Shown here: positions 1-64,000 of the stretch, one piece after another
Position numbering within the stretch: the first letter of the stretch is position 1
How the letters are laid out: each line of letters opens with the position of its first letter
From: Pontibacter sp. G13
GTDB taxonomy: Bacteria; Bacteroidota; Bacteroidia; J057
DNA length: 64,000 nt
NCBI RefSeq assembly: GCF_031851795.1
Contig: NZ_CP134696.1
Span: 4,608,501 to 4,672,500, forward strand
Direction of reading: 5' to 3'
Notes under the pieces: generated by a model
What the model saw: only the letters and a program-made list of their open reading frames with translations
Database searches by the model: none
Told to the model about the DNA's origin: nothing
Made by a program: the position numbers and the translations under genes

Positions 1-2
1 CT

Positions 3-860
3 GCTTTTCAGCCTCAAGGCACCATCACCCTCCAAAGTCTAGAAGGAACCTGTCCCTCCACAGCCTTTTTTCGGCTTGCGCTAGATAGCATCTCGGGATA
101 CCGGGTGACCTTTGACGATGAGTCCAAACCGTTGGCGATTCCCCCTGTTGCTGAATTCTCCTTCCCGCATTTCTATGCCTATCCGGGCTATTTTACACCA
201 AAACTCTGGCATGACAATCGGATTGTCGCTACTGGGGAACCTGTGCTGGTAGAAACAGAGGGATGGCAAGCGTTCGCGTCGCTCTACAAGGACTCGGAGC
301 CTCGCACCCGCTTTCACCCCATCAGAATCTCGGATAATGTCACGGATGGAGAGTTCTTTATTTCCAAGCCCCACCTTTCGCAAGCGGGATTGGATACGAC
401 CAAAATTCTGGTGGTACAGCTTGATCATTATTCACCCATGCATGTTTCCGCGGATGAATTCGTCTATCAGACCCGCATCAAGAACGACGAGTTTTGGCCG
501 GGTCTTAGATGCTATTCCATGCACCTTCGGATTCAAGGGACCGAGGGGAAAGTTGAGTTCAAATTGGTAGGGGAGGGATGTAGCGGATTTAGTGAAGCCA
601 CCATTGGTAAGCACAAAGTGACGGATAAGGTTCGACTACAATCCTTGGCGTTGGATGTTTCGGAGTGGAATGATATCCAGATTTCTCATCTGGCAAATAG
701 AGTCGAACTGTTGGTGAATGATCGATTGCTATTCGAAGGAAAGACGCTGGAATCTTTGGGGGAATTGATTGGGACCTCGCTGATATTCCACGGGAGCGGT
801 AAGGTCGATTTTGTCAAGCTATCTGTTGGCGGAAAGAAGCGATTGGAAAGCCCCTTTTGA
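3..860 (+). CDS. Unknown protein, 5'-truncated by window start
   Basis: The reading frame is open from base 3 without a start, so the true N-terminus lies upstream; the first ATG inside the window is not preceded by a stop in frame and is not a credible start. About 285 residues are visible. The first part, with an FxFPHFYAYPGYFTPKL segment, looks like a beta-sandwich (PKD-like) module. The rest (from about window base 340) looks like a laminin-G/concanavalin-type beta-sandwich with alternating hydrophobic strands (LRIQGTEGKVEFKLVGEG, VELLVNDRLLFEG). I do not recognise a named family. It converges on the sulfatase gene and shares a terminator with it. It could be the sensor or C-terminal part of a larger extracytoplasmic protein. 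No catalytic motif is evident. Confidence 0.6.
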   Translation, partial: AFQPQGTITLQSLEGTCPSTAFFRLALDSISGYRVTFDDESKPLAIPPVAEFSFPHFYAYPGYFTPKLWHDNRIVATGEPVLVETEGWQAFASLYKDSEPRTRFHPIRISDNVTDGEFFISKPHLSQAGLDTTKILVVQLDHYSPMHVSADEFVYQTRIKNDEFWPGLRCYSMHLRIQGTEGKVEFKLVGEGCSGFSEATIGKHKVTDKVRLQSLALDVSEWNDIQISHLANRVELLVNDRLLFEGKTLESLGELIGTSLIFHGSGKVDFVKLSVGGKKRLESPF

Positions 861-884
861 CAACCTGAACCATTTACAAAAAAT

Positions 885-925
885 CAGGGAATTCTGACGG
901 AATTTTCATTCCCCAGAATTCCCTG
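885..925 (-). terminator. Terminator between convergent genes
   Basis: Perfect 12-bp inverted repeat (CAGGGAATTCTG at 885-896, CAGAATTCCCTG at 914-925). Read on the minus strand it is followed by ATTTTTTG, so it ends the sulfatase transcript. The plus-strand side lacks a clean T tract but may also serve the upstream gene. Confidence 0.85.
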
Positions 926-949
926 TCTACATCAGGTTCTGAATACTTG

Positions 950-2506
950 TTATTTCAGCTCCAACTCCTTGACGCCGGAGGAATATTCCGCCCCGCGAAT
1001 GCTTTCGAAAATCTCCTTGAGTTCTTGGAGTTTCTCTGGATTGGATTCTGCCAGATTGTTCTGCTGGCCGATATCTTCCTTGAGGTTGTAGAGTTGGTAT
1101 TCGGAGTCATTCCCGAGTTCGATATTGACTTGGGTATTGACGGCTTTTCCTTTGTATGGAGGAATCAGCGCCCAATCGCCACTGCGCAGGGCAGTTCTAG
1201 ACCCCGCCTCGATGATGAGGTTTTCGCGTCCTGTTTCGGATTTTCCCATCAAGGCATCCAACATGTTTTCGCTATCGCCTAGTTCCGCTTCTGTTCCAAT
1301 CAGTGCCGAAATAGAAGCCAATAAATCCATTTGGCAAACCATCGCATCAGATACGCCCGGCTGGATGGTTCCTTTCCAATAGGTGATGAATGGAACACGG
1401 GTACCGGCTTCGAAGAGACTGTATTTTCCGCCGCGAAGAGGACCTGCGGGCTTGTGATCGCCGAGCTTTTCTACGGCATCGTCAAAATAACCGTCATTCA
1501 GTACAGGGCCATTGTCACTGGAGAAAACGATCAGGGTGTTCTCCAAAATGCCTGCTTCATCCAAGGTCTTCACGAACTCTCCGATACACCAATCGGCTTC
1601 CAAGATTACATCTCCACGTGGTCCCATGCCTGATTTTCCTGCGAATCGAGGATGAGGAGTACGGGGTACGTGTGGTTGCTGAAGTGCGTAATACAGGAAG
1701 AATGGCTCATCTTTGTGCGCCTTCACGTAGGCTTGAGCTTTGGCGAGGAAATTATCCGCCATGTCGATATCACTCCATTTGGCTTTTTCGCCGCCTTTCA
1801 TGTATCCGATGCGGGGAATCCCATTGACAATGCTGGAATTGTGGCCGTGGTGCCATTTCATGGTCAAAAGCTCTGGATTGTCTTTTCCAGTGGGCTCGCC
1901 TTCGAAATTCTCCTGATAATTGATGAGGATTGGATCATTGGGATCGAGTCCTTCCACCAAGCCATTGCGGAGATATACCGTAGGAACACGGTCTTGGGTC
2001 GCTGCCAGAATATATGCTTCATCGAATCCGACCTCATTGGGACCGGGTGTCACTTGCTTGTTCCAATCCACTTGGCCAGTGCCCAACCCGAGGTGCCATT
2101 TCCCTACAACCCCAGTATGATAACCCGCACGCTTGAGCATGGTGGGCATCGTCTCTTGTTCTGTTGAAATGATCAAAGGAGCAGTTCCCGGCAGAATCTT
2201 GGCTTGCTTGTTTCGCCACGGATAGACGCCTGTCAGCAAGGCAAATCTACTCGGAGTACAAGTCGCTGAAGTCGCGTAGCCATTGGTGAATTTGACCCCT
2301 CCTTGAGCGAGTTTGTCAATATTGGGAGTAGGCAGATTCGTTGCGCCGTAGGAACTCAAATCCCCATATCCGAGGTCATCTAGATAGATCACCACGACAT
2401 TAGGCTTGGTAGGCGATTGAGTGGAGGCCTCTTTTTCTCCCGTGCAGGAAACCAGACTAGCCATGAAGACCAGTGGCAAAAGCATCCATTTGAAAGTGTG
2501 TGTCAT
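950..2506 (-). CDS. Sulfatase (S1 family, Cys-type), lipoprotein
   Basis: Hydrolyses sulfate esters, probably on a polysaccharide fragment. From the chosen ATG the protein has 518 residues. The frame is open 58 codons further upstream, but that extension overlaps the preceding gene, and only this ATG gives a signal sequence with a lipobox (MASLVSC, Cys21). The S1 sulfatase signature CTPSR begins at Cys83, the residue converted to formylglycine by the maturation enzyme. The metal-site stretch YLDDLGYGDL (residues 41-50) and GKWHLG also fit. It lies 32 bp after the barrel enzyme gene, in a run with the GH3 gene. Family is certain, substrate is not. The lipobox suggests periplasmic or outer-membrane attachment. 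Confidence 0.93.
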   Translation of the reverse strand: MTHTFKWMLLPLVFMASLVSCTGEKEASTQSPTKPNVVVIYLDDLGYGDLSSYGATNLPTPNIDKLAQGGVKFTNGYATSATCTPSRFALLTGVYPWRNKQAKILPGTAPLIISTEQETMPTMLKRAGYHTGVVGKWHLGLGTGQVDWNKQVTPGPNEVGFDEAYILAATQDRVPTVYLRNGLVEGLDPNDPILINYQENFEGEPTGKDNPELLTMKWHHGHNSSIVNGIPRIGYMKGGEKAKWSDIDMADNFLAKAQAYVKAHKDEPFFLYYALQQPHVPRTPHPRFAGKSGMGPRGDVILEADWCIGEFVKTLDEAGILENTLIVFSSDNGPVLNDGYFDDAVEKLGDHKPAGPLRGGKYSLFEAGTRVPFITYWKGTIQPGVSDAMVCQMDLLASISALIGTEAELGDSENMLDALMGKSETGRENLIIEAGSRTALRSGDWALIPPYKGKAVNTQVNIELGNDSEYQLYNLKEDIGQQNNLAESNPEKLQELKEIFESIRGAEYSSGVKELELK

Positions 2507-2538
2507 TGCGTTGAAATGTAGAAATAGCTGGCCCTGCC

Positions 2539-4191
2539 TTATCTGACATTGGGGTCCAAGTTTCGAATGATCAAAATAGCGTCGGCCTCGCCCTTCCAAG
2601 GCCGATCGTCCCAGAATCCAAGCGCCTTTTTCTCGAATGCTACTTCCTCCGAGAATTCCCCTGTCAGGGTGTTGAACCACTGTTGGGTAGCATGTTGATG
2701 CTGGAAATGTTTGGTGACCACCTTATTGGCGCCGACCCATTGATTCTCCTTTGGGGCGTAGACCAGCACAATTCCGTCTTGGAGATTGGTGAGGTTGTAG
2801 CCACTCGTGTTGAATTGGGGAATGGGGCGGCAATTTTCAAAGTTCACCGATTCGAACAGCTTCCGCATGTGCTGAAAATATTCGAAGTGCGGCTTGATGA
2901 AATCCTTGGGTTGCTCGAATGGGTTGTGGATAACGACATTCCACGAAGCTCCCTGCCAATAGTAGGTGGTGTATCCACCTGCAAATAGGCACATGTAGTT
3001 GCGGCGAAGACAAGCTTCGGCATCCACATAAGCCCCGGGGAACACGACGTAGGGCGATTCCTCATAGCCCCCATGCTCGATGTTGAAAATGGGTTTTTGG
3101 GGAAATTCCTTGGCGGCATTGAGCATGTTCTGATAGAGCGTATGCTGCCAGTTTTGCATGGAAATGAAATCCACCAATTCGGGATTATTTCGGCAAAATC
3201 CATAATCGTGAACGGAGATCAATCGGCCGTAGGAATCCAAATTTCGCGCTCGCTCGATTCGCTCCACGATATATTCCTTGGTTGCCCGCTCGTAGTGCAG
3301 CGCTTCCTTGGATACATCCCAGATGATGTTCGGGAATGCCTGATAGCGCTTGATGACGTAGTCGTAGTACAGATTGTCCGCCTCAGATTCCATGTCCGGC
3401 CAAGACACCAGTTTGTTCCACACATAGATCATCAGGTGGCTGACAATCTCCCGGTCGTGCATGTGCGCGATCACCTGATCGAAATGTCGAAAGAACTCAA
3501 GATTGAGGGAACTGTAATCAGGCGCCTCATTGGATCCCAAGAACGGGAAAATATCTTGTCTCCCCCCGTACTCATGTTCTGGATGCTCGAACAAACGTCC
3601 ATCTTTAGGCCATTTTACGTCATGTGAGTAGACGTTCATCACAATTTGGTTGAATCCGTAGTCTTGGATAAGGTCTAGAAGGTGGTCCGTTTTGGCCAAT
3701 TCTTCTTGCCCATAATCCAGCGCAAACAACCAGTCGCATTCGAAGGCGAGATTGAAATAGTGGGATTCATCTTCGTAAAACAGACGATCCGGCTGAGCAT
3801 CGTTCAGCACTACGCCCCCATGCCTGTCGGTGCGCTGATTGGCAACGATGACGATCTCACCCTTTTGGCCATCTAGTTGAGCTACGTCCGATTCGATGGT
3901 GAATTGTTTGCTCCCTGTTTCTCCACTTGAATACCTGAAGACCCAATCGTTGTCGCCATTGTAAAAGAGCGGAACTCGCTGGGTGTCGGTGTCAGTGGTG
4001 ACCACTGCGAATGCAGACTGCGCGAAGGGGTTTTTGACTTTTTTCTTCACATGGAAGACGATGTCGTTCACCTCCCACTGGGCACTCGTCACAGGCTTGC
4101 GACCGAGCGGAAAATCCCAAGTGTTGATCTGGGCATGGTGCAGATGAGGCAGGCCCAAGAGCAGTAGGGCTAGGATGTATATTTTTTTCAT
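2539..4191 (-). CDS. Secreted DUF5060/DUF4038-type glycoside hydrolase
   Basis: 550 residues with an N-terminal signal peptide (MKKIYILALLLLGLPHLHHA). Residues 20-120 resemble the DUF5060 beta-sandwich (a WEVNDIVFHV strand, an NPF turn, then VPLFYNGDNDWVFRY). The rest resembles the DUF4038 (apiosidase-like) TIM barrel: WLFALDYG, FPNIIWDVSKEA, FNIEHGGYEES and WQGASWNV are typical barrel strand ends, and Glu residues in SKEA and IEHGG are candidate catalytic acids. Family members attack side chains or short oligomers of plant or algal polysaccharides. It sits 39 bp after the GH3 gene and 32 bp before the sulfatase gene, so the three are probably one transcript. The exact substrate cannot be read from sequence. 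Confidence 0.75.
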   Translation of the reverse strand: MKKIYILALLLLGLPHLHHAQINTWDFPLGRKPVTSAQWEVNDIVFHVKKKVKNPFAQSAFAVVTTDTDTQRVPLFYNGDNDWVFRYSSGETGSKQFTIESDVAQLDGQKGEIVIVANQRTDRHGGVVLNDAQPDRLFYEDESHYFNLAFECDWLFALDYGQEELAKTDHLLDLIQDYGFNQIVMNVYSHDVKWPKDGRLFEHPEHEYGGRQDIFPFLGSNEAPDYSSLNLEFFRHFDQVIAHMHDREIVSHLMIYVWNKLVSWPDMESEADNLYYDYVIKRYQAFPNIIWDVSKEALHYERATKEYIVERIERARNLDSYGRLISVHDYGFCRNNPELVDFISMQNWQHTLYQNMLNAAKEFPQKPIFNIEHGGYEESPYVVFPGAYVDAEACLRRNYMCLFAGGYTTYYWQGASWNVVIHNPFEQPKDFIKPHFEYFQHMRKLFESVNFENCRPIPQFNTSGYNLTNLQDGIVLVYAPKENQWVGANKVVTKHFQHQHATQQWFNTLTGEFSEEVAFEKKALGFWDDRPWKGEADAILIIRNLDPNVR

Positions 4192-4230
4192 GCTGAAAAG
4201 CTTTAGTAGTAGCTGGAAATCGAAGTGAGT

Positions 4231-6408
4231 CTACTTCAGCGTGATGATGGCTTCCTGCGGAATAGCGGCTCCCAATTGAGTGCTCAATTCGCCCGGAGAA
4301 GCATTTCCCACCACGATTCGATAGTCTCCTTTGCGCCAGACGAGGTCTCCATGCTCGTCAATTACTTTCAGTTGGTCCGCGTCCAATTCGAAGCTCAAAG
4401 TCTCGGTTGCCCCCTGTGTCAAAGCCACTCGCTGGAATGCCTTCAAGCTGCGGAGGGGAATCCCGCCTGTGGTATCCTCGGGGCAGATGTAGAGCTGTAC
4501 GACTTCCTCGATATCGAATTTGCCGACATTGGCTACCTCCACCTGAATGGAAAGGCTTTGGTTCTTTTTGAGCTTGGTGGCACTTAGGGTCAATTGGCTC
4601 AGCTCGGTTTTGGAGTAAGTCAATCCAAATCCAAATGGGTACATGGGCGCTTCGGTCATGTACTTGTAGGTCCTGCCTTTCATGGAGTAGTTTTCGAAAG
4701 GCGGCAATTGGTCTACATTTTGGGGAAAAGTGATCGGCAGGTGTCCCGAAGGAGATACTTTGCCAAATAGCACATCAGCCACGGCATTACCGCCTTGTTC
4801 ACCCGGATACCAAATCTGCAAGATGGCATCACAATGTTCCTCGATTCCTTCCAAAGACACCGGACTTCCGCTGGCAATCACGAGTACCAAAGGTCCTTTT
4901 TTGACTGAGGCGATTTTCTGAACGTACTTGATCTGGTTGGCAGGGAGCTTGAGGTCCTTCCGGTCGCCTTCGAAGTCAGAAGCAATGGCATCAACGCCCT
5001 CGCCTTCACGATCTGCTGTGAGACCTACCACACAAATGGTGACATCTGATTCTTTGGCAACATTGGGCGCCCAATTTTTCGGGTTGAGGTTTTCATGGAA
5101 AGGCATGGCACCGCTCCGGTAATTGAGTGAGGTTCCCATGGACAAGGCATCGGTCACTCCTTCTAGGATGGTCACCAAGCTTGAACTCACGCCATAGTAG
5201 CTGCCCATGAGCATATCTCCAGAGTTGGCAAACGGCCCGGTCAGATATGGTACCTTGATATCTGGAGACAAGGGCAGTACGTTGTCCTTGTTTTTGAGGA
5301 GAACAATGGATTTCTGAGCGGCTTCTCGTGCCAATGCAATGTGGGATTCGCAGTGAACCGTATCAATGCCGATGGACTGGAATGGGTTGGTCTCATCGAA
5401 CATGCCCAGTCTGAATCGGGTCTTGAACAGCTGGACAGTACGATCGTGAATCAAGGATTCGCTCACGAGCCCCAATTCCAAGGCTTTGTTGAGCTGGCTG
5501 AATGTCTGGCCACAATTGAGGTTGGTGCCCGCCTCCAAGGCGACAGCGGCAGCCTCGGCAGGGGTTTTGACATAGTGAAACTTGTTGTACACCCCAGCGA
5601 CCGATCCACAATCCGAGGTGATGTATCCATCGAAATTCCACTCCCCACGCAAGATATCCGTCAGCAGGAACGGGCTCGCCACAGTGGGTTTGCCATACAG
5701 TCCGTTGTATGCGCTCATCACGCCTTCGACATTAGCCTCGGTGACCAATGCCTTGAAAGCAGGGAGATAAGTCTCATACAGATCTTGGAAGGAGGGCGTA
5801 GGATCGAATTCGAACTTGTTGTGCTCCGGCCCTGAATGCACCGCAAAATGCTTGGCACAGGCCGCAGTCTTGAGGTAGTTGGGGTCATCGCCTTGCAATC
5901 CTTGGACGAATGCCACCCCGATTTTCGACATCAGGAAGGGATCTTCCCCGTAAGTCTCCTGACCTCTGCCCCAGCGAGGATCACGGAAGATATTGACATT
6001 GGGGGTCCAAAAGGTCAAGCCCGCATATTTGGCGTGATTCCCCATTTCCTGAGAAACGGCAAATTTGGCGCGTGCTTCGGTGCTGATGGCGGAAGCCACT
6101 CGTTGGGCCAATTCCGGATCGAAAGTCGCTCCAATGGCAATCCCCTGCGGAAAGATGGTGGCTTTGCCGTTCCGGGCGACCCCGTGGAGGGCTTCATTCC
6201 ACCAGTTGTAGGAAGGCACGCCCAGTCGAGGAATTCCCACAGCCTGATTTTTCAGCTGGCTGATCTTCTCCTCATTGGTCATCTGAGACACGAGTAGCTC
6301 AGCTCGTTCCTCGATGGGAAGCGAAGTGTCCAGATGCGCTGGTCGAACTTCTTGGGCGATTATAGGAATCGAAATCGCCACGAATAAAGCGGTAATGATG
6401 AACTTCAT
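4231..6408 (-). CDS. GH3 beta-glucosidase / beta-xylosidase
   Basis: 725 residues; signal peptide MKFIITALFVAISIPIIAQ. GH3 N-terminal barrel, C-terminal sandwich and a fibronectin-III-like tail (about 620-720) are all present, the full length for this family. The nucleophile is Asp266 in ITSDCGSV; SDCG rather than SDW is more typical of the beta-xylosidase-like branch. NWWNEALHGVAR and DPRWGRGQETYGEDP are classic GH3 substrate-site motifs, and KHFAVHSGPE carries the KH pair. It heads a minus-strand run with the barrel enzyme and the sulfatase. Xylosidase is my preference over glucosidase from motif style only. Together the cluster suggests stepwise breakdown of a sulfated glycan containing xylose or glucose. 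Confidence 0.92.
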   Translation of the reverse strand: MKFIITALFVAISIPIIAQEVRPAHLDTSLPIEERAELLVSQMTNEEKISQLKNQAVGIPRLGVPSYNWWNEALHGVARNGKATIFPQGIAIGATFDPELAQRVASAISTEARAKFAVSQEMGNHAKYAGLTFWTPNVNIFRDPRWGRGQETYGEDPFLMSKIGVAFVQGLQGDDPNYLKTAACAKHFAVHSGPEHNKFEFDPTPSFQDLYETYLPAFKALVTEANVEGVMSAYNGLYGKPTVASPFLLTDILRGEWNFDGYITSDCGSVAGVYNKFHYVKTPAEAAAVALEAGTNLNCGQTFSQLNKALELGLVSESLIHDRTVQLFKTRFRLGMFDETNPFQSIGIDTVHCESHIALAREAAQKSIVLLKNKDNVLPLSPDIKVPYLTGPFANSGDMLMGSYYGVSSSLVTILEGVTDALSMGTSLNYRSGAMPFHENLNPKNWAPNVAKESDVTICVVGLTADREGEGVDAIASDFEGDRKDLKLPANQIKYVQKIASVKKGPLVLVIASGSPVSLEGIEEHCDAILQIWYPGEQGGNAVADVLFGKVSPSGHLPITFPQNVDQLPPFENYSMKGRTYKYMTEAPMYPFGFGLTYSKTELSQLTLSATKLKKNQSLSIQVEVANVGKFDIEEVVQLYICPEDTTGGIPLRSLKAFQRVALTQGATETLSFELDADQLKVIDEHGDLVWRKGDYRIVVGNASPGELSTQLGAAIPQEAIITLK

Positions 6409-6439
6409 AGAAAGCTAGGAATAGGATGACGGGAAAAAT

Positions 6440-6501
6440 CCCCTTTCACCAAATATGAATGGCCTGCTGTATTTCTGGCTATCCAAAATGGGTGAAAGGG
6501 G
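6440..6501 (-). terminator. Terminator after T9SS-secreted protein gene
   Basis: The inverted repeat CCCCTTTCACC (6440-6450) with GGTGAAAGGGG (6491-6501) is followed on the minus strand by ATTTTTCCC. It separates the gene ending at 6508 from the GH3 gene, so the GH3 transcript probably has its own promoter or depends on readthrough. Confidence 0.7.
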
Positions 6502-6507
6502 GCCCTG

Positions 6508-8289
6508 CTAGCGGATGATCAGTTTTTGTCTATGGATCTGACCCTGCGCGGACAATTGTACCACATACACACCGGGTCGGAAATCCCGTGTATCGATCTG
6601 CGTGGAGGTCTGCTGGAAGCTGTCTTGATAGACTTTTTTTCCATCCAATGCGAAAATGGCTACCTCCACAGAGGCGCTATTCGCAGTGGTCCGAATGGAT
6701 ACCCAATCCTCTGCTGGATTCGGCGCGAGGATGAATAGGGGTTCCTCGGGAAGCTCAGCAATGGAAGTAGGCGTCAGTTGGCGCAATTGATAGGCATTGA
6801 GACTGATTCCCTGGACCGTGCTGTCTCCAGCGATTTTGCTGTAAAGGAAGCTGAAGAAATTGGTCTCCGCGACGAATTCGCCGATAATGGAGAGCCCCGC
6901 AGATTGGGTAAAGCTCGTGGTATCGGGAGAACCAAAGGTTTCTTCTAGCAAAATGTAGGACCCTGCCTGACTCGCTCGGGTATCGGCTGCCAAAAGCTGG
7001 ATCTGGTATTTGATGCCCACATTGAGGTTGGAAATGGTGACTTCTGTCGCTTGGCCACTCGTCCACAGGAATTGGGAAAAGAGGGTGTCAAAGGCCTGAA
7101 GTCCGACTGAAGCATCGTAGTTGTCTACCGTTGGAGGGACTACATTCTGCGAATTGGTGGAGAAATACTGGGAACTGGGATTTGCCCAAACGTTGTCATC
7201 TGTGCCATTGACCATGCCCACAAAAGGTACCGAGTTCACAGTCGTGTGATAGATAGAAGCATCTGTACCACTGCCGAAGTTGATAGCCTCCAGAAGCGTC
7301 CCATCCGTGCTGATGTCGAGTTCGCTGGTCAATGCACTGGCCGTCCAACTGATCGTTTGAGGCACGATTTCGCCGACGATGACCTCTACTTGATCAGAAG
7401 CCCCACTAGAATTTGAGGTGGCGGATACGAAGGTCCGGCCATTTGCGACCGCGGTGATCAGCCCATTGGCGTCCACTGAGGCAATATTTGGATCTGCGGA
7501 TGACCAAGTGAGCGATTTGTCTGGCGCGGAATCTGGCTTCACGGTAGCGGTCACAGTGAGGGTATCCCCCAGATTGATGAGATTGATTTTGGGAGTGTCC
7601 ATCTCCACCGTCACATCGCTGCTATATGGCCGATACTTTTCGGGATTTTTGGCAGCAAGGTCTTGATTTCCTACGGTGAGATTCAGATGCTCATCATAGA
7701 AAAGGATGTAATCAATACTGGTTTTGGGGGATCTGCCGGACATCACAAGTGTGTAGGTTTCCCCCTCGATCAATCCGTAGGTCGCATGGTGGTGACCGTT
7801 TTTCTCCAAGGAATGGCAAGTCCCCCATTTGCGTACGCCGCGCCCCCAGAATTTCCGGTTGGTCTCCAGATCGGCCTTGGTCAAGGTTGTGGCGCTGGTG
7901 TAGTTTCCTTCTAGACGGATGAATACGTCATTTTTCTTGTCGCCTGCTTCACCGGAATCAAGCGGTTGGTACAGCCGCATCACCAATCGATAATCAGCAG
8001 TCGAAGGTGCCACAAAGGTATAGGAAAGCGGGGATGCCGCTGCTGCCCAAGGGCCGGTGTACTCGATGTAGGTTTGATTGATGGCCTCGATTTCATTTCC
8101 CGTCCCGACATAGTAGTTGGGGTCTCCGGGTTCTCGAATGGCCCAATGTGTCATGTCTGAAGGAGTGTCCTCGGCTTCGAAGACGACGTAGTCCGGTCCA
8201 TACTTGATGTTGGTCTGGGCAAAAAGCGCTGGAGTTCCCCATGTGGTTAGCCACAGGGTTGCCGCCAGCGTCCAGGATAGTAGTCGCAT
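6508..8289 (-). CDS. T9SS-secreted carbohydrate-binding protein with Ig-like domain
   Basis: 593 residues, signal peptide ending near LFAQ (about 25). Residues 33-200 open with VVFEAEDTPSD and contain YIEYTG, YRLVMRLYQP and SIDYILFYD, consistent with a CBM6-like beta-sandwich. Residues about 225-305 form a bacterial Ig-like 2 domain (LTWSSADPNIASVDANGLITAVANG). A further beta-rich domain of unknown type follows. The last about 75 residues (APNPAEDWVSI ... GVYVVQL ... KLIIR) are a T9SS type A sorting tail. No catalytic domain is evident, so it is probably a binding or scaffold protein for the saccharide handled by neighbouring enzymes. It is divergent from the second sulfatase gene. Confidence 0.8.
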   Translation of the reverse strand: MRLLSWTLAATLWLTTWGTPALFAQTNIKYGPDYVVFEAEDTPSDMTHWAIREPGDPNYYVGTGNEIEAINQTYIEYTGPWAAAASPLSYTFVAPSTADYRLVMRLYQPLDSGEAGDKKNDVFIRLEGNYTSATTLTKADLETNRKFWGRGVRKWGTCHSLEKNGHHHATYGLIEGETYTLVMSGRSPKTSIDYILFYDEHLNLTVGNQDLAAKNPEKYRPYSSDVTVEMDTPKINLINLGDTLTVTATVKPDSAPDKSLTWSSADPNIASVDANGLITAVANGRTFVSATSNSSGASDQVEVIVGEIVPQTISWTASALTSELDISTDGTLLEAINFGSGTDASIYHTTVNSVPFVGMVNGTDDNVWANPSSQYFSTNSQNVVPPTVDNYDASVGLQAFDTLFSQFLWTSGQATEVTISNLNVGIKYQIQLLAADTRASQAGSYILLEETFGSPDTTSFTQSAGLSIIGEFVAETNFFSFLYSKIAGDSTVQGISLNAYQLRQLTPTSIAELPEEPLFILAPNPAEDWVSIRTTANSASVEVAIFALDGKKVYQDSFQQTSTQIDTRDFRPGVYVVQLSAQGQIHRQKLIIR

Positions 8290-8949
8290 GACTTTGAGTG
8301 GTTAGCAAAAGAATGATAAAGCGAGATGCGTGGGTAGGTGAAGCTAAGTAATGGCTGCTACAGGCTGGTTCTTGGAGATAACAGGGAAGCTGACCTGGAT
8401 TGGATGGACCCAGAGACGATACTCGGATCACCTGATCTCGTCTATGAACCGACCGGCTGCAGAAGTTGGTGGGGCCTCCCACTTAGAATGTATGGATTCT
8501 ATAACTCCAATCTATCGGGGGTAGATGGGGATTCCCAAAGGCGTGGAAATGCAGGGTAGAGAAATAAACAATAGTTATACAATTGAGAGCTCCTGCCGAA
8601 AAATAACTGGACATCGTCTAGGGTATAGGGGGATAATTGGCTTATCTGCCTGATCTTCCCAAAGACCCATCTATTGGATAATCCCCAAAAAGGGAAGGGG
8701 AATTTTATCCGACGGTGGTGCAGAATTACCGATGATTCCTGTTTCCAGAAGCCTAACACAAATGATTCACCATTTGAGATAGGATCGTGTGGATCTCGTT
8801 CGTCCAGCAGGAAAATAAATTTTCAGATTAGACAGCATATTCGGATTCGCACGCACTCGCTTAGCCAGTGATCCCAGACCTCGCCCCCATTTGCGGGACT
8901 TGTTTGAGGAATAGGCGATCCTACATCAAGCGCTTAACTCACAATTTTC
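8290..8949. other. Divergent intergenic region of carbohydrate locus (660 bp)
   Basis: No credible gene. It must hold the promoters of the T9SS protein (minus) and the second sulfatase (plus), but I see no full TTG/TAnnTTTG pair. An imperfect hairpin lies near 8671-8712 (GGATAATCCCC paired with GGGGAATTTTATCC). It is the natural place for a regulator site. Confidence 0.4.
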
Positions 8950-10455
8950 ATGAAAAAATATGTTCTGCTCCTACTAGTCTCACTTTCCTGCCTGACTATG
9001 GAGGCGCAGGATCGTCTGCCGAATGTGGTGGTGATCCTCGCCGATGACATTGGCTCAGGAGATCTCTCGGCTTATCGGAGATTGCATAGTTCTGACAGTA
9101 TTCTGTTGGAGACCCCTAATCTGGACATGTTGGCTGCCGATGGCGTCATGTTTACCAATGGACATTCTCCTGCTGCCCTGTGCGCTCCTTCGAGATATGC
9201 CGTCATGACGGGGCAGCATTGCTATCGTAGCCCTGAACCTTGGGGCGTGTGGAGCGCCTATTCCGCCTCGGTGATCCGGGACGATCAGCCCACACTGGGT
9301 CGTGTGATGCAGTCAGCGGGTTACCAAACTGCCTTTATGGGTAAATGGCATCTAGGAGGGCGATATTATCAGGAAGGCGATACCACCCAATTTTTCGAAC
9401 TCAAAAACACCACCGGCCAGAAACCGGACCTGTTCCGAATGGTGGATGATGGCCCGCTATCCAAAGGCTTTGACGAGAGCTTCACATTCCCGGCAGGGAT
9501 TCAGGCGGCTCCGTACGCGATCTACGAAAATGGCAATTGGATGCCCATCGAGGACAATTCGAGTATTGTTCCGATCAACAAGGCATACGCCCGAGCCAAA
9601 AACTTCCCTTTGGTGAAAAAGGCTGGATTGGGGGATTCCAATTGGGACCCGCACATCATGGGACCGTTGCTAGCTCGAGAGGCCGAATCCTATATTCATC
9701 TTCATGCGCAGGACGAAAAACCATTTTTTCTCTACTACTGTGCATTGGCAGTTCACGTGCCGCATACGCCATGCGATACCTTGGATGGGGTAGCGGTCAA
9801 GGGAACTACCCCAAGCGGCCACATGGATATGATCAAGGAGTTGGATGTCCAGATCGGATTGATGATCAAGGCGCTCAAGAAGCAAGGGATTTACGAGGAG
9901 ACGGTATTCATCTTTACTTCGGATAACGGAGGCCTCCAGCGGCAGGAGACCATTGCAGCTGGGCATAGATCGAGCGATATCTATCGTGGTTCCAAAAATC
10001 TGATCTACGAGGGAGGTCATCGCGTGCCCTTCATCGTGTCTTGGCCGGGCAAAATCAGCGGAGGGCAATCCGATGAGCCTGTGTTGGGCCTGGATGTCAT
10101 GGCGACTTTGGCGGATATCACAGGGGTGGAATTGTCGAGTCCCGTGGAAATCGACAGCCGGAGCTTGATGCCGATTCTGGAAGGAGCTCGCAAAGCCGAA
10201 GGACATGAGCTCCTGATGGTGCAAGGAGGAACCCGAAAAACAGCCGCCATCACTGAAGGCAAGTGGAAGCTCATCATCCAGATCGATCGCAAAGACAAGA
10301 CCTGGAATACCCGCAAGCCGATCGCCCTCTTCAATTTGGAGGACAATCTCCAAGAGCAAGAATCTGGAAACATGATCGATGATCCTCGCCAGCGCAAGCG
10401 AGTGCAGGCCATGTTCCAAGCCTACAACGAACAGCGTGATGGCCCAACTGAATAG
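8950..10455 (+). CDS. Sulfatase (S1 family, Cys-type), periplasmic
   Basis: 501 residues with signal peptide MKKYVLLLLVSLSCLTMEAQ. The signature CAPSR starts at Cys78, the formylglycine site, followed by YAVMTGQ. Metal-binding ILADDIGSGDLS (residues 29-40) and MGKWHLGG are present, as is the C-terminal metal motif FTSDNGG. It differs clearly from the lipoprotein sulfatase at 950-2506, so the two probably cut different sulfate positions. No lipobox is seen (Cys14 lies inside the hydrophobic core), so it is probably soluble in the periplasm. The GH2 gene follows on the same strand after 161 bp. Confidence 0.93.
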   Translation: MKKYVLLLLVSLSCLTMEAQDRLPNVVVILADDIGSGDLSAYRRLHSSDSILLETPNLDMLAADGVMFTNGHSPAALCAPSRYAVMTGQHCYRSPEPWGVWSAYSASVIRDDQPTLGRVMQSAGYQTAFMGKWHLGGRYYQEGDTTQFFELKNTTGQKPDLFRMVDDGPLSKGFDESFTFPAGIQAAPYAIYENGNWMPIEDNSSIVPINKAYARAKNFPLVKKAGLGDSNWDPHIMGPLLAREAESYIHLHAQDEKPFFLYYCALAVHVPHTPCDTLDGVAVKGTTPSGHMDMIKELDVQIGLMIKALKKQGIYEETVFIFTSDNGGLQRQETIAAGHRSSDIYRGSKNLIYEGGHRVPFIVSWPGKISGGQSDEPVLGLDVMATLADITGVELSSPVEIDSRSLMPILEGARKAEGHELLMVQGGTRKTAAITEGKWKLIIQIDRKDKTWNTRKPIALFNLEDNLQEQESGNMIDDPRQRKRVQAMFQAYNEQRDGPTE

Positions 10456-10475
10456 GCTTTTACGCCGAATTCGGC

Positions 10476-10543
10476 CATCGTTCAGATCTTGTCGAGTCCC
10501 GATGGATGATCATCATCCGATTATGCACAATCCCTGAACGATG
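10476..10543. promoter_or_regulatory. Nested inverted repeats upstream of GH2 gene
   Basis: A perfect 10-bp inverted repeat (CATCGTTCAG at 10476-10485, CTGAACGATG at 10534-10543) encloses a second, shorter one (GGATGA / TCATCC at 10504-10518). It ends 17 bp before a TAATTTTG box. It could be an operator, or a folded region at the end of the sulfatase transcript; there is no T tract right after it. Confidence 0.4.
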
Positions 10544-10559
10544 AGCTGGATCATTCCCT

Positions 10560-10567
10560 TAATTTTG
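10560..10567 (+). promoter_or_regulatory. Promoter -7 box for GH2 gene
   Basis: TAATTTTG matches the Bacteroidota -7 consensus TAnnTTTG. A clear TTG at the -33 position is absent. Transcription would start near 10574, about 40 bp before the chosen ATG, which supports that start. Confidence 0.45.
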
Positions 10568-10616
10568 ACCATTTCCATTGCCTGCCCGCTCAGGTGCTAC
10601 CATTTTCCTCGATTTT

Positions 10617-13163
10617 ATGAAGGCAAGAACCTATAGCCTGCTGGCGATCATGCTGCTGTTGGGGGTCGCTCGGATCTCTGCGCAGTCGCCGCAACCTCGC
10701 GAAGTGGATTTCAATTTTGATTGGAAATTCACCCTGATGCCCGATACCACCAAGCCCGCTGTGGTCCCAATGACCGATGCGGATTGGCAGGATGTCCGTC
10801 TCCCGCATGATTGGAGCGTTTCCTTTTCCTTTGACTCTACCTTGGAAGGGTGTACTGGGTATCTGCCCGGTGGAGTAGGGGTGTACCAAAAGCATTTTGC
10901 TACGCCTGCCAACCGCAAAAAGGCGACCACCTACATCGTATTTGATGGGGTGTACAACCATGCCACCTTCTGGCTCAATGGCAAGCGCCTTGGCCAGAAT
11001 CCCTATGGATATTCTCCAGTAGCTTTTGACCTGACGAAATACCTCAAGCAGGACGGCTCCGACAATGTGCTGACGGTTCACGTCGATCATTCCCGCTATG
11101 CCGATAGCCGTTGGTACACCGGAAGTGGAATTTACCGGAAAGTGAAGTTGGTCACAGTCGATAAGCTGCATATCCCGATATGGGGAACCTACTTGACTAC
11201 TCCTGTCATCAATGAGGAAGCCGCTCGCGTGCAGCTGGAGGTCAAGGTGAGGAACGATATGCCCAAAAAGCGTGCATTTACCTTGGCTACGAAGATCTTG
11301 GGCCCCGATGGCCGTCAAGTGGCGAGTGCCTCGGAAACTCATTCTATTGGGCGGAGATCTCAACTTGCGTTCAATCAGTCCATCGTCGTGCCTGATCCTC
11401 AATTGTGGGACTGCGAACATCCCCACATGTACAAGGCGATCACTGAAGTGGTTGTCGATGGCGAAGTCGTGGATGAATATACCACGCCTTTTGGTATCCG
11501 TACCTTGGAGTTTGCTGCGAAAAAAGGATTCTTCCTCAATGGCCAGAACACCTTGATCAAAGGCGTCTGTCTGCACCATGATGGAGGGCTCGTTGGTACC
11601 GCAGTTCCCGAAGGTGTTTGGAGAAGAAGATTGGCCAAACTCAAAGAAGCTGGGGTCAATGGCATCCGTACGTCGCACAACCCGTTTTCGGAGGAATTTC
11701 TGAATCTCTGTGATGAGATGGGTTTCTTGGTGCAACATGAGCTGTTTGACGAGATGGACTATCCCAAGGATAAGCGTCAGAATTACCACGATCGCCACGA
11801 TGATTATATCACGCGAGGATATACCGAGCAATTTCAGGAGTGGGGTCGGAGCGACTTGGAGCGTACCTTGCTTCGCGACCGAAATCATCCGTCTATCATC
11901 CAATGGAGTATCGGCAATGAAATCGAATGGGCGTATCTGCACTACCGATACATCACCGGTTTTTGGGAAGATCCCAACGATCCTCAAAACGCTGGTAAAT
12001 TCTGGGGAAGCCGCCCGATGTTCTCTCCGGAAGAATTGAAGGAACGCTACGACAACTGGGAGAAAGGAGAATACATCCTCGCCGAAACTGCCCAGCGTCT
12101 CAGCGATTGGGTGAAGGAATTTGATACGACTCGTCCTACGACTGCCAACCACATCTTGCCGCAGGTGAGCCATGTCAGTGGATATGCAGATGCTGTGGAC
12201 ATCTCGGGATATAGCTATCGCAACTCGGTGATTCCGTGGGCGCAGACCTACTTCCCAGATCAGCAGGTGACCATCAACGAGTGCCCCGGTACTTGGGATG
12301 ACTGGAAGCAAGTGCTGGAAAACCCCGGTGTATTCAGCATGTTCATGTGGACGGGGATCGACTACATCGGAGAGCGAGATGGTGATTGGCCGCAGAAAAG
12401 TGCTTGGGGAGATATCCTCGATTTGGCGGGATTCCCGGAGCCGGGCTTCAATTATTTCAAGAGTATTTGGGTCAATGAGCCTCACATTTCTATCGGAACC
12501 CTTCCGGTAGCGGGGTCTCAATTCACCGTGGATTCACTGTCTGGCCAAGCCGTCGCCAAAAACATTGGCGCCTACAAATGGCGGGGGACCAATATGCACT
12601 GGAACTACGAGCCCGGAGAAATGGTCCTCGTAGAGATCTGCACCAACCATACGACTGCGGAGCTATTTCTCAATGGCAAGTCCCTCGGTCAACGCAGCAT
12701 GTCCGAAAGCCCCGACCGTTTGATGCGTTGTGTAGTGCCTTACGAGCCGGGCGTATTGACTGCGAAAGCCGGATTCACTGGGGCGGAGATTTCGAGCCAG
12801 ATCTTCACCACAGGAACTCCAAAGCAATTCACGCTCGCAGCCGACAAAACTACGTTGACTGCCGATGCCTATGACGTGGCGCATGTCGTGGTCCAGCTGA
12901 CCGATGACCAAGGACTTCCTGTCAAGACAGAAAATACCTTGGTCGAATTTGAGGTGGAGGGACCCGCAAGGTTGTTGGGCGTAGACAATGGCGCGGACGA
13001 CAATCATCAGGATTTTCAGGCGGATCATATCGTCACAGACAAAGGCCGCTGTCTGCTGCTTGTGCAATCCCTCAAGGAAGCGGGGACCATCCGGATCACT
13101 GCGAAATCTGCTACCTATGGCAGTCAAACCATAGAGCTGAATAGTGTTGGATTGGACCGCTAG
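10617..13163 (+). CDS. GH2 beta-galactosidase-like enzyme
   Basis: 848 residues from the ATG at 10617, chosen because it begins a signal peptide (MKARTYSLLAIMLLLGVARISAQ); a TTG 13 codons earlier is in frame but would spoil it. Order: jelly-roll sugar-binding domain (about 30-200, LPHDWS), Ig-like domain (about 210-310), TIM barrel (about 310-600), then DUF4982-like and Ig-like C-terminal domains. The acid/base is Glu435 in SIGNEIEW and the nucleophile is Glu555 in TINECPG. TSHNPF is the conserved GH2 site. It follows the second sulfatase, which suggests a sulfated galactan or a related glycan as substrate. Beta-galactosidase is the default reading; other GH2 specificities are possible. Confidence 0.88.
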   Translation: MKARTYSLLAIMLLLGVARISAQSPQPREVDFNFDWKFTLMPDTTKPAVVPMTDADWQDVRLPHDWSVSFSFDSTLEGCTGYLPGGVGVYQKHFATPANRKKATTYIVFDGVYNHATFWLNGKRLGQNPYGYSPVAFDLTKYLKQDGSDNVLTVHVDHSRYADSRWYTGSGIYRKVKLVTVDKLHIPIWGTYLTTPVINEEAARVQLEVKVRNDMPKKRAFTLATKILGPDGRQVASASETHSIGRRSQLAFNQSIVVPDPQLWDCEHPHMYKAITEVVVDGEVVDEYTTPFGIRTLEFAAKKGFFLNGQNTLIKGVCLHHDGGLVGTAVPEGVWRRRLAKLKEAGVNGIRTSHNPFSEEFLNLCDEMGFLVQHELFDEMDYPKDKRQNYHDRHDDYITRGYTEQFQEWGRSDLERTLLRDRNHPSIIQWSIGNEIEWAYLHYRYITGFWEDPNDPQNAGKFWGSRPMFSPEELKERYDNWEKGEYILAETAQRLSDWVKEFDTTRPTTANHILPQVSHVSGYADAVDISGYSYRNSVIPWAQTYFPDQQVTINECPGTWDDWKQVLENPGVFSMFMWTGIDYIGERDGDWPQKSAWGDILDLAGFPEPGFNYFKSIWVNEPHISIGTLPVAGSQFTVDSLSGQAVAKNIGAYKWRGTNMHWNYEPGEMVLVEICTNHTTAELFLNGKSLGQRSMSESPDRLMRCVVPYEPGVLTAKAGFTGAEISSQIFTTGTPKQFTLAADKTTLTADAYDVAHVVVQLTDDQGLPVKTENTLVEFEVEGPARLLGVDNGADDNHQDFQADHIVTDKGRCLLLVQSLKEAGTIRITAKSATYGSQTIELNSVGLDR

Positions 13164-13189
13164 GTCAACGCACATATCTCACCGATAGA

Positions 13190-13226
13190 GGAGTCATTCC
13201 ATGATGGAGTGGCTCCTTCTTTTTTG
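13190..13226 (+). terminator. Terminator of GH2 gene
   Basis: Long hairpin starting AGGAGTCATTCCA and closing TGGAGTGGCTCCT, with two G-T pairs, followed by a run of six T (13221-13226). Confidence 0.85.
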
Positions 13227-13251
13227 GGGGGAATGGGAAAGGACTTGTTAA

Positions 13252-13470
13252 TAGGTGCGGCTGGATTGGGGCGGTGTGAGGTGCCTGAAGTATTCAGTCG
13301 GTGGGACTTGGTATCGGATGAGACGGAACACGATGCGGTGCATGCCCAATTGCTTGAAATGGATTTCATGCCCACCGACCGAGCGCCCAGCGAGTACGGA
13401 AGGGACCGACCCTGCGACGATGCTCCCAAGGGAAGAACGCCCAGTCAGGACGCAGGGGCACACCCAAATC
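13252..13470 (+). repeat. Dispersed intergenic repeat, copy A
   Basis: Starts GTGCGGCTGG...GGTGTGAGG and ends GCAGGGGCACACCCAAATC. It contains a perfect 9-bp inverted repeat GTCGGTGGG (13297-13305) / CCCACCGAC (13371-13379), then CGAGCG and CAGCGAGTACGGAAG, shared with copy B. It lies between the convergent ends of the GH2 and rpoN genes. It opens several short frames, none with a ribosome site or a conserved product, so I call it non-coding. Confidence 0.75.
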
Positions 13471-13562
13471 ACTCCCCGGAAGAATGTCTGGACAACCTGC
13501 TGAGATGGGTTCAAGACTCCGTTTGATGTTCAGGACAGTTTGCCGGAAATGGTCTATATGCA

Positions 13563-13598
13563 ACAAGGAGTCACTCCAATCGGGGAATGACTCCTTGT
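13563..13598 (-). terminator. Terminator after rpoN
   Basis: Perfect 11-bp inverted repeat ACAAGGAGTCA (13563-13573) / TGACTCCTTGT (13588-13598), followed on the minus strand by a weak T-rich stretch. Its core AGGAGTCA also occurs in the GH2 terminator at the other side of the same gap. Confidence 0.65.
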
Positions 13599-13622
13599 GC
13601 GCTGTTGTTCAATGGTGAACGA

Positions 13623-15113
13623 CTAGATTTCCTTGCGAAGGCGCGCTACCGGGATATCCATTTGCTCGCGGTATTTGGCGACGGTACGCCGTGCGATGGC
13701 GTAGCCTTTTTCCTTGAGCATGGCAGCGATCTTGTCGTCGGAAAGTGGCTTTCGCTTGCTCTCCTCGTCGATGATCTCCTTGAGTGCGCGCTTGACTTCT
13801 CGGTTGGACACCATGCCGTCCTCGGTTTCGATTCCCTCGGTAAAGAAGAAGCGTAGCGGGTAGATGCCGAATTCGGTCTCGACATACTTCTTGTTGGCTA
13901 CGCGGGAAACGGTGGAAATATCCATGCCGATCTCGTCTGCGACATCCTTGAGGATCATCGGGCGGAGCTTGCGGTCATCCCCACCAGCAAGGAAAAACCC
14001 TTCCTGCTTTTCGGCGATGGTATTCATGGTATTGAGGAGCGTGTGCTGGCGTTGGCGGATGGCTTCGATGAACCATTGCGCGGCATCCAATCTGGCCTTG
14101 ACGAAATCGAGCGTCTCTTTTTCGGAGGCTTTGCGCTTATTCTTCTCAATACCGCGGTACTCCTTGTACATGTTCACGTAGTTGCGGCTCAGTTTGAGAT
14201 CTGGCGCGTTGCGTGAATTGAGGCGGATATTGATCTTGTCGTTTTCGGTGGTGAGGATGAAGTCAGGGATGATGGTGTCATTGACATTGGTAGCCTGTGC
14301 TTCACCCGGTTTGGGGTTGAGCTTTTTGATGGCTCCGATGGCATCACTCAGTTCTGCTTCAGACACGCCCAATCGAGAGCGGAGTTTGTCGTAGTGCTTC
14401 TTGGTGAATTCTTCGAAGTAGCGATCGAGTACGGCAGTGGCGAGTTCTACTTCGGGGGTCTGCTCTTTGCGTACCAATTGCAGCAACAGACATTCTCTCA
14501 GGTCACGAGCACCTACGCCTGGAGGGTCGAAGTTCTGGATCTTGGCCAGGACTTCCAACACGGCATCATAGGTGGTCATGATGTTCATGGAGAATGCGAG
14601 GTAATTGACGATGGCCTTGACGGGGTCCACGTTTCCGCGTCCTCTGAGGTATCCATCTTCGTCGATATTACCGATGATATGCTCTCCGATCTGGCGATCC
14701 TTCTCACTGAGGTTGACCATGTGGAGTTGGTCTGTGAGGGAATCGTAGAGGGAGGTGGGCTGAACGATGGGCGCTTCGTAGTCGTCCTCATCGTCGTCTC
14801 CACCTTGAGGCAGGCGGGTACGGTAATCGTAGCTGTCTTGAGCCAGATAGTCATCGATGGAGATTTCCTGACCTACCGCGTCCTCGGGTTCATCCTTGGG
14901 CAGCTCCTCTTCTGGCTTATCAAGATCCTCGTATTCATTTTTCGCCTCTTCTTCATAGGTCATTTGGGGATCTTCGAGCGCAGGGTTTTTCTCCAATTCC
15001 TCCTTGATCCGCTGCTCGAGGGAAGCAGTCGGTACTTGCAGCAACTTGATAAATTGAATCTGCTGCGGAGAAATCTTTTGGGAGATCTTGAGCTGTTGAT
15101 TCTGTCTCAGCAT
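13623..15113 (-). CDS. rpoN: RNA polymerase sigma-54 factor
   Basis: Directs RNA polymerase to -24/-12 promoters and needs AAA+ activators. 496 residues, normal length. The N-terminal glutamine-rich activator-binding region is clear (QNQQLKISQKISPQQIQFIKLLQ), followed by an acidic linker (about 45-115), the core-binding domain, a helix-turn-helix (DISTVSRVANKKYVE, about residues 398-412) and the RpoN box ARRTVAKYRE near residues 474-483. It is monocistronic, with its own terminator. The 341-bp upstream region carries a 16-bp perfect palindrome. No enhancer-binding protein gene is in this window. Confidence 0.97.
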   Translation of the reverse strand: MLRQNQQLKISQKISPQQIQFIKLLQVPTASLEQRIKEELEKNPALEDPQMTYEEEAKNEYEDLDKPEEELPKDEPEDAVGQEISIDDYLAQDSYDYRTRLPQGGDDDEDDYEAPIVQPTSLYDSLTDQLHMVNLSEKDRQIGEHIIGNIDEDGYLRGRGNVDPVKAIVNYLAFSMNIMTTYDAVLEVLAKIQNFDPPGVGARDLRECLLLQLVRKEQTPEVELATAVLDRYFEEFTKKHYDKLRSRLGVSEAELSDAIGAIKKLNPKPGEAQATNVNDTIIPDFILTTENDKINIRLNSRNAPDLKLSRNYVNMYKEYRGIEKNKRKASEKETLDFVKARLDAAQWFIEAIRQRQHTLLNTMNTIAEKQEGFFLAGGDDRKLRPMILKDVADEIGMDISTVSRVANKKYVETEFGIYPLRFFFTEGIETEDGMVSNREVKRALKEIIDEESKRKPLSDDKIAAMLKEKGYAIARRTVAKYREQMDIPVARLRKEI

Positions 15114-15268
15114 AACGAAATGGGATAACCGGTCAAAATCTGGATGAGGACACGAGGTTATGAAAATATCCCTTTCAGGCCTCTAAAATATTCGCGATCG
15201 GGCTGAATATCCGTTTGAGCGGCTCGCCTACTAGCAAATATCATACCAAATCCAAGGTATGTAATTCT

Positions 15269-15284
15269 TGTTGGAATTCCAACA
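15269..15284. promoter_or_regulatory. 16-bp perfect palindrome upstream of rpoN
   Basis: TGTTGGAATTCCAACA is fully self-complementary and lies about 155 bp upstream of the rpoN start. A second palindrome, CAATCGATTG, is at 15345-15354. Both could be binding sites of dimeric regulators. Confidence 0.4.
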
Positions 15285-15395
15285 TCCCCCAATGCGCAAT
15301 TTCGCTACTTGTCGGGAAGCTCATTGATGAATTGCGCTCATTCACAATCGATTGAATGGCGTTCGATTGTCCCAAAAAATCACATAAATACAGAA

Positions 15396-15426
15396 AGGCC
15401 CAACCTTCGGATGAAAGATTGGGCCT
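15396..15426 (-). terminator. Terminator of nfu-lipB operon
   Basis: AGGCCCAA (15396-15403) pairs with TTGGGCCT (15419-15426). On the minus strand it is followed by TTCTGTATTT. It lies about 30 bp past the lipB stop. Confidence 0.8.
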
Positions 15427-15454
15427 GTCGAATGTATCGGTCTTGCCGAATTGA

Positions 15455-16198
15455 TCAAATCACTGGACGAGCGGGAATGGACATTTCAAACAAATCGGCG
15501 AAATGACCGACCAATTTGGCCTTGACTTCGTCCATGGAAACTTCATGTCCCAGCTCCTTGGCGAGCGAAGTGACCCCCTTGTCTGAGATGCCGCAGGGGA
15601 CGATCATGTCGAAGTACTGGAGGTCGGTGTTGACGTTGAAGGCAAATCCATGCATGGTCACCCATCTGGAACACCTCACGCCCATCGCACAGATTTTGCG
15701 AGGTCTCGGGCTATCGACATCTACCCAGACACCGGTAGCGCCATCGATTCTGCCCCCCTTCAATCCATAGTCTGCCAGCAAGCGGATCATGACATCCTCC
15801 ATCGTCCGGAGATACCAGTGGATGTCCGGCTTGAATTTTTCGAGGTCGAGAATGGGATACCCCGTAATCTGGCCGGGGCCGTGAAAGGTGATATCTCCGC
15901 CCCGATTGATTTTGAAGAATTCAATCCCTTGCGCTTTGAGTCGATCTTCCTGAATGAGGAGATGATCGGCCTTTCCGCTTTTGCCGAGTGTGAATACCGG
16001 GTTGTGCTCGCAAAAGAGCAGATAATTCTTGGTGGACACCGATGACGGCTTGGCTTTGTTGCCGGCTGCCAGTTTCATCCCCACATTGACCCTCAGGAGA
16101 GATTCCTGCAAATCCCACGCTTCCTGATAGGCGATTCTTCCGAGATCTTCGTAATTGACCTTTTCCACGTTGAATGATTTGAGAAGCACAAACGGCAA
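15455..16198 (-). CDS. lipB: Octanoyl-[ACP]:protein octanoyltransferase
   Basis: Transfers octanoate from acyl carrier protein to the lipoyl domains of 2-oxoacid dehydrogenases and the glycine cleavage H protein; cytoplasmic. 247 residues. RGGDITFHGPGQ (99-110) is the family signature; the catalytic pair is Cys202 in PCGISDKG and Lys168 in PRKICAMG. The start is TTG directly after the nfu stop codon; a GTG three codons on is an alternative. The gene abuts nfu with no gap, which suggests translational coupling and links Fe-S supply with lipoate formation. The upstream part of the run has a TATCTTTG box. Confidence 0.96.
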   Translation of the reverse strand: MPFVLLKSFNVEKVNYEDLGRIAYQEAWDLQESLLRVNVGMKLAAGNKAKPSSVSTKNYLLFCEHNPVFTLGKSGKADHLLIQEDRLKAQGIEFFKINRGGDITFHGPGQITGYPILDLEKFKPDIHWYLRTMEDVMIRLLADYGLKGGRIDGATGVWVDVDSPRPRKICAMGVRCSRWVTMHGFAFNVNTDLQYFDMIVPCGISDKGVTSLAKELGHEVSMDEVKAKLVGHFADLFEMSIPARPVI

Positions 16199-16777
16199 TT
16201 AGTTCACTTGGTTCGCAGTGGCGGTTACCTTCCGGATCTCAGGAATCATCTGCGTGAGTACCTGCTCAACCCCCTGCTTGATGGTTTGGCTGGCATAGGG
16301 ACAACCATTGCACGCGCCATGCATGGAGAGATTGAGTACACCGTCCTTGAAAGATTCCATGACGATATCACCCCCATCTTCCTGAGCGGCGGGACGAATG
16401 TGCTTGTCGAGCAGCTTACCCGCCATCTCGCGGATGACTTCATCTTGAGTCTTGTGCTGGTTGGTTTCGATGCCGTAGTAGATCACCGGCTCGTTGGATT
16501 CCAGTAATTGGGAGATGAGCATTCGGATCTCAAATGTGACGGTATCCCACGCAGGACTGTCCTGGGCGTTCTTTACCACGGTCACATAGTTCTTGTTGAT
16601 CATGACGCGATCCACATAGCGGAGCATCAGGAGGCGCTTGGCCAAAGGGGAGAAGTCCGCCTCGACGAGGTTGCGGAATTCGTATGGTTCGTCTGTCAGG
16701 ATACCGTTCTCAACGACAAATTTCATGGCGTTGGGATTGGGCACACCTTCGACGTGCATGATGACTGTTCGCTTCAT
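16199..16777 (-). CDS. Nfu-type Fe-S cluster carrier
   Basis: Accepts an Fe-S cluster from the scaffold and passes it to target enzymes, classically lipoyl synthase. 192 residues: N-terminal Nfu domain (about 5-95, PNPNAMKFVV) and C-terminal NifU domain (about 110-185) with the cluster motif GACNGCP, cysteines 156 and 159. Both domains are intact. It is directly followed by lipB, in agreement with the lipoylation role of Nfu proteins. I leave the symbol empty because nfuA is used for a different domain order in enterobacteria. Confidence 0.92.
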   Translation of the reverse strand: MKRTVIMHVEGVPNPNAMKFVVENGILTDEPYEFRNLVEADFSPLAKRLLMLRYVDRVMINKNYVTVVKNAQDSPAWDTVTFEIRMLISQLLESNEPVIYYGIETNQHKTQDEVIREMAGKLLDKHIRPAAQEDGGDIVMESFKDGVLNLSMHGACNGCPYASQTIKQGVEQVLTQMIPEIRKVTATANQVN

Positions 16778-16796
16778 AAGCTTGTGTATGATCCCG

Positions 16797-16804
16797 CAAA
16801 GATA
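16797..16804 (-). promoter_or_regulatory. Promoter -7 box for nfu-lipB
   Basis: TATCTTTG on the minus strand fits TAnnTTTG, about 20 bp upstream of the nfu ATG. No clear TTG is found at the right distance. Confidence 0.4.
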
Positions 16805-16870
16805 GACAAATCTCTATTCATTCGCAGGTAGCGTACCCGACAGAAAAGGGAAATGCGAGGATAGGTATTG

Positions 16871-17197
16871 CTACAACCATGCTTCATCCTCAGCGCTTTG
16901 CAGGGCGCGTTTGAGTTCTGACTCCGAATGGGTGTCCTTTTGCTGTTGCGCTACTTGGATGCCCGCCTTGAATACCTCGATTGCCTCGTCCAGCAGATCT
17001 TGTTGCTGATAGAGCTTGCCTAGGTGATAATAGGTGCCCACGTAGTCGGGGTGGGATTGGCGCAATTTGAGGAAATATGCCTGCGCTTGACCTATATCCT
17101 GTTGCTGCATATACTCGTATGCGACGGAATAGAGATTGAAGGGATCGTTCGGATCCATCCGCAGAAACTCAAGCAGTTGTTCAAGTCTATTGGACAT
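16871..17197 (-). CDS. Small tetratricopeptide-repeat protein
   Basis: 108 residues with two to three TPR units: NLYSVAYEYMQQQDIGQAQ, then YVGTYYHLGKLYQQQDLLDEA, then EVFKAGIQVAQQ. There is no signal peptide, so it is cytoplasmic. TPR helices usually bind partner proteins; no partner can be named. It is divergent from etfB with a gap of 61 bp and may share that promoter region. Confidence 0.8.
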   Translation of the reverse strand: MSNRLEQLLEFLRMDPNDPFNLYSVAYEYMQQQDIGQAQAYFLKLRQSHPDYVGTYYHLGKLYQQQDLLDEAIEVFKAGIQVAQQQKDTHSESELKRALQSAEDEAWL

Positions 17198-17224
17198 CTG
17201 GTTTTTTTCGTATCAATTAGTTAG

Positions 17225-17232
17225 TAATTTTG
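17225..17232 (+). promoter_or_regulatory. Promoter -7 box for etfBA
   Basis: TAATTTTG matches TAnnTTTG, 26 bp upstream of the etfB ATG. The -33 area is T-rich but lacks an exact TTG. Confidence 0.45.
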
Positions 17233-17258
17233 CGGCTAAAAAATAATACTCCGGTATC

Positions 17259-18002
17259 ATGATGAAAATCTTAGTTTGTATTAGCCACGTTCCAGACACC
17301 ACGACTAAAATCCAGTTCGAGGCAGACGGAAGCGGCCTGAACAAGACAGGCGTCACCTTCGTGATCAACCCCTATTGCGAGTACGGATTGTCCCGTGCAT
17401 TGGGATTGAGAGAAGAAGGGAAGCAGGTCTCCATCACGGCCATTTGCGTGGGAGGTCCCGAAGTAGAACCCACCTTGCGTAAGGCACTTGCCATCGGAGC
17501 AGACGATGCTGTACGGATTGACGCCGACGCCACCGACTCCGCATTCGTGGCAAAGCAAATTGCCAACTACGCCAATTCCAAGGAATTTGATATCATCTTT
17601 ACAGGGAAAGAGTCTATCGACTTCAACAACTCCCTCGTGCCCGGGATGATCGCCGAAAATCTTGGTTTCAGCTTCGTTTCCTTTGCGACCAAATTCGAAT
17701 TGACTTCTGATGACACTGCTACCGTACAGCGCGAAATCCCTGGCGGAGTTGAGGTGATCGAAGCCAAATTGCCAACCGTAATCTCCTGCCAGAAGGGAAT
17801 CGCAGAATGGCGCATCCCGAACATGCGTGGCATCATGGCAGCCCGGAAAAAGCCCCTCAGCGCAATCCCAGCGTCTGATTCTGATGTGTACACCGAGACA
17901 GTAAGCTTCGGGTATCCACCTGCAAAGGCTGAATGCCAGTACTTCGAGCCTGACAATGCAGGCGCGTTGGTCACTGCATTGGCTGACAAGGGCCTCATCT
18001 AG
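17259..18002 (+). CDS. etfB: Electron transfer flavoprotein, beta subunit
   Basis: With EtfA it carries electrons from acyl-CoA and other flavin dehydrogenases towards the quinone pool; cytoplasmic. 247 residues, usual length. MMKILVCISHVPDT at the start, NPYCEYGLSRALGL, FTGKESIDFNNSLVPGMIA and the AMP-binding-side LPTVISCQKGIAEWRIPN are typical. The gene is followed after 56 bp by etfA, so they are co-transcribed. No bifurcating EtfAB partners (such as butyryl-CoA dehydrogenase) are next to it, so a standard respiratory role is more likely. Confidence 0.96.
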   Translation: MMKILVCISHVPDTTTKIQFEADGSGLNKTGVTFVINPYCEYGLSRALGLREEGKQVSITAICVGGPEVEPTLRKALAIGADDAVRIDADATDSAFVAKQIANYANSKEFDIIFTGKESIDFNNSLVPGMIAENLGFSFVSFATKFELTSDDTATVQREIPGGVEVIEAKLPTVISCQKGIAEWRIPNMRGIMAARKKPLSAIPASDSDVYTETVSFGYPPAKAECQYFEPDNAGALVTALADKGLI

Positions 18003-18058
18003 GCTTCCCCCATTCTTTGGGATGTAACCCACTAGTGTTCAATCAAAAAATCAACAAG

Positions 18059-19033
18059 ATGTCCATTCTTCTCTTTGCGGAAAGCAATCAGGGAACCCTG
18101 AATAAAAACGTATTCGAGGCCGCGACCTACGGATATGACCTCGCCCAATCTTTGGGCACTGACCTCGTGGCGGTTTCCGTCGGTCAGATTGAAGATGCTG
18201 AGTTGGAAAAGTTGGGTACCTACGGGGTGTCCAAAGTCCTCAAGGTTGCGGATGACAAGCTCAATTCCTTCGCCAATGCTGCCTATGCTGCGGCGATTAC
18301 CCAAGCTGCCAAGCAAGTAGATGCCAAGGCCGTAGTATTCGCTCAGACCTATGACGGTCGTGCGGTTGCTCCTCGTGTCGCTGCTAAATTGGACGCTACC
18401 CCTATCGCAGGGGCGATCACCCTGGCCGATGCTGCCAATGGTTTTGAAACCAAGCGCATGGCCTACTCCGGAAAAGGAGTTCAGGACTACAAAGCTACCA
18501 AAGATAAATTGGTGATCGTGGTCAAAGCCAATGGCTACAAGACCGAAGAGCATCCTACTTCCGCTACCGTGGAGGCTATGGATTTCAAAGCAGGCAGCAA
18601 GGACTTTACGGCTATTGCCAAAGAGATCATCAAAGCCAGCGAAGGCATCTCCCTGACAGAAGCTGACATTGTCGTGTCCGCTGGACGTGGCATGAAAGGC
18701 CCTGAAAACTGGGGAATGATCGAAGAATTGGCTGAATTGCTCGGTGCTGCCACTGCATGTTCCAAGCCTACCGCCGACATGGGATGGCGTCCGCACCACG
18801 AGCACGTGGGACAGACGGGTATCCAGATTGCCCCGAATCTCTATTTCGCGATTGGGATCTCAGGCGCGATCCAGCATTTGGCGGGTGTAAGCTCTTCCAA
18901 GAATATCGTGGTAATCAACAAAGATCCGGAAGCTCCATTTTTCAAAATTGCCGATTTTGGAATCGTAGGGGACCTTTTCGAAGTTGTTCCACAAATGATT
19001 GAAGCCATCAAAGCATTGAAGGTAGCAAGCTAA
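18059..19033 (+). CDS. etfA: Electron transfer flavoprotein, alpha subunit
   Basis: 324 residues from the ATG at 18059 (MSILLFAESNQG). The frame is open 14 codons further upstream, but that extension has no homology-like sequence. The FAD-binding C-terminal domain is intact: CSKPTADMGWRP, VGQTG, IGISGAIQHLAG and INKDPEAPFFKIADFGIVGD. The N-terminal part is the Rossmann-like domain that packs on EtfB. A hairpin terminator follows at 19076-19120. Confidence 0.97.
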   Translation: MSILLFAESNQGTLNKNVFEAATYGYDLAQSLGTDLVAVSVGQIEDAELEKLGTYGVSKVLKVADDKLNSFANAAYAAAITQAAKQVDAKAVVFAQTYDGRAVAPRVAAKLDATPIAGAITLADAANGFETKRMAYSGKGVQDYKATKDKLVIVVKANGYKTEEHPTSATVEAMDFKAGSKDFTAIAKEIIKASEGISLTEADIVVSAGRGMKGPENWGMIEELAELLGAATACSKPTADMGWRPHHEHVGQTGIQIAPNLYFAIGISGAIQHLAGVSSSKNIVVINKDPEAPFFKIADFGIVGDLFEVVPQMIEAIKALKVAS

Positions 19034-19075
19034 TTCATCTTGGCATGCAAGCTTCATTTTGATTAGTTTTGGGGA

Positions 19076-19120
19076 AATCGCAAATTACATGGTTCTTTGT
19101 GTAATCTGCGATTTTCTTTT
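19076..19120 (+). terminator. Terminator of etfBA
   Basis: AATCGCA..ATTACA pairs with TGTAAT.TGCGATT (one internal mismatch), followed by TTCTTTTAATTTT. Confidence 0.75.
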
Positions 19121-19201
19121 AATTTTGGTTTGCATCTTTTCGGGCACACGATCTCATCCTGTTTGGAACTCATTGGTTTGAGGCTGTAAAAAGTTTGTGA
19201 G

Positions 19202-19867
19202 GTGAAAAAAATTCGTCTGGAAATTATCGGTCTGTCGTCTAGCCACTCCCAGATCGGCCATTACGCCCTTGTATTGGGAGAATCTAACGGCAACAGAAGA
19301 CTGCCGATCATCATCGGAGGAGGGGAAGCTCAGGCCATTGCCCTTGAGCTGGAGAATATCAAGACCAACCGTCCGATGACGCACGACTTGATCTACAACC
19401 TTGCCCGTCATTTCGATATCAACTTGGTCGAGGTCATTATCAATGACCTGCACGAAGGCATCTTCTATGCTCGGCTCATTATGGAGCTCGATGGAGAAAT
19501 CCACGAGATCGATAGTAGGCCCAGTGACGCTGTGGCCATCGGTGTGCGCTTCAAAGTGCCTATCTACACGTATGAAAGCGTCCTCTCGGAAGCGGGAATC
19601 GTGATCGAAGACGACGAGGAAGGCGGTGGTACGCTTGGCTCTGAGGATTCCGATTTCTCTCTCGCCGAAATCGAGAAGTCCGATCCGATGGAAGATGAAG
19701 ACCCCGTGCCTCCGTCTCCCAAAAAGAAAGCGACTGCTTCTAGCCCTGCTTCCAAAAAGCGGGAACTCGACCGTCTCCAAAAAGAGCTCGACAAAGCCCT
19801 CGAAGGAGAAGATTACGAGAAAGCAGCCAAACTCCGCGATGAAATCAATCAGCTCGGAGGAGAATAA
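19202..19867 (+). CDS. DUF151 bifunctional-nuclease-like protein with UVR tail
   Basis: 221 residues, GTG start (KKIRLEIIGLSSSHSQIG). The first about 135 residues are the DUF151 domain: YALVLGE, RRLPIIIGGGEAQAIALELE and SRPSDAVAIGVR are its hallmarks. A charged linker (about 140-185, acidic then Lys/Ser-rich) follows, then a UVR-type motif (LDRLQKELDKALEGEDYEKAAKLRDEI, about 188-214) like the helical pair in UvrB and UvrC. The domain pair is common in Bacteroidota. DUF151 proteins from plants have been reported with nuclease activity; the bacterial role is not settled. It has its own terminator. Confidence 0.9.
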   Translation: MKKIRLEIIGLSSSHSQIGHYALVLGESNGNRRLPIIIGGGEAQAIALELENIKTNRPMTHDLIYNLARHFDINLVEVIINDLHEGIFYARLIMELDGEIHEIDSRPSDAVAIGVRFKVPIYTYESVLSEAGIVIEDDEEGGGTLGSEDSDFSLAEIEKSDPMEDEDPVPPSPKKKATASSPASKKRELDRLQKELDKALEGEDYEKAAKLRDEINQLGGE

Positions 19868-19893
19868 TCTGAATTTCTTTCCTTAAAATATGG

Positions 19894-19921
19894 AGGCCGT
19901 CTCTTTCGAGGTGGCCTTTTT
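19894..19921 (+). terminator. Terminator of DUF151 gene
   Basis: AGGCCGTCTC (19894-19903), loop TTTC, GAGGTGGCCT (19908-19917), then TTTT. Ten pairs, two of them G-T. Confidence 0.85.
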
Positions 19922-19925
19922 ATAT

Positions 19926-20553
19926 GAAGCTGTTCATGGGGGAGCTATGCTTGCTGCAAGCGCTCATTTGCAGAACCTCCCTTCGCCATTTTTTCGGCCA
20001 TAGCCCCACTATGACCTGCAAAAATAGCTTTGGGAGAACCTCTAACTGATCGCTTTCGCTGTCGCATATCCCCCCATGAACAGCTTCTTTTTGTGAGCTG
20101 GCTCTTGGCTTGCAGGAGAAAATTAGCAGAACCTCCCATTGCGTTTTTTCGACATTAGCCGCGCTATGACCTGCAAAACTGGCTTTGGGAGAACCTCCAA
20201 CTGCTCACTTTCGCTGTCGCCTATCCCCCCATGAACAGCTTCTTTTTGTGAGCTGGCTCTTGGCTTGCGGGTGCTCATTTGCAGAACCTCCCTTCGCCAT
20301 TTTTTCGGCCATAGCCCCACTATGACCTGCAAAACTGGCTTTGGGAGAACCTCCAACTGCTCGCTTTCGCTGTCGCCTATCCCCCCATGAACAGCTTCTT
20401 TTTGTGAGCTGGCTCTTGGCTTGCAGGAGAAAATTAGCAGAACCTCCCATTGCGTTTTTTCGGCCATAGCCCCACTATGGCCTGCAAAACTGGCTTTGGG
20501 AGAACCTCCAACTGCTCGCTTTCGCTGTCGCCTATCCCCCCATGAACAGCTTC
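19926..20553. repeat. 155-bp tandem array (four units) with 17-bp inverted ends
   Basis: Four units of 155-156 bp, judged by GCAGAACCTCCC at 19970, 20126, 20281 and 20437. Units 1 and 3 share one version of the unit head (CTCATTTGCAGAACCTCCCT) and units 2 and 4 another (AGAAAATTAGCAGAACC), so a 311-bp dimer was itself duplicated. CCCCCATGAACAGCTTC ends each unit (20071, 20226, 20382, 20537). Its exact reverse complement GAAGCTGTTCATGGGGG stands alone at 19926-19942, giving the array perfect 17-bp inverted ends. Each unit has a short hairpin (in unit 4 GGCCATAG/CTATGGCC, 20462-20482). No gene is credible inside; long minus-strand frames are a by-product of repetition. Confidence 0.85.
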
Positions 20554-20666
20554 TTGAGGCCCGGCCTATTCCTGCATCGCGTCTCCTCTTGTGCGCTTTC
20601 GGCTGCAAATGTCCGTGGATATTGCCTTGGAAGGCTTGGGGGAATCTTGGACATGATGTGGATGCA

Positions 20667-20838
20667 GATTTGGGTGTGCCCCCGCGGACTTGGGAAAGGA
20701 GATGTCGCCTGATCGTGTTTGGCCGCGGCGTCAGGCTATCCACGGGTTCGCTGGCGCTCCGTCCTCCGCTAAAGGCTCCGGACTGCTCGTGCCTCGCACC
20801 GTTCCTATCCTTCACACCCCACCAGCCAACCGCACAGG
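20667..20838 (-). repeat. Dispersed intergenic repeat, copy B'
   Basis: Inverted copy: begins GATTTGGGTGTGCCCCCGCG and ends CACACCCCACC...CCGCAC. Its interior (GTCCGGAGCC, GCGGAGGACGG, CCTGACGCCGCGG on the minus strand) matches copy C much better than copies A and B. Confidence 0.7.
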
Positions 20839-20880
20839 ATCTTCTTGCTGGCTATGCGTACTCACTTGAATTCTGGTAAT

Positions 20881-21102
20881 GTGCGGATGATTCGTGTGGC
20901 GTGAGGGCTCTGGAGTATTCAGTCGGTGGAGTTTGTCGCCAATCTTTGGGAGATTGATTCTGAGGTTGGTTCTCTCGGATTGACTCAGCAAGCACCAAGA
21001 TCCCACCGACCGAGCGACCAGCGAGTACGGAAGAGCCCGACCCGGCGACTCGATGGCCATGCGTCATCCATCTTGCCCGACACGCCGGGACACGCCCAAA
21101 TG
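20881..21102 (+). repeat. Dispersed intergenic repeat, copy B
   Basis: Starts GTGCGGATGATTCGTGTGGC and ends GGGACACGCCCAAATG. The internal inverted repeat GTCGGTGG (20922-20929) / CCACCGAC (21003-21010) matches copy A, while the loop between the arms differs. It is head-to-head with copy B', with about 40 bp between them. Confidence 0.75.
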
Positions 21103-21197
21103 CACCCGCAGAAACCAACATTCTCCGGCTTCCCATTCATTTACCGGTAGGGGAACTCCCTTGTGGATTTCTTGGCCACCATTTAGCCATTCCGCCA

Positions 21198-22208
21198 TCA
21201 GGAAATGAAGGCCTTCTGGAAAGCTTCTAGTTCGATATCGGTCCCCAAAATGAATAGTCGATCTTCGGATTGGATTTCGTCGTCAGCGGTAGGGTTGAGT
21301 GCTACGGCCTGATCGCCATGCTTGAATCCAAGGACGAGTACGCCGGTCCGCGAGCGGATATTGAGCTCTCGGAGGGTCTTGCCTACAAGTTTGGTTTGAC
21401 CTTCGCAGGGGATGTCCATGAGGTGGAGGTCGGGGTTTCCCTCACCCGAGATGAGGTCCACAAACTCCACAAGTGCCGGACGCGTGAGCAAATTGGCCAT
21501 CTTCTGACCGCCGATTTTGTTGGGGACGATCACATCATTGGCCCCGGCTCGTTTGAGCTTGGAGATGGAGGAGGGATTGGAGGCCCGGGCGATGATCTTG
21601 ATTTTGGGATTCATCTCACGAGCTGTCAATGAGATGTAGACATTCTCGGCATCGGTCGCGAGGGCACTGATCAATCCACTGGCGCGACGGATATTGGCAC
21701 GTTCCAGCACATCGTCATGGGTGGCGTCTCCACGGACCACATGGCATTTGTGGTGAGATAGAAACTCTTCGAGGACCTCTTCATTCTGTTCGATGATGAC
21801 AAATGCCTGGTCCTGGCGGATGAATTCACGGGCAGCTTCGCGGCCATTTCGCCCGAGCCCGCAGATGATGAAGTGATTTTGCAATTTCGAGACAATTTTG
21901 GATTGGCGATACCGATTGAGGATCTGCTGCATTTCGCCTTCGAGGATGAAGGTCGTGAGGGAAGTGATCACATACAGGAAAATACCTGAACTCAGGACAA
22001 TCAGGCTGACGGTGAATAGCCTGCCAGCATCACTCAGCTCTTGAAGGGTGCCGTATCCGACGGTGGAGACGGTGATGGTGGTCATGTAGATGGAATCCAA
22101 CACGTCATATCCCTCGATCCAGTGGAAACCAAGGGTACCATATAGGAAGATGACAAGCAGGGAGATCGCACCGATGATGATGCGTCGGATGGGTTTGGCG
22201 TTTTTCAT
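21198..22208 (-). CDS. Ligand-gated K+ channel with RCK/TrkA-N domain
   Basis: 336 residues. Two transmembrane helices (about 9-27 and 65-92) flank a pore helix and the selectivity filter TVGYGT (residues 49-54), so it is a K+ channel. The cytoplasmic part is an RCK/TrkA-N Rossmann domain (about 110-225; FIICGLGRNGREAARE, with the acidic VIIEQNE strand) and a TrkA-C domain (about 240-335). The layout is that of MthK-like channels, gated by nucleotide or ions. It stands alone on the minus strand; no transporter partner is near. Confidence 0.93.
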   Translation of the reverse strand: MKNAKPIRRIIIGAISLLVIFLYGTLGFHWIEGYDVLDSIYMTTITVSTVGYGTLQELSDAGRLFTVSLIVLSSGIFLYVITSLTTFILEGEMQQILNRYRQSKIVSKLQNHFIICGLGRNGREAAREFIRQDQAFVIIEQNEEVLEEFLSHHKCHVVRGDATHDDVLERANIRRASGLISALATDAENVYISLTAREMNPKIKIIARASNPSSISKLKRAGANDVIVPNKIGGQKMANLLTRPALVEFVDLISGEGNPDLHLMDIPCEGQTKLVGKTLRELNIRSRTGVLVLGFKHGDQAVALNPTADDEIQSEDRLFILGTDIELEAFQKAFIS

Positions 22209-22260
22209 GAGCGAGACGAGCCTCTGGCCTCAAGTTAACGCTTTTTTTTGAGGAGTAAAT

Positions 22261-22291
22261 TTGGTGGATAACATTTCGGCTACTATATTTG
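22261..22291 (+). promoter_or_regulatory. Promoter of tRNA-Ala
   Basis: TTG (22261-22263), 20-bp spacer, TATATTTG (22284-22291). This fits the Bacteroidota sigma factor consensus and places the transcript start about 27 bp before the tRNA. Confidence 0.6.
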
Positions 22292-22323
22292 CTGCGCAAT
22301 TGGCTGAAAGGCCTTAGCCTGAA

Positions 22324-22399
<76 letters not shown>

Positions 22400-22401
22400 C
22401 C

Positions 22402-22433
22402 AACGCGCAGATCGAGAGATCTGCGCGTTTTTT
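22402..22433 (+). terminator. Terminator of tRNA-Ala
   Basis: Perfect 12-bp stem AACGCGCAGATC / GATCTGCGCGTT with loop GAGA, then TTTTTT. It starts four bases after the tRNA. Confidence 0.92.
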
Positions 22434-22973
22434 GTGTTTTGGCATTGGCTTCCGGATTAGAAGGGATGCTTTGGCAGTGCGCCAAGGGGAAGAAGGTAAT
22501 TGAAGGTTAAGGCTAGGGGGGCAAAGGCCGTACTTCTCTTTCTCGATGAAGTGAGAATCTTTCACTAGTAGGAGTTCATTGTGCTGTTGGAAGCTTGAAT
22601 GGTCCCAAGTTGCTTTCTGGATGTTTTTAAATGTTTGATATTGAGTAGGTAGCTGTTTTTGAAAAAAGGCCTATGTATTTTGTTTTTAGTGCTATATGTT
22701 GAAATGTTTATAAGTGCGTTTGTTTTTGTGTATCGTTTTTATTGTTTGCGGACCTAGAGAAGCGATCAATGGAGCGAAATTCTTATCCATGATTCAATTC
22801 CAATTTTATCGATTCTTTGGCAGTTCCTCGTGATTGCTGGAAGTGTCTCATTTTCTGGATGCCTATATGTTAGGCGATTCCTTAGGTTCCCCCTAGAATG
22901 AGTGTGCCTAATATTTCCGGAATGCGATAAATGTGACCATGAATGGAACAATAACTTGTAAATACACTTATAA
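22434..22973. other. AT-rich gap before toxin-antitoxin-like pair
   Basis: 540 bp without a credible gene. Base composition is clearly more AT-rich (T-rich around 22620-22760) than the surrounding coding DNA, as often seen beside tRNA genes where foreign DNA has entered. I found no integrase gene and no repeated tRNA end. Confidence 0.4.
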
Positions 22974-22976
22974 GTG
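22965..22976. promoter_or_regulatory. Palindromic operator candidate over toxin start codon
   Basis: CACTTATAAGTG is a perfect 12-bp palindrome; its last three bases are the GTG start of the toxin-like gene. The flanks GTAAAT (22958) and ATTTAC (22982) add an off-centre outer inverted pair. This is where the HTH partner would be expected to bind for autoregulation. Confidence 0.5.
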
Positions 22977-23495
22977 AATACATTTACTTTAGAAATTTGG
23001 GACGACGAATGTAGCCGCTGTACCTTCTACACTGTGAGGAAACCGGGGGCGAAACAAAATGAAACAGACCGCTTTTTGCTGAAGTATGGCGATCAAGATG
23101 CATACAAAAGCTCGATACAAGATATGGTCACCCTTTTACTGAAAAGTATTGGAGAAGATCACGGTGCAGATAAAGCACTATTCAATAGAGACGAGAATGA
23201 AGTTCAGGGTCTTCCTCCACATGGGCGATTTGAGTTAGAGAGTATTGGTTACCATTTTCCTGACTTTCCTTTACGTCTCTACGCACTTCGATTGCGAGTC
23301 AACCTAGTTGTCCTGTTCAATGGTGGAATAAAAGATGGCCCCACCAATCAAACGAGTAGCCTGAATATGAACTGGAGAGAAGCATGCGCATTTGCTCGCA
23401 GAATTGATGATGCCCTCATGGAAGGAGCTTTGCTGATTGATGAAGAAAGAAGCCTGCTTTTTGATCCCGATCAACCCGATGAACTGATCCTTTAA
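22974..23495 (+). CDS. Putative toxin of a HigBA-order pair
   Basis: 173 residues, GTG start; a stop codon directly precedes it in frame and no other start is close. Residues 97-120 (DFPLRLYALRLR, then NLVVLFNGGIK) look like the final strands of RelE/HigB-type toxins, whose common form is a strand reading R-x-(F/Y)-x-x-R followed by a VVLxxGxxK strand. The protein is longer than typical HigB (about 100 residues), with extra segments including CSRC (13-16) and NETDRFLLKY. An XRE-type gene follows after 11 bp, the toxin-first order of higBA. I recognise similar Bacteroidota pairs but know of no tested function. RNase activity is an inference. An alternative is a non-toxic phage-derived regulator. 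Confidence 0.6.
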   Translation: MNTFTLEIWDDECSRCTFYTVRKPGAKQNETDRFLLKYGDQDAYKSSIQDMVTLLLKSIGEDHGADKALFNRDENEVQGLPPHGRFELESIGYHFPDFPLRLYALRLRVNLVVLFNGGIKDGPTNQTSSLNMNWREACAFARRIDDALMEGALLIDEERSLLFDPDQPDELIL

Positions 23496-23506
23496 TACCT
23501 ATCCCA

Positions 23507-23800
23507 ATGAGAAGCACAGTAAGTAAAAGAATCCTCGATCAAACGCCTCAGGATCGTAAGCTGTTCGTTCGCCTAAATGCCGATATCGTCGTGCGGGTGC
23601 ATGAACTCATGCAGGAAAAAGGATTCCGCCAAATTGATCTCGCTAAAGCAATGGGTAAAACGCCTTCTGAGGTGAGTAAGTGGTTAAGTGGAGCGCATAA
23701 TCTCACTTTGCGATCCTTGGTCAAATTGCAAGAGGCTCTGGGAGAACCCATCATTCAGGTGCCAAAGCGTACGTCACTGACCAAAGTGAACGCTTCATAA
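23507..23800 (+). CDS. XRE-family HTH protein, putative antitoxin
   Basis: 97 residues. A five-helix Cro/CI-type HTH spans about 29-80: VHELMQEKGFRQIDLAKAMG, then KTPSEVSKWLSG and NLTLRSLVKLQEALG. The N-terminal about 25 residues (Lys/Arg-rich, KRILDQTPQDRKLF) may hold the toxin contact, and the tail beyond residue 85 is short and basic. It sits 11 bp after the toxin-like gene. Small size and order point to an antitoxin that represses its own operon through the palindrome at 22965. Confidence 0.75.
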   Translation: MRSTVSKRILDQTPQDRKLFVRLNADIVVRVHELMQEKGFRQIDLAKAMGKTPSEVSKWLSGAHNLTLRSLVKLQEALGEPIIQVPKRTSLTKVNAS

Positions 23801-23881
23801 ACGATCAGATACCCTGGAACTTTTGAGTAGGGACCTGTTCAGTCCCCCTCAGGGAGCCTCCTCATATTCCCTAAATCCTCA

Positions 23882-23916
23882 CAAAAAAACGGAATCCACT
23901 CGATTCCGTTTTTTTG
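23882..23916. terminator. Bidirectional terminator after HTH gene
   Basis: AAAAAAACGGAATC / GATTCCGTTTTTTT, a 14-bp perfect stem with a five-base loop. Confidence 0.9.
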
Positions 23917-23942
23917 TATCGTAATCCTCCAATTCACGCGAT

Positions 23943-24344
23943 ATGAATTTTACCCACATCAAGGAGACCTGCCTCTATGTCAAGGATCTGGAAGCAACAG
24001 AGGCTTTCTATCATGGCAAGTTGGGGCTTCCGGTGATCGGCAAACGTCCGGGAGCACATGTGTTTTTTAGAGCGGGAAGCTCGGTATTGCTTTGTTTCAA
24101 TCCTGATGATAGCAAGACCAAGACGGCGCTCCCCCCGCATTGGGGCAGTGGCGCGCTGCACATGGCATTCGAGTGCCAGACGGAAGACTACGAAGCCTGG
24201 AAAGCAAAATTGGCCGAGCAAGAAATCCCCATCGTGCAGGAATACACCTGGTTTGAAAACTGCCGTTCCTGTTATTTCAATGATCCTGACGGGCATGTGA
24301 TCGAGATTGTACAGCCGGGTTTGTGGGATGGTGGCGGAGGGTGA
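23943..24344 (+). CDS. VOC (glyoxalase/bleomycin-resistance fold) protein
   Basis: 133 residues forming one VOC module pair: THIKETCLYVKDLEATEAFYHGKLGLPVIGK, then LHMAFECQTEDYEAWKAKL, then CYFNDPDGHVIEIVQPGLW. Likely metal ligands are His5, His64-region HMAF, and Glu in VIEIV. Members include glyoxalases, dioxygenases and antibiotic-binding proteins, and this sequence does not decide between them. The gene stands alone between two strong terminators. Confidence 0.85.
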   Translation: MNFTHIKETCLYVKDLEATEAFYHGKLGLPVIGKRPGAHVFFRAGSSVLLCFNPDDSKTKTALPPHWGSGALHMAFECQTEDYEAWKAKLAEQEIPIVQEYTWFENCRSCYFNDPDGHVIEIVQPGLWDGGGG

Positions 24345-24370
24345 TCGGTATGTTTTCCGAGCAAAAGAAC

Positions 24371-24403
24371 AAGGGGCCAACCTCGAATCAGAGGCGGCCC
24401 CTT
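24371..24403. terminator. Terminator between VOC gene and PKD protein gene
   Basis: AAGGGGCC (24371-24378) pairs with GGCCCCTT (24396-24403), with further pairing inside (CCTC/GAGG). It can serve both convergent genes. Confidence 0.75.
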
Positions 24404-24473
24404 CCTTTCAATCAGCTTAAGCATTTATGTGGGAGCTTAGAATCGGAATCCGACGGAGCTTGCCCACTTACAT

Positions 24474-27400
24474 CTATCGTATGAGTGTGATCGTTTGGGT
24501 CTCATCGAATGGGGCGCCATCGAAATAGCTGCCCGTGATCCGACAGACATAGACCCCTTCAGGGGCGGCGCTTCCAGCAGTCAAGATGCCATCCCACCGG
24601 AAGGCGGGATCGCTGGATTGATAAGCCAATTGCCCCCAGCGATCAAAGATCTGGATCTGGAATGATCCGCTGATCAGGTCCTGATAGGCGATGTAGTATT
24701 CATCATTTACGCCATCCTCATTGGGAGAGAATGCGCTCGGCAGCCAGATTCCGGAGACATTTCGTACCTCGATGAAGGTTTCGTCCAGATATTCGCAGCC
24801 ATTCAGATCTTGCAAAATCGCCTTGACTTTGAATCTTCCCGCACGACCAAAGGCATGGGAAGGGGATTCGAGGTCGGAGGTCTCCCCATCCCCAAATCGC
24901 CATTCGAAGGAGGTCAAATCAATGGTGCTCGCTACCTCAAAATTCACCACAGCCAATGGGAGGTCCACACGGTCAGTATGGGCAACAATGGCTACATCTT
25001 GCCCTTCATAGACATGGGCAGTAATCGGAACGCGCTCATTTTCGCAGCCTTCCGCAGACCTCGCCTGCAAATAGTAGGTGGTTGGATAGGGCAGGGGAGG
25101 CGTGGTGTAGGTATAGCCTCGGTGAAATGGAACCTGATCGTCGAGTTGGTGATACCAAGTCAAGTTGACCTCTTCATCTGGAATAGCCGCCAAGGTTGCG
25201 GAATAGCCAAAACAGGCAGAATCGGTGATGATCTCCCGAATCTCGGGGAGCTTGTAGGTTTCCACTTCAGTCGTAAAGCGGTTGAAGCATCCCGAGTCGG
25301 AAATGGCGGTAAGCTCGACGGGAAAGATGCCCGGCTCCAAAAATTGGTAGCTGGGATTTGCCAGGGAGGAAGTTCCGATTCCATCCCCAAAATCATATTC
25401 CCACCGCAACATCGAGCCGGAAGCCAGTGCTGTCAGGTCTACGAATTTCATCGAATCATGCAAGCACACGGGGTCCCAGCGGAAGTTGGGAAGAGGTGCG
25501 GGATTGATGACGACCTGCTGAATCAATGTATCTGTACAGCCTTCCTCCGTGATGATGGCCAATTGGACGGGATAGGTGCCCGGACCGCTCACAAGGAATA
25601 GATGGCTAGTCTGTGGCCCTGAGGCTTCATTTCCATCTCCAAAGTCCCATGCGTATTCATCCAGCAAAGTGGCGTCGTTGCTGTTACTCAAATTCTGGAA
25701 TTGGGTATGCTCGTTTTCGCAGGTTTGGTCATAGGAGAAATTTGCAGTCGGCTTGGCAAAAACCGTCAGCTCTCGCTGGATCTGATCGGAACAACCATTG
25801 GCAGTGGTGATGGTGTGGGTGATTTGGTACGGGCCAAATACGTCATACGCATGACTGGATTGTGGAGTCACTGCGAAATTATCGGTTCCTGAAAATGGAT
25901 CTCCGAAATCCCAATTGTATTGCGAAATGTAGTCTAGATCCCCTCCGACGGCAGATCCAGTTGAAACCAACACCACGCTGTCTTGGCAGGCATTTTCTAC
26001 CTCGAAATCCGCGACCGGATTGGGGTGCACAAATACTGTCTGGGTATAGGAAGCTCCACATCCTTGTGGGGAAGCAACGCTTAGGGTGACATCATAATAT
26101 CCGTACTGTGCATAGGTGTGCTGGGTGTTGGGGACATTGCTGAGGTCGCCCGTTCCATCTCCAAAGGCCCACTCAAACTGGGTGATAGAGGTGCCCAATG
26201 GAATGGTCGAGGTGTTGTTCATGAGATTCGGCAGGCCCTCACACACATTGGTGAAGGCAAAATCTGCGGTGGGATTCGGGTGTACATTGACCGGGAAAGA
26301 AATAGAAGCTTCACACCCTATGGCCGAGATGGCGGTTTGTGTCACTGTATACTGGCCATATTGGGTGAACGTATGTTGTGGGTTTTGAAGAATGTCCACA
26401 GGGGCTCCATCTCCAAAATCCCAAATCCATCCGGCAATCGATCCTTCGGTAATCTGGGCAGCATCTGTGAATTGTAGGAGTGAATCTTCACAGATATCCG
26501 TAGCCGTAAAGCCTGGAAGGGGATTCGGATGAACCGTGATATCAATGGGCACCGCTGTTCCCTGACAGCCATCGGCATCGACCGCCAACAGGGAAATAGT
26601 TGTGGAGGCATTCAGATTGGTCAAAGCCATGGAAGAGCCCAGATATCCCATCGGCTGCCACAGATAGTGGTCTCCCCCAAATGCGTTCAGGATGGTATTG
26701 CCCCCTTCGCAGACTTCAATACTGCCAGTATAGGTTGGCGTGGGTCCGGGATTGACTTGCACGGTCACATAGGCCGGATCACTCGCGCATCCGTTCGCGA
26801 ACGCAATGACGGAGTAAGTGGTGGTCTGCGTGGGAGTAACTTGAATCGTAGGGGTGGTGGCACCAGTGCTCCAAAGATAATCCAGCCCACCACCTAAGTT
26901 GGTGGTGGCAGTCAGGTTGGTATTGGCACCCGTACAGATGACCGGATCGGCAGCAGTCGCAGTCGCCTCGATGGTCGGATTCACAAATATGTCCACATAG
27001 TCGAAGGTTGTACAAACTCCCGCAACCACTTCCACCATGTATGAAAATGAGGTGGAGGGTGGGATGGGAGTGGGGAGGTCAAATAGGGGATCTGCCGCGG
27101 TGGTGCTGTTCAAATAGGTCCCCGGGGTCCAAGTGTAGGTTTGTCCGGGGATAGCTGGTGCTCCCAAGTTGACATCGTAATTGGAGCAGATGGTGGCATC
27201 GGAACCTGCATCCGCAATCGCGCCTGTGGTAAGGTTGGCAATCCCCGTCAATCTGGTGGAGCATCCTAGCGTATCCTCGATCTCCACTTGGAAGAAATAT
27301 CCGCCCGGAGCAGGGTAGGTATGGATAAATGAAGAGTCTGTCAGGTTTGGGTTATAGGAGAGATTGCCGTTTCCAGACCAGTTGATGGAGGTGAAAACAT

Positions 27401-28817
27401 GGTTGTAGATACTCGGCATTGTGGACGCAGGCACCACCGATAGTTCCATGTCATTGCAACTGATCGGAACCGCAATGGCAGAAGTGGCAGCAAGCGGGTC
27501 TTCCACCATGATGGTGTAGGTCATCTGATTGAGACCCGGAATCGGACACCGATCATCCACGGTAGTGACGACAAATTGGTAGATGCCAAATCCGTTGATT
27601 GGAGGGGTCCAGCAAAATGTGGCTACCGGATTGCTTCCAGAAATGCTATTGACAATGGTTGGGTTATTGGCACTGACGAACGTGGCATTTGGGATGGCTT
27701 GGTTCCACGAAATCGTATAGGTCAAGTTCGGGTTGTTAGCAGGAAGCGAAATGTCGAAACATACCTCCGAGCCGGGGCATGCTCGCACGGTACTAAATCC
27801 GATAGGGTTTCCCGGTACTTCATCGGGGCCATACCTGAGATTGGTAACTCCACTTGTAGTCGGATTTCCTGATCCGCATTGGAGGTCTATCACAGTTACC
27901 TGCATGTCTCTGGTAATGGTGCCGATCAGTTGGCCATTCCTCCATTCATGTACGAGGACACATACGACTCCGACTTCAATAGCTCCTGTGGGATTGGGAG
28001 TAAATGTGATGTCGCCAGTTAAAGGATTCAATTGCACATCCCAGGTAGGGCCCATGGGTTGGGTAGGGGAGTAGCCTGCGCCATAATTGACCTGAGCACC
28101 ACTTGAACTCGCATAGCATGGGCCTAGTTCATAGGACAGGGAGTCTCCATCGGGATCCACCGCTCCCTGATTGAAGGTGAACGGATTGCCCGCACAGATG
28201 TATGGGACAGGTTCTTGGGTGAAATATGGCGAGCTATTGCAGGGGGATAAGGCCTTGTTGATGGTGGTTCCAATGGCCGAGATGGGGTTGTAGGCTGCCC
28301 CTGTGGTAATGTCTCCGTTTCGGCAGCAGGTCCCCCATTCGATGGTGTAGGAATCACAATTGGTGTTGCAAAAGTCATAATCTGCAAAATAGACCGCTGC
28401 CGCCACCCCGTTGAGCTGGGGATTAGGGTTGGTGCCATCACAATGGGTTGGATGCTGATTACTCGGTCCTGTGAGCAAGTCTGGACAAATAGGTGTCACT
28501 TCATCCCACTTGACATTGCTCCAAGCGGTGATCTGTACGGGTTGGTTGCAGGTGGTAGATCCGATTCCGGTAAAGGACAAGCCAAATGGAGAGGCGACAA
28601 TCCCAGTAGGAGCTGTTGTGGAGACTGGAAGGGAACTTTGCACACTCGGAGCAGCACAATCATAGTACTGCGTGTGGTAGATCCGATATGTACATGGCCC
28701 GATACACTCGTAGGTGATGTCGAAGCCCATAGAATGATCTGCAAAAGCAGGCATAATGCATGCGATCCAGATCAAGAGGTACGAAAGAAAAATAAGCGGA
28801 CGAAAGGTGGTTGTCAT
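24474..28817 (-). CDS. Giant PKD-repeat surface protein 1 (T9SS type B tail)
   Basis: 1447 residues from the ATG at 28817, chosen for its signal peptide (TTTFRPLIFLSYLLIWIACI, ending near FA). A Cys-rich head of about 300 residues starts DHSMGFDITYECIGPCTYRIY and ends with FNQGAVDPDGDSLSYELGPC. A middle part has Ig-like modules, then at least six PKD-type modules, recognised by WDFGDG-like turns (IWDFGDG, EWAFGDG, NWDFGD, AWDFGDG, EYDFGDG, EWRFGDG). The last about 85 residues (PSAFSPNEDGVNDEYYI ... FDRWGQL) are the gliding-motility-associated CHU_C sorting tail for T9SS. Likely a surface adhesin. It is the tandem paralogue of the next gene, with near-identical stretches (ADFAFTNVCEGLPNLMNNTS). 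Confidence 0.9.
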   Translation of the reverse strand: MTTTFRPLIFLSYLLIWIACIMPAFADHSMGFDITYECIGPCTYRIYHTQYYDCAAPSVQSSLPVSTTAPTGIVASPFGLSFTGIGSTTCNQPVQITAWSNVKWDEVTPICPDLLTGPSNQHPTHCDGTNPNPQLNGVAAAVYFADYDFCNTNCDSYTIEWGTCCRNGDITTGAAYNPISAIGTTINKALSPCNSSPYFTQEPVPYICAGNPFTFNQGAVDPDGDSLSYELGPCYASSSGAQVNYGAGYSPTQPMGPTWDVQLNPLTGDITFTPNPTGAIEVGVVCVLVHEWRNGQLIGTITRDMQVTVIDLQCGSGNPTTSGVTNLRYGPDEVPGNPIGFSTVRACPGSEVCFDISLPANNPNLTYTISWNQAIPNATFVSANNPTIVNSISGSNPVATFCWTPPINGFGIYQFVVTTVDDRCPIPGLNQMTYTIMVEDPLAATSAIAVPISCNDMELSVVPASTMPSIYNHVFTSINWSGNGNLSYNPNLTDSSFIHTYPAPGGYFFQVEIEDTLGCSTRLTGIANLTTGAIADAGSDATICSNYDVNLGAPAIPGQTYTWTPGTYLNSTTAADPLFDLPTPIPPSTSFSYMVEVVAGVCTTFDYVDIFVNPTIEATATAADPVICTGANTNLTATTNLGGGLDYLWSTGATTPTIQVTPTQTTTYSVIAFANGCASDPAYVTVQVNPGPTPTYTGSIEVCEGGNTILNAFGGDHYLWQPMGYLGSSMALTNLNASTTISLLAVDADGCQGTAVPIDITVHPNPLPGFTATDICEDSLLQFTDAAQITEGSIAGWIWDFGDGAPVDILQNPQHTFTQYGQYTVTQTAISAIGCEASISFPVNVHPNPTADFAFTNVCEGLPNLMNNTSTIPLGTSITQFEWAFGDGTGDLSNVPNTQHTYAQYGYYDVTLSVASPQGCGASYTQTVFVHPNPVADFEVENACQDSVVLVSTGSAVGGDLDYISQYNWDFGDPFSGTDNFAVTPQSSHAYDVFGPYQITHTITTANGCSDQIQRELTVFAKPTANFSYDQTCENEHTQFQNLSNSNDATLLDEYAWDFGDGNEASGPQTSHLFLVSGPGTYPVQLAIITEEGCTDTLIQQVVINPAPLPNFRWDPVCLHDSMKFVDLTALASGSMLRWEYDFGDGIGTSSLANPSYQFLEPGIFPVELTAISDSGCFNRFTTEVETYKLPEIREIITDSACFGYSATLAAIPDEEVNLTWYHQLDDQVPFHRGYTYTTPPLPYPTTYYLQARSAEGCENERVPITAHVYEGQDVAIVAHTDRVDLPLAVVNFEVASTIDLTSFEWRFGDGETSDLESPSHAFGRAGRFKVKAILQDLNGCEYLDETFIEVRNVSGIWLPSAFSPNEDGVNDEYYIAYQDLISGSFQIQIFDRWGQLAYQSSDPAFRWDGILTAGSAAPEGVYVCRITGSYFDGAPFDETQTITLIR

Positions 28818-29111
28818 GACTAGAATATCTGGTTGATAGGAAATCTCTCCGACCATCTGGAAGATGTCAGGATTGAGTAGTAGTCAGGGGGAAGGGGGCG
28901 CAAAGCTCCGGCTAGGTGGATGCTTGCGCGATAATTCTTGATTCCCTATCGAATGAACCTATAGATATTCTTTGCCCGAATGGGTGAGATATTGATTTTT
29001 TCCTTGATTCAATATATGAAATATTTTGTATAACCGATGTGTTTGGGTTTGTTTTTTGATGATTGGCGAATAGATGTTTACGGCCGAAATGAGAAACCCA
29101 AAACAGCTTCA

Positions 29112-29146
29112 AAAAAAGGCCTGTCTCACTGTGTGAGACAGGCCCA
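29112..29146 (-). terminator. Terminator of PKD protein 2 gene
   Basis: GGCCTGTCTCAC / GTGAGACAGGCC, a 12-bp stem followed on the minus strand by TTTTTTTG. The rest of the 353-bp gap between the two PKD genes holds nothing else I can name. Confidence 0.9.
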
Positions 29147-29170
29147 AATATTTGGTAGGAAATTGAATTC

Positions 29171-32100
29171 CTATCTGATCAAAGTAATGGTGTTGGCTTC
29201 TTCGAATACCTCTCCGTCGAAGTAAGTTCCCTTCATTCGGCAGAGATAAACGCCTTCTTGCAATGCACCACCTTCCATGGAGGTTCCATTCCAGCGGAAG
29301 GTTGGGTCATTCGTCTGGAAGACCATCTGTCCCCAACGGTTGAAGATCTGGAGCTCGAATGTGGTGATATCCAGATTCGCTGTAGAGATGTAGTATTCGT
29401 CGTTGTAATCGTCATTGTTAGGCGAGAAGGCGGTAGGCGCCCATACTCCAACGGTTCTACGTACCTCAATGAATTGAGACAGGAGGGTTTCACAGCCATT
29501 TACATCCGTCACCTTCACCTTGGTCTCAAAGCGACCGGGGTAGGTGTACTGGTGAGAAGGCTGGGACAAGATGGAAGAATTGCCATCTCCGAATGACCAC
29601 TCGTAGGAAGCGATCGGCACGGTGGTCGCAATATCAAAGTCCACAACTGCCAATGGAAGGTCTACGAAGTTGGTATCCACGACGATGCTGAGATCTTCGT
29701 TTTCATAGACATTCGCAGTGATTGGCACACGCTCATTCATACATCCGTTGGCGTCTCTTGCCATCAAGTAGTAAGTGACTGGGTACGGAAGTGGAGGAGT
29801 CGTGTAGGTATATCCTCGATGGAATGGAGATACATCGTCGAAGTTGTAGTACCAAGTGATGCTCACGTCCTCATCCGGAATGGCTGCAAGCGTGGCAGTA
29901 TTGCCGAAGCAAGTGGAATCTTGGATCACCTCGATGATTTCGGGAAGCTTCCAAGTTTCAACCTCGGTCGTGAATACATTCACACATCCAGAGTCTGTGA
30001 TTGCGGTCAATTCCACATTGTACAAACCTGGGCTCAAGAACGCATAAGCTGGGCTTGGCAAGCTGGAAGTACCGATGCCGTCGCCGAAGTCATACTCCCA
30101 ACGAGCAATGGAACCACTCGCTACCTGAGTCATGTCTCCGAAGAGCATGGAGTCATACAGACATACAGGCTCCCATCCGAAGTTGGGAAGTGGCTCTGGG
30201 TTGATGATCACTTGCTTGATCATGGTGTCTCTACAACCTTCGTTCGTGCCAATGGCCAAACGGACTGAATAGGTCCCGGGGCCTGTTGGGTGGAACATGT
30301 TCTCTACTTGTTCTCCAGCAGAAACGTTGCCATCACCGAAGTCCCAAGTGAACTCGTCCAGCACGGTCGCATCATTACTGTTGCTGAGTGTGCTGAATTG
30401 TGTGAACTCGTTTTCACAGGTGTTGTCGTAGGTAAAGTCTGCTGTAGGCGTTGCGAATACGGTTACCTCACGCTGAATCTGATCGGAACAGCCATTGGCT
30501 GTGGTCACAGTGTGCGTGATCTGGTAAAGTCCAGCACTTACATACGGGTGACCTGCTTGTGGAGTCAACGCGAAGTTGTTCTGCCCCGAAAGTGGATCAC
30601 CGAAGTCCCATGCATAGTTGGAGATATAATCCAATTCACCGCCGACAGCAGAGCCGGTCGAAGCAAATACCACGCTGTCCTGACATGCGTCCACTACCTC
30701 GAAATCCGAAACTGGATTCGGGTGAACGAACACCGTCTGCGTGTAATCATCCGCACATCCTTGAGGCGTGGTGACCGTCAGCGTGACGTTGTAGTATCCG
30801 TAGGCATTGTAGGTATGCTGGGTATTCTGAGAGTTGGTATTGTCGCCGGTACCATCTCCAAAGGACCATTCGAACTGATTGATGAATCCTCCTGGCTCGA
30901 TGGTGGAAGTATTGTTCATCAAGTTGGGCAATCCTTCACATACGTTGGTGAATGCAAAGTCTGCGGTCGGAGTCGGATCTACTGTTACGAGTCGTACCAA
31001 TGAGTCCACACATCCAAGGTCAGAAGTGACCACCTGCTTCACGAAGTATTGTCCGGGAAGGTCATACACGTGAGTAGGATTCTGGGTGAATGCACCGGGC
31101 TTGCCGTCTCCGAATTCCCATCTCCATGCTACTACGTTTCCATCCTTGATCGTGGAGCTGTCATTGAAGGTGGTATTCAATCCTTCACAAACAGGGTCCG
31201 CGCCAAAGTCTGGCTCTGGAGCTTCAAGCAATGAAACGCTCACTGGGATTGGAGGACCTGGGCAGTTTTCTGCATCGATGGCGACTACAAATACTGTCGT
31301 ATCTTCTTGCAGAGAGGAAAGCGCCATGCTCTGTCCCAAGAAGGTCATCGGCAACCATACGTAGTTGGCACCACCATTGGCAGTCAAAATCGTTCCTCCG
31401 CCGGGGCATACTTCAACATCCCCAGAAACGGTCGCTGATGGTCCCTGCTGGACATTGACAGTTACATAGGCGGGATCTGAAGAACAACCTTCGTTGAAGG
31501 TTACTACTGAGTAAGTGGTGGTGGTAGTGGGCTTGACATTGATTGACTGGGTCGTATCTCCGGTGTTCCAGAGATAAGTATATCCACCGATCAAGTTACC
31601 AATGGCTGTCAAATCCGTCGAGTCTCCAATACATATGGTTGTATCCACGGCTTCTGCCACCGCACTCAAGGATGGGTTGACCGCTACATTTACGTAGTCG
31701 AAGGTCGTACACTGTCCAGCGACGACATTGACCATGTATTCGAATGAGGCCGTAGACAAGCTATCGTTCGGATAGGTAAAGTCAGGCATCGCGACCGTTG
31801 AGTCACTGATGAAGATGTTGGGTTCCCACCAGTAGATCTGACCGGGTAGAGCTGGCGTACCGAGCTGAAGGTCATAATTGGAACAAACCGTCACATCCGG
31901 ACCCGCATTGGCGACCGCCCCGGAGTCAAGTGTTGCAAGGCCCGTCAGGTTGATGCTACATCCAAAGGTGTCTTCCAGTTCAACATTGAAGAAGTAAGTC
32001 CCTGGTTCTGGGTAGGTATGGATAAATGCCGAATCAGAGAGACTCTGGTTGTACTGCAAGTTTCCGTTTCCTGACCAGTTGATAACTGGAAAAACGTTAT

Positions 32101-33532
32101 TGTAGATACTTGGAATCGTGGAGACAGGATCGACCGACAATTCCATGTCATTACAGTTGATGAAAGTGGCCAGTGCATTGGATTGTTGGAGGGCGTCTTC
32201 TACATAGACGATATAGGTCGTCTGGTTGAATCCGGGAATCGGACACTGGTCATCTCGAGTCGAGACAATGAAGAAGTATGCTCCTTGAGCACTCATCGGA
32301 GGCGTCCAGCAGAATCTTGCTACCGGCGAGTCTCCAACAATTGTATCCATGATCGCTGGGTTCGTCGCATCGGTGAAGGTTGCTCCGGGGATGCCCTCAT
32401 TCCACCACATCGTATATTCAAGGGATGAATCCTGAACCAAAGCGGGAATGTCAAAACAGATCTGAGCACCCGGGCATACTTTCACCTCATTAAAGGATAG
32501 TGAGTTGCCAGGAACTGTGTCCGTGTTGTAGGTGATATTTTGAGCACCACCGGTTGCAGGGTTGGAACCGCAATCTTCATCGATCACCGTAACCTGAATA
32601 TCCCGTGTTACGGATCCGATTAGTTGGCCATTTCTCCATTCGTTTACCGTCAAGCAGAGTACTGCAATCAGCTCGGCACCCGTTGGATTCGGGGTAAAGG
32701 TGATGTCACCCGTGTATGCATTGATGGATACGGCCCAAGTCGGCCCCAGTGGGGAAGTCGGGGAAAATCCATTGACATACGTTACCTGGTTGTTGAGTCC
32801 CTGCCAGCATGGCCCCAACTCATAGGAGAGGGAATCTCCATCGGGGTCAACAGCGCCTTGGTTGAAGGTAAAGTTGGTACCAGCACAGAAGTATGGAACT
32901 GGATCGACCGTAAAGTAAGGAGAGTTGTTACACGGGCTCAAAGTCAAGTCAATGGTGGTTCCTTGAACTTGCATCCCTTGGTTGGCTGCTCCAGAGGCGA
33001 TTGTACCGTTTCGTGCAAAGAAAGTACCCTGAATTTCGTAATTGTCGCAGTTGACGTTACAGAAACTGTAGTCTCTGTAGAATGTCTCCCCTGCCACACC
33101 GGGAAGTGGAGCGACAGGCCCTGCAGGAACGTTTACATTCGGGTATTGGGTTCCGGTAGTAGGGGTACCTGCCTTACAATAGGTTGGGTACGTACCCGCT
33201 GGTCCAGCGAACAAAGCCGGACAGATCGGAGTCACCTCGTCCCATTTGGTCTGTATCCAGCCACCTACAGCCGTAGGTGCGATACAGTTGGCCCCATTTC
33301 CGACAAAGCTCAGAGATGGAGCCCCAATACCTCCGCCTCCAGGTGCTGGTAGGCCCCCTTGGGTGGCACCTCCTGCACAGTCATAGTACAAAGTCATGTA
33401 GATCCGATACGTACAGCTGCCCAAGCACTCGTAGGTGAGGTCGTATCCCATGTAGTGGGAGGCCTCGGCAGACTGAACGCCCAAAAATCCGGATACCAAT
33501 AAGACAAGGAGCTTGTAAAGGTTCCTCTTCAT
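29171..33532 (-). CDS. Giant PKD-repeat surface protein 2 (T9SS type B tail)
   Basis: 1453 residues; signal peptide MKRNLYKLLVLLVSGFLGVQS. The head SHYMGYDLTYECLGSCTYRIY, the closing FNQGAVDPDGDSLSYELGPC, six PKD turns (WEFGDG, WSFGDG, WDFGD, WDFGDG, YDFGDG, WSFGDG) and the CHU_C tail (PTAFSPNNDDYNDEYYI ... FNRWGQM) follow the same order as protein 1. The two differ most in the Cys-rich head and at some PKD loops, as expected for duplicated adhesins under diversifying pressure. A TACTTTTG box lies upstream at 33591-33584 on the minus strand. Ligand unknown. Confidence 0.9.
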   Translation of the reverse strand: MKRNLYKLLVLLVSGFLGVQSAEASHYMGYDLTYECLGSCTYRIYMTLYYDCAGGATQGGLPAPGGGGIGAPSLSFVGNGANCIAPTAVGGWIQTKWDEVTPICPALFAGPAGTYPTYCKAGTPTTGTQYPNVNVPAGPVAPLPGVAGETFYRDYSFCNVNCDNYEIQGTFFARNGTIASGAANQGMQVQGTTIDLTLSPCNNSPYFTVDPVPYFCAGTNFTFNQGAVDPDGDSLSYELGPCWQGLNNQVTYVNGFSPTSPLGPTWAVSINAYTGDITFTPNPTGAELIAVLCLTVNEWRNGQLIGSVTRDIQVTVIDEDCGSNPATGGAQNITYNTDTVPGNSLSFNEVKVCPGAQICFDIPALVQDSSLEYTMWWNEGIPGATFTDATNPAIMDTIVGDSPVARFCWTPPMSAQGAYFFIVSTRDDQCPIPGFNQTTYIVYVEDALQQSNALATFINCNDMELSVDPVSTIPSIYNNVFPVINWSGNGNLQYNQSLSDSAFIHTYPEPGTYFFNVELEDTFGCSINLTGLATLDSGAVANAGPDVTVCSNYDLQLGTPALPGQIYWWEPNIFISDSTVAMPDFTYPNDSLSTASFEYMVNVVAGQCTTFDYVNVAVNPSLSAVAEAVDTTICIGDSTDLTAIGNLIGGYTYLWNTGDTTQSINVKPTTTTTYSVVTFNEGCSSDPAYVTVNVQQGPSATVSGDVEVCPGGGTILTANGGANYVWLPMTFLGQSMALSSLQEDTTVFVVAIDAENCPGPPIPVSVSLLEAPEPDFGADPVCEGLNTTFNDSSTIKDGNVVAWRWEFGDGKPGAFTQNPTHVYDLPGQYFVKQVVTSDLGCVDSLVRLVTVDPTPTADFAFTNVCEGLPNLMNNTSTIEPGGFINQFEWSFGDGTGDNTNSQNTQHTYNAYGYYNVTLTVTTPQGCADDYTQTVFVHPNPVSDFEVVDACQDSVVFASTGSAVGGELDYISNYAWDFGDPLSGQNNFALTPQAGHPYVSAGLYQITHTVTTANGCSDQIQREVTVFATPTADFTYDNTCENEFTQFSTLSNSNDATVLDEFTWDFGDGNVSAGEQVENMFHPTGPGTYSVRLAIGTNEGCRDTMIKQVIINPEPLPNFGWEPVCLYDSMLFGDMTQVASGSIARWEYDFGDGIGTSSLPSPAYAFLSPGLYNVELTAITDSGCVNVFTTEVETWKLPEIIEVIQDSTCFGNTATLAAIPDEDVSITWYYNFDDVSPFHRGYTYTTPPLPYPVTYYLMARDANGCMNERVPITANVYENEDLSIVVDTNFVDLPLAVVDFDIATTVPIASYEWSFGDGNSSILSQPSHQYTYPGRFETKVKVTDVNGCETLLSQFIEVRRTVGVWAPTAFSPNNDDYNDEYYISTANLDITTFELQIFNRWGQMVFQTNDPTFRWNGTSMEGGALQEGVYLCRMKGTYFDGEVFEEANTITLIR

Positions 33533-34980
33533 GGTAGATAGTTTTAGGCTTGGGGTTGATCCCGGTTAATAGAAAAGATGAAGCAAAAGTATCGTGTATT
33601 GTGCTCGGTTGACTGCCTATTTCTGCACAGAATGGACGATTTTGACCCCGCGGGGGTAGTTTTCGTAGACATCCTTTGCGGAAATGAAATTGTTAATATT
33701 GCCGATAAATCTACTTAAAAATCAGATCTGCTACAAACATCTCGGCTGTATGGAAACTGGGATAATTTCGATAATGAATAATTGGAAAGATAGCTAATTG
33801 GAAAATTCCATGTAATGGGCTTTATGGGAAATGGTTGTATTGATGCGCGTCTTTGGCCTAATGCCCAGTCTCATAGGAGGAGATAATATTGTGCGCGGAA
33901 ATTATTTCATTTGTACTTAGGAAGTTATTGGTAGATTATGTGGGTAATATTCCGATAATTGGTTGTAAGGGCCTGTTGCCTTCATTTCGATTTCTGGGCT
34001 TTTTGAAAGGCAAAATAGATAGGAGAGAGAATCGCTGGTGATCTAAATGATCTAATTATTTGCGAATAACATGTGTGCGATTTGCGAAAATCAAGAAGAT
34101 CTAAGTTGCCGATTGTTCCAATTGCCGAATGTGGGAAGGGAGGGAGCTTATGGTTTGCCTTAAATGATCCGGCAGGATCAGCATTCGGCGCGTGGTTTTG
34201 TCCAGACTATCAATGTTTATCGCTAGCTAAAGTTCACGAAAAAAAGAACGGAATGGTCTTCATTGAGGTGTTGATATCATGACTTCGACCGTCTACGTGT
34301 TAAGAGACAACTGTCGGAGTTTTTTCCCTACCTGTTGGATTAATTTTTATAAGTGCATAGATCTTGTCTTCGATAAAATCTTCGGAGATTGGTTATATGC
34401 GAAAATGCGTTGTGGCTTAAGGATGAGGGGGTTGGGATGGTTGGGGTGGGATTGCTGCGTACTATTCGGAAGCCGCAAGCTGTCAATCATTTCGATATGT
34501 GAATGATGTTTTCAGGGAATTCTCTAAAAAATCAATTGAAAGATCGTAGGTGAATCAATTTTGGCGATTTGCTTGAATTTAATCGTGTAAGATTTTTGTA
34601 AATGATAAAAGAGGCTATTTGAAGATGGATGGATAGGAAACGTGAAATTGGGCGTAAATATTACATACATATTTATCGAAAAAAAGTGGCGAATGCAACT
34701 CGTGAGGGCATTAAATGAATGAGGTTACCAGTGGAATTTATTTGTATATGAAATGAGTGAAATATGTTATATGGTATATATTGTTGCGTGGTTTGAAATG
34801 AACTGGAGGATATTAAGATAAATCCTAGGTAATGTTTCGAAAATATGGTCGATCTGGGAAATTGGTTTGTACGAATTTGGGATGGTACGGTTCGTTTTGA
34901 TATCCACTGTTTTTCTTTACATTTGCTTATCATGGCTCCTAAAATCCTAAGAATGGGATAAACCTTTACCGTCAGAACAC
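33533..34980. other. AT-rich divergent gap (1448 bp) between PKD genes 2 and 3
   Basis: No credible gene. The frames at 34073-34282 and 34279-34506 lack ribosome sites, family motifs and the codon bias of neighbours. The DNA is much more AT-rich than the flanking genes. It contains a promoter for gene 3 near its right end (34897-34925) and probably one for gene 2 near its left end (-7 box at 33584-33591). A regulatory RNA cannot be excluded. Confidence 0.5.
34897..34925 (+). promoter_or_regulatory. Promoter of PKD protein 3 gene
   Basis: TTG (34897-34899), 18-bp spacer, TACATTTG (34918-34925), matching TTG-N19-TAnnTTTG closely. Transcription should begin near 34932, leaving a leader of about 49 nt. 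Confidence 0.65.
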
Positions 34981-37900
34981 ATGAGATCCTTCACTTGCCT
35001 TACCAAACGGCTATGGTTCTTGACGGCAATTCTCTTCAGCGCCTTGCCTGTTTCGGCCACGCACTTTATGGGGATTGACGTCACGTATGAATGTATCGGT
35101 ACGTGTACCTACCGGGTATATGTCAACCGGTATTTGGATTGTTCGGGTTCAGCTACCAGTAGCTACGTCCAGCCCATCGACCCCAACAACCCTTATCCAG
35201 CGCCGGGTACATTCGACTTCGATTTCATCGGAACTCCAACGCCTAGTGCACCTGTATGTAACCAACCTACCGCTGTTGGTAACTGGGTGTTCGTGAATTT
35301 TCAGGAGGTAACCCCCGTATGTCCTACTGCCACCACGGAATGTCAGACTCCGAATGGTCAGCTCCCTGGGGTGGCGGAAATCAGTTACTACCGGGATTAC
35401 GACTTCTGTAGCGTAAACTGCGATGTTTATGCGATCGAAACCAGTAACTGTTGCCGAAACAACACGATTACCTCAGGCGCGGCGAACAACAACATGTTTG
35501 TCATTCAGCCGGAAATCGACTTGAACCTTACGCCTTGTAACAGCACACCAGTATTTACCAACCCACCTGTACCTTATATCTGTACTGGTGAGACCTTTAC
35601 CTTCAACCAAGGGGCATTTGACCCAGATGGCGACTCCCTGTCCTATTCCTTGGGACCATGCTATCAGGGTTTGAATAACCAGGTTGGCTACAATGGTGGA
35701 TTTAGTCCAACCTCTCCTTTGGGGGCAGGATGGACTGTTACCGTAGACCCTGTAGCAGGTGATATTACCATTGCGCCTAACCCAACTGGTCCTGCTGTAA
35801 TTGCAGTATTGTGCTTGGAGGTGACGGAATGGAGAAATGGTGTTCAAATTGGTCAGGTTGTCCGGGATATTCAGGTAACCGCGATTGACTGTTCTGCTTT
35901 TGGGCAGGTCAATAACTCCCCAACCATCGGCCCGATCATCAACAATACCGCAGGATCTACGGTCAACGGTATGAGTGTGACAGCTTGTGCATGTCAGGAG
36001 GTGTGTTTTGATATCCCGATCAACGATGTGGATCCGGGACAGAACTATATGCTGTACTGGAACAATGCGATTGCTGAGGCTTCTTTCGCTGATTCCTTGG
36101 CTCCATTCATTGAGGTTGATACCGTATTCTCTGGAGCGCCAGGCGACTTGCCAGTTGCTAGATTCTGCTGGGTCCCGATCAACTCTGGATTCTATCAATT
36201 CCTATTGACAGCTCAGGATGATGGTTGTCCGCTCTTTGGTTTCAACCAGACGACGGTAACCATTAATGTGACTTCCTGCTCCTTGGATCCTTATGCGGAT
36301 GCCAACAAGGTGGGATGTTATGATGTCGAATTCATTGGATATCCTTGTGGTGGTGCCAAGCCATTTACTTACCAATGGACAGGTAACGGCGGCCTGAATG
36401 CAACGGGAGATAGCTTGGTCCATAACTATCCAGGTCCCGGCACCTACTGGTATACGTTGACCATCACGGACTCCTTGGGAGTTTCTTCTTCTACAACTGA
36501 CACCATCACTTTGGTCAATACCGCAACCGCGGATGCTGGTCCTGATTTGGTGATTTGTTCTGGAGAGGTTGCGACGATCGGTACTCCGGCACTTCCGGGC
36601 TATACCTATCAGTGGTCTTCCCCAATTGGATTGGGATGGGCAGGTGCCATCAACCCTACCACCGCTCAGGCTCAAGTGTCTCTGAATAACCAGTTGACGA
36701 CTCAGATTCCGCTTACCTTCTATCTGGCATCTACGGACGCCGTGGGATGTACGGATTACGATACGGTACAAGTCGTGGTGAATCCATTGCCACTGGCAGC
36801 CTTGAACGTGGCTCAACCAGTATGTGTGGATGAGTTGACTACGGTAACCTTTACCGCGCCAGCAGCACCTTCTGCCTTGACTACCTACCACTGGAATTAT
36901 GATGGTGGTACTGGATCTTCCAACGGTATCGGACCTCACCAAGTGTTCTGGTCTACACCAGGTGTCAAAGATGTGTCAGTATGGGTGTCTGTAGATGGAT
37001 GTCCTTCCGACACTGTTACGCAGCAGGTAACTATCAATGAAATTCCAACGCCTACCTTCATCACCACTGCTCAGATCTGTGGCAATGAAGCAGCGATTGT
37101 ACAATACACAGGCACTGCCTCCAATAGCGCCAACTTCATCTGGGACTTTGACGGTGGAGTCGGTACAGGTGGCGCGGGACCATTTACGGTCACTTGGGCA
37201 AGTGCGGGTACCAAGACCATCACCTTGCAAGTCGAGGAAAATGGTTGCTTGAGTCCTCTTTTCTCCCAGACCGTGTTGGTATATCCAGTACCATCCGCCT
37301 CCTTCTCCTTCCAGCCGAGCATCTGCTTGGGAGACTTGGCGCAGATCACCTACACAGGTTCTGCTTCCTCTTCCGCGGCTTACGCATGGACATTTGGAGA
37401 CGGCCAAGTGCAGTCAGGTACTGGCGTAGGACCTTATACGTTGTTCTGGCCAACTGGCGGAACTAAGAGTGTATGTCTTCAGGTTGAGGAAAACGGATGT
37501 ACTTCCATCCTCAATTGCCAAGACGTGGAAGTGAATGAAGCTCCGAATGTTTCCATCGACCCTGTAGCCAATCAGTGCTTCAACGGAAATGGATTCAACT
37601 TCACTATCTCTGGTGATCCGGGCGACAACTATCAGTGGAACTTCGGGCCATCTGCCTTGCCTGCAACCAGTACTTCTGCCAACCCAGGTACGGTCGTATA
37701 CCAGAATCCTGGTCTCCAGACTGTATCCTTGGTCGTTACTGCGAATGGCTGTGTAGGAGATAGCGCCCTAGCTACCTTCGAAGTAGTGGAAGAGCCAGTT
37801 GCGGATTTCCAAGTAAGTGCCAACTCCACTTGTACGGACACTTGTGTGACCTTCACCTATGTGGGTGGATCAAGCGGACCCAACACTGCCTTCTTCTGGG

Positions 37901-40350
37901 ACTTCGGGCCGAATGCGGTTCCTCAGACTTCCACTTTGGAGAATCCTCCATGTGTGTACTTCCAACAAGGAGGTATCCAGTCTGTAAGCTTGACAGTTAC
38001 GCGTAGTCAGTGTACAGTGTCTTCGACTCAAGATGTGAGCGTATATCAATCCCCTGTCGTCAGTGCAGGAATGGATACCAGCTTCTGTGAAGGGGACGGA
38101 GGAGTACAGCTTGATGCAAGCGTGCTGGGTGGAACTACTCCTTACTTCTACCACTGGTGGGCTGAAAATGCACCAAACGGAGGTATCAGCAACAATGCGA
38201 TCGAGGATCCTGCTGTGAATCCCGATATCCAAGCTGCTACCGAAACTGTGAAATACTACTTCCAAGTGACTGATGTGAATGGCTGTGCCTCCAACATCGA
38301 TTCTGTGGAAGTAACGGTTAAGGCCAAGCCGAAAATGGACGCAGGTCGCGATACTTCGCTTTGTGAGCCAAATGCGCCGGGAGCATTCTTGCTCGGTGGT
38401 GTTGCCGCTGACAATGCCGCGCCTCAACCTATCCAGCCTTACTGGATGCCTGCAACTGGCTTGAGTTCCGACACTGTATGGAGTCCTTATGCACGCCCTG
38501 ACACCACGACGATCTATACCTTGATCGGTGTCTCTGCGAATGGATGTGCTTCCGAGGCGACTACGTTGGATACCTTGTCCACCGTGACCATTACTGTGAA
38601 TCCAAAGCCTGTGGCTGACGCGGGACGTGACACGGTTCTCTGCTTCGGTGAGAGTCTCCAGTTGCAAGGATTTGCCACAGAGGCTGGCCCAGGTTACTCC
38701 TATGTTTGGACGCCTGCCATCCCTGGGGAAATTGACAATGCGAATATCGCTACCCCAACTGTTACTCCTTCCCAGACGACTACTTACACCTTGAGTGTTG
38801 AGTCCAACGGATGTGTCAGTAATGGAGCACAGGTAACGGTAACTGTACATACCATTCCTACTGTAGATGCCGGTAATGATCTGACGCTTTGCTTGGATGA
38901 AATCGGAATCTTGGAGGGTGGAGTAGATGGTGATCCTAATGCTGCATTCTACGACTTCACATGGACGCCTGCGATCGGATTGAGTGATCCAAGTATCGCC
39001 AACCCAGAAGCGACTCCAACTAGCACACAGACCTATACCTTGACTGCGACTTCTCAGTATGGTTGTGGTTCTGGATCTGATGATGTTTTGGTGACCATCA
39101 AGCCTACTCCTGAAGTAGTGGCCTTGACGCCAGACACCGTGATCTGTGCAGGAGATACCATCATGTTGAGAGCTGATCACAGCTTCACAACCCCATCAGG
39201 TGGTCCAGTCGTTTACAGCTGGTTCCCTGAAAACTTGGCTGTGTCCAATGTGTTCGATTCTGTTGTATATGTCGTGCCTCAGCAAACAACCATCTTCACT
39301 GTGAAGACTTCCATTGCTGCCAACGACTGTGCAACTACAGATGAGATCTTGGTAACAGTGAATCCTGCCATCAATGCCGAGATTGCTGCTGACACCAACC
39401 GAATCTGTGTGGGTGAAGCTGTCCAGTTGATCGGAACTGGAGGATTGGGGAATGCCACCTTTACGTGGACGCCATCACTTGGATTGGATGATGCAAGCAT
39501 CTTCAACCCAGTAGCTGCTCCAAATACTAGCCTCACTTACCAACTGTTGGTGAGCGAGGGGGTATGTCAAGATACCGCCACATTCTCTATGGAGGTGAAT
39601 CCGGTTATTGAGGCCAACTACTTCGCTTCTGTAGCTGAAGGTTGTGCACCATTGACTGTGAACTTTGTGGAAAACACGACCAATGGAGTTGCCTTCCGCT
39701 GGAACTTCGGAGATGAATCTCCGATGGTGAATGAGTCTAGCCCTGAGCACGTGTTCGAAGCTCCCGGTGAATACACCGTAAGCTTGATCACTGTCGGCGT
39801 AGGTGGCTGTGAGGATACTGCCTCTACCACTACCGTGATGGTAGGTGAAGGTGGTGCTGCGGCATTCGTTTCAGATGCACCTGCTGATCTCCGATTGGCG
39901 ATGCCTTACGCGGCTGTTCAATTCTTGGACCAGTCTCAGCGTGCAGTATCTTGGTTCTGGGACTTTGGCGATGGCACAGTTTCGTCCGAGCAGAATCCTA
40001 GCCACCAGTACTTGGAGGAAGGAAGCTACTTGGTGACCTTGACTGTTACCGACGCTATGGGTTGTGTGAGCACGATCTCCTACGATCCGTTTGAAGTCTT
40101 CCGCCCTGAAGTCATGATCCCAACAGTCTTCACACCAAATGAAGATGGTATCAATGATGTCTTCAAGATCGAGTATGACGGTGAGGAATCCGTATCCTAT
40201 GTCATCTTCGACCGCTGGGGACGCGAGGTCTTCTCTTCCCAGTCTGCACAAGATGTGTGGAATGGTGGCGATCTTCCGAATGGCGTATACTTCTACGCAG
40301 TTCAGATCGGAGAGAAAGTCTACAAAGGCGACCTGACGATGCTGAGATAG
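34981..40350 (+). CDS. Giant PKD-repeat surface protein 3 (T9SS type B tail)
   Basis: 1789 residues with signal peptide (LWFLTAILFSALPVSA). The head THFMGIDVTYECIGTCTYRVY and FNQGAFDPDGDSLSYSLGPC show it is a paralogue of proteins 1 and 2, but it is longer and more diverged. It carries more modules: PKD-like turns with variants YDGG, DFDGG, FGPSA and FGPNA as well as FGDG, and repeated segments ending in DAGRDT or DAGPD (..VDAGNDLTLC, ADAGRDTVLC). The tail IPTVFTPNEDGINDVFKIEY ... FDRWGREVF ... YKGDLTMLR is the CHU_C T9SS sorting domain. Surface adhesin is the best reading. It is divergent from gene 2 across an AT-rich gap. Confidence 0.9.
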   Translation: MRSFTCLTKRLWFLTAILFSALPVSATHFMGIDVTYECIGTCTYRVYVNRYLDCSGSATSSYVQPIDPNNPYPAPGTFDFDFIGTPTPSAPVCNQPTAVGNWVFVNFQEVTPVCPTATTECQTPNGQLPGVAEISYYRDYDFCSVNCDVYAIETSNCCRNNTITSGAANNNMFVIQPEIDLNLTPCNSTPVFTNPPVPYICTGETFTFNQGAFDPDGDSLSYSLGPCYQGLNNQVGYNGGFSPTSPLGAGWTVTVDPVAGDITIAPNPTGPAVIAVLCLEVTEWRNGVQIGQVVRDIQVTAIDCSAFGQVNNSPTIGPIINNTAGSTVNGMSVTACACQEVCFDIPINDVDPGQNYMLYWNNAIAEASFADSLAPFIEVDTVFSGAPGDLPVARFCWVPINSGFYQFLLTAQDDGCPLFGFNQTTVTINVTSCSLDPYADANKVGCYDVEFIGYPCGGAKPFTYQWTGNGGLNATGDSLVHNYPGPGTYWYTLTITDSLGVSSSTTDTITLVNTATADAGPDLVICSGEVATIGTPALPGYTYQWSSPIGLGWAGAINPTTAQAQVSLNNQLTTQIPLTFYLASTDAVGCTDYDTVQVVVNPLPLAALNVAQPVCVDELTTVTFTAPAAPSALTTYHWNYDGGTGSSNGIGPHQVFWSTPGVKDVSVWVSVDGCPSDTVTQQVTINEIPTPTFITTAQICGNEAAIVQYTGTASNSANFIWDFDGGVGTGGAGPFTVTWASAGTKTITLQVEENGCLSPLFSQTVLVYPVPSASFSFQPSICLGDLAQITYTGSASSSAAYAWTFGDGQVQSGTGVGPYTLFWPTGGTKSVCLQVEENGCTSILNCQDVEVNEAPNVSIDPVANQCFNGNGFNFTISGDPGDNYQWNFGPSALPATSTSANPGTVVYQNPGLQTVSLVVTANGCVGDSALATFEVVEEPVADFQVSANSTCTDTCVTFTYVGGSSGPNTAFFWDFGPNAVPQTSTLENPPCVYFQQGGIQSVSLTVTRSQCTVSSTQDVSVYQSPVVSAGMDTSFCEGDGGVQLDASVLGGTTPYFYHWWAENAPNGGISNNAIEDPAVNPDIQAATETVKYYFQVTDVNGCASNIDSVEVTVKAKPKMDAGRDTSLCEPNAPGAFLLGGVAADNAAPQPIQPYWMPATGLSSDTVWSPYARPDTTTIYTLIGVSANGCASEATTLDTLSTVTITVNPKPVADAGRDTVLCFGESLQLQGFATEAGPGYSYVWTPAIPGEIDNANIATPTVTPSQTTTYTLSVESNGCVSNGAQVTVTVHTIPTVDAGNDLTLCLDEIGILEGGVDGDPNAAFYDFTWTPAIGLSDPSIANPEATPTSTQTYTLTATSQYGCGSGSDDVLVTIKPTPEVVALTPDTVICAGDTIMLRADHSFTTPSGGPVVYSWFPENLAVSNVFDSVVYVVPQQTTIFTVKTSIAANDCATTDEILVTVNPAINAEIAADTNRICVGEAVQLIGTGGLGNATFTWTPSLGLDDASIFNPVAAPNTSLTYQLLVSEGVCQDTATFSMEVNPVIEANYFASVAEGCAPLTVNFVENTTNGVAFRWNFGDESPMVNESSPEHVFEAPGEYTVSLITVGVGGCEDTASTTTVMVGEGGAAAFVSDAPADLRLAMPYAAVQFLDQSQRAVSWFWDFGDGTVSSEQNPSHQYLEEGSYLVTLTVTDAMGCVSTISYDPFEVFRPEVMIPTVFTPNEDGINDVFKIEYDGEESVSYVIFDRWGREVFSSQSAQDVWNGGDLPNGVYFYAVQIGEKVYKGDLTMLR

Positions 40351-40370
40351 CAATATATAGATCTACTAAG

Positions 40371-40405
40371 CAGGGCCATTCCGGAAACGGGATGGCCCTG
40401 TTTGC
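40371..40405 (+). terminator. Terminator of PKD protein 3 gene
   Basis: CAGGGCCATTCCG / CGGGATGGCCCTG with loop GAAA-like, followed by TTTGCTTTT. Confidence 0.85.
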
Positions 40406-40743
40406 TTTTGAAGGGATCTGGTTGAGGGGAATAAGATCCACTGCGTTGATTTGTATACCGGTACCAGAGACAGATGAATTGAGCGGTTGGAATGGTGCTT
40501 GAGCGAGTTTGTTCATGCCGATCGGTCATTCGGCTATTCGAAGGTTTGGACAAAAATCGCGGAGCCTCATCTGAATACCTTGCGTGAACATGGAGATGAA
40601 AGACCCAGAATGAGCATGCTAATGGACTTGTCATTCTGCTCCGAAGCAGGGTCCCGGATATTCGATTTTGCAGGTCAGTTGATGGTCCAACTGGCCAAGG
40701 GTCCGTATCTGCCAATTTTGTTGGAATAATCGTGGGATGGGCT

Positions 40744-40897
40744 TGTGCGGGGTGAGGGATGGTAAGGACGAGCCCTCGGGCGAGGTCCGGAGCCTTGGGC
40801 GGAGGACGGGAGCGAAGCGTACTCCTGAACAGCCCGACGCCGCGATAGATTGCCAAGAGCCTCTCATGATGAATGCTCGCGGCGGCACCCCCAGATC
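40744..40897 (+). repeat. Dispersed intergenic repeat, copy C
   Basis: Starts GTGCGGGGTGAGGGATGG and ends GCGGCGGCACCCCCAGATC. Interior GTCCGGAGCC, GCGGAGGACGGGAGCG and CCCGACGCCGCG match copy B' read on its minus strand. The 300 bp before it (40410-40743) hold no gene I can support. Confidence 0.7.
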
Positions 40898-40935
40898 ATC
40901 CTGATAAGTCGAATCCCAAGTAGCATAAAAACAGA

Positions 40936-40965
40936 AAAGGGCTACCCTGTCCAGAGGGCGCCCTT
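40936..40965 (-). terminator. Terminator of SRAP-like gene
   Basis: On the minus strand AAAGGGC, an inner CCCT/AGGG pair and GCCCTT form a hairpin followed by TTCTGTTTTTATGC. Confidence 0.75.
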
Positions 40966-41006
40966 TCACAATTAGAGAAGAACCAAATGTACCCGTTCCT
41001 GAGGCA

Positions 41007-41651
41007 CTAGGCGGCTAGGTCGTTCAGCATCGGGTCCATGGGGATCAATTCATGCACAGGAAGCATCGCGTAAGAGAGCGGCTGGTGTGCAAAGAGTAGT
41101 CGTTCAATGTCTTTTTGGGGAGTCTTGGGATTGAGCCACGCTTGTTCGGCATCTTTTGGGATAAGCAGTGGGACTTCTGGTGCCAAATGGGCGAGTCTGC
41201 CTTTGGCGGGTCTTGTGAGGATCGCGAAGGTTTGGGTTTCGGTACCGTCAGTATTGCGAATGGTGGTATAGATGCCAGCAAAGCAAAAGGTGCCTTTGTC
41301 CGGAATTTGGATCTTGAATTTGCCGGTTCCTTGGTTTCGGTCGGCATGGATGTAGTAGCCATCTGCCGGGATCAGGCATCTTGCGCTCCGGGTAGGTAAA
41401 GCAAGAAGGGGATTTCGGCCAATCTGATTGACGGAAGCGAAAGGGAGATGAGAATTTCGATCCTTGGTTTTGCTCCAAGGGGCGATCAATCCCCATTTGA
41501 AAAATCTGAGACGGACTTGCTGGTACTCTTGGATGAGTACAGGCGCAAATTGACCGGGGCGAAAGACCCCGCCTTCGAGCAACCGGAGACTTGGAAGGTT
41601 GGCCAAGTCTTCTGGGCGATATTGGGAGTTGAAAGAGTAATTTGCCAGCAT
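41007..41651 (-). CDS. Degenerate SRAP (HMCES/YedK-like) protein
   Basis: 214 residues from the ATG at 41651. The frame is open 14 codons further, but this ATG fits the family start. SRAP proteins use Cys2, exposed after Met removal, to crosslink to abasic sites in single-stranded DNA. The fold is recognisable: FKWGLIAPWSK (51-61), RCLIPADGYY (91-100), FCFAGIYTT, FAILTRPAKGRLAHLAPEVPLLI. But MCGRY reads MLANY here, the NARxET site reads ASVNQI (72-77), and GFYEW reads GYYIH, so Cys2, the Asn and the Glu are all absent; only His155 remains. The codons leave no doubt (ATG CTG GCA AAT). It is thus a non-catalytic relative, perhaps a DNA-binding protein. Confidence 0.8.
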   Translation of the reverse strand: MLANYSFNSQYRPEDLANLPSLRLLEGGVFRPGQFAPVLIQEYQQVRLRFFKWGLIAPWSKTKDRNSHLPFASVNQIGRNPLLALPTRSARCLIPADGYYIHADRNQGTGKFKIQIPDKGTFCFAGIYTTIRNTDGTETQTFAILTRPAKGRLAHLAPEVPLLIPKDAEQAWLNPKTPQKDIERLLFAHQPLSYAMLPVHELIPMDPMLNDLAA

Positions 41652-41962
41652 TTTGAGCACGTCTTTAATGTGATGTGCTAAATATCGTAGCAAAATATTT
41701 CCTATGCAAATAATTGTATCAAAAAACTCAAAATATTAGCAATGTCGCAAATGGCAGTACTAGTCTGAATATTCGGAAAGGATATTCGGCTGAAAGTGAA
41801 CACAAATCTAAATTATCCTTAATCTTCGATTCATATTTGGGCAAATAGTCCGACCATCCGGAAAACTTAACAGTTTCATAACAACAGGTGCCTTCCTCCC
41901 TTCTAACTTGCGGCCACATCCGAATACATACGAGTCGGATCTTTATACCAACAACTTTAATT

Positions 41963-44539
41963 ATGAATCGAATTGTACGTTTCGCCTTGGCAAGTTGCTT
42001 TGCACTGCTAGGTCTGATGAGCGCTACTTATGCTCAGGGGACCATCCAAGGCAAATTGGTGGACGGTGCCACCGAGGATGCCCTTCTGGGTGCTCGGGTG
42101 AGTGTAGAAGGAACTACCACTGGCGCCATTTCTGATGAAACGGGATTCTTTTCCCTCAAACTGAAAGCTGGTAGCTATGTCTTGAACATCAGCTACATCG
42201 GATTCCAGACCATCTCTCAGGAGGTGACCATCGAGTCCGGAAAAACGACCGATCTCGGTACCCTTTCTATGGAAGGTGACGGAGTAGGGGTAGAAGAGGT
42301 AAATATCTTGGCTTCTGTTGCGGTTGACCGTAAGACGCCTGTTGCCGTTTCTACCGTATCTGCTGAATTCATTGAAGAAAAATTGGGTAACCAAGAATTC
42401 CCTGAAGTATTCAACACGACTCCAGGTGTATACGCTACTCGTCAGGGTGGTGCTTTTGGTGACTCTCGTATCAACTTGCGTGGTTTCAACTCCCGCAACG
42501 TAGCTGTGATGATCAACGGTGTTCCTGTCAATGACATGGAAAACGGTTGGGTATACTGGTCCAACTGGGCTGGATTGGCTGACGTTACTCGTTCTACTCA
42601 GATCCAGCGTGGTTTGGGTGCTTCCAAAGTAGCTGTGCCTTCCATCGGTGGTACCATCAACATCATGACCAAGACCACTGACATGATCAAAGGTGGTTCT
42701 TTCTACTACGGTATGGGTAACGACGGAATGCAGAAAATGACTGCGACCGTTTCTACTGGTAAAATGGAAAACGGATGGGCTGTGACTGGCTTGTTCGGCA
42801 AAACCTTCGGTGACGGATGGGTGGATGGAACTCAGTTTGAAGGATACTCTTACTTCTTCAACATTTCCAAAATCATCAACGACAACCACACCGTCTCTTT
42901 GACTGGTTTCGGTGCACCACAGTGGCACGGACAGCGTAACTCCAAAATGACCATCGCTCGCTTCCGCGAAGAAGGTCTTCGTTTCAACGAAAACTGGGGA
43001 TACAAAAACGGCGAAGAGTACTGGTTGCGCAAAAACTTCTACCACAAGCCTCAATTCTCCCTGAACCACTACTGGTCCATCAACGACAAAACTTCCTTGA
43101 GCACTGCCGCTTACTACTCATTCGGTACAGGTGGTGGTACTGGTCCTTACGGAAACTCTTCTGTATTCTACAGCGACGAGTACAAGACTCAGGGTGTGAT
43201 CGACTTTGACAAGATCGCCGAAATGAACGCAGCTCAAGGTGCCTTGGGTTCTGCTTCTATCTTGCGTGCATCTCGCAACGACCACAACTGGATTGGGGTG
43301 CTTTCTACTGCTGATGTAGAGCTCAACGAAAACTGGACCATCTTGGGTGGTATCGACGCACGTTACTACCGTGGTGAGCATTACCGCGAAGTAGTCGACT
43401 TGCTCGGCAACGAATACTTTGTAGATGATAGCGACGACAACCTCAACGAAAACGGAAACGGATACATCGTACGTGTAGGAGACAAAGTCAACTACAACAA
43501 CGACGGTGAAGTACGCTGGGGTGGAGTATTTGCTCAGGCTGAGTACTCCAACGATCGTTTGTCTGCATTCGCTTCTGGTTCTTTGAACAGCATCGGAATG
43601 CGTCGTACTGAATACTTCAACATCATCATCGATCCTGAAACAAACAACCACATCACCGAGTGGGTGAACTTCGTTGGTTTCATGGCTAAAGGTGGTGCGA
43701 ACTACAACTTGGACGCTCGCAACAATGTCTTCGCAAACGTAGGCTACTTCGAGAAAGGTCCTTTGTTCGACAACGTATTCTTGAACTTCTCCAATAACAT
43801 CAACCAGAACGCGGCTAACGAGAAGATCCTTTCCTTCGAGTTGGGGTATGGGTACCGTTCCAAGTTCTTCAACGCGAACGTGAACATCTACCGCACTTCT
43901 TGGAATGACAAAGCTGAGGTTCGCACCTTCCAGCAGCCTAACGGAGAGAACTTCGTAGCTAACCTCCAAGGGGTAGACGCTTTGCACCAAGGGGTAGAGA
44001 TCGACTTCGTAGCCAACCCAATCAACAACCTGACCATTCGTGGTATGGCTTCTTTGGGTGACTGGACGTGGACTTCCAACCTGTCTGACCAGCCGATCTT
44101 CAACGAAGACCAAGTTCAAGTTGGAACCATCAACCTTTTGATCGACGGATTGAAAGTAGGTGACGCGGCTCAGACTCGCTTCTCCATCGGTGGTGACTGG
44201 GAAGTATTCCCTGGCTTGAAAGTAGGTACTGACTTCTTCTACAACGACAATCTCTACGCTGACTTTGACGCGTTCGGATTCGAGGGTGTATCTGAAGACG
44301 AAGTTGCTCAGCCTTGGCAAATCCCTGCTCACTACTTCCAGAACCTCAACGCTAGCTACCGTTTCCCAATCGGCAAGCTTGAGGGCAGCATCTTTGGTAA
44401 CGTGAACAACATGTGGGACACTGAGTACATCGCAGAAGCGGACAACAATCCTTCCCTGCGTGGTGCCAACAGCGACTCTTACCGCGTGTACTATGGCGTT
44501 GGACGTACTTGGTCCCTCGGCTTCAAAGTTCGTTTCTAG
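41963..44539 (+). CDS. TonB-dependent outer membrane receptor
   Basis: 858 residues from the ATG at 41963, chosen for the signal peptide (FALASCFALLGLMSATYAQ). Residues about 25-110 are a carboxypeptidase-regulatory-like domain (GTIQGKLVDGATEDALLGARVSVEG). The plug domain follows (TTPGVYATRQGGAFGDSRINLRGFNSRNVAVMINGVPVND split across about 150-190, closing with GGTINIMTK), then a 22-strand-type barrel ending in an aromatic-last signature (SLGFKVRF). Imports an unknown substrate. The lipoprotein gene starts 33 bp downstream and is probably its surface partner. Codon use is strongly biased, which suggests high expression. Confidence 0.93.
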   Translation: MNRIVRFALASCFALLGLMSATYAQGTIQGKLVDGATEDALLGARVSVEGTTTGAISDETGFFSLKLKAGSYVLNISYIGFQTISQEVTIESGKTTDLGTLSMEGDGVGVEEVNILASVAVDRKTPVAVSTVSAEFIEEKLGNQEFPEVFNTTPGVYATRQGGAFGDSRINLRGFNSRNVAVMINGVPVNDMENGWVYWSNWAGLADVTRSTQIQRGLGASKVAVPSIGGTINIMTKTTDMIKGGSFYYGMGNDGMQKMTATVSTGKMENGWAVTGLFGKTFGDGWVDGTQFEGYSYFFNISKIINDNHTVSLTGFGAPQWHGQRNSKMTIARFREEGLRFNENWGYKNGEEYWLRKNFYHKPQFSLNHYWSINDKTSLSTAAYYSFGTGGGTGPYGNSSVFYSDEYKTQGVIDFDKIAEMNAAQGALGSASILRASRNDHNWIGVLSTADVELNENWTILGGIDARYYRGEHYREVVDLLGNEYFVDDSDDNLNENGNGYIVRVGDKVNYNNDGEVRWGGVFAQAEYSNDRLSAFASGSLNSIGMRRTEYFNIIIDPETNNHITEWVNFVGFMAKGGANYNLDARNNVFANVGYFEKGPLFDNVFLNFSNNINQNAANEKILSFELGYGYRSKFFNANVNIYRTSWNDKAEVRTFQQPNGENFVANLQGVDALHQGVEIDFVANPINNLTIRGMASLGDWTWTSNLSDQPIFNEDQVQVGTINLLIDGLKVGDAAQTRFSIGGDWEVFPGLKVGTDFFYNDNLYADFDAFGFEGVSEDEVAQPWQIPAHYFQNLNASYRFPIGKLEGSIFGNVNNMWDTEYIAEADNNPSLRGANSDSYRVYYGVGRTWSLGFKVRF

Positions 44540-44572
44540 TTTCCCTCAAGCCTTTTATAACCAGACTTACCA

Positions 44573-45796
44573 ATGAAAAAGTTTGCATATATCTTGTTGA
44601 TGGCCCTCACCGCGGTTGCTTGTAACCCACTCGAGGACATCTACACAGAGATCGACGAGACAGCTTCCGTCGGCGCCTCTAACTTCAGCTACACCATCAC
44701 TGCTGAAGACATGGAAGAGTTCGGAGTAGAAAACTTCGATCGCGACAACTTGCCAGAAACCATGATTCCTTCTTTGTTGAACAACAAGTTCTTCATGGTT
44801 GGAGTAGGGTCTATCGCTGAAGTGACTTACCCTTTCCGTCACATCAACGACGAGTTCATGGACATCGAGTTCCCGAACTACGGGGATGATCTCGACGCAT
44901 ACTATGTCTCCGAAGATGAGTATGACGCTGTAGGAAGCGGTCAGTACGATAACTTCTACTATGGTGATGACGAAGCAGGTACTTTCGAAGGAGTTGAGGT
45001 AGACAACATCCTCGACGCGAAAGTAATCTTCATCTTGACTGCAGGGGTTACCAGCCCAGCTGAAGGCGATCTCTACGCGGTATTCTACGACTACTTCAAC
45101 AACGGTTCTGTGACTGAGCAAAGCCGTGTGTACGTATTCGAAGGTGGCGCTTGGGTGCGTTCTGATGAGTATGACGCTCGTCCAAAAGAAGAGCGTTTGG
45201 CGTATGCATTCGCGGAAGGTATCGGGTATGAGTTGGAAGACATCGACTACGACGCGATGGGCGCTCCTGGTCGTTACGACAACTTCTCCAACGGTACTGA
45301 GCCAGAAGATTACTTGCCTCAGTTCTTGAAAATCAACTTGCCTTGGGCAAAAGCAGGGGATGTATTGGTCGTGAAGTACGCTTACTACGAAGGATCTGTC
45401 AATCACTACTTCGCTGAGTTGACCTTTGATGGCGCTCAGTGGGTAATCACTGAAGAAGAGACTTTCGAAAGCATCACTGAGCAGTTCAAAAAAGGTGCTG
45501 ACTCTTGGACTGTGATCCGTCCAATCCCTTACACCTTGACTGCTGCTGACTACGAGTTGGTTGAGCAAGATCAGTACTACAACTTCGCTTTCTACCACGA
45601 GGAGCCAGGTGAAGTAAACGGCGTTGAAGTTGACAACCAGTTGTTGGCTTTCGTAAACATCATCTTGAGCAACAACTTCCCTGACACCGAAGAAGGAACC
45701 ATGTACATGTTGACTTTCGACTACTACAACGGTTCTGGAACTGTCCAGAAGCAATTGTTGGTCATCCTCGATGGCGGTGAGTACGTGGAAGCGTAA
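44573..45796 (+). CDS. Lipoprotein with three about 95-residue repeats
   Basis: 407 residues; lipobox ALTAVAC (Cys17). After an N-terminal segment, three repeats are visible at about 110-200, 220-305 and 320-405, each built as Y-x-(L/V)-x-x-x-D-Y-(D/E), then (Y/D)NF, then a hydrophobic (V/I)xFI/INL strand, YxxFDYYNxG-like hairpin and a final GGxxWV/GGEYV edge. I do not recognise a named family. It does not resemble SusD. Located 33 bp after the TonB receptor gene with a terminator behind it, it is probably a surface lipoprotein that works with that receptor. Acidic overall, with the same strong codon bias as the receptor. Confidence 0.75.
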   Translation: MKKFAYILLMALTAVACNPLEDIYTEIDETASVGASNFSYTITAEDMEEFGVENFDRDNLPETMIPSLLNNKFFMVGVGSIAEVTYPFRHINDEFMDIEFPNYGDDLDAYYVSEDEYDAVGSGQYDNFYYGDDEAGTFEGVEVDNILDAKVIFILTAGVTSPAEGDLYAVFYDYFNNGSVTEQSRVYVFEGGAWVRSDEYDARPKEERLAYAFAEGIGYELEDIDYDAMGAPGRYDNFSNGTEPEDYLPQFLKINLPWAKAGDVLVVKYAYYEGSVNHYFAELTFDGAQWVITEEETFESITEQFKKGADSWTVIRPIPYTLTAADYELVEQDQYYNFAFYHEEPGEVNGVEVDNQLLAFVNIILSNNFPDTEEGTMYMLTFDYYNGSGTVQKQLLVILDGGEYVEA

Positions 45797-45830
45797 GCAC
45801 ATATTCGAAGTTTGCACAATATATACTAGC

Positions 45831-45870
45831 AGAGGCCGCCTCGATCATCGGGGCGGCCTCTTGGTTTTTT
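45831..45870 (+). terminator. Terminator of receptor-lipoprotein operon
   Basis: AGAGGCCGCC / GGCGGCCTCT with extra pairing inside, then TTGGTTTTTT. Confidence 0.9.
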
Positions 45871-45888
45871 GGGGTGCTTGGCTAGGGA

Positions 45889-46106
45889 GATTTGGGCGCA
45901 TCCCGGCGATCTGGCAAGCTGGAAGGCGCTTGGCTAGAGTGTCGCCGGGTCAGTCCCTTTCGGACTCCGCTGACGCTGCGGTCGGTGCAAAGGTGGAGAA
46001 GCGACATCTTGGTACGACCTCTAAAATCGCGGACAATCCTCGACTGTCAAGTCTTGCACCGACTACTCCTTCAGGCACTTTGCGCCCCTGCAAGGCCATC
46101 CGCACC
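45889..46106 (-). repeat. Dispersed intergenic repeat, copy E (diverged)
   Basis: Inverted copy: begins GATTTGGGCGCATCCCGGCG and has GTCAGTCCC, CGCTGACGCTGCGGTCGG inside, near the family core. The far end is less clear and is placed near GGCCATCCGCAC, so its boundary is approximate. Confidence 0.5.
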
Positions 46107-46124
46107 CGAGATCATATTTCCTAC

Positions 46125-46295
46125 GTGCGGCTGGCTGGTGCGGCGTGAGCCGACTGAAGTGTGAGGCGCAGCCGAAGTCCCGGAGGCACGGAGGGACCGA
46201 GCGATGAGCGATGAGCGAGCACGGAAGGTGGCGACCTCGCGACGATCTTGCCAAGCGTGGCCATCTAGCCGAGCACGCGGGGGCACGCCCAAATC
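46125..46295 (+). repeat. Dispersed intergenic repeat, copy D
   Basis: Starts GTGCGGCTGGCTGGTGCGGC and ends GCGGGGGCACGCCCAAATC, with GACCGAGCGATGAGCG and GAGCACGGAAGG inside. It is head-to-head with copy E. Confidence 0.75.
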
Positions 46296-46314
46296 ATTTT
46301 TCAGCTGATCATGT

Positions 46315-46353
46315 ATCCCAGACATGCATCCCAGACATGCATCCCAGACATGC
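46315..46353. repeat. Three tandem 13-bp repeats
   Basis: ATCCCAGACATGC is repeated three times without a break (46315, 46328, 46341). The array ends next to the ypdA terminator. Confidence 0.9.
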
Positions 46354-46388
46354 AAACAGGCAAACCCACCAGATGGATTTGCCTGTTT
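46354..46388 (-). terminator. Terminator of ypdA
   Basis: AAACAGGCAAA / TTTGCCTGTTT, perfect 11-bp stem. Both strands carry T/A runs; its place, 18 bp past the ypdA stop, assigns it to that gene. Confidence 0.8.
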
Positions 46389-46406
46389 TTGTCGGAGGTA
46401 GCTGTG

Positions 46407-47381
46407 TTAGGCCGAGGCCAACTCTTTCCGTTTGTGGATCTCGTCCATGACCACATTGGCATGTTCGATAGAATTTTCGATAAACCACTTGTTGGTCTGC
46501 ATGCCGCCGCAGACGGTGCCCGCGAGATAGACATTGGGGAGATTGGTTTCGAAAGTCTCCTCGTTTCGTTGAGGCAGTTTGAGGTCGTCAGAGCTGATGC
46601 AGATGCCCATATTGTTGAGCCATGAGTAGTCGGGCTGGTACCCTGTCATGGCCATCACGAAATCATTGCCGATGGTGATGCGGCCATCTGGCGTCATGAG
46701 ATCGACTTCATGTGGGCGGATCTCGGTGATATGCGACTCGAAGAATGCCTGAATACTTCCTTCCTTGATCCGGTTTTCGATATCGGGCTTGACCCAATAT
46801 TTGACACGCCGCCCGATTTCCGGTCCTCGGTGAACGAGCGTCACCTCTGCACCTTTGCGCCAAGTTTCGAGTGCGACGTCCACGGCCGAGTTGGCCGCTC
46901 CGACCACGAGGACCCGTTGGCCGATGTACGGATGCGGTTCGGTGTAATAGTGGGAAACCTTTGGCAGGTCCTCTCCCGGGACCCCCATGAGGTTGGGGTG
47001 GTCATAAAATCCGGTTGCCACGACGACGGCTCTGGCTTGGTAGGTTTGCTTGGATGAGTGGATTTTGTAAAAATCTCCATCTGGTAAAACCTCTTGAACC
47101 ATTTCGTAGTTGTGTATTGTCAGATCGTAGAGTTGCGCTACTCTACGGTAATATTCAAGCGCTTCCGCGCGGGTGGGTTTCGGACCATGGGAGACGAAAG
47201 GAACACCTCCGATCTCGATTTTTTCGGAGGTGGAGAAAAACGTCATGTTGGCCGGGTAATGATAAATGGAATTCACCAAGCACCCCTTCTCCACAATGAC
47301 GTATGAAAGATTTCGCCGTTTGGCTTCGATGCCGCAGGCGAGACCAATGGGCCCTGCGCCTATGATCAGTACATCTAGCAT
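46407..47381 (-). CDS. ypdA: YpdA-family FAD/NAD(P) oxidoreductase
   Basis: YpdA is the NADPH-dependent reductase of bacillithiol disulfide in Firmicutes; Bacteroidota encode close relatives. 324 residues. FAD-binding GAGPIG (8-13) opens the protein and a second Rossmann motif VVGAANSAVDVALE (about 157-170) binds NADPH. KGCLVNSIYHYPANMTFFSTSE is a YpdA-specific stretch with a conserved Cys near residue 34; there is no thioredoxin-reductase CxxC. The closing NVYLAGTVCGGMQTNKWFIENS is also typical. Monocistronic and divergent from the respiratory operon. That the organism uses bacillithiol is inferred; no bsh genes are in the window. Confidence 0.9.
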   Translation of the reverse strand: MLDVLIIGAGPIGLACGIEAKRRNLSYVIVEKGCLVNSIYHYPANMTFFSTSEKIEIGGVPFVSHGPKPTRAEALEYYRRVAQLYDLTIHNYEMVQEVLPDGDFYKIHSSKQTYQARAVVVATGFYDHPNLMGVPGEDLPKVSHYYTEPHPYIGQRVLVVGAANSAVDVALETWRKGAEVTLVHRGPEIGRRVKYWVKPDIENRIKEGSIQAFFESHITEIRPHEVDLMTPDGRITIGNDFVMAMTGYQPDYSWLNNMGICISSDDLKLPQRNEETFETNLPNVYLAGTVCGGMQTNKWFIENSIEHANVVMDEIHKRKELASA

Positions 47382-47688
47382 GTTTTCAGTCGCTTAATCG
47401 GGAAAAATGACAGGTAAATATACGGTTTGAGCCGATTGCAGATTGCACCGTTTTCATATTGGATGAAATACTTATCTTGCAGTCGTTTTCAGGGAGTTGT
47501 GGGAATTTCAATGCGGAAATCGTCTTTTTCGCGAATATTCGCAAAATTAACTCCTTTCGCCTTGCACTGAAAAGTTTCTGATCTGGATGTTTGGAGACTT
47601 GGTAATTAGCTGGGCGAAAATTGACTGACGATTTCACTCAATATTTGGGTTGAATTGTTCAGATTTTGAATCGTATGGGATGTACGTG

Positions 47689-47723
47689 AAAAACGCTGTT
47701 ATTGGCAAAATAGGGGCGTTTTT
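47689..47723 (+). terminator. Hairpin with T run in divergent gap
   Basis: AAAAACGC (47689-47696) / GCGTTTTT (47716-47723). It has terminator form on either strand, yet lies between two divergent genes, so it may end a short RNA or a leader. Confidence 0.5.
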
Positions 47724-47763
47724 GATGATCCCTTTGTCTTGAATTTCAAGGCTGCGCGAATGG

Positions 47764-47815
47764 AGCGGGACTCTTTATTTAGAATCTTTCTAAATCTGGA
47801 GGGTCCCGCTCTTCT
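47764..47815 (+). terminator. Two-part hairpin before the ACIII operon
   Basis: AGCGGGAC / GTCCCGCT encloses a small inner hairpin (TTTAGAA / TTCTAAA), followed by CTTCTTTTAT. It lies about 130 bp before actA and may end a small RNA or act as an attenuator. Confidence 0.55.
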
Positions 47816-47939
47816 TTTATAAAGTAGACTTTGAACAGATTCGGAGTCTAATTAACTTGCGCCTCGAAAAAAGCGTAGCCGTGGTTCTTCCTTGAGAGCT
47901 GTAGGAACCTTTCTGAAAATGAATTAATTGTATTACGCT

Positions 47940-49100
47940 ATGAGACGTAACGGCATTATACATATACTCATTACGTTCTGTTTGTTGTCGGTCTCTCTGT
48001 TTTCTGGTACCCAAGTCTACGGACAAGGTGATCCAGCAGCCGGAGAAGAACTGTTCAAGGCAAACTGCTCCGCCTGTCACAAGCTAGACGCCCCTATGGT
48101 GGGCCCAGCGCTGTCAGGCGTGAATTCCAAGTACGATCGAGAGTGGCTGTACAAGTGGATCAACAACTCCCAGGGACTTATTGACTCTGGCGATCCGCAA
48201 GCGGTGGAAGCTTCAGAGTATTCCCCCACAGCTATGCAAGCATTCCCGCTGTTGTCAACAGACGCGATTGACAACATCCTTGCCTACATTGAGAATCCAC
48301 CAGTAGATGAGACGGTTGTAGAACCTGTTGCAGACGCAAATGCTGGAGGTGGTCAGCTTGACGCCGAGTTCTTCTGGGCGTTGATCGCTTTGGTGGGGTT
48401 GTTGGCTGTGATTGCGCTGATCTTGGTGATCATGACAGCTACACTTGTAACTGCCGTTCAGTCCAAAGAGCAAGGAGAGGAGTTCAAAGCTGCCGACGTA
48501 TGGGCTCGTACCATCGGTATCTTGACGAACAAGTATGCAGCAACTGCGATCATCGTATTCCTCGCATTGGGAGGAACTGCCAAATGGATCACGGAAGCTC
48601 GTACGATTGGCTTGCACCAAGGTTACATGCCTGAGCAACCGATCAAATTCTCCCACAAGCTTCACGCAGGTACCCTCGAGGTAGATTGTAAGTACTGCCA
48701 CTCTGGTACCTACAAGTCCAAGAACGCTTGGATTCCTTCCGTGAACGTGTGTATGAATTGCCACAAAGCGGTACAGGAAGGTCCTCAGTACGGCACCGAG
48801 GAGATCGGAAAGATCTTGGCTGCCTATGAGAATAACGAGGCGATTGAATGGGTTCGGATTCACAACCTCCCCGATCATGCCTACTTCAACCATGCCCAGC
48901 ACGTCGTAGTGGGTGGTCTGGAATGTCAGACTTGCCACGGTCCTGTTGAGGAGATGGAAGTTGTCTACCAATACTCTGATCTGAGCATGGGATGGTGTAT
49001 CAGCTGTCACCGCGAGGAGAAAGTGAAAGTAATGGGTGACGAAACCGATTACACGGTAGAAGACATGGGCGGATTGGATTGTGCCCGTTGCCACTATTAA
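47940..49100 (+). CDS. actA: ACIII subunit ActA, multiheme cytochrome c
   Basis: Electron-exit subunit of alternative complex III. 386 residues from the ATG at 47940 (a TTG four codons earlier is in frame). A signal peptide ends near VYGQ. An N-terminal monoheme cytochrome c domain (CSACH, 43-47) is followed by a membrane helix (about 135-170), a second hydrophobic stretch (about 200-220) and a five-heme c7-like domain with CKYCH, CMNCH, CQTCH, CISCH and CARCH. Six heme sites in total; fusion with a monoheme domain occurs in other Bacteroidota too. It heads the operon, 99 bp before actB. Confidence 0.93.
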   Translation: MRRNGIIHILITFCLLSVSLFSGTQVYGQGDPAAGEELFKANCSACHKLDAPMVGPALSGVNSKYDREWLYKWINNSQGLIDSGDPQAVEASEYSPTAMQAFPLLSTDAIDNILAYIENPPVDETVVEPVADANAGGGQLDAEFFWALIALVGLLAVIALILVIMTATLVTAVQSKEQGEEFKAADVWARTIGILTNKYAATAIIVFLALGGTAKWITEARTIGLHQGYMPEQPIKFSHKLHAGTLEVDCKYCHSGTYKSKNAWIPSVNVCMNCHKAVQEGPQYGTEEIGKILAAYENNEAIEWVRIHNLPDHAYFNHAQHVVVGGLECQTCHGPVEEMEVVYQYSDLSMGWCISCHREEKVKVMGDETDYTVEDMGGLDCARCHY

Positions 49101-49199
49101 GATGTGGATGCATCGGGCAACGGTCTCGGTTGATCGTATCCCGGTAGTTCATCCCAATGATGAAAACCTAGTTCAGAACCCAATTAATCTAGTAGATAG

Positions 49200-52100
49200 A
49201 TGAACAAGCCAAAATATTGGAGAGGACTTGAGGAGTTGGAGCAGACGCCGGAGTTTCTGGAAAATGCCAGCAAAGAGTTTCCTACCGATATTTCGATGGA
49301 GGATGCGCTGAGCAAAGCCTCTGACAAAGCATTGGGCTTCGAGTCCAACCGTCGGGACTTCCTGAAGGTGTTGGGATTCGGTGTATCTGCCGCCACCTTG
49401 GCAGCATGTGCTGAAGGTCCAGTGAAAAAGGCCATCCCTTACGTCCAAAAGCCAGTAGACATCATCCCAGGTGTCGCCAACTGGTATGCTTCCACTGCGC
49501 CTACCGGTACGCCTGTATTGGTCAAGACGCGTGAAGGACGCCCCATCAAATTGGAAGGTAATCCTGATTCCTCCTTCTCTGGAGGTGGCCTGTCCGCCAT
49601 CGGTCAGTCCACTGTTTTGGACCTGTATGACATCGATCGTCTTCAGGCTCCAACGAAAGGAACCAACGCCACCACTTGGGACGAGCTCGACAGCAATGTC
49701 GCTCAAGCGCTCGAACAAGTGAAAGCACGCGGTACTGCCGTACGTTTGGTTTCTGGAACGGTCATGAGCCCTTCCACCCAGCAAATCATTAACGATTTCT
49801 TGGGACAGTTTGCCGACGCCAAGCACGTAACCTACGACGCAGTTTCTACTTCTGCGATCGCTCAGGCTCACGAAGCTGCTTTTGGTGTAAAGGCAACTCC
49901 TTCCTATAAATTCGGTGAAGCAAAAGTAGTCGTTTCCTTCGGTGCTGATTTCCTCGGTACTTGGTTGAATCCAGTTGGATTCTCCAATGACTACATCAAA
50001 TTGCGCGATCCGGACAAGCCGATGTCCCGCCACTTGCAGTTCGAGTCTCTCATGAGCTTGACCGGTGCAAAGGCTGACATGCGCTTCCCACTCAATCCTT
50101 CTCAGGAAGGTAAAGCAGTGGTTACCCTGTACAACAAGGTCGCTTCCAAGTTGGGTAAGCCTGGATTCCCTGCGGTATCCGGTTTCGAAACAGCGATGAA
50201 CGGGCTCGAGAAAGCTGCTGCTGACTTGGTATCCGCTCAAGGTGCTTCCCTCGTGGTATCTGGTAGCAACGATGTAGCCGTTCAGGCGATCGTAGCAGGT
50301 ATCAACGAAATGTTGGGCAACTACGGCAAGACCTTGGACATCGACAATCCGATGTTCGTACAGCAAGGCGACGACGCTGAATTGGCTGCATTGGCCAAAG
50401 AAGTTGAAGCAGGTTCTGTAGGTGCAGTATTGTTCCTCGATGCGAACCCTGTCTATAACACCCCATACGCTGAGTCCTTCAAAACAGGCTTGGCAAACGC
50501 TGGAACCTTCTCTGTTTCCTTCGCATGGAAAGCAGACGAAACTTCCGAGCTCTGTACGTACACTGCACCCAACCACCACTTCTTGGAGTCTTGGGGCGAT
50601 GTACAGCAGTCCGCTACGCAAGTTTCCTTGGTACAGCCTACCATTCACCCGCTGTTCAAAACTCGCCAAGTTCAGCAGTCCTTGCTGAAGTGGTCTGGCA
50701 GCGACGTGAAGTTCCACACTTTCTTGAAGCGCTTCTGGGAAGACAACTTCTTCTCTCGTCAGACCCAGTACTTGGCCTTCAACAAATTCTGGAACGAAAC
50801 TCTCCGCAAAGGGGTATTGGAGCTTCCAGCAAACGCAGCTGCTGCGACTTTGACTGGAGATTTGAGCGCCTTCGCCAACCAAGCAAAGCAAGGTCAAGAG
50901 CCTGCTGCTGGTCAGTTCGATCTCGTATTCTACCAAAAGGTGGGAATCCGCGACGGTGCTGGTGCCAACAACCCTTGGTTGCAAGAGCTTCCTGATCCGA
51001 TGACCAAAGTTACGTGGGACAACTACGTGACCTTCCCTGTCGCTACTGCGAAGGAGTTGGGCATCAAGGACGAGGATGTGGTGAAGATAAGTGTAGGTGG
51101 AACTGAATTGGCATTGCCAGTTGTCATCCAGCCTGGACAAGCCAAAAACACCTTGGGTATCGCACTTGGATACGGTAGCAAAAAAGCAGGTCGTGTGGCA
51201 GTAAAAGCCAACGGCGAGCAAGTTGCCGGCATGCAGGTGGCAGGTGCTGATGTATACCCATTCGTAGGTACTGGCGAAGCTCGTCAATACTTCGCTTCCG
51301 GCGTAACGGTTGCCAAAACTGGCCAAACCTACCAATTGGCTCGCACCCAGACGTTCAATACGCTGTATGACCCACAAAAGGGAGAGCGTTTCGGACAGGA
51401 CTTCGACCGTACTGAGCGTATCATCGAGGAAACCACTTCTGCCAACTACGCCAACGGCGAGTACGCGGATCGTGTGAAATTGCGTGAAGAGCGCAAGAAG
51501 CACTTGGTTACTCTTTGGGATTCTCACTTCGAAGATCCAGAGACTAGCCGCACCATTCACTGGAAGATGGCGATCGACTTGAACAAGTGTACCGGTTGTG
51601 GTGCTTGTGTCGTGAGCTGTCATGCTGAGAACAACGTTCCAGTTGTCGGTAAGCAAGAGGTGATGACCCGCCGTGAAATGCACTGGATTCGTATCGACCG
51701 CTACTACAGCGGAAATCAGGACAATCCAGATGTCGTATTCCAACCAATGATGTGTCAGCACTGTGACAACGCTCCATGTGAGACTGTATGTCCAGTATTG
51801 GCGACCATCCACTCCGACGAAGGTCTCAACCAAATGGCCTACAACCGTTGTGTAGGAACTCGTTACTGCGCGAACAACTGTCCTTACAAAGTTCGTCGCT
51901 TCAACTGGTTCAACTACTACAACGACGAGACGCAATTTGGTGACTACTATACCCACAATGACCTCGGTCGTTTGGTCTTGAACCCAGACGTAACCGTTCG
52001 TTTCCGTGGGGTTATGGAGAAATGTTCTTTCTGTGTGCAGCGTCTTCAAGAAGGCAAATTGCGCGCGAAAGTGAACTCCAAGAGCACATTTGCCAAGCCA

Positions 52101-52397
52101 GAGGATGGAGAGATCCAAACCGCTTGTCAGCAGTCTTGCCCAACTGGCGCGATCGTATTTGGAGACTTCAACGATCAGTCCAGCGAGGTGAACAAGCTCT
52201 ACCGCGAAGACCGCACCTATTTGGCCCTGGAAGATGTCAAGACATTGCCATCTGTAGGATACCAAGCATTGGTACGTAACCGCACGGAGGCTGAGACCAA
52301 GGAGAAACTGGAAGAACTTCACGAAGCGCGTAGCTACATGAACTGGGACAACGCAGGTCATGGTGCAGAACACGCAGCTGAAGGTCACGACGCATAA
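49200..52397 (+). CDS. actB: ACIII subunit ActB, Fe-S/molybdopterin-fold protein
   Basis: Large periplasmic subunit, 1065 residues. A Tat signal (NRRDFLKVLGFGVSAATLAAC, read as NRRDFLK then a hydrophobic run ending in a lipobox Cys) lies unusually far in, after about 50 residues, as in other ActB proteins. The middle has the molybdopterin-oxidoreductase fold; in studied ACIII it holds no molybdenum. The C-terminal third is a ferredoxin-like domain with CTGCGACVVSC, CQHCDNAPCETVC, CVGTRYCANNCPY and CSFC...CQQSCPTGAI, enough for four clusters (one 3Fe-4S and three 4Fe-4S in characterised homologues). It passes electrons from the quinol site to ActA hemes. Confidence 0.95.
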   Translation: MNKPKYWRGLEELEQTPEFLENASKEFPTDISMEDALSKASDKALGFESNRRDFLKVLGFGVSAATLAACAEGPVKKAIPYVQKPVDIIPGVANWYASTAPTGTPVLVKTREGRPIKLEGNPDSSFSGGGLSAIGQSTVLDLYDIDRLQAPTKGTNATTWDELDSNVAQALEQVKARGTAVRLVSGTVMSPSTQQIINDFLGQFADAKHVTYDAVSTSAIAQAHEAAFGVKATPSYKFGEAKVVVSFGADFLGTWLNPVGFSNDYIKLRDPDKPMSRHLQFESLMSLTGAKADMRFPLNPSQEGKAVVTLYNKVASKLGKPGFPAVSGFETAMNGLEKAAADLVSAQGASLVVSGSNDVAVQAIVAGINEMLGNYGKTLDIDNPMFVQQGDDAELAALAKEVEAGSVGAVLFLDANPVYNTPYAESFKTGLANAGTFSVSFAWKADETSELCTYTAPNHHFLESWGDVQQSATQVSLVQPTIHPLFKTRQVQQSLLKWSGSDVKFHTFLKRFWEDNFFSRQTQYLAFNKFWNETLRKGVLELPANAAAATLTGDLSAFANQAKQGQEPAAGQFDLVFYQKVGIRDGAGANNPWLQELPDPMTKVTWDNYVTFPVATAKELGIKDEDVVKISVGGTELALPVVIQPGQAKNTLGIALGYGSKKAGRVAVKANGEQVAGMQVAGADVYPFVGTGEARQYFASGVTVAKTGQTYQLARTQTFNTLYDPQKGERFGQDFDRTERIIEETTSANYANGEYADRVKLREERKKHLVTLWDSHFEDPETSRTIHWKMAIDLNKCTGCGACVVSCHAENNVPVVGKQEVMTRREMHWIRIDRYYSGNQDNPDVVFQPMMCQHCDNAPCETVCPVLATIHSDEGLNQMAYNRCVGTRYCANNCPYKVRRFNWFNYYNDETQFGDYYTHNDLGRLVLNPDVTVRFRGVMEKCSFCVQRLQEGKLRAKVNSKSTFAKPEDGEIQTACQQSCPTGAIVFGDFNDQSSEVNKLYREDRTYLALEDVKTLPSVGYQALVRNRTEAETKEKLEELHEARSYMNWDNAGHGAEHAAEGHDA

Positions 52398-52406
52398 ATG
52401 ACATTT

Positions 52407-52430
52407 CCCGGCCCACCTCGGTGGGTCGGG
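52407..52430 (+). promoter_or_regulatory. Hairpin between actB and actC
   Basis: CCCGGCCCACC / GGTGGGTCGGG (one G-T pair) with a tiny loop and no T run. More likely an RNA processing or stability element than a terminator. Confidence 0.55.
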
Positions 52431-52468
52431 CATGAATTACCTGGAGAGTTACTAGAAAAAATTCAGAT

Positions 52469-53881
52469 ATGAGCCACGTTAGATCTCACATTCGCCAGAA
52501 ATGGGTGACAAATGTGAACACGTACGGCAAGGTAACAGAGGACATCACGCGACCTATTGAGAATAAAATCAATATGACGTGGTTGCTCGCTACCCTCTTC
52601 TCTGCCGCCGTGATGACGATGGGCTTTGGCATGATTGCCTGGACCATCTATAAGGGAATCGGGTCATGGGGTCTCAACAAAACTATTGGTTGGGCTTTTG
52701 ACATCACCAACTTTGTATTCTGGGTCGGTATCGGTCACGCCGGTACATTGATCTCCGCGGTATTGTTGTTGTTCCGTCAGGAATGGCGTAACTCCATCAA
52801 CCGAGCTTCGGAGGCGATGACCATCTTTGCGGTATTGTGTGCGGGTCTTTTCCCGATCTTGCACATGGGACGTCCTTGGTTGGGTCTGTGGTTCTTGCCA
52901 CTGCCAAACACACGCGGATCTCTGTGGGTGAACTTCAACTCCCCGCTTCTTTGGGACGTATTTGCGATTTCTACCTACCTGACCGTATCCTTGGTCTTCT
53001 GGTACTTGGGAATGATTCCTGACTTCGCGACGATCCGTGACCGCATGAAGCGTTTGGGCCGCGACACGGCATCTGCCATCTATGGAGCAATCTCCTTCGG
53101 ATGGGAAGGTTCCAACCGGAACTGGTCTCGTTACGAACTTGTCTCATTGCTTTTGGCAGGTCTTGCAACTCCTTTGGTACTATCGGTACACTCCATCGTA
53201 TCTATGGACTTTGCAACTTCCGTGATCCCAGGATGGCACACCACCATCTTCCCTCCTTACTTCGTAGCAGGTGCGATCTTCTCAGGATTTGGTATGGTAC
53301 AGACCCTGATGATCGTTACCCGGAAAATCTACAAAATCGAGAACTATATCACCATGGACCACATGGAGTCAATCGCCAAGATTGTACTTGCTACGGGTTC
53401 TTTGGTAGGTCTTGCATACACCACCGAGTTCTTCATCGCTTACTATTCCGGTTCTTTGTGGGAGCGTTCCATCTTCATCGACCGTATGTTCGGTCCAATG
53501 TGGTGGTCCTACTGGATCATGTTTAGCTGTAACGTAATTACGCCTCAGCTCTTCTGGTCCAAGAAGATCCGTACCAACATGGTGGCGACCTTCATCATTT
53601 CGATCTTCGTGAACATCGGGATGTGGTTCGAACGATTTGTGATCATTGTATCTTCCCTGTACCGCGACTTCTTGCCTTCTTCTTGGGCGTCCTACACCCC
53701 AACATGGGTTGAGGCAGGAATCTTCATCGGAACGTTCGGTCTGTTTATGACTTGCTTCTTCTTGTTCTCCAAGTATCTGCCAGTTGTGAACATGTTCGAG
53801 GTGAAAACTTTGATCCATCATCCTGACAAGCCTGCACACTTGGAAGAGACCGCTGGTTCTTCTGAAACTGCACAGGCTTAA
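52469..53881 (+). CDS. actC: ACIII subunit ActC, NrfD-like quinol-binding protein
   Basis: 470 residues, ten predicted membrane helices in the NrfD/PsrC manner, starting at about residue 35 (TWLLATLFSAAVMTMGFGMIA). In known ACIII structures this subunit forms the quinol oxidation site next to the ActB clusters. Conserved stretches: GIGHAGTLISAVLLLFRQEWR, HMGRPWLGLWFLPLPN, SVHSIVSMDFA and PGWHTTIFPPYFVAGAIFSG. ActF is its paralogue. It begins 71 bp after actB, behind the hairpin at 52407. Confidence 0.94.
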   Translation: MSHVRSHIRQKWVTNVNTYGKVTEDITRPIENKINMTWLLATLFSAAVMTMGFGMIAWTIYKGIGSWGLNKTIGWAFDITNFVFWVGIGHAGTLISAVLLLFRQEWRNSINRASEAMTIFAVLCAGLFPILHMGRPWLGLWFLPLPNTRGSLWVNFNSPLLWDVFAISTYLTVSLVFWYLGMIPDFATIRDRMKRLGRDTASAIYGAISFGWEGSNRNWSRYELVSLLLAGLATPLVLSVHSIVSMDFATSVIPGWHTTIFPPYFVAGAIFSGFGMVQTLMIVTRKIYKIENYITMDHMESIAKIVLATGSLVGLAYTTEFFIAYYSGSLWERSIFIDRMFGPMWWSYWIMFSCNVITPQLFWSKKIRTNMVATFIISIFVNIGMWFERFVIIVSSLYRDFLPSSWASYTPTWVEAGIFIGTFGLFMTCFFLFSKYLPVVNMFEVKTLIHHPDKPAHLEETAGSSETAQA

Positions 53882-53923
53882 TGGCGAGTTATTGAGATTT
53901 TCCAAAAGCGAAACGAAATCGAA

Positions 53924-54439
53924 ATGAAAAAGAATTTCTTGGTCGGCAAGTTTTGGGATCCCAACAAGGTGATGGATGCGTTGAAGCAACTGCAGGACAA
54001 TGCGGTGCATGTACATGACGTATACTCTCCTTTCCCGATCCACGGAATCGAGCCTTACTTGAATATCAAGCGTTCGCGCTTGACTATTGCAGCCTTCATT
54101 TATGGTTGCATGGGTTTCACCACTGCCCTGATGTTGATGGGATTGATCTACGGTCTGATCTGGCCGATGAACATTGGTGGTAAGCCGTCTTTGGCAGTAC
54201 CCGACGCAGTGCCGATTACCTTTGAGTTGACGGTATTGTTTGCTGCCCACGGTATGGTATTGACCTTCTTCATTGTGGGACAATACTGGCCTGGCAAAAA
54301 AGCCAAACTCTTCGATGAGCGCCAGACTGACGATGTATTCGTCGTGGCCATCGATAAGAACAAGATTGCCGACGAAGCTGTGGTCATCGAGGCCTTGACT
54401 TCCAACGGTGCATACGAAGTAACTGAGAAAGAACTTTAA
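53924..54439 (+). CDS. actD: ACIII subunit ActD (DUF3341)
   Basis: 171 residues. An N-terminal soluble ferredoxin-like part (DPNKVMDALKQLQDNAVHVHDVYSPFPIHGIE) is followed by two membrane helices (about 50-72 and 95-120), then a soluble tail. It is a structural membrane subunit without cofactors. The actE start lies 6 bp behind its stop, so translation is probably coupled. Confidence 0.92.
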   Translation: MKKNFLVGKFWDPNKVMDALKQLQDNAVHVHDVYSPFPIHGIEPYLNIKRSRLTIAAFIYGCMGFTTALMLMGLIYGLIWPMNIGGKPSLAVPDAVPITFELTVLFAAHGMVLTFFIVGQYWPGKKAKLFDERQTDDVFVVAIDKNKIADEAVVIEALTSNGAYEVTEKEL

Positions 54440-54445
54440 AGCGTC

Positions 54446-55099
54446 ATGAGCAGAATTGTAAACCATATTCAAGCTTGGGCATGCATGGCTGTGCTGGCGC
54501 TGGTCCTGACCGGTTGCTACACCGACAAATCCAAGCGGAACATTGAGTACGCTCCCAACATGTACAACTCGCTACCGTTGGAGCCATACTCTCAGACCAC
54601 TTATCCGGAAACCAACATTGGTGGCAACTTCTTTGCAATCAAACCCGGATTGGATGAGCCGAAATACTTCAAAAATGGGTTGTCCGCTCAAGCGGCTCCT
54701 GAAGGAACGGTTCCCCGTGGGGAGTCTTGGTACTACCAGGAAGACTACACCCCTTACGAATATGCCGTGGAAGATTACGATTTGGCAGGTGCAGAATTGA
54801 CCAGCCCGATCGAGTGCTCTGAGGAGACTTTCGCAGCAGGAAAAAACCTGTACGAGATCTACTGTATCATGTGCCACGGTTCCGACGGTGGTGGACAAGG
54901 ATCTTTGTTCAAAAATTCCGATGGAAACTATCCTCCAGTACCTTATTCCTACACCACTCGCTGGTCTCAAGGAATGACTGAAGGAAACGCATTCCACACG
55001 CTGACCCACGGTAAGGGAATTATGGGATCATATGCCTCTCAGTTGACTCCAATGGAGCGTTGGCAGGTGATCTGCTATATCAAAAAGTTCCAAGAGTAA
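54446..55099 (+). CDS. actE: ACIII subunit ActE, monoheme cytochrome c lipoprotein
   Basis: 217 residues; lipobox LTGC with Cys24, so lipid-anchored at the membrane surface. One heme site, CIMCH (140-144), and a distal methionine probably from GIMGSYASQ near residue 197. The N-terminal extension NMYNSLPLEPYSQ is typical of ActE. It gathers electrons from ActA for delivery to a soluble carrier or directly to the oxidase encoded next. Confidence 0.93.
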   Translation: MSRIVNHIQAWACMAVLALVLTGCYTDKSKRNIEYAPNMYNSLPLEPYSQTTYPETNIGGNFFAIKPGLDEPKYFKNGLSAQAAPEGTVPRGESWYYQEDYTPYEYAVEDYDLAGAELTSPIECSEETFAAGKNLYEIYCIMCHGSDGGGQGSLFKNSDGNYPPVPYSYTTRWSQGMTEGNAFHTLTHGKGIMGSYASQLTPMERWQVICYIKKFQE

Positions 55100-55135
55100 G
55101 CTTGGAGCAGGCATTAACCCAAAAGAATAGAGATT

Positions 55136-56524
55136 TTGGCAACGACACATTATACTACCGAGCAGTTAACGGAGCGCTTTGAATTTGCAGGCAAATTCAA
55201 AACCTTCATCTACGGTATGATCGGCGTCGGAATTGTCCTGTTGCTGGCTGGATTCTTCATGGATCACACCGGAGAGGGACACCACGACGACCACGCGACT
55301 ACTGAGCATGTTGAGGCAACGCACTCAGATGCCGGTCACGGAGCAGACTCACATGGTGATGAAGCTCACCACGAGGCAGGCGCACATGACGAAGGTCATG
55401 GGGGCCACCACAAGCAACCCACTACGTTGACGCGTTTGTTGGCCAACGTATTGACCAGTGCATTGTACTTCATGACCCTGACGATGGGAGCTACCTTCTT
55501 CCTATTCGTTCACCGGGTGGCAAATGCAGGATGGCAGACCGCAATCCGCCGGATTCCCGAAGCAATTATGCAGTGGATTCCAGTAGGGGTAGTCATCATG
55601 ATCCTGCTGTTCTTCGCCATGCCAGAATTGTATGAATGGGTATGGATGCCTGAAGGTGAGGATGAGATTATCGACTCCAAGCGCGGTTACTTGAACATGA
55701 CTTTGTTCATCATCCGTAACCTGTTGTTCTTCGCATTCTGGATCTGGGCAGCGTTCAAGTATCGCTCCATGTCCTACAGCATGGACGGCACAGACAAGGC
55801 TGGTGCAATCACCATCTTCAACAAGACCCTCAATCTTTCTGCAGCATTCGTAGTAGTCTTCGCATTGAGCATCTGCTTGTTCGCGTTTGACTGGATCATG
55901 TCTCTTGAGCCACACTGGTTCTCCACGATCTTCGGTATCTACGTATTCGCAGGATCTATGGTCTCAGGGATTACCTTCATGTACGCGATGGTGATCTTCC
56001 TACAGAAGCAAGGTTACTTGAAGTGGGTAAATGACGCCCACAAGCATGACTTGGGTAAATTCGTATTCGGATTCTCCATCTTCTGGGGATATATCTGGGT
56101 AGCCCAATACCTCCTGATCTGGTACTCCAACATTCCAGAGGAAGGCATCTACTATGTAAAGCGTTACAGAACAGGTGACCACGCCTACTTGGGGTATTCT
56201 ACGATGTTCTACTTCAACATCCTGATCAACTTTGTTACTCCATTCTTGATGTTGATGACGCGTAACGCCAAGCGTATCTCCGGATTCTTCTTGGTTGTAT
56301 GCTGCATCATCTTCTATGGACACTTCCACGACTTGTTCTTGATGGTTATGCCCGGTGCAATGGGACATAACCCAGGAATTGGATTTATGGAAATTGGAAC
56401 TTGGTTGGTCTTTGCTGGTGCGTTCTTGTTTGTGGTATTGACACAGTTGACCAAGGCCAACTTGGCATCAGTCAATCACCCATACATGGAAGAGAGTTTG
56501 GCTCACAGTACAGGAGAGGTTTAA
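55136..56524 (+). CDS. actF: ACIII subunit ActF, NrfD-like, with His-rich loop
   Basis: 462 residues from a TTG start at 55136 (ATTHYTTEQLTERFEF); no ATG is near. Ten membrane helices, paralogous to ActC; in studied complexes it carries a proton path rather than a quinol site. Between the first helix and the next lies a loop (44-92) with 14 histidines, alternating with Asp, Glu, Gly and Ala, facing the periplasm if the usual topology holds. Metal binding (Cu or Zn) is an inference. The rest, e.g. SLEPHWFSTIFGIYVFAG, is typical of ActF. Confidence 0.92.
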   Translation: MATTHYTTEQLTERFEFAGKFKTFIYGMIGVGIVLLLAGFFMDHTGEGHHDDHATTEHVEATHSDAGHGADSHGDEAHHEAGAHDEGHGGHHKQPTTLTRLLANVLTSALYFMTLTMGATFFLFVHRVANAGWQTAIRRIPEAIMQWIPVGVVIMILLFFAMPELYEWVWMPEGEDEIIDSKRGYLNMTLFIIRNLLFFAFWIWAAFKYRSMSYSMDGTDKAGAITIFNKTLNLSAAFVVVFALSICLFAFDWIMSLEPHWFSTIFGIYVFAGSMVSGITFMYAMVIFLQKQGYLKWVNDAHKHDLGKFVFGFSIFWGYIWVAQYLLIWYSNIPEEGIYYVKRYRTGDHAYLGYSTMFYFNILINFVTPFLMLMTRNAKRISGFFLVVCCIIFYGHFHDLFLMVMPGAMGHNPGIGFMEIGTWLVFAGAFLFVVLTQLTKANLASVNHPYMEESLAHSTGEV

Positions 56525-56538
56525 TCCACACTTACAAT

Positions 56539-56583
56539 TACAGGGGGGGAATCACACGCGTCACGTGGAATTCCCCACCTGTA
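56539..56583 (+). terminator. Attenuator-like hairpin between actF and coxB
   Basis: TACAGG then GGGGAAT pair with ATTCCCC then CCTGTA, with an inner CAC/GTG pair, followed by TGATTATTTTT. It has the form of a terminator at the border between the ACIII and oxidase halves of the operon, so it may set the ratio of the two complexes. Confidence 0.65.
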
Positions 56584-56625
56584 TGATTATTTTTGAGGAG
56601 TTTTCGACGTTGAGATTTCACCGAT

Positions 56626-57729
56626 ATGGATGGTTCTTCACTCATTAATTTAGCACAGGTCCTCCTGGTATTGATCTTGGTACTGGTCAGCGCGAACATG
56701 TATCTGATCTTCCGCCTGAAGGACATCGACCCATTTAAGCGATGGAATCCCCACAATATCAATGGGGGTGCTTTGATGGTGTTCTTTATTGTAGGATTGA
56801 TTGCAGCTACATGGTCAAGTATTGCATGGGCTGACAAATTTATCTTGGTCAATGATTCAGCTTCCGTTCACGGAGATGACCTTGACCAGATGTTTTGGAT
56901 TACGATGGCGATCGCTTTGTTCGTGACCATTGTGACCAATGCATTGTTGTTCTACTATTCTTGGAAGTACCGCTACAACCCAAAGCGGAAAGCATTGTAT
57001 TACCCACACAACAACACGTTGGAGTTGGCTTGGACCTTGGTTCCTGCTGTCGTTCTGACTTTGTTGATCTTCCGTGGGGTGATCGTATGGCACAGCATCA
57101 TGGATATGCCTGACAAGGCAGAGATCAATGAGATTCGTGCCAATGGAGGTAAGTTTGTAGAATTCGAAGTCAATGGGCGTCAGTTTGCATGGGATGTACG
57201 CTACCCTGGGATCGACTTGGAATACGGACAGACCAATGTTGCCTACATTGACGAAGGAGCTGGTAACGTTCTTGGATTCAACTTTGAAGACAAGAAAGGC
57301 CTAGATGACGTAATCACAGACGAAATCTGGTTGCCTGTTGACGTACCTGTAAAAATGACCATTCGCTCCCGTGATGTACTTCACAGTGCGACATTGGCTC
57401 ACTTCCGCGTGAAGATGGATGCCGTACCCGGTATGCCTACCTTCTTCTACTTCACGCCACAAGAAACTACAGCTGAGAGACGTGAGAAAACTGGCGATGA
57501 CAAATTCGATTACGAGATGTCTTGCCAGCAAATCTGTGGCGGTGGTCACTGGAATATGCGTCGCAAAGTTGTAGTGGTTGAATGGGATGAGTATCAGGAG
57601 TGGCTCGCCAAGCAGAAGCCGCTCTATGATGTATATAAAGAGTTGAATGGCCTAACCGATGCGGGTGTTGACGGAACGGCCGAATCAATAGCAACCGTTG
57701 ACCAGGAAGCTGAAATTGCTTCCAATTGA
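56626..57729 (+). CDS. coxB: Cytochrome c oxidase subunit II
   Basis: 367 residues. Four hydrophobic helices (about 8-26, 42-65, 90-112, 130-150), two more than the common form, as often in Bacteroidota. The cupredoxin domain has an intact CuA site: His in LHSATLAHF, then CQQICGGGHWNM (Cys300, Cys304, His308, Met311). It receives electrons from cytochrome c (probably ACIII directly). No cytochrome c domain is fused behind it. First gene of the oxidase half, 101 bp after actF. Confidence 0.96.
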   Translation: MDGSSLINLAQVLLVLILVLVSANMYLIFRLKDIDPFKRWNPHNINGGALMVFFIVGLIAATWSSIAWADKFILVNDSASVHGDDLDQMFWITMAIALFVTIVTNALLFYYSWKYRYNPKRKALYYPHNNTLELAWTLVPAVVLTLLIFRGVIVWHSIMDMPDKAEINEIRANGGKFVEFEVNGRQFAWDVRYPGIDLEYGQTNVAYIDEGAGNVLGFNFEDKKGLDDVITDEIWLPVDVPVKMTIRSRDVLHSATLAHFRVKMDAVPGMPTFFYFTPQETTAERREKTGDDKFDYEMSCQQICGGGHWNMRRKVVVVEWDEYQEWLAKQKPLYDVYKELNGLTDAGVDGTAESIATVDQEAEIASN

Positions 57730-57769
57730 TTCCGGTCCTTTTTGTTGAGATCCACAAAGAACGAAAGAT

Positions 57770-59647
57770 ATGTCAGAGGCAACACTAACTCATGCAGATC
57801 ACGGAGGACATGACCACGGTCATGATCACCACCATGATCACCATGGGAATTTTTGGACCCAATACGTATTTAGTACTGACCACAAGGTCATTGCCAAACA
57901 GTTTCTGATCACCGGGATCATCATGGCGATCTTCGGTATTGGACTGTCCCTGTTGTTCCGTCTTCAATTGGCTTTTCCAGATAGCAACTTTGCCATCTTG
58001 GAAACCCTGCTCGGTAAATGGGCACCTGACGGAAAGCTTGATCCGAACTTCTACCTAGCCTTGGTGACAATGCACGGTACCTTCATGGTATTCTTTGTAT
58101 TGACAGCAGGTTTGAGTGGTACGTTCTCTAACTTTTTGATTCCGCTCCAGATCGGTGCGCGTGATATGGCCTCTGGGTTCATGAACATGCTCTCCTACTG
58201 GTTCTTCGCAGGTTCTTCCGTACTCATGGTCATCTCCCTCTTTGTGGAGTCTGGCCCTGCTTCCGGTGGATGGACCATCTATCCTCCATTGAGTGCCTTG
58301 CCTACGGCTATGCCGGGCTCAGGTCTTGGTATGACACTCTGGTTGGTTGCAATGGTATTGTTTATCGCTTCCTCTTTGTTGGGCGGTATCAACTACATCA
58401 CCACTGTCCTGAACTTGCGTACTCAAGGGATGTCCTTCGATCGTCTTCCATTGACCATCTGGGCCTTCTTCTTGACTGCCATCATCGGTGTCCTTTCCTT
58501 CCCAGTATTGTTCGCAGCTGCTTTGTTGCTGGTATTTGACCGTTCCTTGGGAACGAGCTTCTACCTGTCTGACATCTTCATCGATGGTCAGCTCCAGCAC
58601 TTCGCAGGTGGTAGCCCCATCTTGTTCCAGCACTTGTTCTGGTTCTTGGGTCACCCAGAGGTATACATTGTCCTTCTGCCTGCATTGGGTATTTCTTCCG
58701 AGGTGATTTCTGTAAACTCTCGGAAACCGATCTTTGGTTACAAAGCGATGATCGCTTCTATGGTCGGTATTGCATTCCTGTCCTTCATCGTATGGGCACA
58801 CCACATGTTCGTATCTGGTATGAACCCATTCCTCGGAACGGTCTTCATGCTCTTTACCTTGGTGATTGCGGTACCTTCGGCGATTAAAGCATTTAACTAT
58901 ATCACGACCTTGTGGCGTGGTAACATCAAGTTTACCACGGCGATGCTGTTTGCGATTGGTCTGGTATCATTCTTTATCTCGGGAGGTATCACAGGTATCT
59001 TCTTGGGTAATGCCGCATTGGACATTCCATTGCATGATACCTACTTCGTAACTGCTCACTTCCACTTGGTAATGGGTTCTGCATCTGCATTCGGATTCTT
59101 CGCGGGTATCTATCACTGGTTCCCCAAGATGTTCGGACGCATGATGAACAAACGCCTTGGATACATTCACTTCTGGTTCACGTTCATCTCCCTGTATCTG
59201 GTATTCTTCCCGATGCACTTCATGGGAATGGGTGGGGTAGCGCGTCACTACTACAGTCAGTCTGCCTTTGCATTCATGTCTGGATTCCAGGATATCCAAG
59301 TGTTCATCACCATTGCGGCATTCATCGGTGCAGCTGGGCAGGTGATCTTCTTGTTCAACTTCTTTGGCAGCATCTTCTTCGGAAAGAAATCCGAATTGAA
59401 CCCATGGGAATCCAACACCTTGGAATGGACTACTCCAGTGAACCCCGGTCACGGAAACTGGCCTGGTGCTATTCCTAGTGTATATCGTTGGCCGTATGAC
59501 TACTCCAAGCCTGGTATCAAAGAGGACTTCTTGCCTCAGCACATTCCAGATGAGGAAGTAGAATACGAAGAAGGTCATCCTTCCACTGCGCCGGAGGTCA
59601 CACCGATCGAGCGCGAAGAGAAGGAACCGAAAACCGACGAAAACTAG
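57770..59647 (+). CDS. coxA: Cytochrome c oxidase subunit I (A1-type)
   Basis: 625 residues, 12 core helices. The N-terminus carries ten histidines in residues 8-25 (HADHGGHDHGHDHHHDHH). GHPEVY (His295 CuB ligand, Glu297 D-channel, Tyr299 crosslinked) marks an A1-type oxidase. His430 (heme a3) and His432 (heme a) stand in TAHFHLVMG. TTVLNLRTQGM, SFPVLFAAALLLVFDR and HDTYFV are standard. It reduces oxygen and pumps protons. Its stop lies 3 bp before ctaA. Confidence 0.97.
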   Translation: MSEATLTHADHGGHDHGHDHHHDHHGNFWTQYVFSTDHKVIAKQFLITGIIMAIFGIGLSLLFRLQLAFPDSNFAILETLLGKWAPDGKLDPNFYLALVTMHGTFMVFFVLTAGLSGTFSNFLIPLQIGARDMASGFMNMLSYWFFAGSSVLMVISLFVESGPASGGWTIYPPLSALPTAMPGSGLGMTLWLVAMVLFIASSLLGGINYITTVLNLRTQGMSFDRLPLTIWAFFLTAIIGVLSFPVLFAAALLLVFDRSLGTSFYLSDIFIDGQLQHFAGGSPILFQHLFWFLGHPEVYIVLLPALGISSEVISVNSRKPIFGYKAMIASMVGIAFLSFIVWAHHMFVSGMNPFLGTVFMLFTLVIAVPSAIKAFNYITTLWRGNIKFTTAMLFAIGLVSFFISGGITGIFLGNAALDIPLHDTYFVTAHFHLVMGSASAFGFFAGIYHWFPKMFGRMMNKRLGYIHFWFTFISLYLVFFPMHFMGMGGVARHYYSQSAFAFMSGFQDIQVFITIAAFIGAAGQVIFLFNFFGSIFFGKKSELNPWESNTLEWTTPVNPGHGNWPGAIPSVYRWPYDYSKPGIKEDFLPQHIPDEEVEYEEGHPSTAPEVTPIEREEKEPKTDEN

Positions 59648-59650
59648 TCA

Positions 59651-60646
59651 GTGGTAGATTCAACCAACAAAACGGCACGTATCGTGGGTCGGTTCCGCAC
59701 AGCCGCGGCCGTCACGGTGGGTGCCGTTATTTTTCTGGTACTGGTAGGATCAGTGGTACGAATGACGGGTTCCGGAATGGGATGCCCAGATTGGCCTACT
59801 TGTTTTGGTCAGATTATTCCGCCCACCGATATTTCCCAGTTGCCAGCTGATTACAAGACCCGTTTTGCTGTAAGTGGTAGAGAAATCGCAGATTTCGATC
59901 CTTTCAAGACTTGGGTGGAGTATGTCAATCGCTTGGTTGGAGTTGCCATTGGATTGTTGGGGATCGTAACGGTCGTCCTTTCCTTTTTTGCCAATAAACA
60001 CCAGCGAGGTGTTTTCGGATGGTCCTTGATAGGATTTGTCTTAATCCTCGTTTCGGCGGGAGTTGGCGCATATGTGGTGAAAACCCATTTGTCTGAAGGA
60101 TTGGTCACCATCCACATGCTCATAGCACTGTTGGTGGTTGCAGCTTTTATGATTGCCTTTTTGCTCGCGTGGAAAGGTCATGTCCCTCACTATTCCTCTG
60201 TGGATGGAAAAGGGAAACAGATCATGATTGGATTGGGTGTCCTTTCGGTCTGTATGATTCTTTCTCAAGTATTGATGGGAACGCAGGTACGGGAGCAAGT
60301 AGATATGCTTGCCAAAGTAACTGGGAGTGATTCCCGCAGCACTTGGATTAGCTCGCTGAATTCACCCTATCAGATTCACCAGTTGTTTCACTATGCCTTG
60401 GCGGTTGTCATGCTGGCTTGGGGATATGTGATGCGGGGAATCCTCCGCGAACAACGAGTGGTCTGGACGCTATTTGTGGGGCTGGTGGCCTTGTTGGTGA
60501 TGGAAGCTGCACTGGGAATCGGAATGCACCGTCTGGACATTCCTGCTTGGATGCAGCCACTACATTTGATGTTGGCAACGATGCTGTTTGCAGGAGCTTT
60601 TGGGTTAACCGGTTGGTTGACACTTATCCTCAAAGAGCGCAAGTAG
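59651..60646 (+). CDS. ctaA: Heme A synthase (Cox15/CtaA)
   Basis: Oxidises the methyl group of heme O to the formyl group of heme A. 331 residues, GTG start 3 bp after coxA. Eight membrane helices. VRMTGSGMGCPDWPTCFG (with the loop cysteines) and WVEYVNRLVG (the position of the usual histidine is Asn here, which is common in Bacteroidota) mark the first heme-binding half; QIHQLFHYALA and GIGMHRLDIPAWMQPLHLMLA carry the second-half histidines. Confidence 0.94.
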   Translation: MVDSTNKTARIVGRFRTAAAVTVGAVIFLVLVGSVVRMTGSGMGCPDWPTCFGQIIPPTDISQLPADYKTRFAVSGREIADFDPFKTWVEYVNRLVGVAIGLLGIVTVVLSFFANKHQRGVFGWSLIGFVLILVSAGVGAYVVKTHLSEGLVTIHMLIALLVVAAFMIAFLLAWKGHVPHYSSVDGKGKQIMIGLGVLSVCMILSQVLMGTQVREQVDMLAKVTGSDSRSTWISSLNSPYQIHQLFHYALAVVMLAWGYVMRGILREQRVVWTLFVGLVALLVMEAALGIGMHRLDIPAWMQPLHLMLATMLFAGAFGLTGWLTLILKERK

Positions 60647-60659
60647 ACCGAAGCGTCTT

Positions 60660-61571
60660 ATGAGCAAAACAAATCTACATACGAAGGAAATGGAGTCTAT
60701 GACTTCCCATTCCTCAGGAATAGGAGCCAAAATCGGTGCCTATGTGGAATTGCTGAAAACACGGCTTTCGCTCCTTGTAGCGATTTCAGCAGTGTTTGGG
60801 TATGCAATCGCCGCAGACGGTGCTGCTGCTTGGACCCAAATGTTATGGGTAGGACTTGGAGGGATGATGATTACAGGTGCATCTAATGTCCTGAATCAGA
60901 TCTCCGAGCGTGATCTAGACAAATTGATGAAGCGGACCCAAAACCGTCCGTTGCCTACTGGGCGCCTGACTGTACGCGAATCTCTCGTCTATGCTTTGGT
61001 ATTGGCGATTGCTGGTGTTACGATGTTGGGATACTTCTTCAATCTGCCGGCTGCATTGCTCGGGATTATTGGATTGCTGTCCTACGCATTTGTCTACACC
61101 CCGCTGAAGAAAATCTCGGGGATCTCTGTGTTCGTCGGAGCATTTCCCGGTGCATTGCCTCCCCTGATCGGGTGGGTAGCCTACACAGGCACACTGGGCT
61201 TGGAAGGCTTGTTGTTGTTTATGTTCCAATTCATGTGGCAGTTTCCCCATTTCTGGGCGATTGCCTGGATTGCGGATGAGGACTACAAAAGAGCAGGATT
61301 CAAGATGTTGCCTTCGGCTGGCGGAAAGAGTAAGTATACTGCAGGCCTGATTTTGGCCTATACCCTATGCCTCGCACCTATGGCCTTCTTCCCTTGGGAA
61401 GCAGACATGATTGGAGGTTGGGGAGTCTTGGGGCTTGTGTTGGCTGCTTTGGCTTTTGCCTGGCCGGCATTTCGCCTCTATCGAACCTTGGATGATCGCT
61501 ATGCACGCAAACTGATGTTCTCATCTTTCTGGTATCTTCCATTGATCCAAATCCTCTTCATGGTTGCCTAG
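60660..61571 (+). CDS. ctaB: Protoheme IX farnesyltransferase (heme O synthase)
   Basis: Adds a farnesyl chain to heme B to form heme O, the substrate of CtaA. 303 residues, UbiA-fold with about nine helices. The prenyl-diphosphate site NVLNQISERDLDKLMKRT (with the N/D pair and R) and NRPLPTGR are intact, as is the second Asp-rich region WIADEDYKRAGFKM. Starts 13 bp after ctaA. Both heme A genes in the oxidase operon suggest coordinated assembly. Confidence 0.96.
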   Translation: MSKTNLHTKEMESMTSHSSGIGAKIGAYVELLKTRLSLLVAISAVFGYAIAADGAAAWTQMLWVGLGGMMITGASNVLNQISERDLDKLMKRTQNRPLPTGRLTVRESLVYALVLAIAGVTMLGYFFNLPAALLGIIGLLSYAFVYTPLKKISGISVFVGAFPGALPPLIGWVAYTGTLGLEGLLLFMFQFMWQFPHFWAIAWIADEDYKRAGFKMLPSAGGKSKYTAGLILAYTLCLAPMAFFPWEADMIGGWGVLGLVLAALAFAWPAFRLYRTLDDRYARKLMFSSFWYLPLIQILFMVA

Positions 61572-61602
61572 TAACCGAGGAAGGATCTCAAACCAACAGA
61601 TC

Positions 61603-62202
61603 ATGAGTCAAGCAGAGCTGACAAGCAAACAAACATACTTCATCCATCCGCAGAAATTTGCGATGTGGTTGTTCATTCTGACCATCATCATGATTTTCGG
61701 TGGATTGACAAGTGCCTACATTGTTCAGCGAGGCATGGTGTCCATTGACAAGCAGATCATGTTCGATCTGCCGAGTATTCTCTGGCAAAACCTCGCAGTC
61801 ATCCTTCTCAGTAGTGTCTCGATGCAGTACGGAGTATGGGCGGCCAAAGAAGGACAAAAACAACGGGCAGCGATCGGTCTTTTGGTAACCTTCGCATTGG
61901 GAGTTTTCTTCCTGATCGGTCAGTTGGACGCTTGGTCCGCGATGACCAATAGTGGGTTGCCATTTGTGGACCAAGGACGACCAGACAACTCGGTATCCTT
62001 TTTCTATATTTTCATTGGTCTTCATGGCTTGCACATCGTCGCAGGACTGGTTGTGCTGTTGGTTGCGATGATCAAGACCGCCATGAACACATTTCGCCCG
62101 GGTCGGGGCGTGATCACCTATGAATTGACCGCTATTTTCTGGCATTTCCTGGGACTGCTTTGGGTATATCTCTTCTTTTTCTTGATGATGACCCAAAACT
62201 GA
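61603..62202 (+). CDS. Cytochrome oxidase subunit III, short form
   Basis: 199 residues from the ATG at 61603 (SQAELTSKQTYFIHPQKFAMW), preferred to a start overlapping ctaB. Five helices, as in short subunit III proteins, with the family stretches LTSAYIVQRG and FYIFIGLHGLHIVAGLVVL and the C-terminal IFWHFLGLLWVYLFFFL. Subunit III stabilises subunit I during turnover. A second, longer subunit III gene follows. This pair is usual in ACIII-linked oxidase operons. Confidence 0.9.
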   Translation: MSQAELTSKQTYFIHPQKFAMWLFILTIIMIFGGLTSAYIVQRGMVSIDKQIMFDLPSILWQNLAVILLSSVSMQYGVWAAKEGQKQRAAIGLLVTFALGVFFLIGQLDAWSAMTNSGLPFVDQGRPDNSVSFFYIFIGLHGLHIVAGLVVLLVAMIKTAMNTFRPGRGVITYELTAIFWHFLGLLWVYLFFFLMMTQN

Positions 62203-62238
62203 TCAGGACGTTAGGATTTCAACACAGCGGGACAATAG

Positions 62239-62268
62239 TTGATCTAGACTGGACTTTTTTTAATTTTG
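62239..62268 (+). promoter_or_regulatory. Internal promoter before coxC
   Basis: TTG (62239-62241), exact 19-bp spacer, TAATTTTG (62261-62268): a full match to TTG-N19-TAnnTTTG. The start would be near 62275, 28 bp before the coxC ATG. It would let the last genes be expressed apart from the rest of the operon. Confidence 0.7.
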
Positions 62269-62302
62269 CAAACATTACATTCATCCGTCAAACGCAAATT
62301 CA

Positions 62303-63253
62303 ATGGCAGACGTAGCAGTTGACAAGAAAGCGTTGATCGAAGGTGAGCGACCGATATTTAATGCCAGCTACGGGAAGTTGATGATGTGGTTCTTCCTGGT
62401 TTCAGATGCATTTACCTTTTCGGCACTCCTGATCACGTATGGTGCGCTTCGAATCAGATCCACCACGGAATTCGGTGCGCAGGCTTGGGCAAACCCCGAA
62501 GCGGTGTTTACTCACACGCCTTTTCTCTATGAGATCTTCCACATTGAAGCGCCCTTGGTCTTTGTTGGGATCATGACCTTCATCCTCATCCTCTCTTCCG
62601 TGACCATGGTATTGGCGGTTGAAGCTGGTCACCGGAAATCCAAAAACGAAGTAGCCAAGTGGGTACTCGCAACCATCATTGGTGGTGCAACCTTCTTGGG
62701 ATGCCAGGCTTACGAATGGTACCACTTCATCCACGGATTCGATCAAAAAGGAGTCGTTATTTCTGTCGAGTCTCCCGCATTGGCTCATTTGTCAGCAGGA
62801 GAACTGGAAGGCGCATATTATGAAGGCCATGGAGATCACGGCCACTCTCACGGTGAGCATACCAAGCAGGTGAAAGCCTTCGAAATGCTCAATACCGATG
62901 GTGAATTGATCGGTTATCGCTTGAGCAACGGGATTCCTATTCGCGAAACCAAAGCAGTTGCCACGATCACTGAGCTCGCTTCTCATGAAGAGAATCTCAC
63001 GCATGGTGGTGCAAACCTCCAAGCGAGTGAATATGGACACAAGTCATTCGCTGCCTTGTTCTTCTTCGTTACAGGTTTCCACGGTACCCACGTATTCTCT
63101 GGGGTGATCCTCTTGATCGTCCTCTACGTGAATGTCGTAAAAGGAACCTATGAGCGTCGTGGCCACTACGAGATGACCGAGAAAATCGGCCTCTACTGGC
63201 ACTTTGTAGACTTGGTTTGGGTATTCGTATTTACCCTCTTTTACCTCATCTAA
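62303..63253 (+). CDS. coxC: Cytochrome c oxidase subunit III, long form with His-rich insert
   Basis: 316 residues. N-terminal helices (FNASYGKLMMWFFLVSDAFTF), then EAPLVFVGIMTFILILSS and the glutamate helix GCQAYEWYHFIHGF. An insert of about 90 residues (about 145-235) follows, with EGHGDHGHSHGEHTK (five His in 176-186), and then the closing helices FFFVTGFHGTHVFSGVI and GLYWHFVDLVWVFVFTLFYL. The insert is absent from classical subunit III. It may form an extracytoplasmic lobe. Confidence 0.93.
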   Translation: MADVAVDKKALIEGERPIFNASYGKLMMWFFLVSDAFTFSALLITYGALRIRSTTEFGAQAWANPEAVFTHTPFLYEIFHIEAPLVFVGIMTFILILSSVTMVLAVEAGHRKSKNEVAKWVLATIIGGATFLGCQAYEWYHFIHGFDQKGVVISVESPALAHLSAGELEGAYYEGHGDHGHSHGEHTKQVKAFEMLNTDGELIGYRLSNGIPIRETKAVATITELASHEENLTHGGANLQASEYGHKSFAALFFFVTGFHGTHVFSGVILLIVLYVNVVKGTYERRGHYEMTEKIGLYWHFVDLVWVFVFTLFYLI

Positions 63254-63279
63254 TTCCGGACCCATAACGCATAGATACT

Positions 63280-63666
63280 ATGGCAAGTGATGGCGCAAGC
63301 GCACGCAAAGAAATATATCGCACGGCATTGATTTTGACGGCGTTGACGATCTTGGAATTTATCATCGCCTTTACCTGGGAATCCATTGGTGGGGCTATCG
63401 GGATCTCCGCTGAGACCGCCAAGACGATGACCGTGCTGTTGTACTTCATCCTCACTATCTTCAAGGCTTTCTACATCGTAGCGGTGTTTATGCACTTGAA
63501 AAATGAGGTGAAGCAGCTGATGTTGACGATTTTGCTTCCGTTTCTGTTTATCATCTGGTTGATCATCGGTTTGGTGATCGAAGGTGATTACTGGGGTGGG
63601 CAGTCTCAAGCCGAAGATTTGGCTGCTGCACACCAGACGGAGCAGGTGTTGGGAGACCTTTCCTAA
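63280..63666 (+). CDS. Cytochrome oxidase subunit IV (prokaryotic type)
   Basis: 128 residues with three membrane helices (about 15-35, 48-68, 82-105), including LTILEFIIAFTW, FILTIFKAFYIVAVFMHLKNE and LLPFLFIIWLIIGLVIEG. The KAFYIVAVFMHLK segment is the signature of prokaryotic COX4-type subunits. It lacks cofactors and probably supports assembly. The Sco-like gene follows after 18 bp. Confidence 0.9.
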   Translation: MASDGASARKEIYRTALILTALTILEFIIAFTWESIGGAIGISAETAKTMTVLLYFILTIFKAFYIVAVFMHLKNEVKQLMLTILLPFLFIIWLIIGLVIEGDYWGGQSQAEDLAAAHQTEQVLGDLS

Positions 63667-63684
63667 GCATCTAACGGTTTACAT

Positions 63685-64000
63685 ATGACTAGACAGGGAA
63701 ATATTGCTCGGTGGATGGTGATGGCGGTTCTAGTGGTACCCATTATGTTGTATCTCTATCTCCGCTTTGGCGCCGACCACAAATTTGACCGAGTACCCTT
63801 TCAGTATGAAATTACCACAAATGGGGATTCTGCGATTCGCAGACTCCCCGTTTTTAGTATGGTGAGTACTGATGGGGATACCATTACCGATGAAGACCTC
63901 AAAGGCAATATCTGCTTCATCATGTTCGCGTCGGGAGAGCCTGACCCAGAAAACAAGGTGATGGTCATGCACGGTTTGTTGAAGCGACTCTATGACAATG
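63685..64000 (+). CDS. Sco-like protein lacking CxxxC, 3'-truncated by window end
   Basis: The first 105 residues are visible. One N-terminal membrane anchor (WMVMAVLVVPIMLYLYLRFG) is followed by a thioredoxin-like start: RLPVFSMVSTDGDTITDEDL, then KGNICFIMFASGEPDPEN. In Sco proteins, which deliver copper to the CuA site of CoxB, the last stretch normally reads like FFFTSCPTICP with the Cu-binding CxxxC. Here ASGEPDPE stands there, so both cysteines are missing. The position at the end of the oxidase operon fits a Sco gene. The copper His, if any, would lie beyond the window. Call rests on the operon, the fold start and the anchor. Confidence 0.65.
   Translation, partial: MTRQGNIARWMVMAVLVVPIMLYLYLRFGADHKFDRVPFQYEITTNGDSAIRRLPVFSMVSTDGDTITDEDLKGNICFIMFASGEPDPENKVMVMHGLLKRLYDN

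Follow-up and report, generated by a model that had tools for sequence, protein, structure and literature searches.

The window (the whole stretch of DNA analysed here, 64,000 nucleotides of the Pontibacter sp. G13 genome) carries at positions 19926–20553 four head-to-tail units of 155–156 bp each, in the order A-B-A-B. The array follows a putative DUF151-type frame and lies directly behind the intrinsic terminator of that frame, as a first-pass annotation of this DNA had stated: the terminator stem is followed by 7 nt (TTTATAT) and then by the first unit (Table 1). Tandem Repeats Finder describes the region 19962–20555 either as 3.8 copies of a period of 155 (90% matches) or as 1.9 copies of a period of 311 (95%), and an ungapped self-comparison of the array over 290 nt gives 95% for a shift of two units against 61% for a shift of one, which bears out the alternation of two versions, i.e. 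the duplication of a 311-bp dimer, proposed from the letters alone.

The 17-bp left arm, GAAGCTGTTCATGGGGG, is 100% complementary to the ends of all four units, so that the perfect inverted arms described earlier are indeed present. They had been taken to enclose the whole array in the manner of a small non-autonomous element. The kinship with such elements holds, but what the arms enclose is the first unit: together with the end of unit 1, the left arm closes a complete hairpin of 162 bp, and units 2–4 have no left arm. Likewise, the short hairpin noted inside each unit exists, but it is merely the tip of a hairpin spanning the entire unit. When 22 first units of the genome are combined in a covariance model, unit 1 scores 163.7 bits against it (E 1.3e-32), the copy itself being among the 22 sequences. 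A known structured RNA family was rejected on the basis of Rfam (release 15), in which neither the window array nor 12 loci of several genomes had a match above gathering score; the highest-scoring match within an element, to MIR5998, reaches 34.7 bits where the gathering score is 180, and is taken as chance.

Table 1. Features of the array and its surroundings (window coordinates)
Feature	Position	Strand	Basis
Upstream gene, putative DUF151-type frame, 221 aa	19202–19867	+	Open frame; family name from the first-pass annotation
Intrinsic terminator behind the upstream gene (stem plus T-tract), at which the array is anchored	19893–19921	+	Folded stem 19893–19918, dG -14.8
Unit 1, complete 162-bp hairpin with both arms	19926–20087	- (folding strand)	Arms, fold, covariance model
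Left outer arm (terminal inverted repeat), unit 1 only	19926–19942	+	Sequence complementarity
Right outer arm of unit 1; recurs at 20226–20242, 20382–20398 and 20537–20553	20071–20087	+	Sequence complementarity
Repeat 2, version B: spacer replacing the left outer arm, core, right arm	20088–20242	-	Tandem repeat analysis and unit comparison
Repeat 3, version A: spacer, core, right arm	20243–20398	-	Tandem repeat analysis and unit comparison
Repeat 4, version B: spacer, core, right arm; end of the array	20399–20553	-	Tandem repeat analysis and unit comparison

A dispersed family in the genome

Within the own genome (7.67 Mb in 3 contigs), BLAST with the unit found 44 places, and the covariance model added more divergent copies. 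A total of 49 loci was examined, namely the window copy, 31 others from BLAST and 17 from the model; the loci and their left ends were picked by eye, and six extra sites with a family-like end (L183–L188) are not part of the 49. An assembly artefact or a chance match of the left 17-mer to an otherwise unique unit, named in the first-pass annotation as what would overturn it, has a negligible probability: nothing was found in its favour, the 49 loci lie on one contig of 7.54 Mb, and the unit is repeated both in this genome and, as homologous copies, in relatives.

A close relative of the window array is an array at 6.19 Mb (L014), with which it has a common spacer and a core identity of 0.96. 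Two other loci have an identical whole core, L023, which lies at a terminator, and L026, a single complete copy that is flanked by TAA on either side and has no terminator. The mean identity of units is 0.82–1.00 inside 18 arrays, against 0.71 among the first units of different loci (70 pairs). In two arrays (L020 and L030) the inner units have a common replaced, decayed core between canonical flanks, which may reflect conversion within the array.

Other dispersed repeats are present in the window. Immediately to the right of the array, 20667–21101 is 72% identical to L040 over 449 bp, and parts of it also match L042, L026, L023 and L024. The stretch 45891–46297 matches L018 (74% over 417 bp) and L017 (81% over 84 bp), and a short repeat at 13372–13430 is common to L026, L027 and L040 (81–91%).

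Conservation of the fold on one strand

The strand referred to here as the folding strand is the reverse complement of the plus strand of the window. It is predicted to be more stable than the plus strand in all 22 first units (for four of them, -67.4/-48.9, -92.3/-75.8, -85.4/-60.9 and -88.7/-71.5 kcal/mol), although this difference depends in part on the strand chosen by the model, the mismatch count given below being the firmer measure. In the alignment of the 22 first units, 94.9% of the cells are standard pairs and 166 cells are double changes, with both-side (compensatory) changes in 39 of the 62 pairs. None of 500 shuffles reaches any of the three pairing values, and sliding of the partners abolishes the signal. 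The outer arms pair in the consensus of the 22 first units as well as in the predicted folds of all 20 copies from other genomes, and across both genera compensatory changes are found in 34 of 43 consensus pairs.

Selection on a double helix alone would leave G-T and A-C mismatches about equally common. Counted on the folding strand, in columns with a Watson-Crick majority, G-T outnumbers A-C by 34 to 3 in the own genome (22 copies), by 20 to 6 in a genome of the same taxonomic family (G006; 9 copies, after exclusion of three of the 12 as short or broken), and by 27 to 2 in a third set of 11 copies from G160, G244, G189 and G129 (family f44) and G107 (family f12), for which the strand was assigned by homology. 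Considering the compensatory changes together with this excess of G-T over A-C, the comparison shows that one strand is under selection to fold, which is compatible with RNA or with single-stranded DNA. Among the most constant positions are the internal-loop stretches GCGAAA, UUUGCAG and AGGUUCU; overall, unpaired columns are no more conserved than paired ones (0.81 vs 0.83).

Copies in other genomes and target duplications

Since a search for DNA similarity in the own genome and 59 relatives gave no match beyond the former, the covariance model was needed for following the family further. An exact pattern scan of genome contigs and of viral contigs likewise gave 0 matches, and BLAST of two units against plasmids none. 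With the model, 2 of 13 genomes of the same taxonomic family were positive (the own genome and G006, which holds 12 copies), and 2 of 22 at the level of the order. A second model, to which the G006 copies were added, recognised the fold in 14 further genomes from eight other families of the class. In all, 16 of 395 genomes were positive with it (own and G006 included), where the 395 are a draw from a larger group, at most seven candidates were scored per genome and filters were stricter, so that absence from the other genomes is weakly supported.

The copies examined outside the own genome are all 12 of G006 and, of the 30 matches elsewhere, 20 from 10 of the 14 genomes. These copies are single, with arms such as GARRCTGTTTAA or GAAGTGGTTTAAA, and the single-contig genome G325 contains three letter-identical ones at separate sites. 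An exact 3-bp target duplication (TTA, TAA, TGA, TAT, AAT or ATA) surrounds 21 of the 32 copies, 6 of the 12 in G006 and 15 of the 20 in other genomes, compared with 14 of 640 control comparisons of 3-mers taken further out. The search of genome and relatives suggested by the first-pass annotation has thus turned up a repeated unit and, in relatives, MITE-like copies with target duplications. It also proposed a look for a target-site duplication outside the window array; around the first unit there is no 3-bp duplication. The window copy does have the terminal inverted repeats expected of a MITE, and duplications of fixed length are present outside the own genome, but in the own genome they occur at only 2 of 22 first units, one of which is the non-array copy L026. 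Older single copies of this genome, judged by eye, mostly lack them too, and age may therefore explain the missing duplications.

A 3-bp target duplication fits a DDE enzyme, and IS5-type MITEs (IS1031-like) have ends starting with GA(G/A) and duplicate 3 bp. At two contig ends of G160, the C-terminus of a transposase runs into a family-like end, with the stop codon inside GAGACTGTTTAAA; its match to PF13586 is weak (E 1.2e-4, below the family cut-off) and comes from contig-end fragments of one genome. From this fragment, the duplication length and the family traits just mentioned, we infer an IS5-type enzyme for the element. Complete insertion sequences with the ends of the family were absent from the loci examined, and in G006 and G000 such ends are found only on single-ended or short copies. 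In G189 (L221), a pair of perfect ends lies 3.4 kb apart, and inspection of the enclosed frames revealed no recognisable transposase. The own genome has an IS5-like element of its own, the ends of which (GAGCGTGTTT) are unlike those of the family and which is 50% identical to the G160 fragment. It is seen as two 99% identical copies of 878 bp (L238 774–1651, and L240) with a frame of 255 aa and TTA on both sides.

A strand-specific fold, a fixed orientation and one fixed and one variable end, as described below for the arrays, would also be expected if a single folded DNA strand were moved by an HUH or a tyrosine recombinase, in a REP/RAYT-like or attC-like manner. This is very improbable, however, as no convincing copy of the element lies beside the two Y1 transposases of the genome and the 3-bp duplications in other genomes fit a DDE enzyme. 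A REP/RAYT element as such was rejected on the same ground: around the two Y1 genes there are only weak matches, the strongest (11.3 bits, E 0.004) being some 1.9 kb away from its gene. One Y1-type frame (181 aa; L047 1258–2206) follows a stretch in which the frames translate as a repeated peptide, which together we take to be REP/RAYT-like.

Arrays behind terminators

In the own genome, the placement of the loci is far from random. With the orientation of each locus fixed by homology beforehand, a strict test (same strand, stem energy of -9 kcal/mol or lower, gap to the array of 14 nt or less) places 37 of the 49 behind a terminator, whereas of 3348 intergenic test points in the window 57 qualify; with a looser test the numbers are 38 of 49 against 66 of 3000 random points. 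The gap from stem end to array is 4–13 nt in the 37 loci. All 28 multi-hit loci (two or more profile hits, partial ones counted) start at this distance behind a terminator stem, and 9 of the 21 single-hit loci qualify. A terminator thus precedes every multi-hit array examined, which is beyond what the first-pass annotation could see. Four loci (L042, L044, L073 and L078) have a terminator within 45 nt pointing at the other end, two of them (L044 and L078) in addition to one at the usual end. In G006, 2 of the 12 copies are behind a terminator by the looser test. Convergent downstream genes were rejected as the cause of the placement, as their orientation looks mixed in a rough count of frames.

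Further whole or partial copies are found downstream at 32 of the 36 loci labelled as behind a terminator (the exceptions being L037, L038, L040 and L044) and at 0 of the 13 others, a label that was assigned by hand; one of the 13, L077, passes the strict numerical test, and moving it gives 32 of 37 against 0 of 12. Another of the 13, L085, shows on visual inspection what looks like a terminator farther upstream and perhaps a partial copy downstream, both unscored. Among the 22 of these 32 loci that have a complete first copy, the next copy begins at unit position 11–20 in 20, of which 16 have a spacer of 15–24 nt (6, 7, 9 and 44 nt in the others); the window array and L014 regain similarity at position 36–40. 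Three of the 22 (L016, L014 and the window array) end in a complete copy, and 18 end in one that is cut short. The L020 array appears to extend past the stretch analysed, its far end being outside the data.

Several of these features would be accounted for if the copies at terminators were RNA-mediated insertions resembling a bacterial SINE, in which the folding strand, as RNA, is copied by reverse transcription starting at the T-tract, the polymerase moves from one template to the next and the last copy is truncated at its 5' side. Indeed, the arrays have a constant end at the T-tract and a varying one on the far side, further copies are confined to the loci labelled as behind terminators, the folding strand lies with its 3' end at the T-tract, the restart falls at unit position 11–20 in 20 of the 22 loci, and the arrays lack target duplications. 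We nevertheless consider this unlikely, since the only RVT_1 match of the genome is a defence-type UG17 reverse transcriptase beside a SLATT protein, the left outer arm is found in the first copy only, which simple template jumping does not predict, and the window array and L014 deviate both in their restart and in their complete last copy. Fuller still is the proposal of a class-wide mini-element dependent on a conserved folded RNA, which inserts here as multimers at terminator T-tracts by target-primed reverse transcription with template jumping; we regard it as rather improbable. The UG17 and SLATT genes (L045 219–2334) are assigned by PADLOC models to a DRT-type defence pair.

The arrays could also be host regulatory RNA genes derived from a MITE, transcribed toward the upstream gene and ended by its bidirectional terminator. 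The strong covariation and invariant internal loops would suit such a role, as would the A-tracts that precede several of the terminator stems. That copies elsewhere are single, scattered and flanked by target duplications speaks against it, as do the decayed cores in L020 and L030 and, at a rough look, the lack of a constant orientation of the downstream frames, and this possibility too seems quite doubtful to us.

The window array is probably a local amplification, at a terminator, of a non-autonomous DNA element (MITE) of about 160 bp and of IS5 type. This is the simplest reading that accounts for the ends, for the duplications seen in other genomes and for the way L026 relates to L023; it leaves unexplained the fixed orientation behind terminators, the lack of multiplication of copies elsewhere and the missing duplications of the arrays, for the last of which age could suffice. 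An IS5-type DDE transposase would move copies in trans, and the folded strand, as RNA or single-stranded DNA, would be needed for the persistence or the movement of the element. Copies landing at the T-tract of an intrinsic terminator may then have multiplied in place, the copying restarting mostly just inside the left arm, and conversion may keep the units of each array alike. The window array would be one such A-B-A-B locus, with L014 its close relative.

The element resembles IS5-type MITEs in its GA(G/A) ends and 3-bp target duplication, and differs from them in its internal fold, conserved across several families of the class, and in the one-way terminator arrays of the own genome. Group IIC introns insert behind intrinsic terminators in a fixed orientation, a preference mirrored by the arrays; unlike them, the element has no match in Rfam and makes 3-bp duplications in other genomes. 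A group II intron was rejected, as no intron-type reverse transcriptase was found in the genome, the one RVT_1 match being the UG17 enzyme. Among published repeats, bcr1 of the Bacillus cereus group is likewise small, dispersed, present in many copies and endowed with mobile features, its mobility being linked to TTTAT repeats (PMC6542083), and it is given as a family with a conserved predicted structure (PMC2267715). Compared by these descriptions, the present family duplicates 3 bp, differs in its ends and its phylum, and forms arrays anchored at terminators; the TTTAT duplication of bcr1 is absent here. The BOX elements of Streptococcus pneumoniae are dispersed, combine outer modules with tandem inner modules that vary in number, and are predicted to fold if transcribed (PMC3049150), all of which recalls the arrays; here, in contrast to that account, the repeated module is nearly the whole hairpin, the left arm is limited to the first copy and the arrays are tied to terminators. 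BrickBuilt of Porphyromonas gingivalis comes near in being a Bacteroidetes MITE with a tandem repeat, in its case of 23 nt between leader and tail, and one of its copies lies shortly behind a Rho-independent terminator; its target duplications vary in length (PMC4596501). The cited passages describe no strand-specific conserved fold for BrickBuilt, whereas one is conserved on one strand here. Searches of the open-licence literature (subscription journals being outside the scope) gave no description of the family or of terminator-anchored arrays.

The structured mobile-element family is real and has, in the own genome, an unusual terminator-bound array form; the multimer arrays tied to terminators are new. 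Small bacterial hairpin repeats are often treated as passive debris. In this family, the fold is recognised by the covariance model in nine families of the class, and in each of the three sets tested only one of the strands preserves it; the single-stranded form therefore does something. The tie between multimers and terminators in the own genome offers a natural test of how repeats multiply beside transcription end points, and RNA-mediated insertion of multimers at T-tracts, if true, would be a bacterial counterpart of SINEs.
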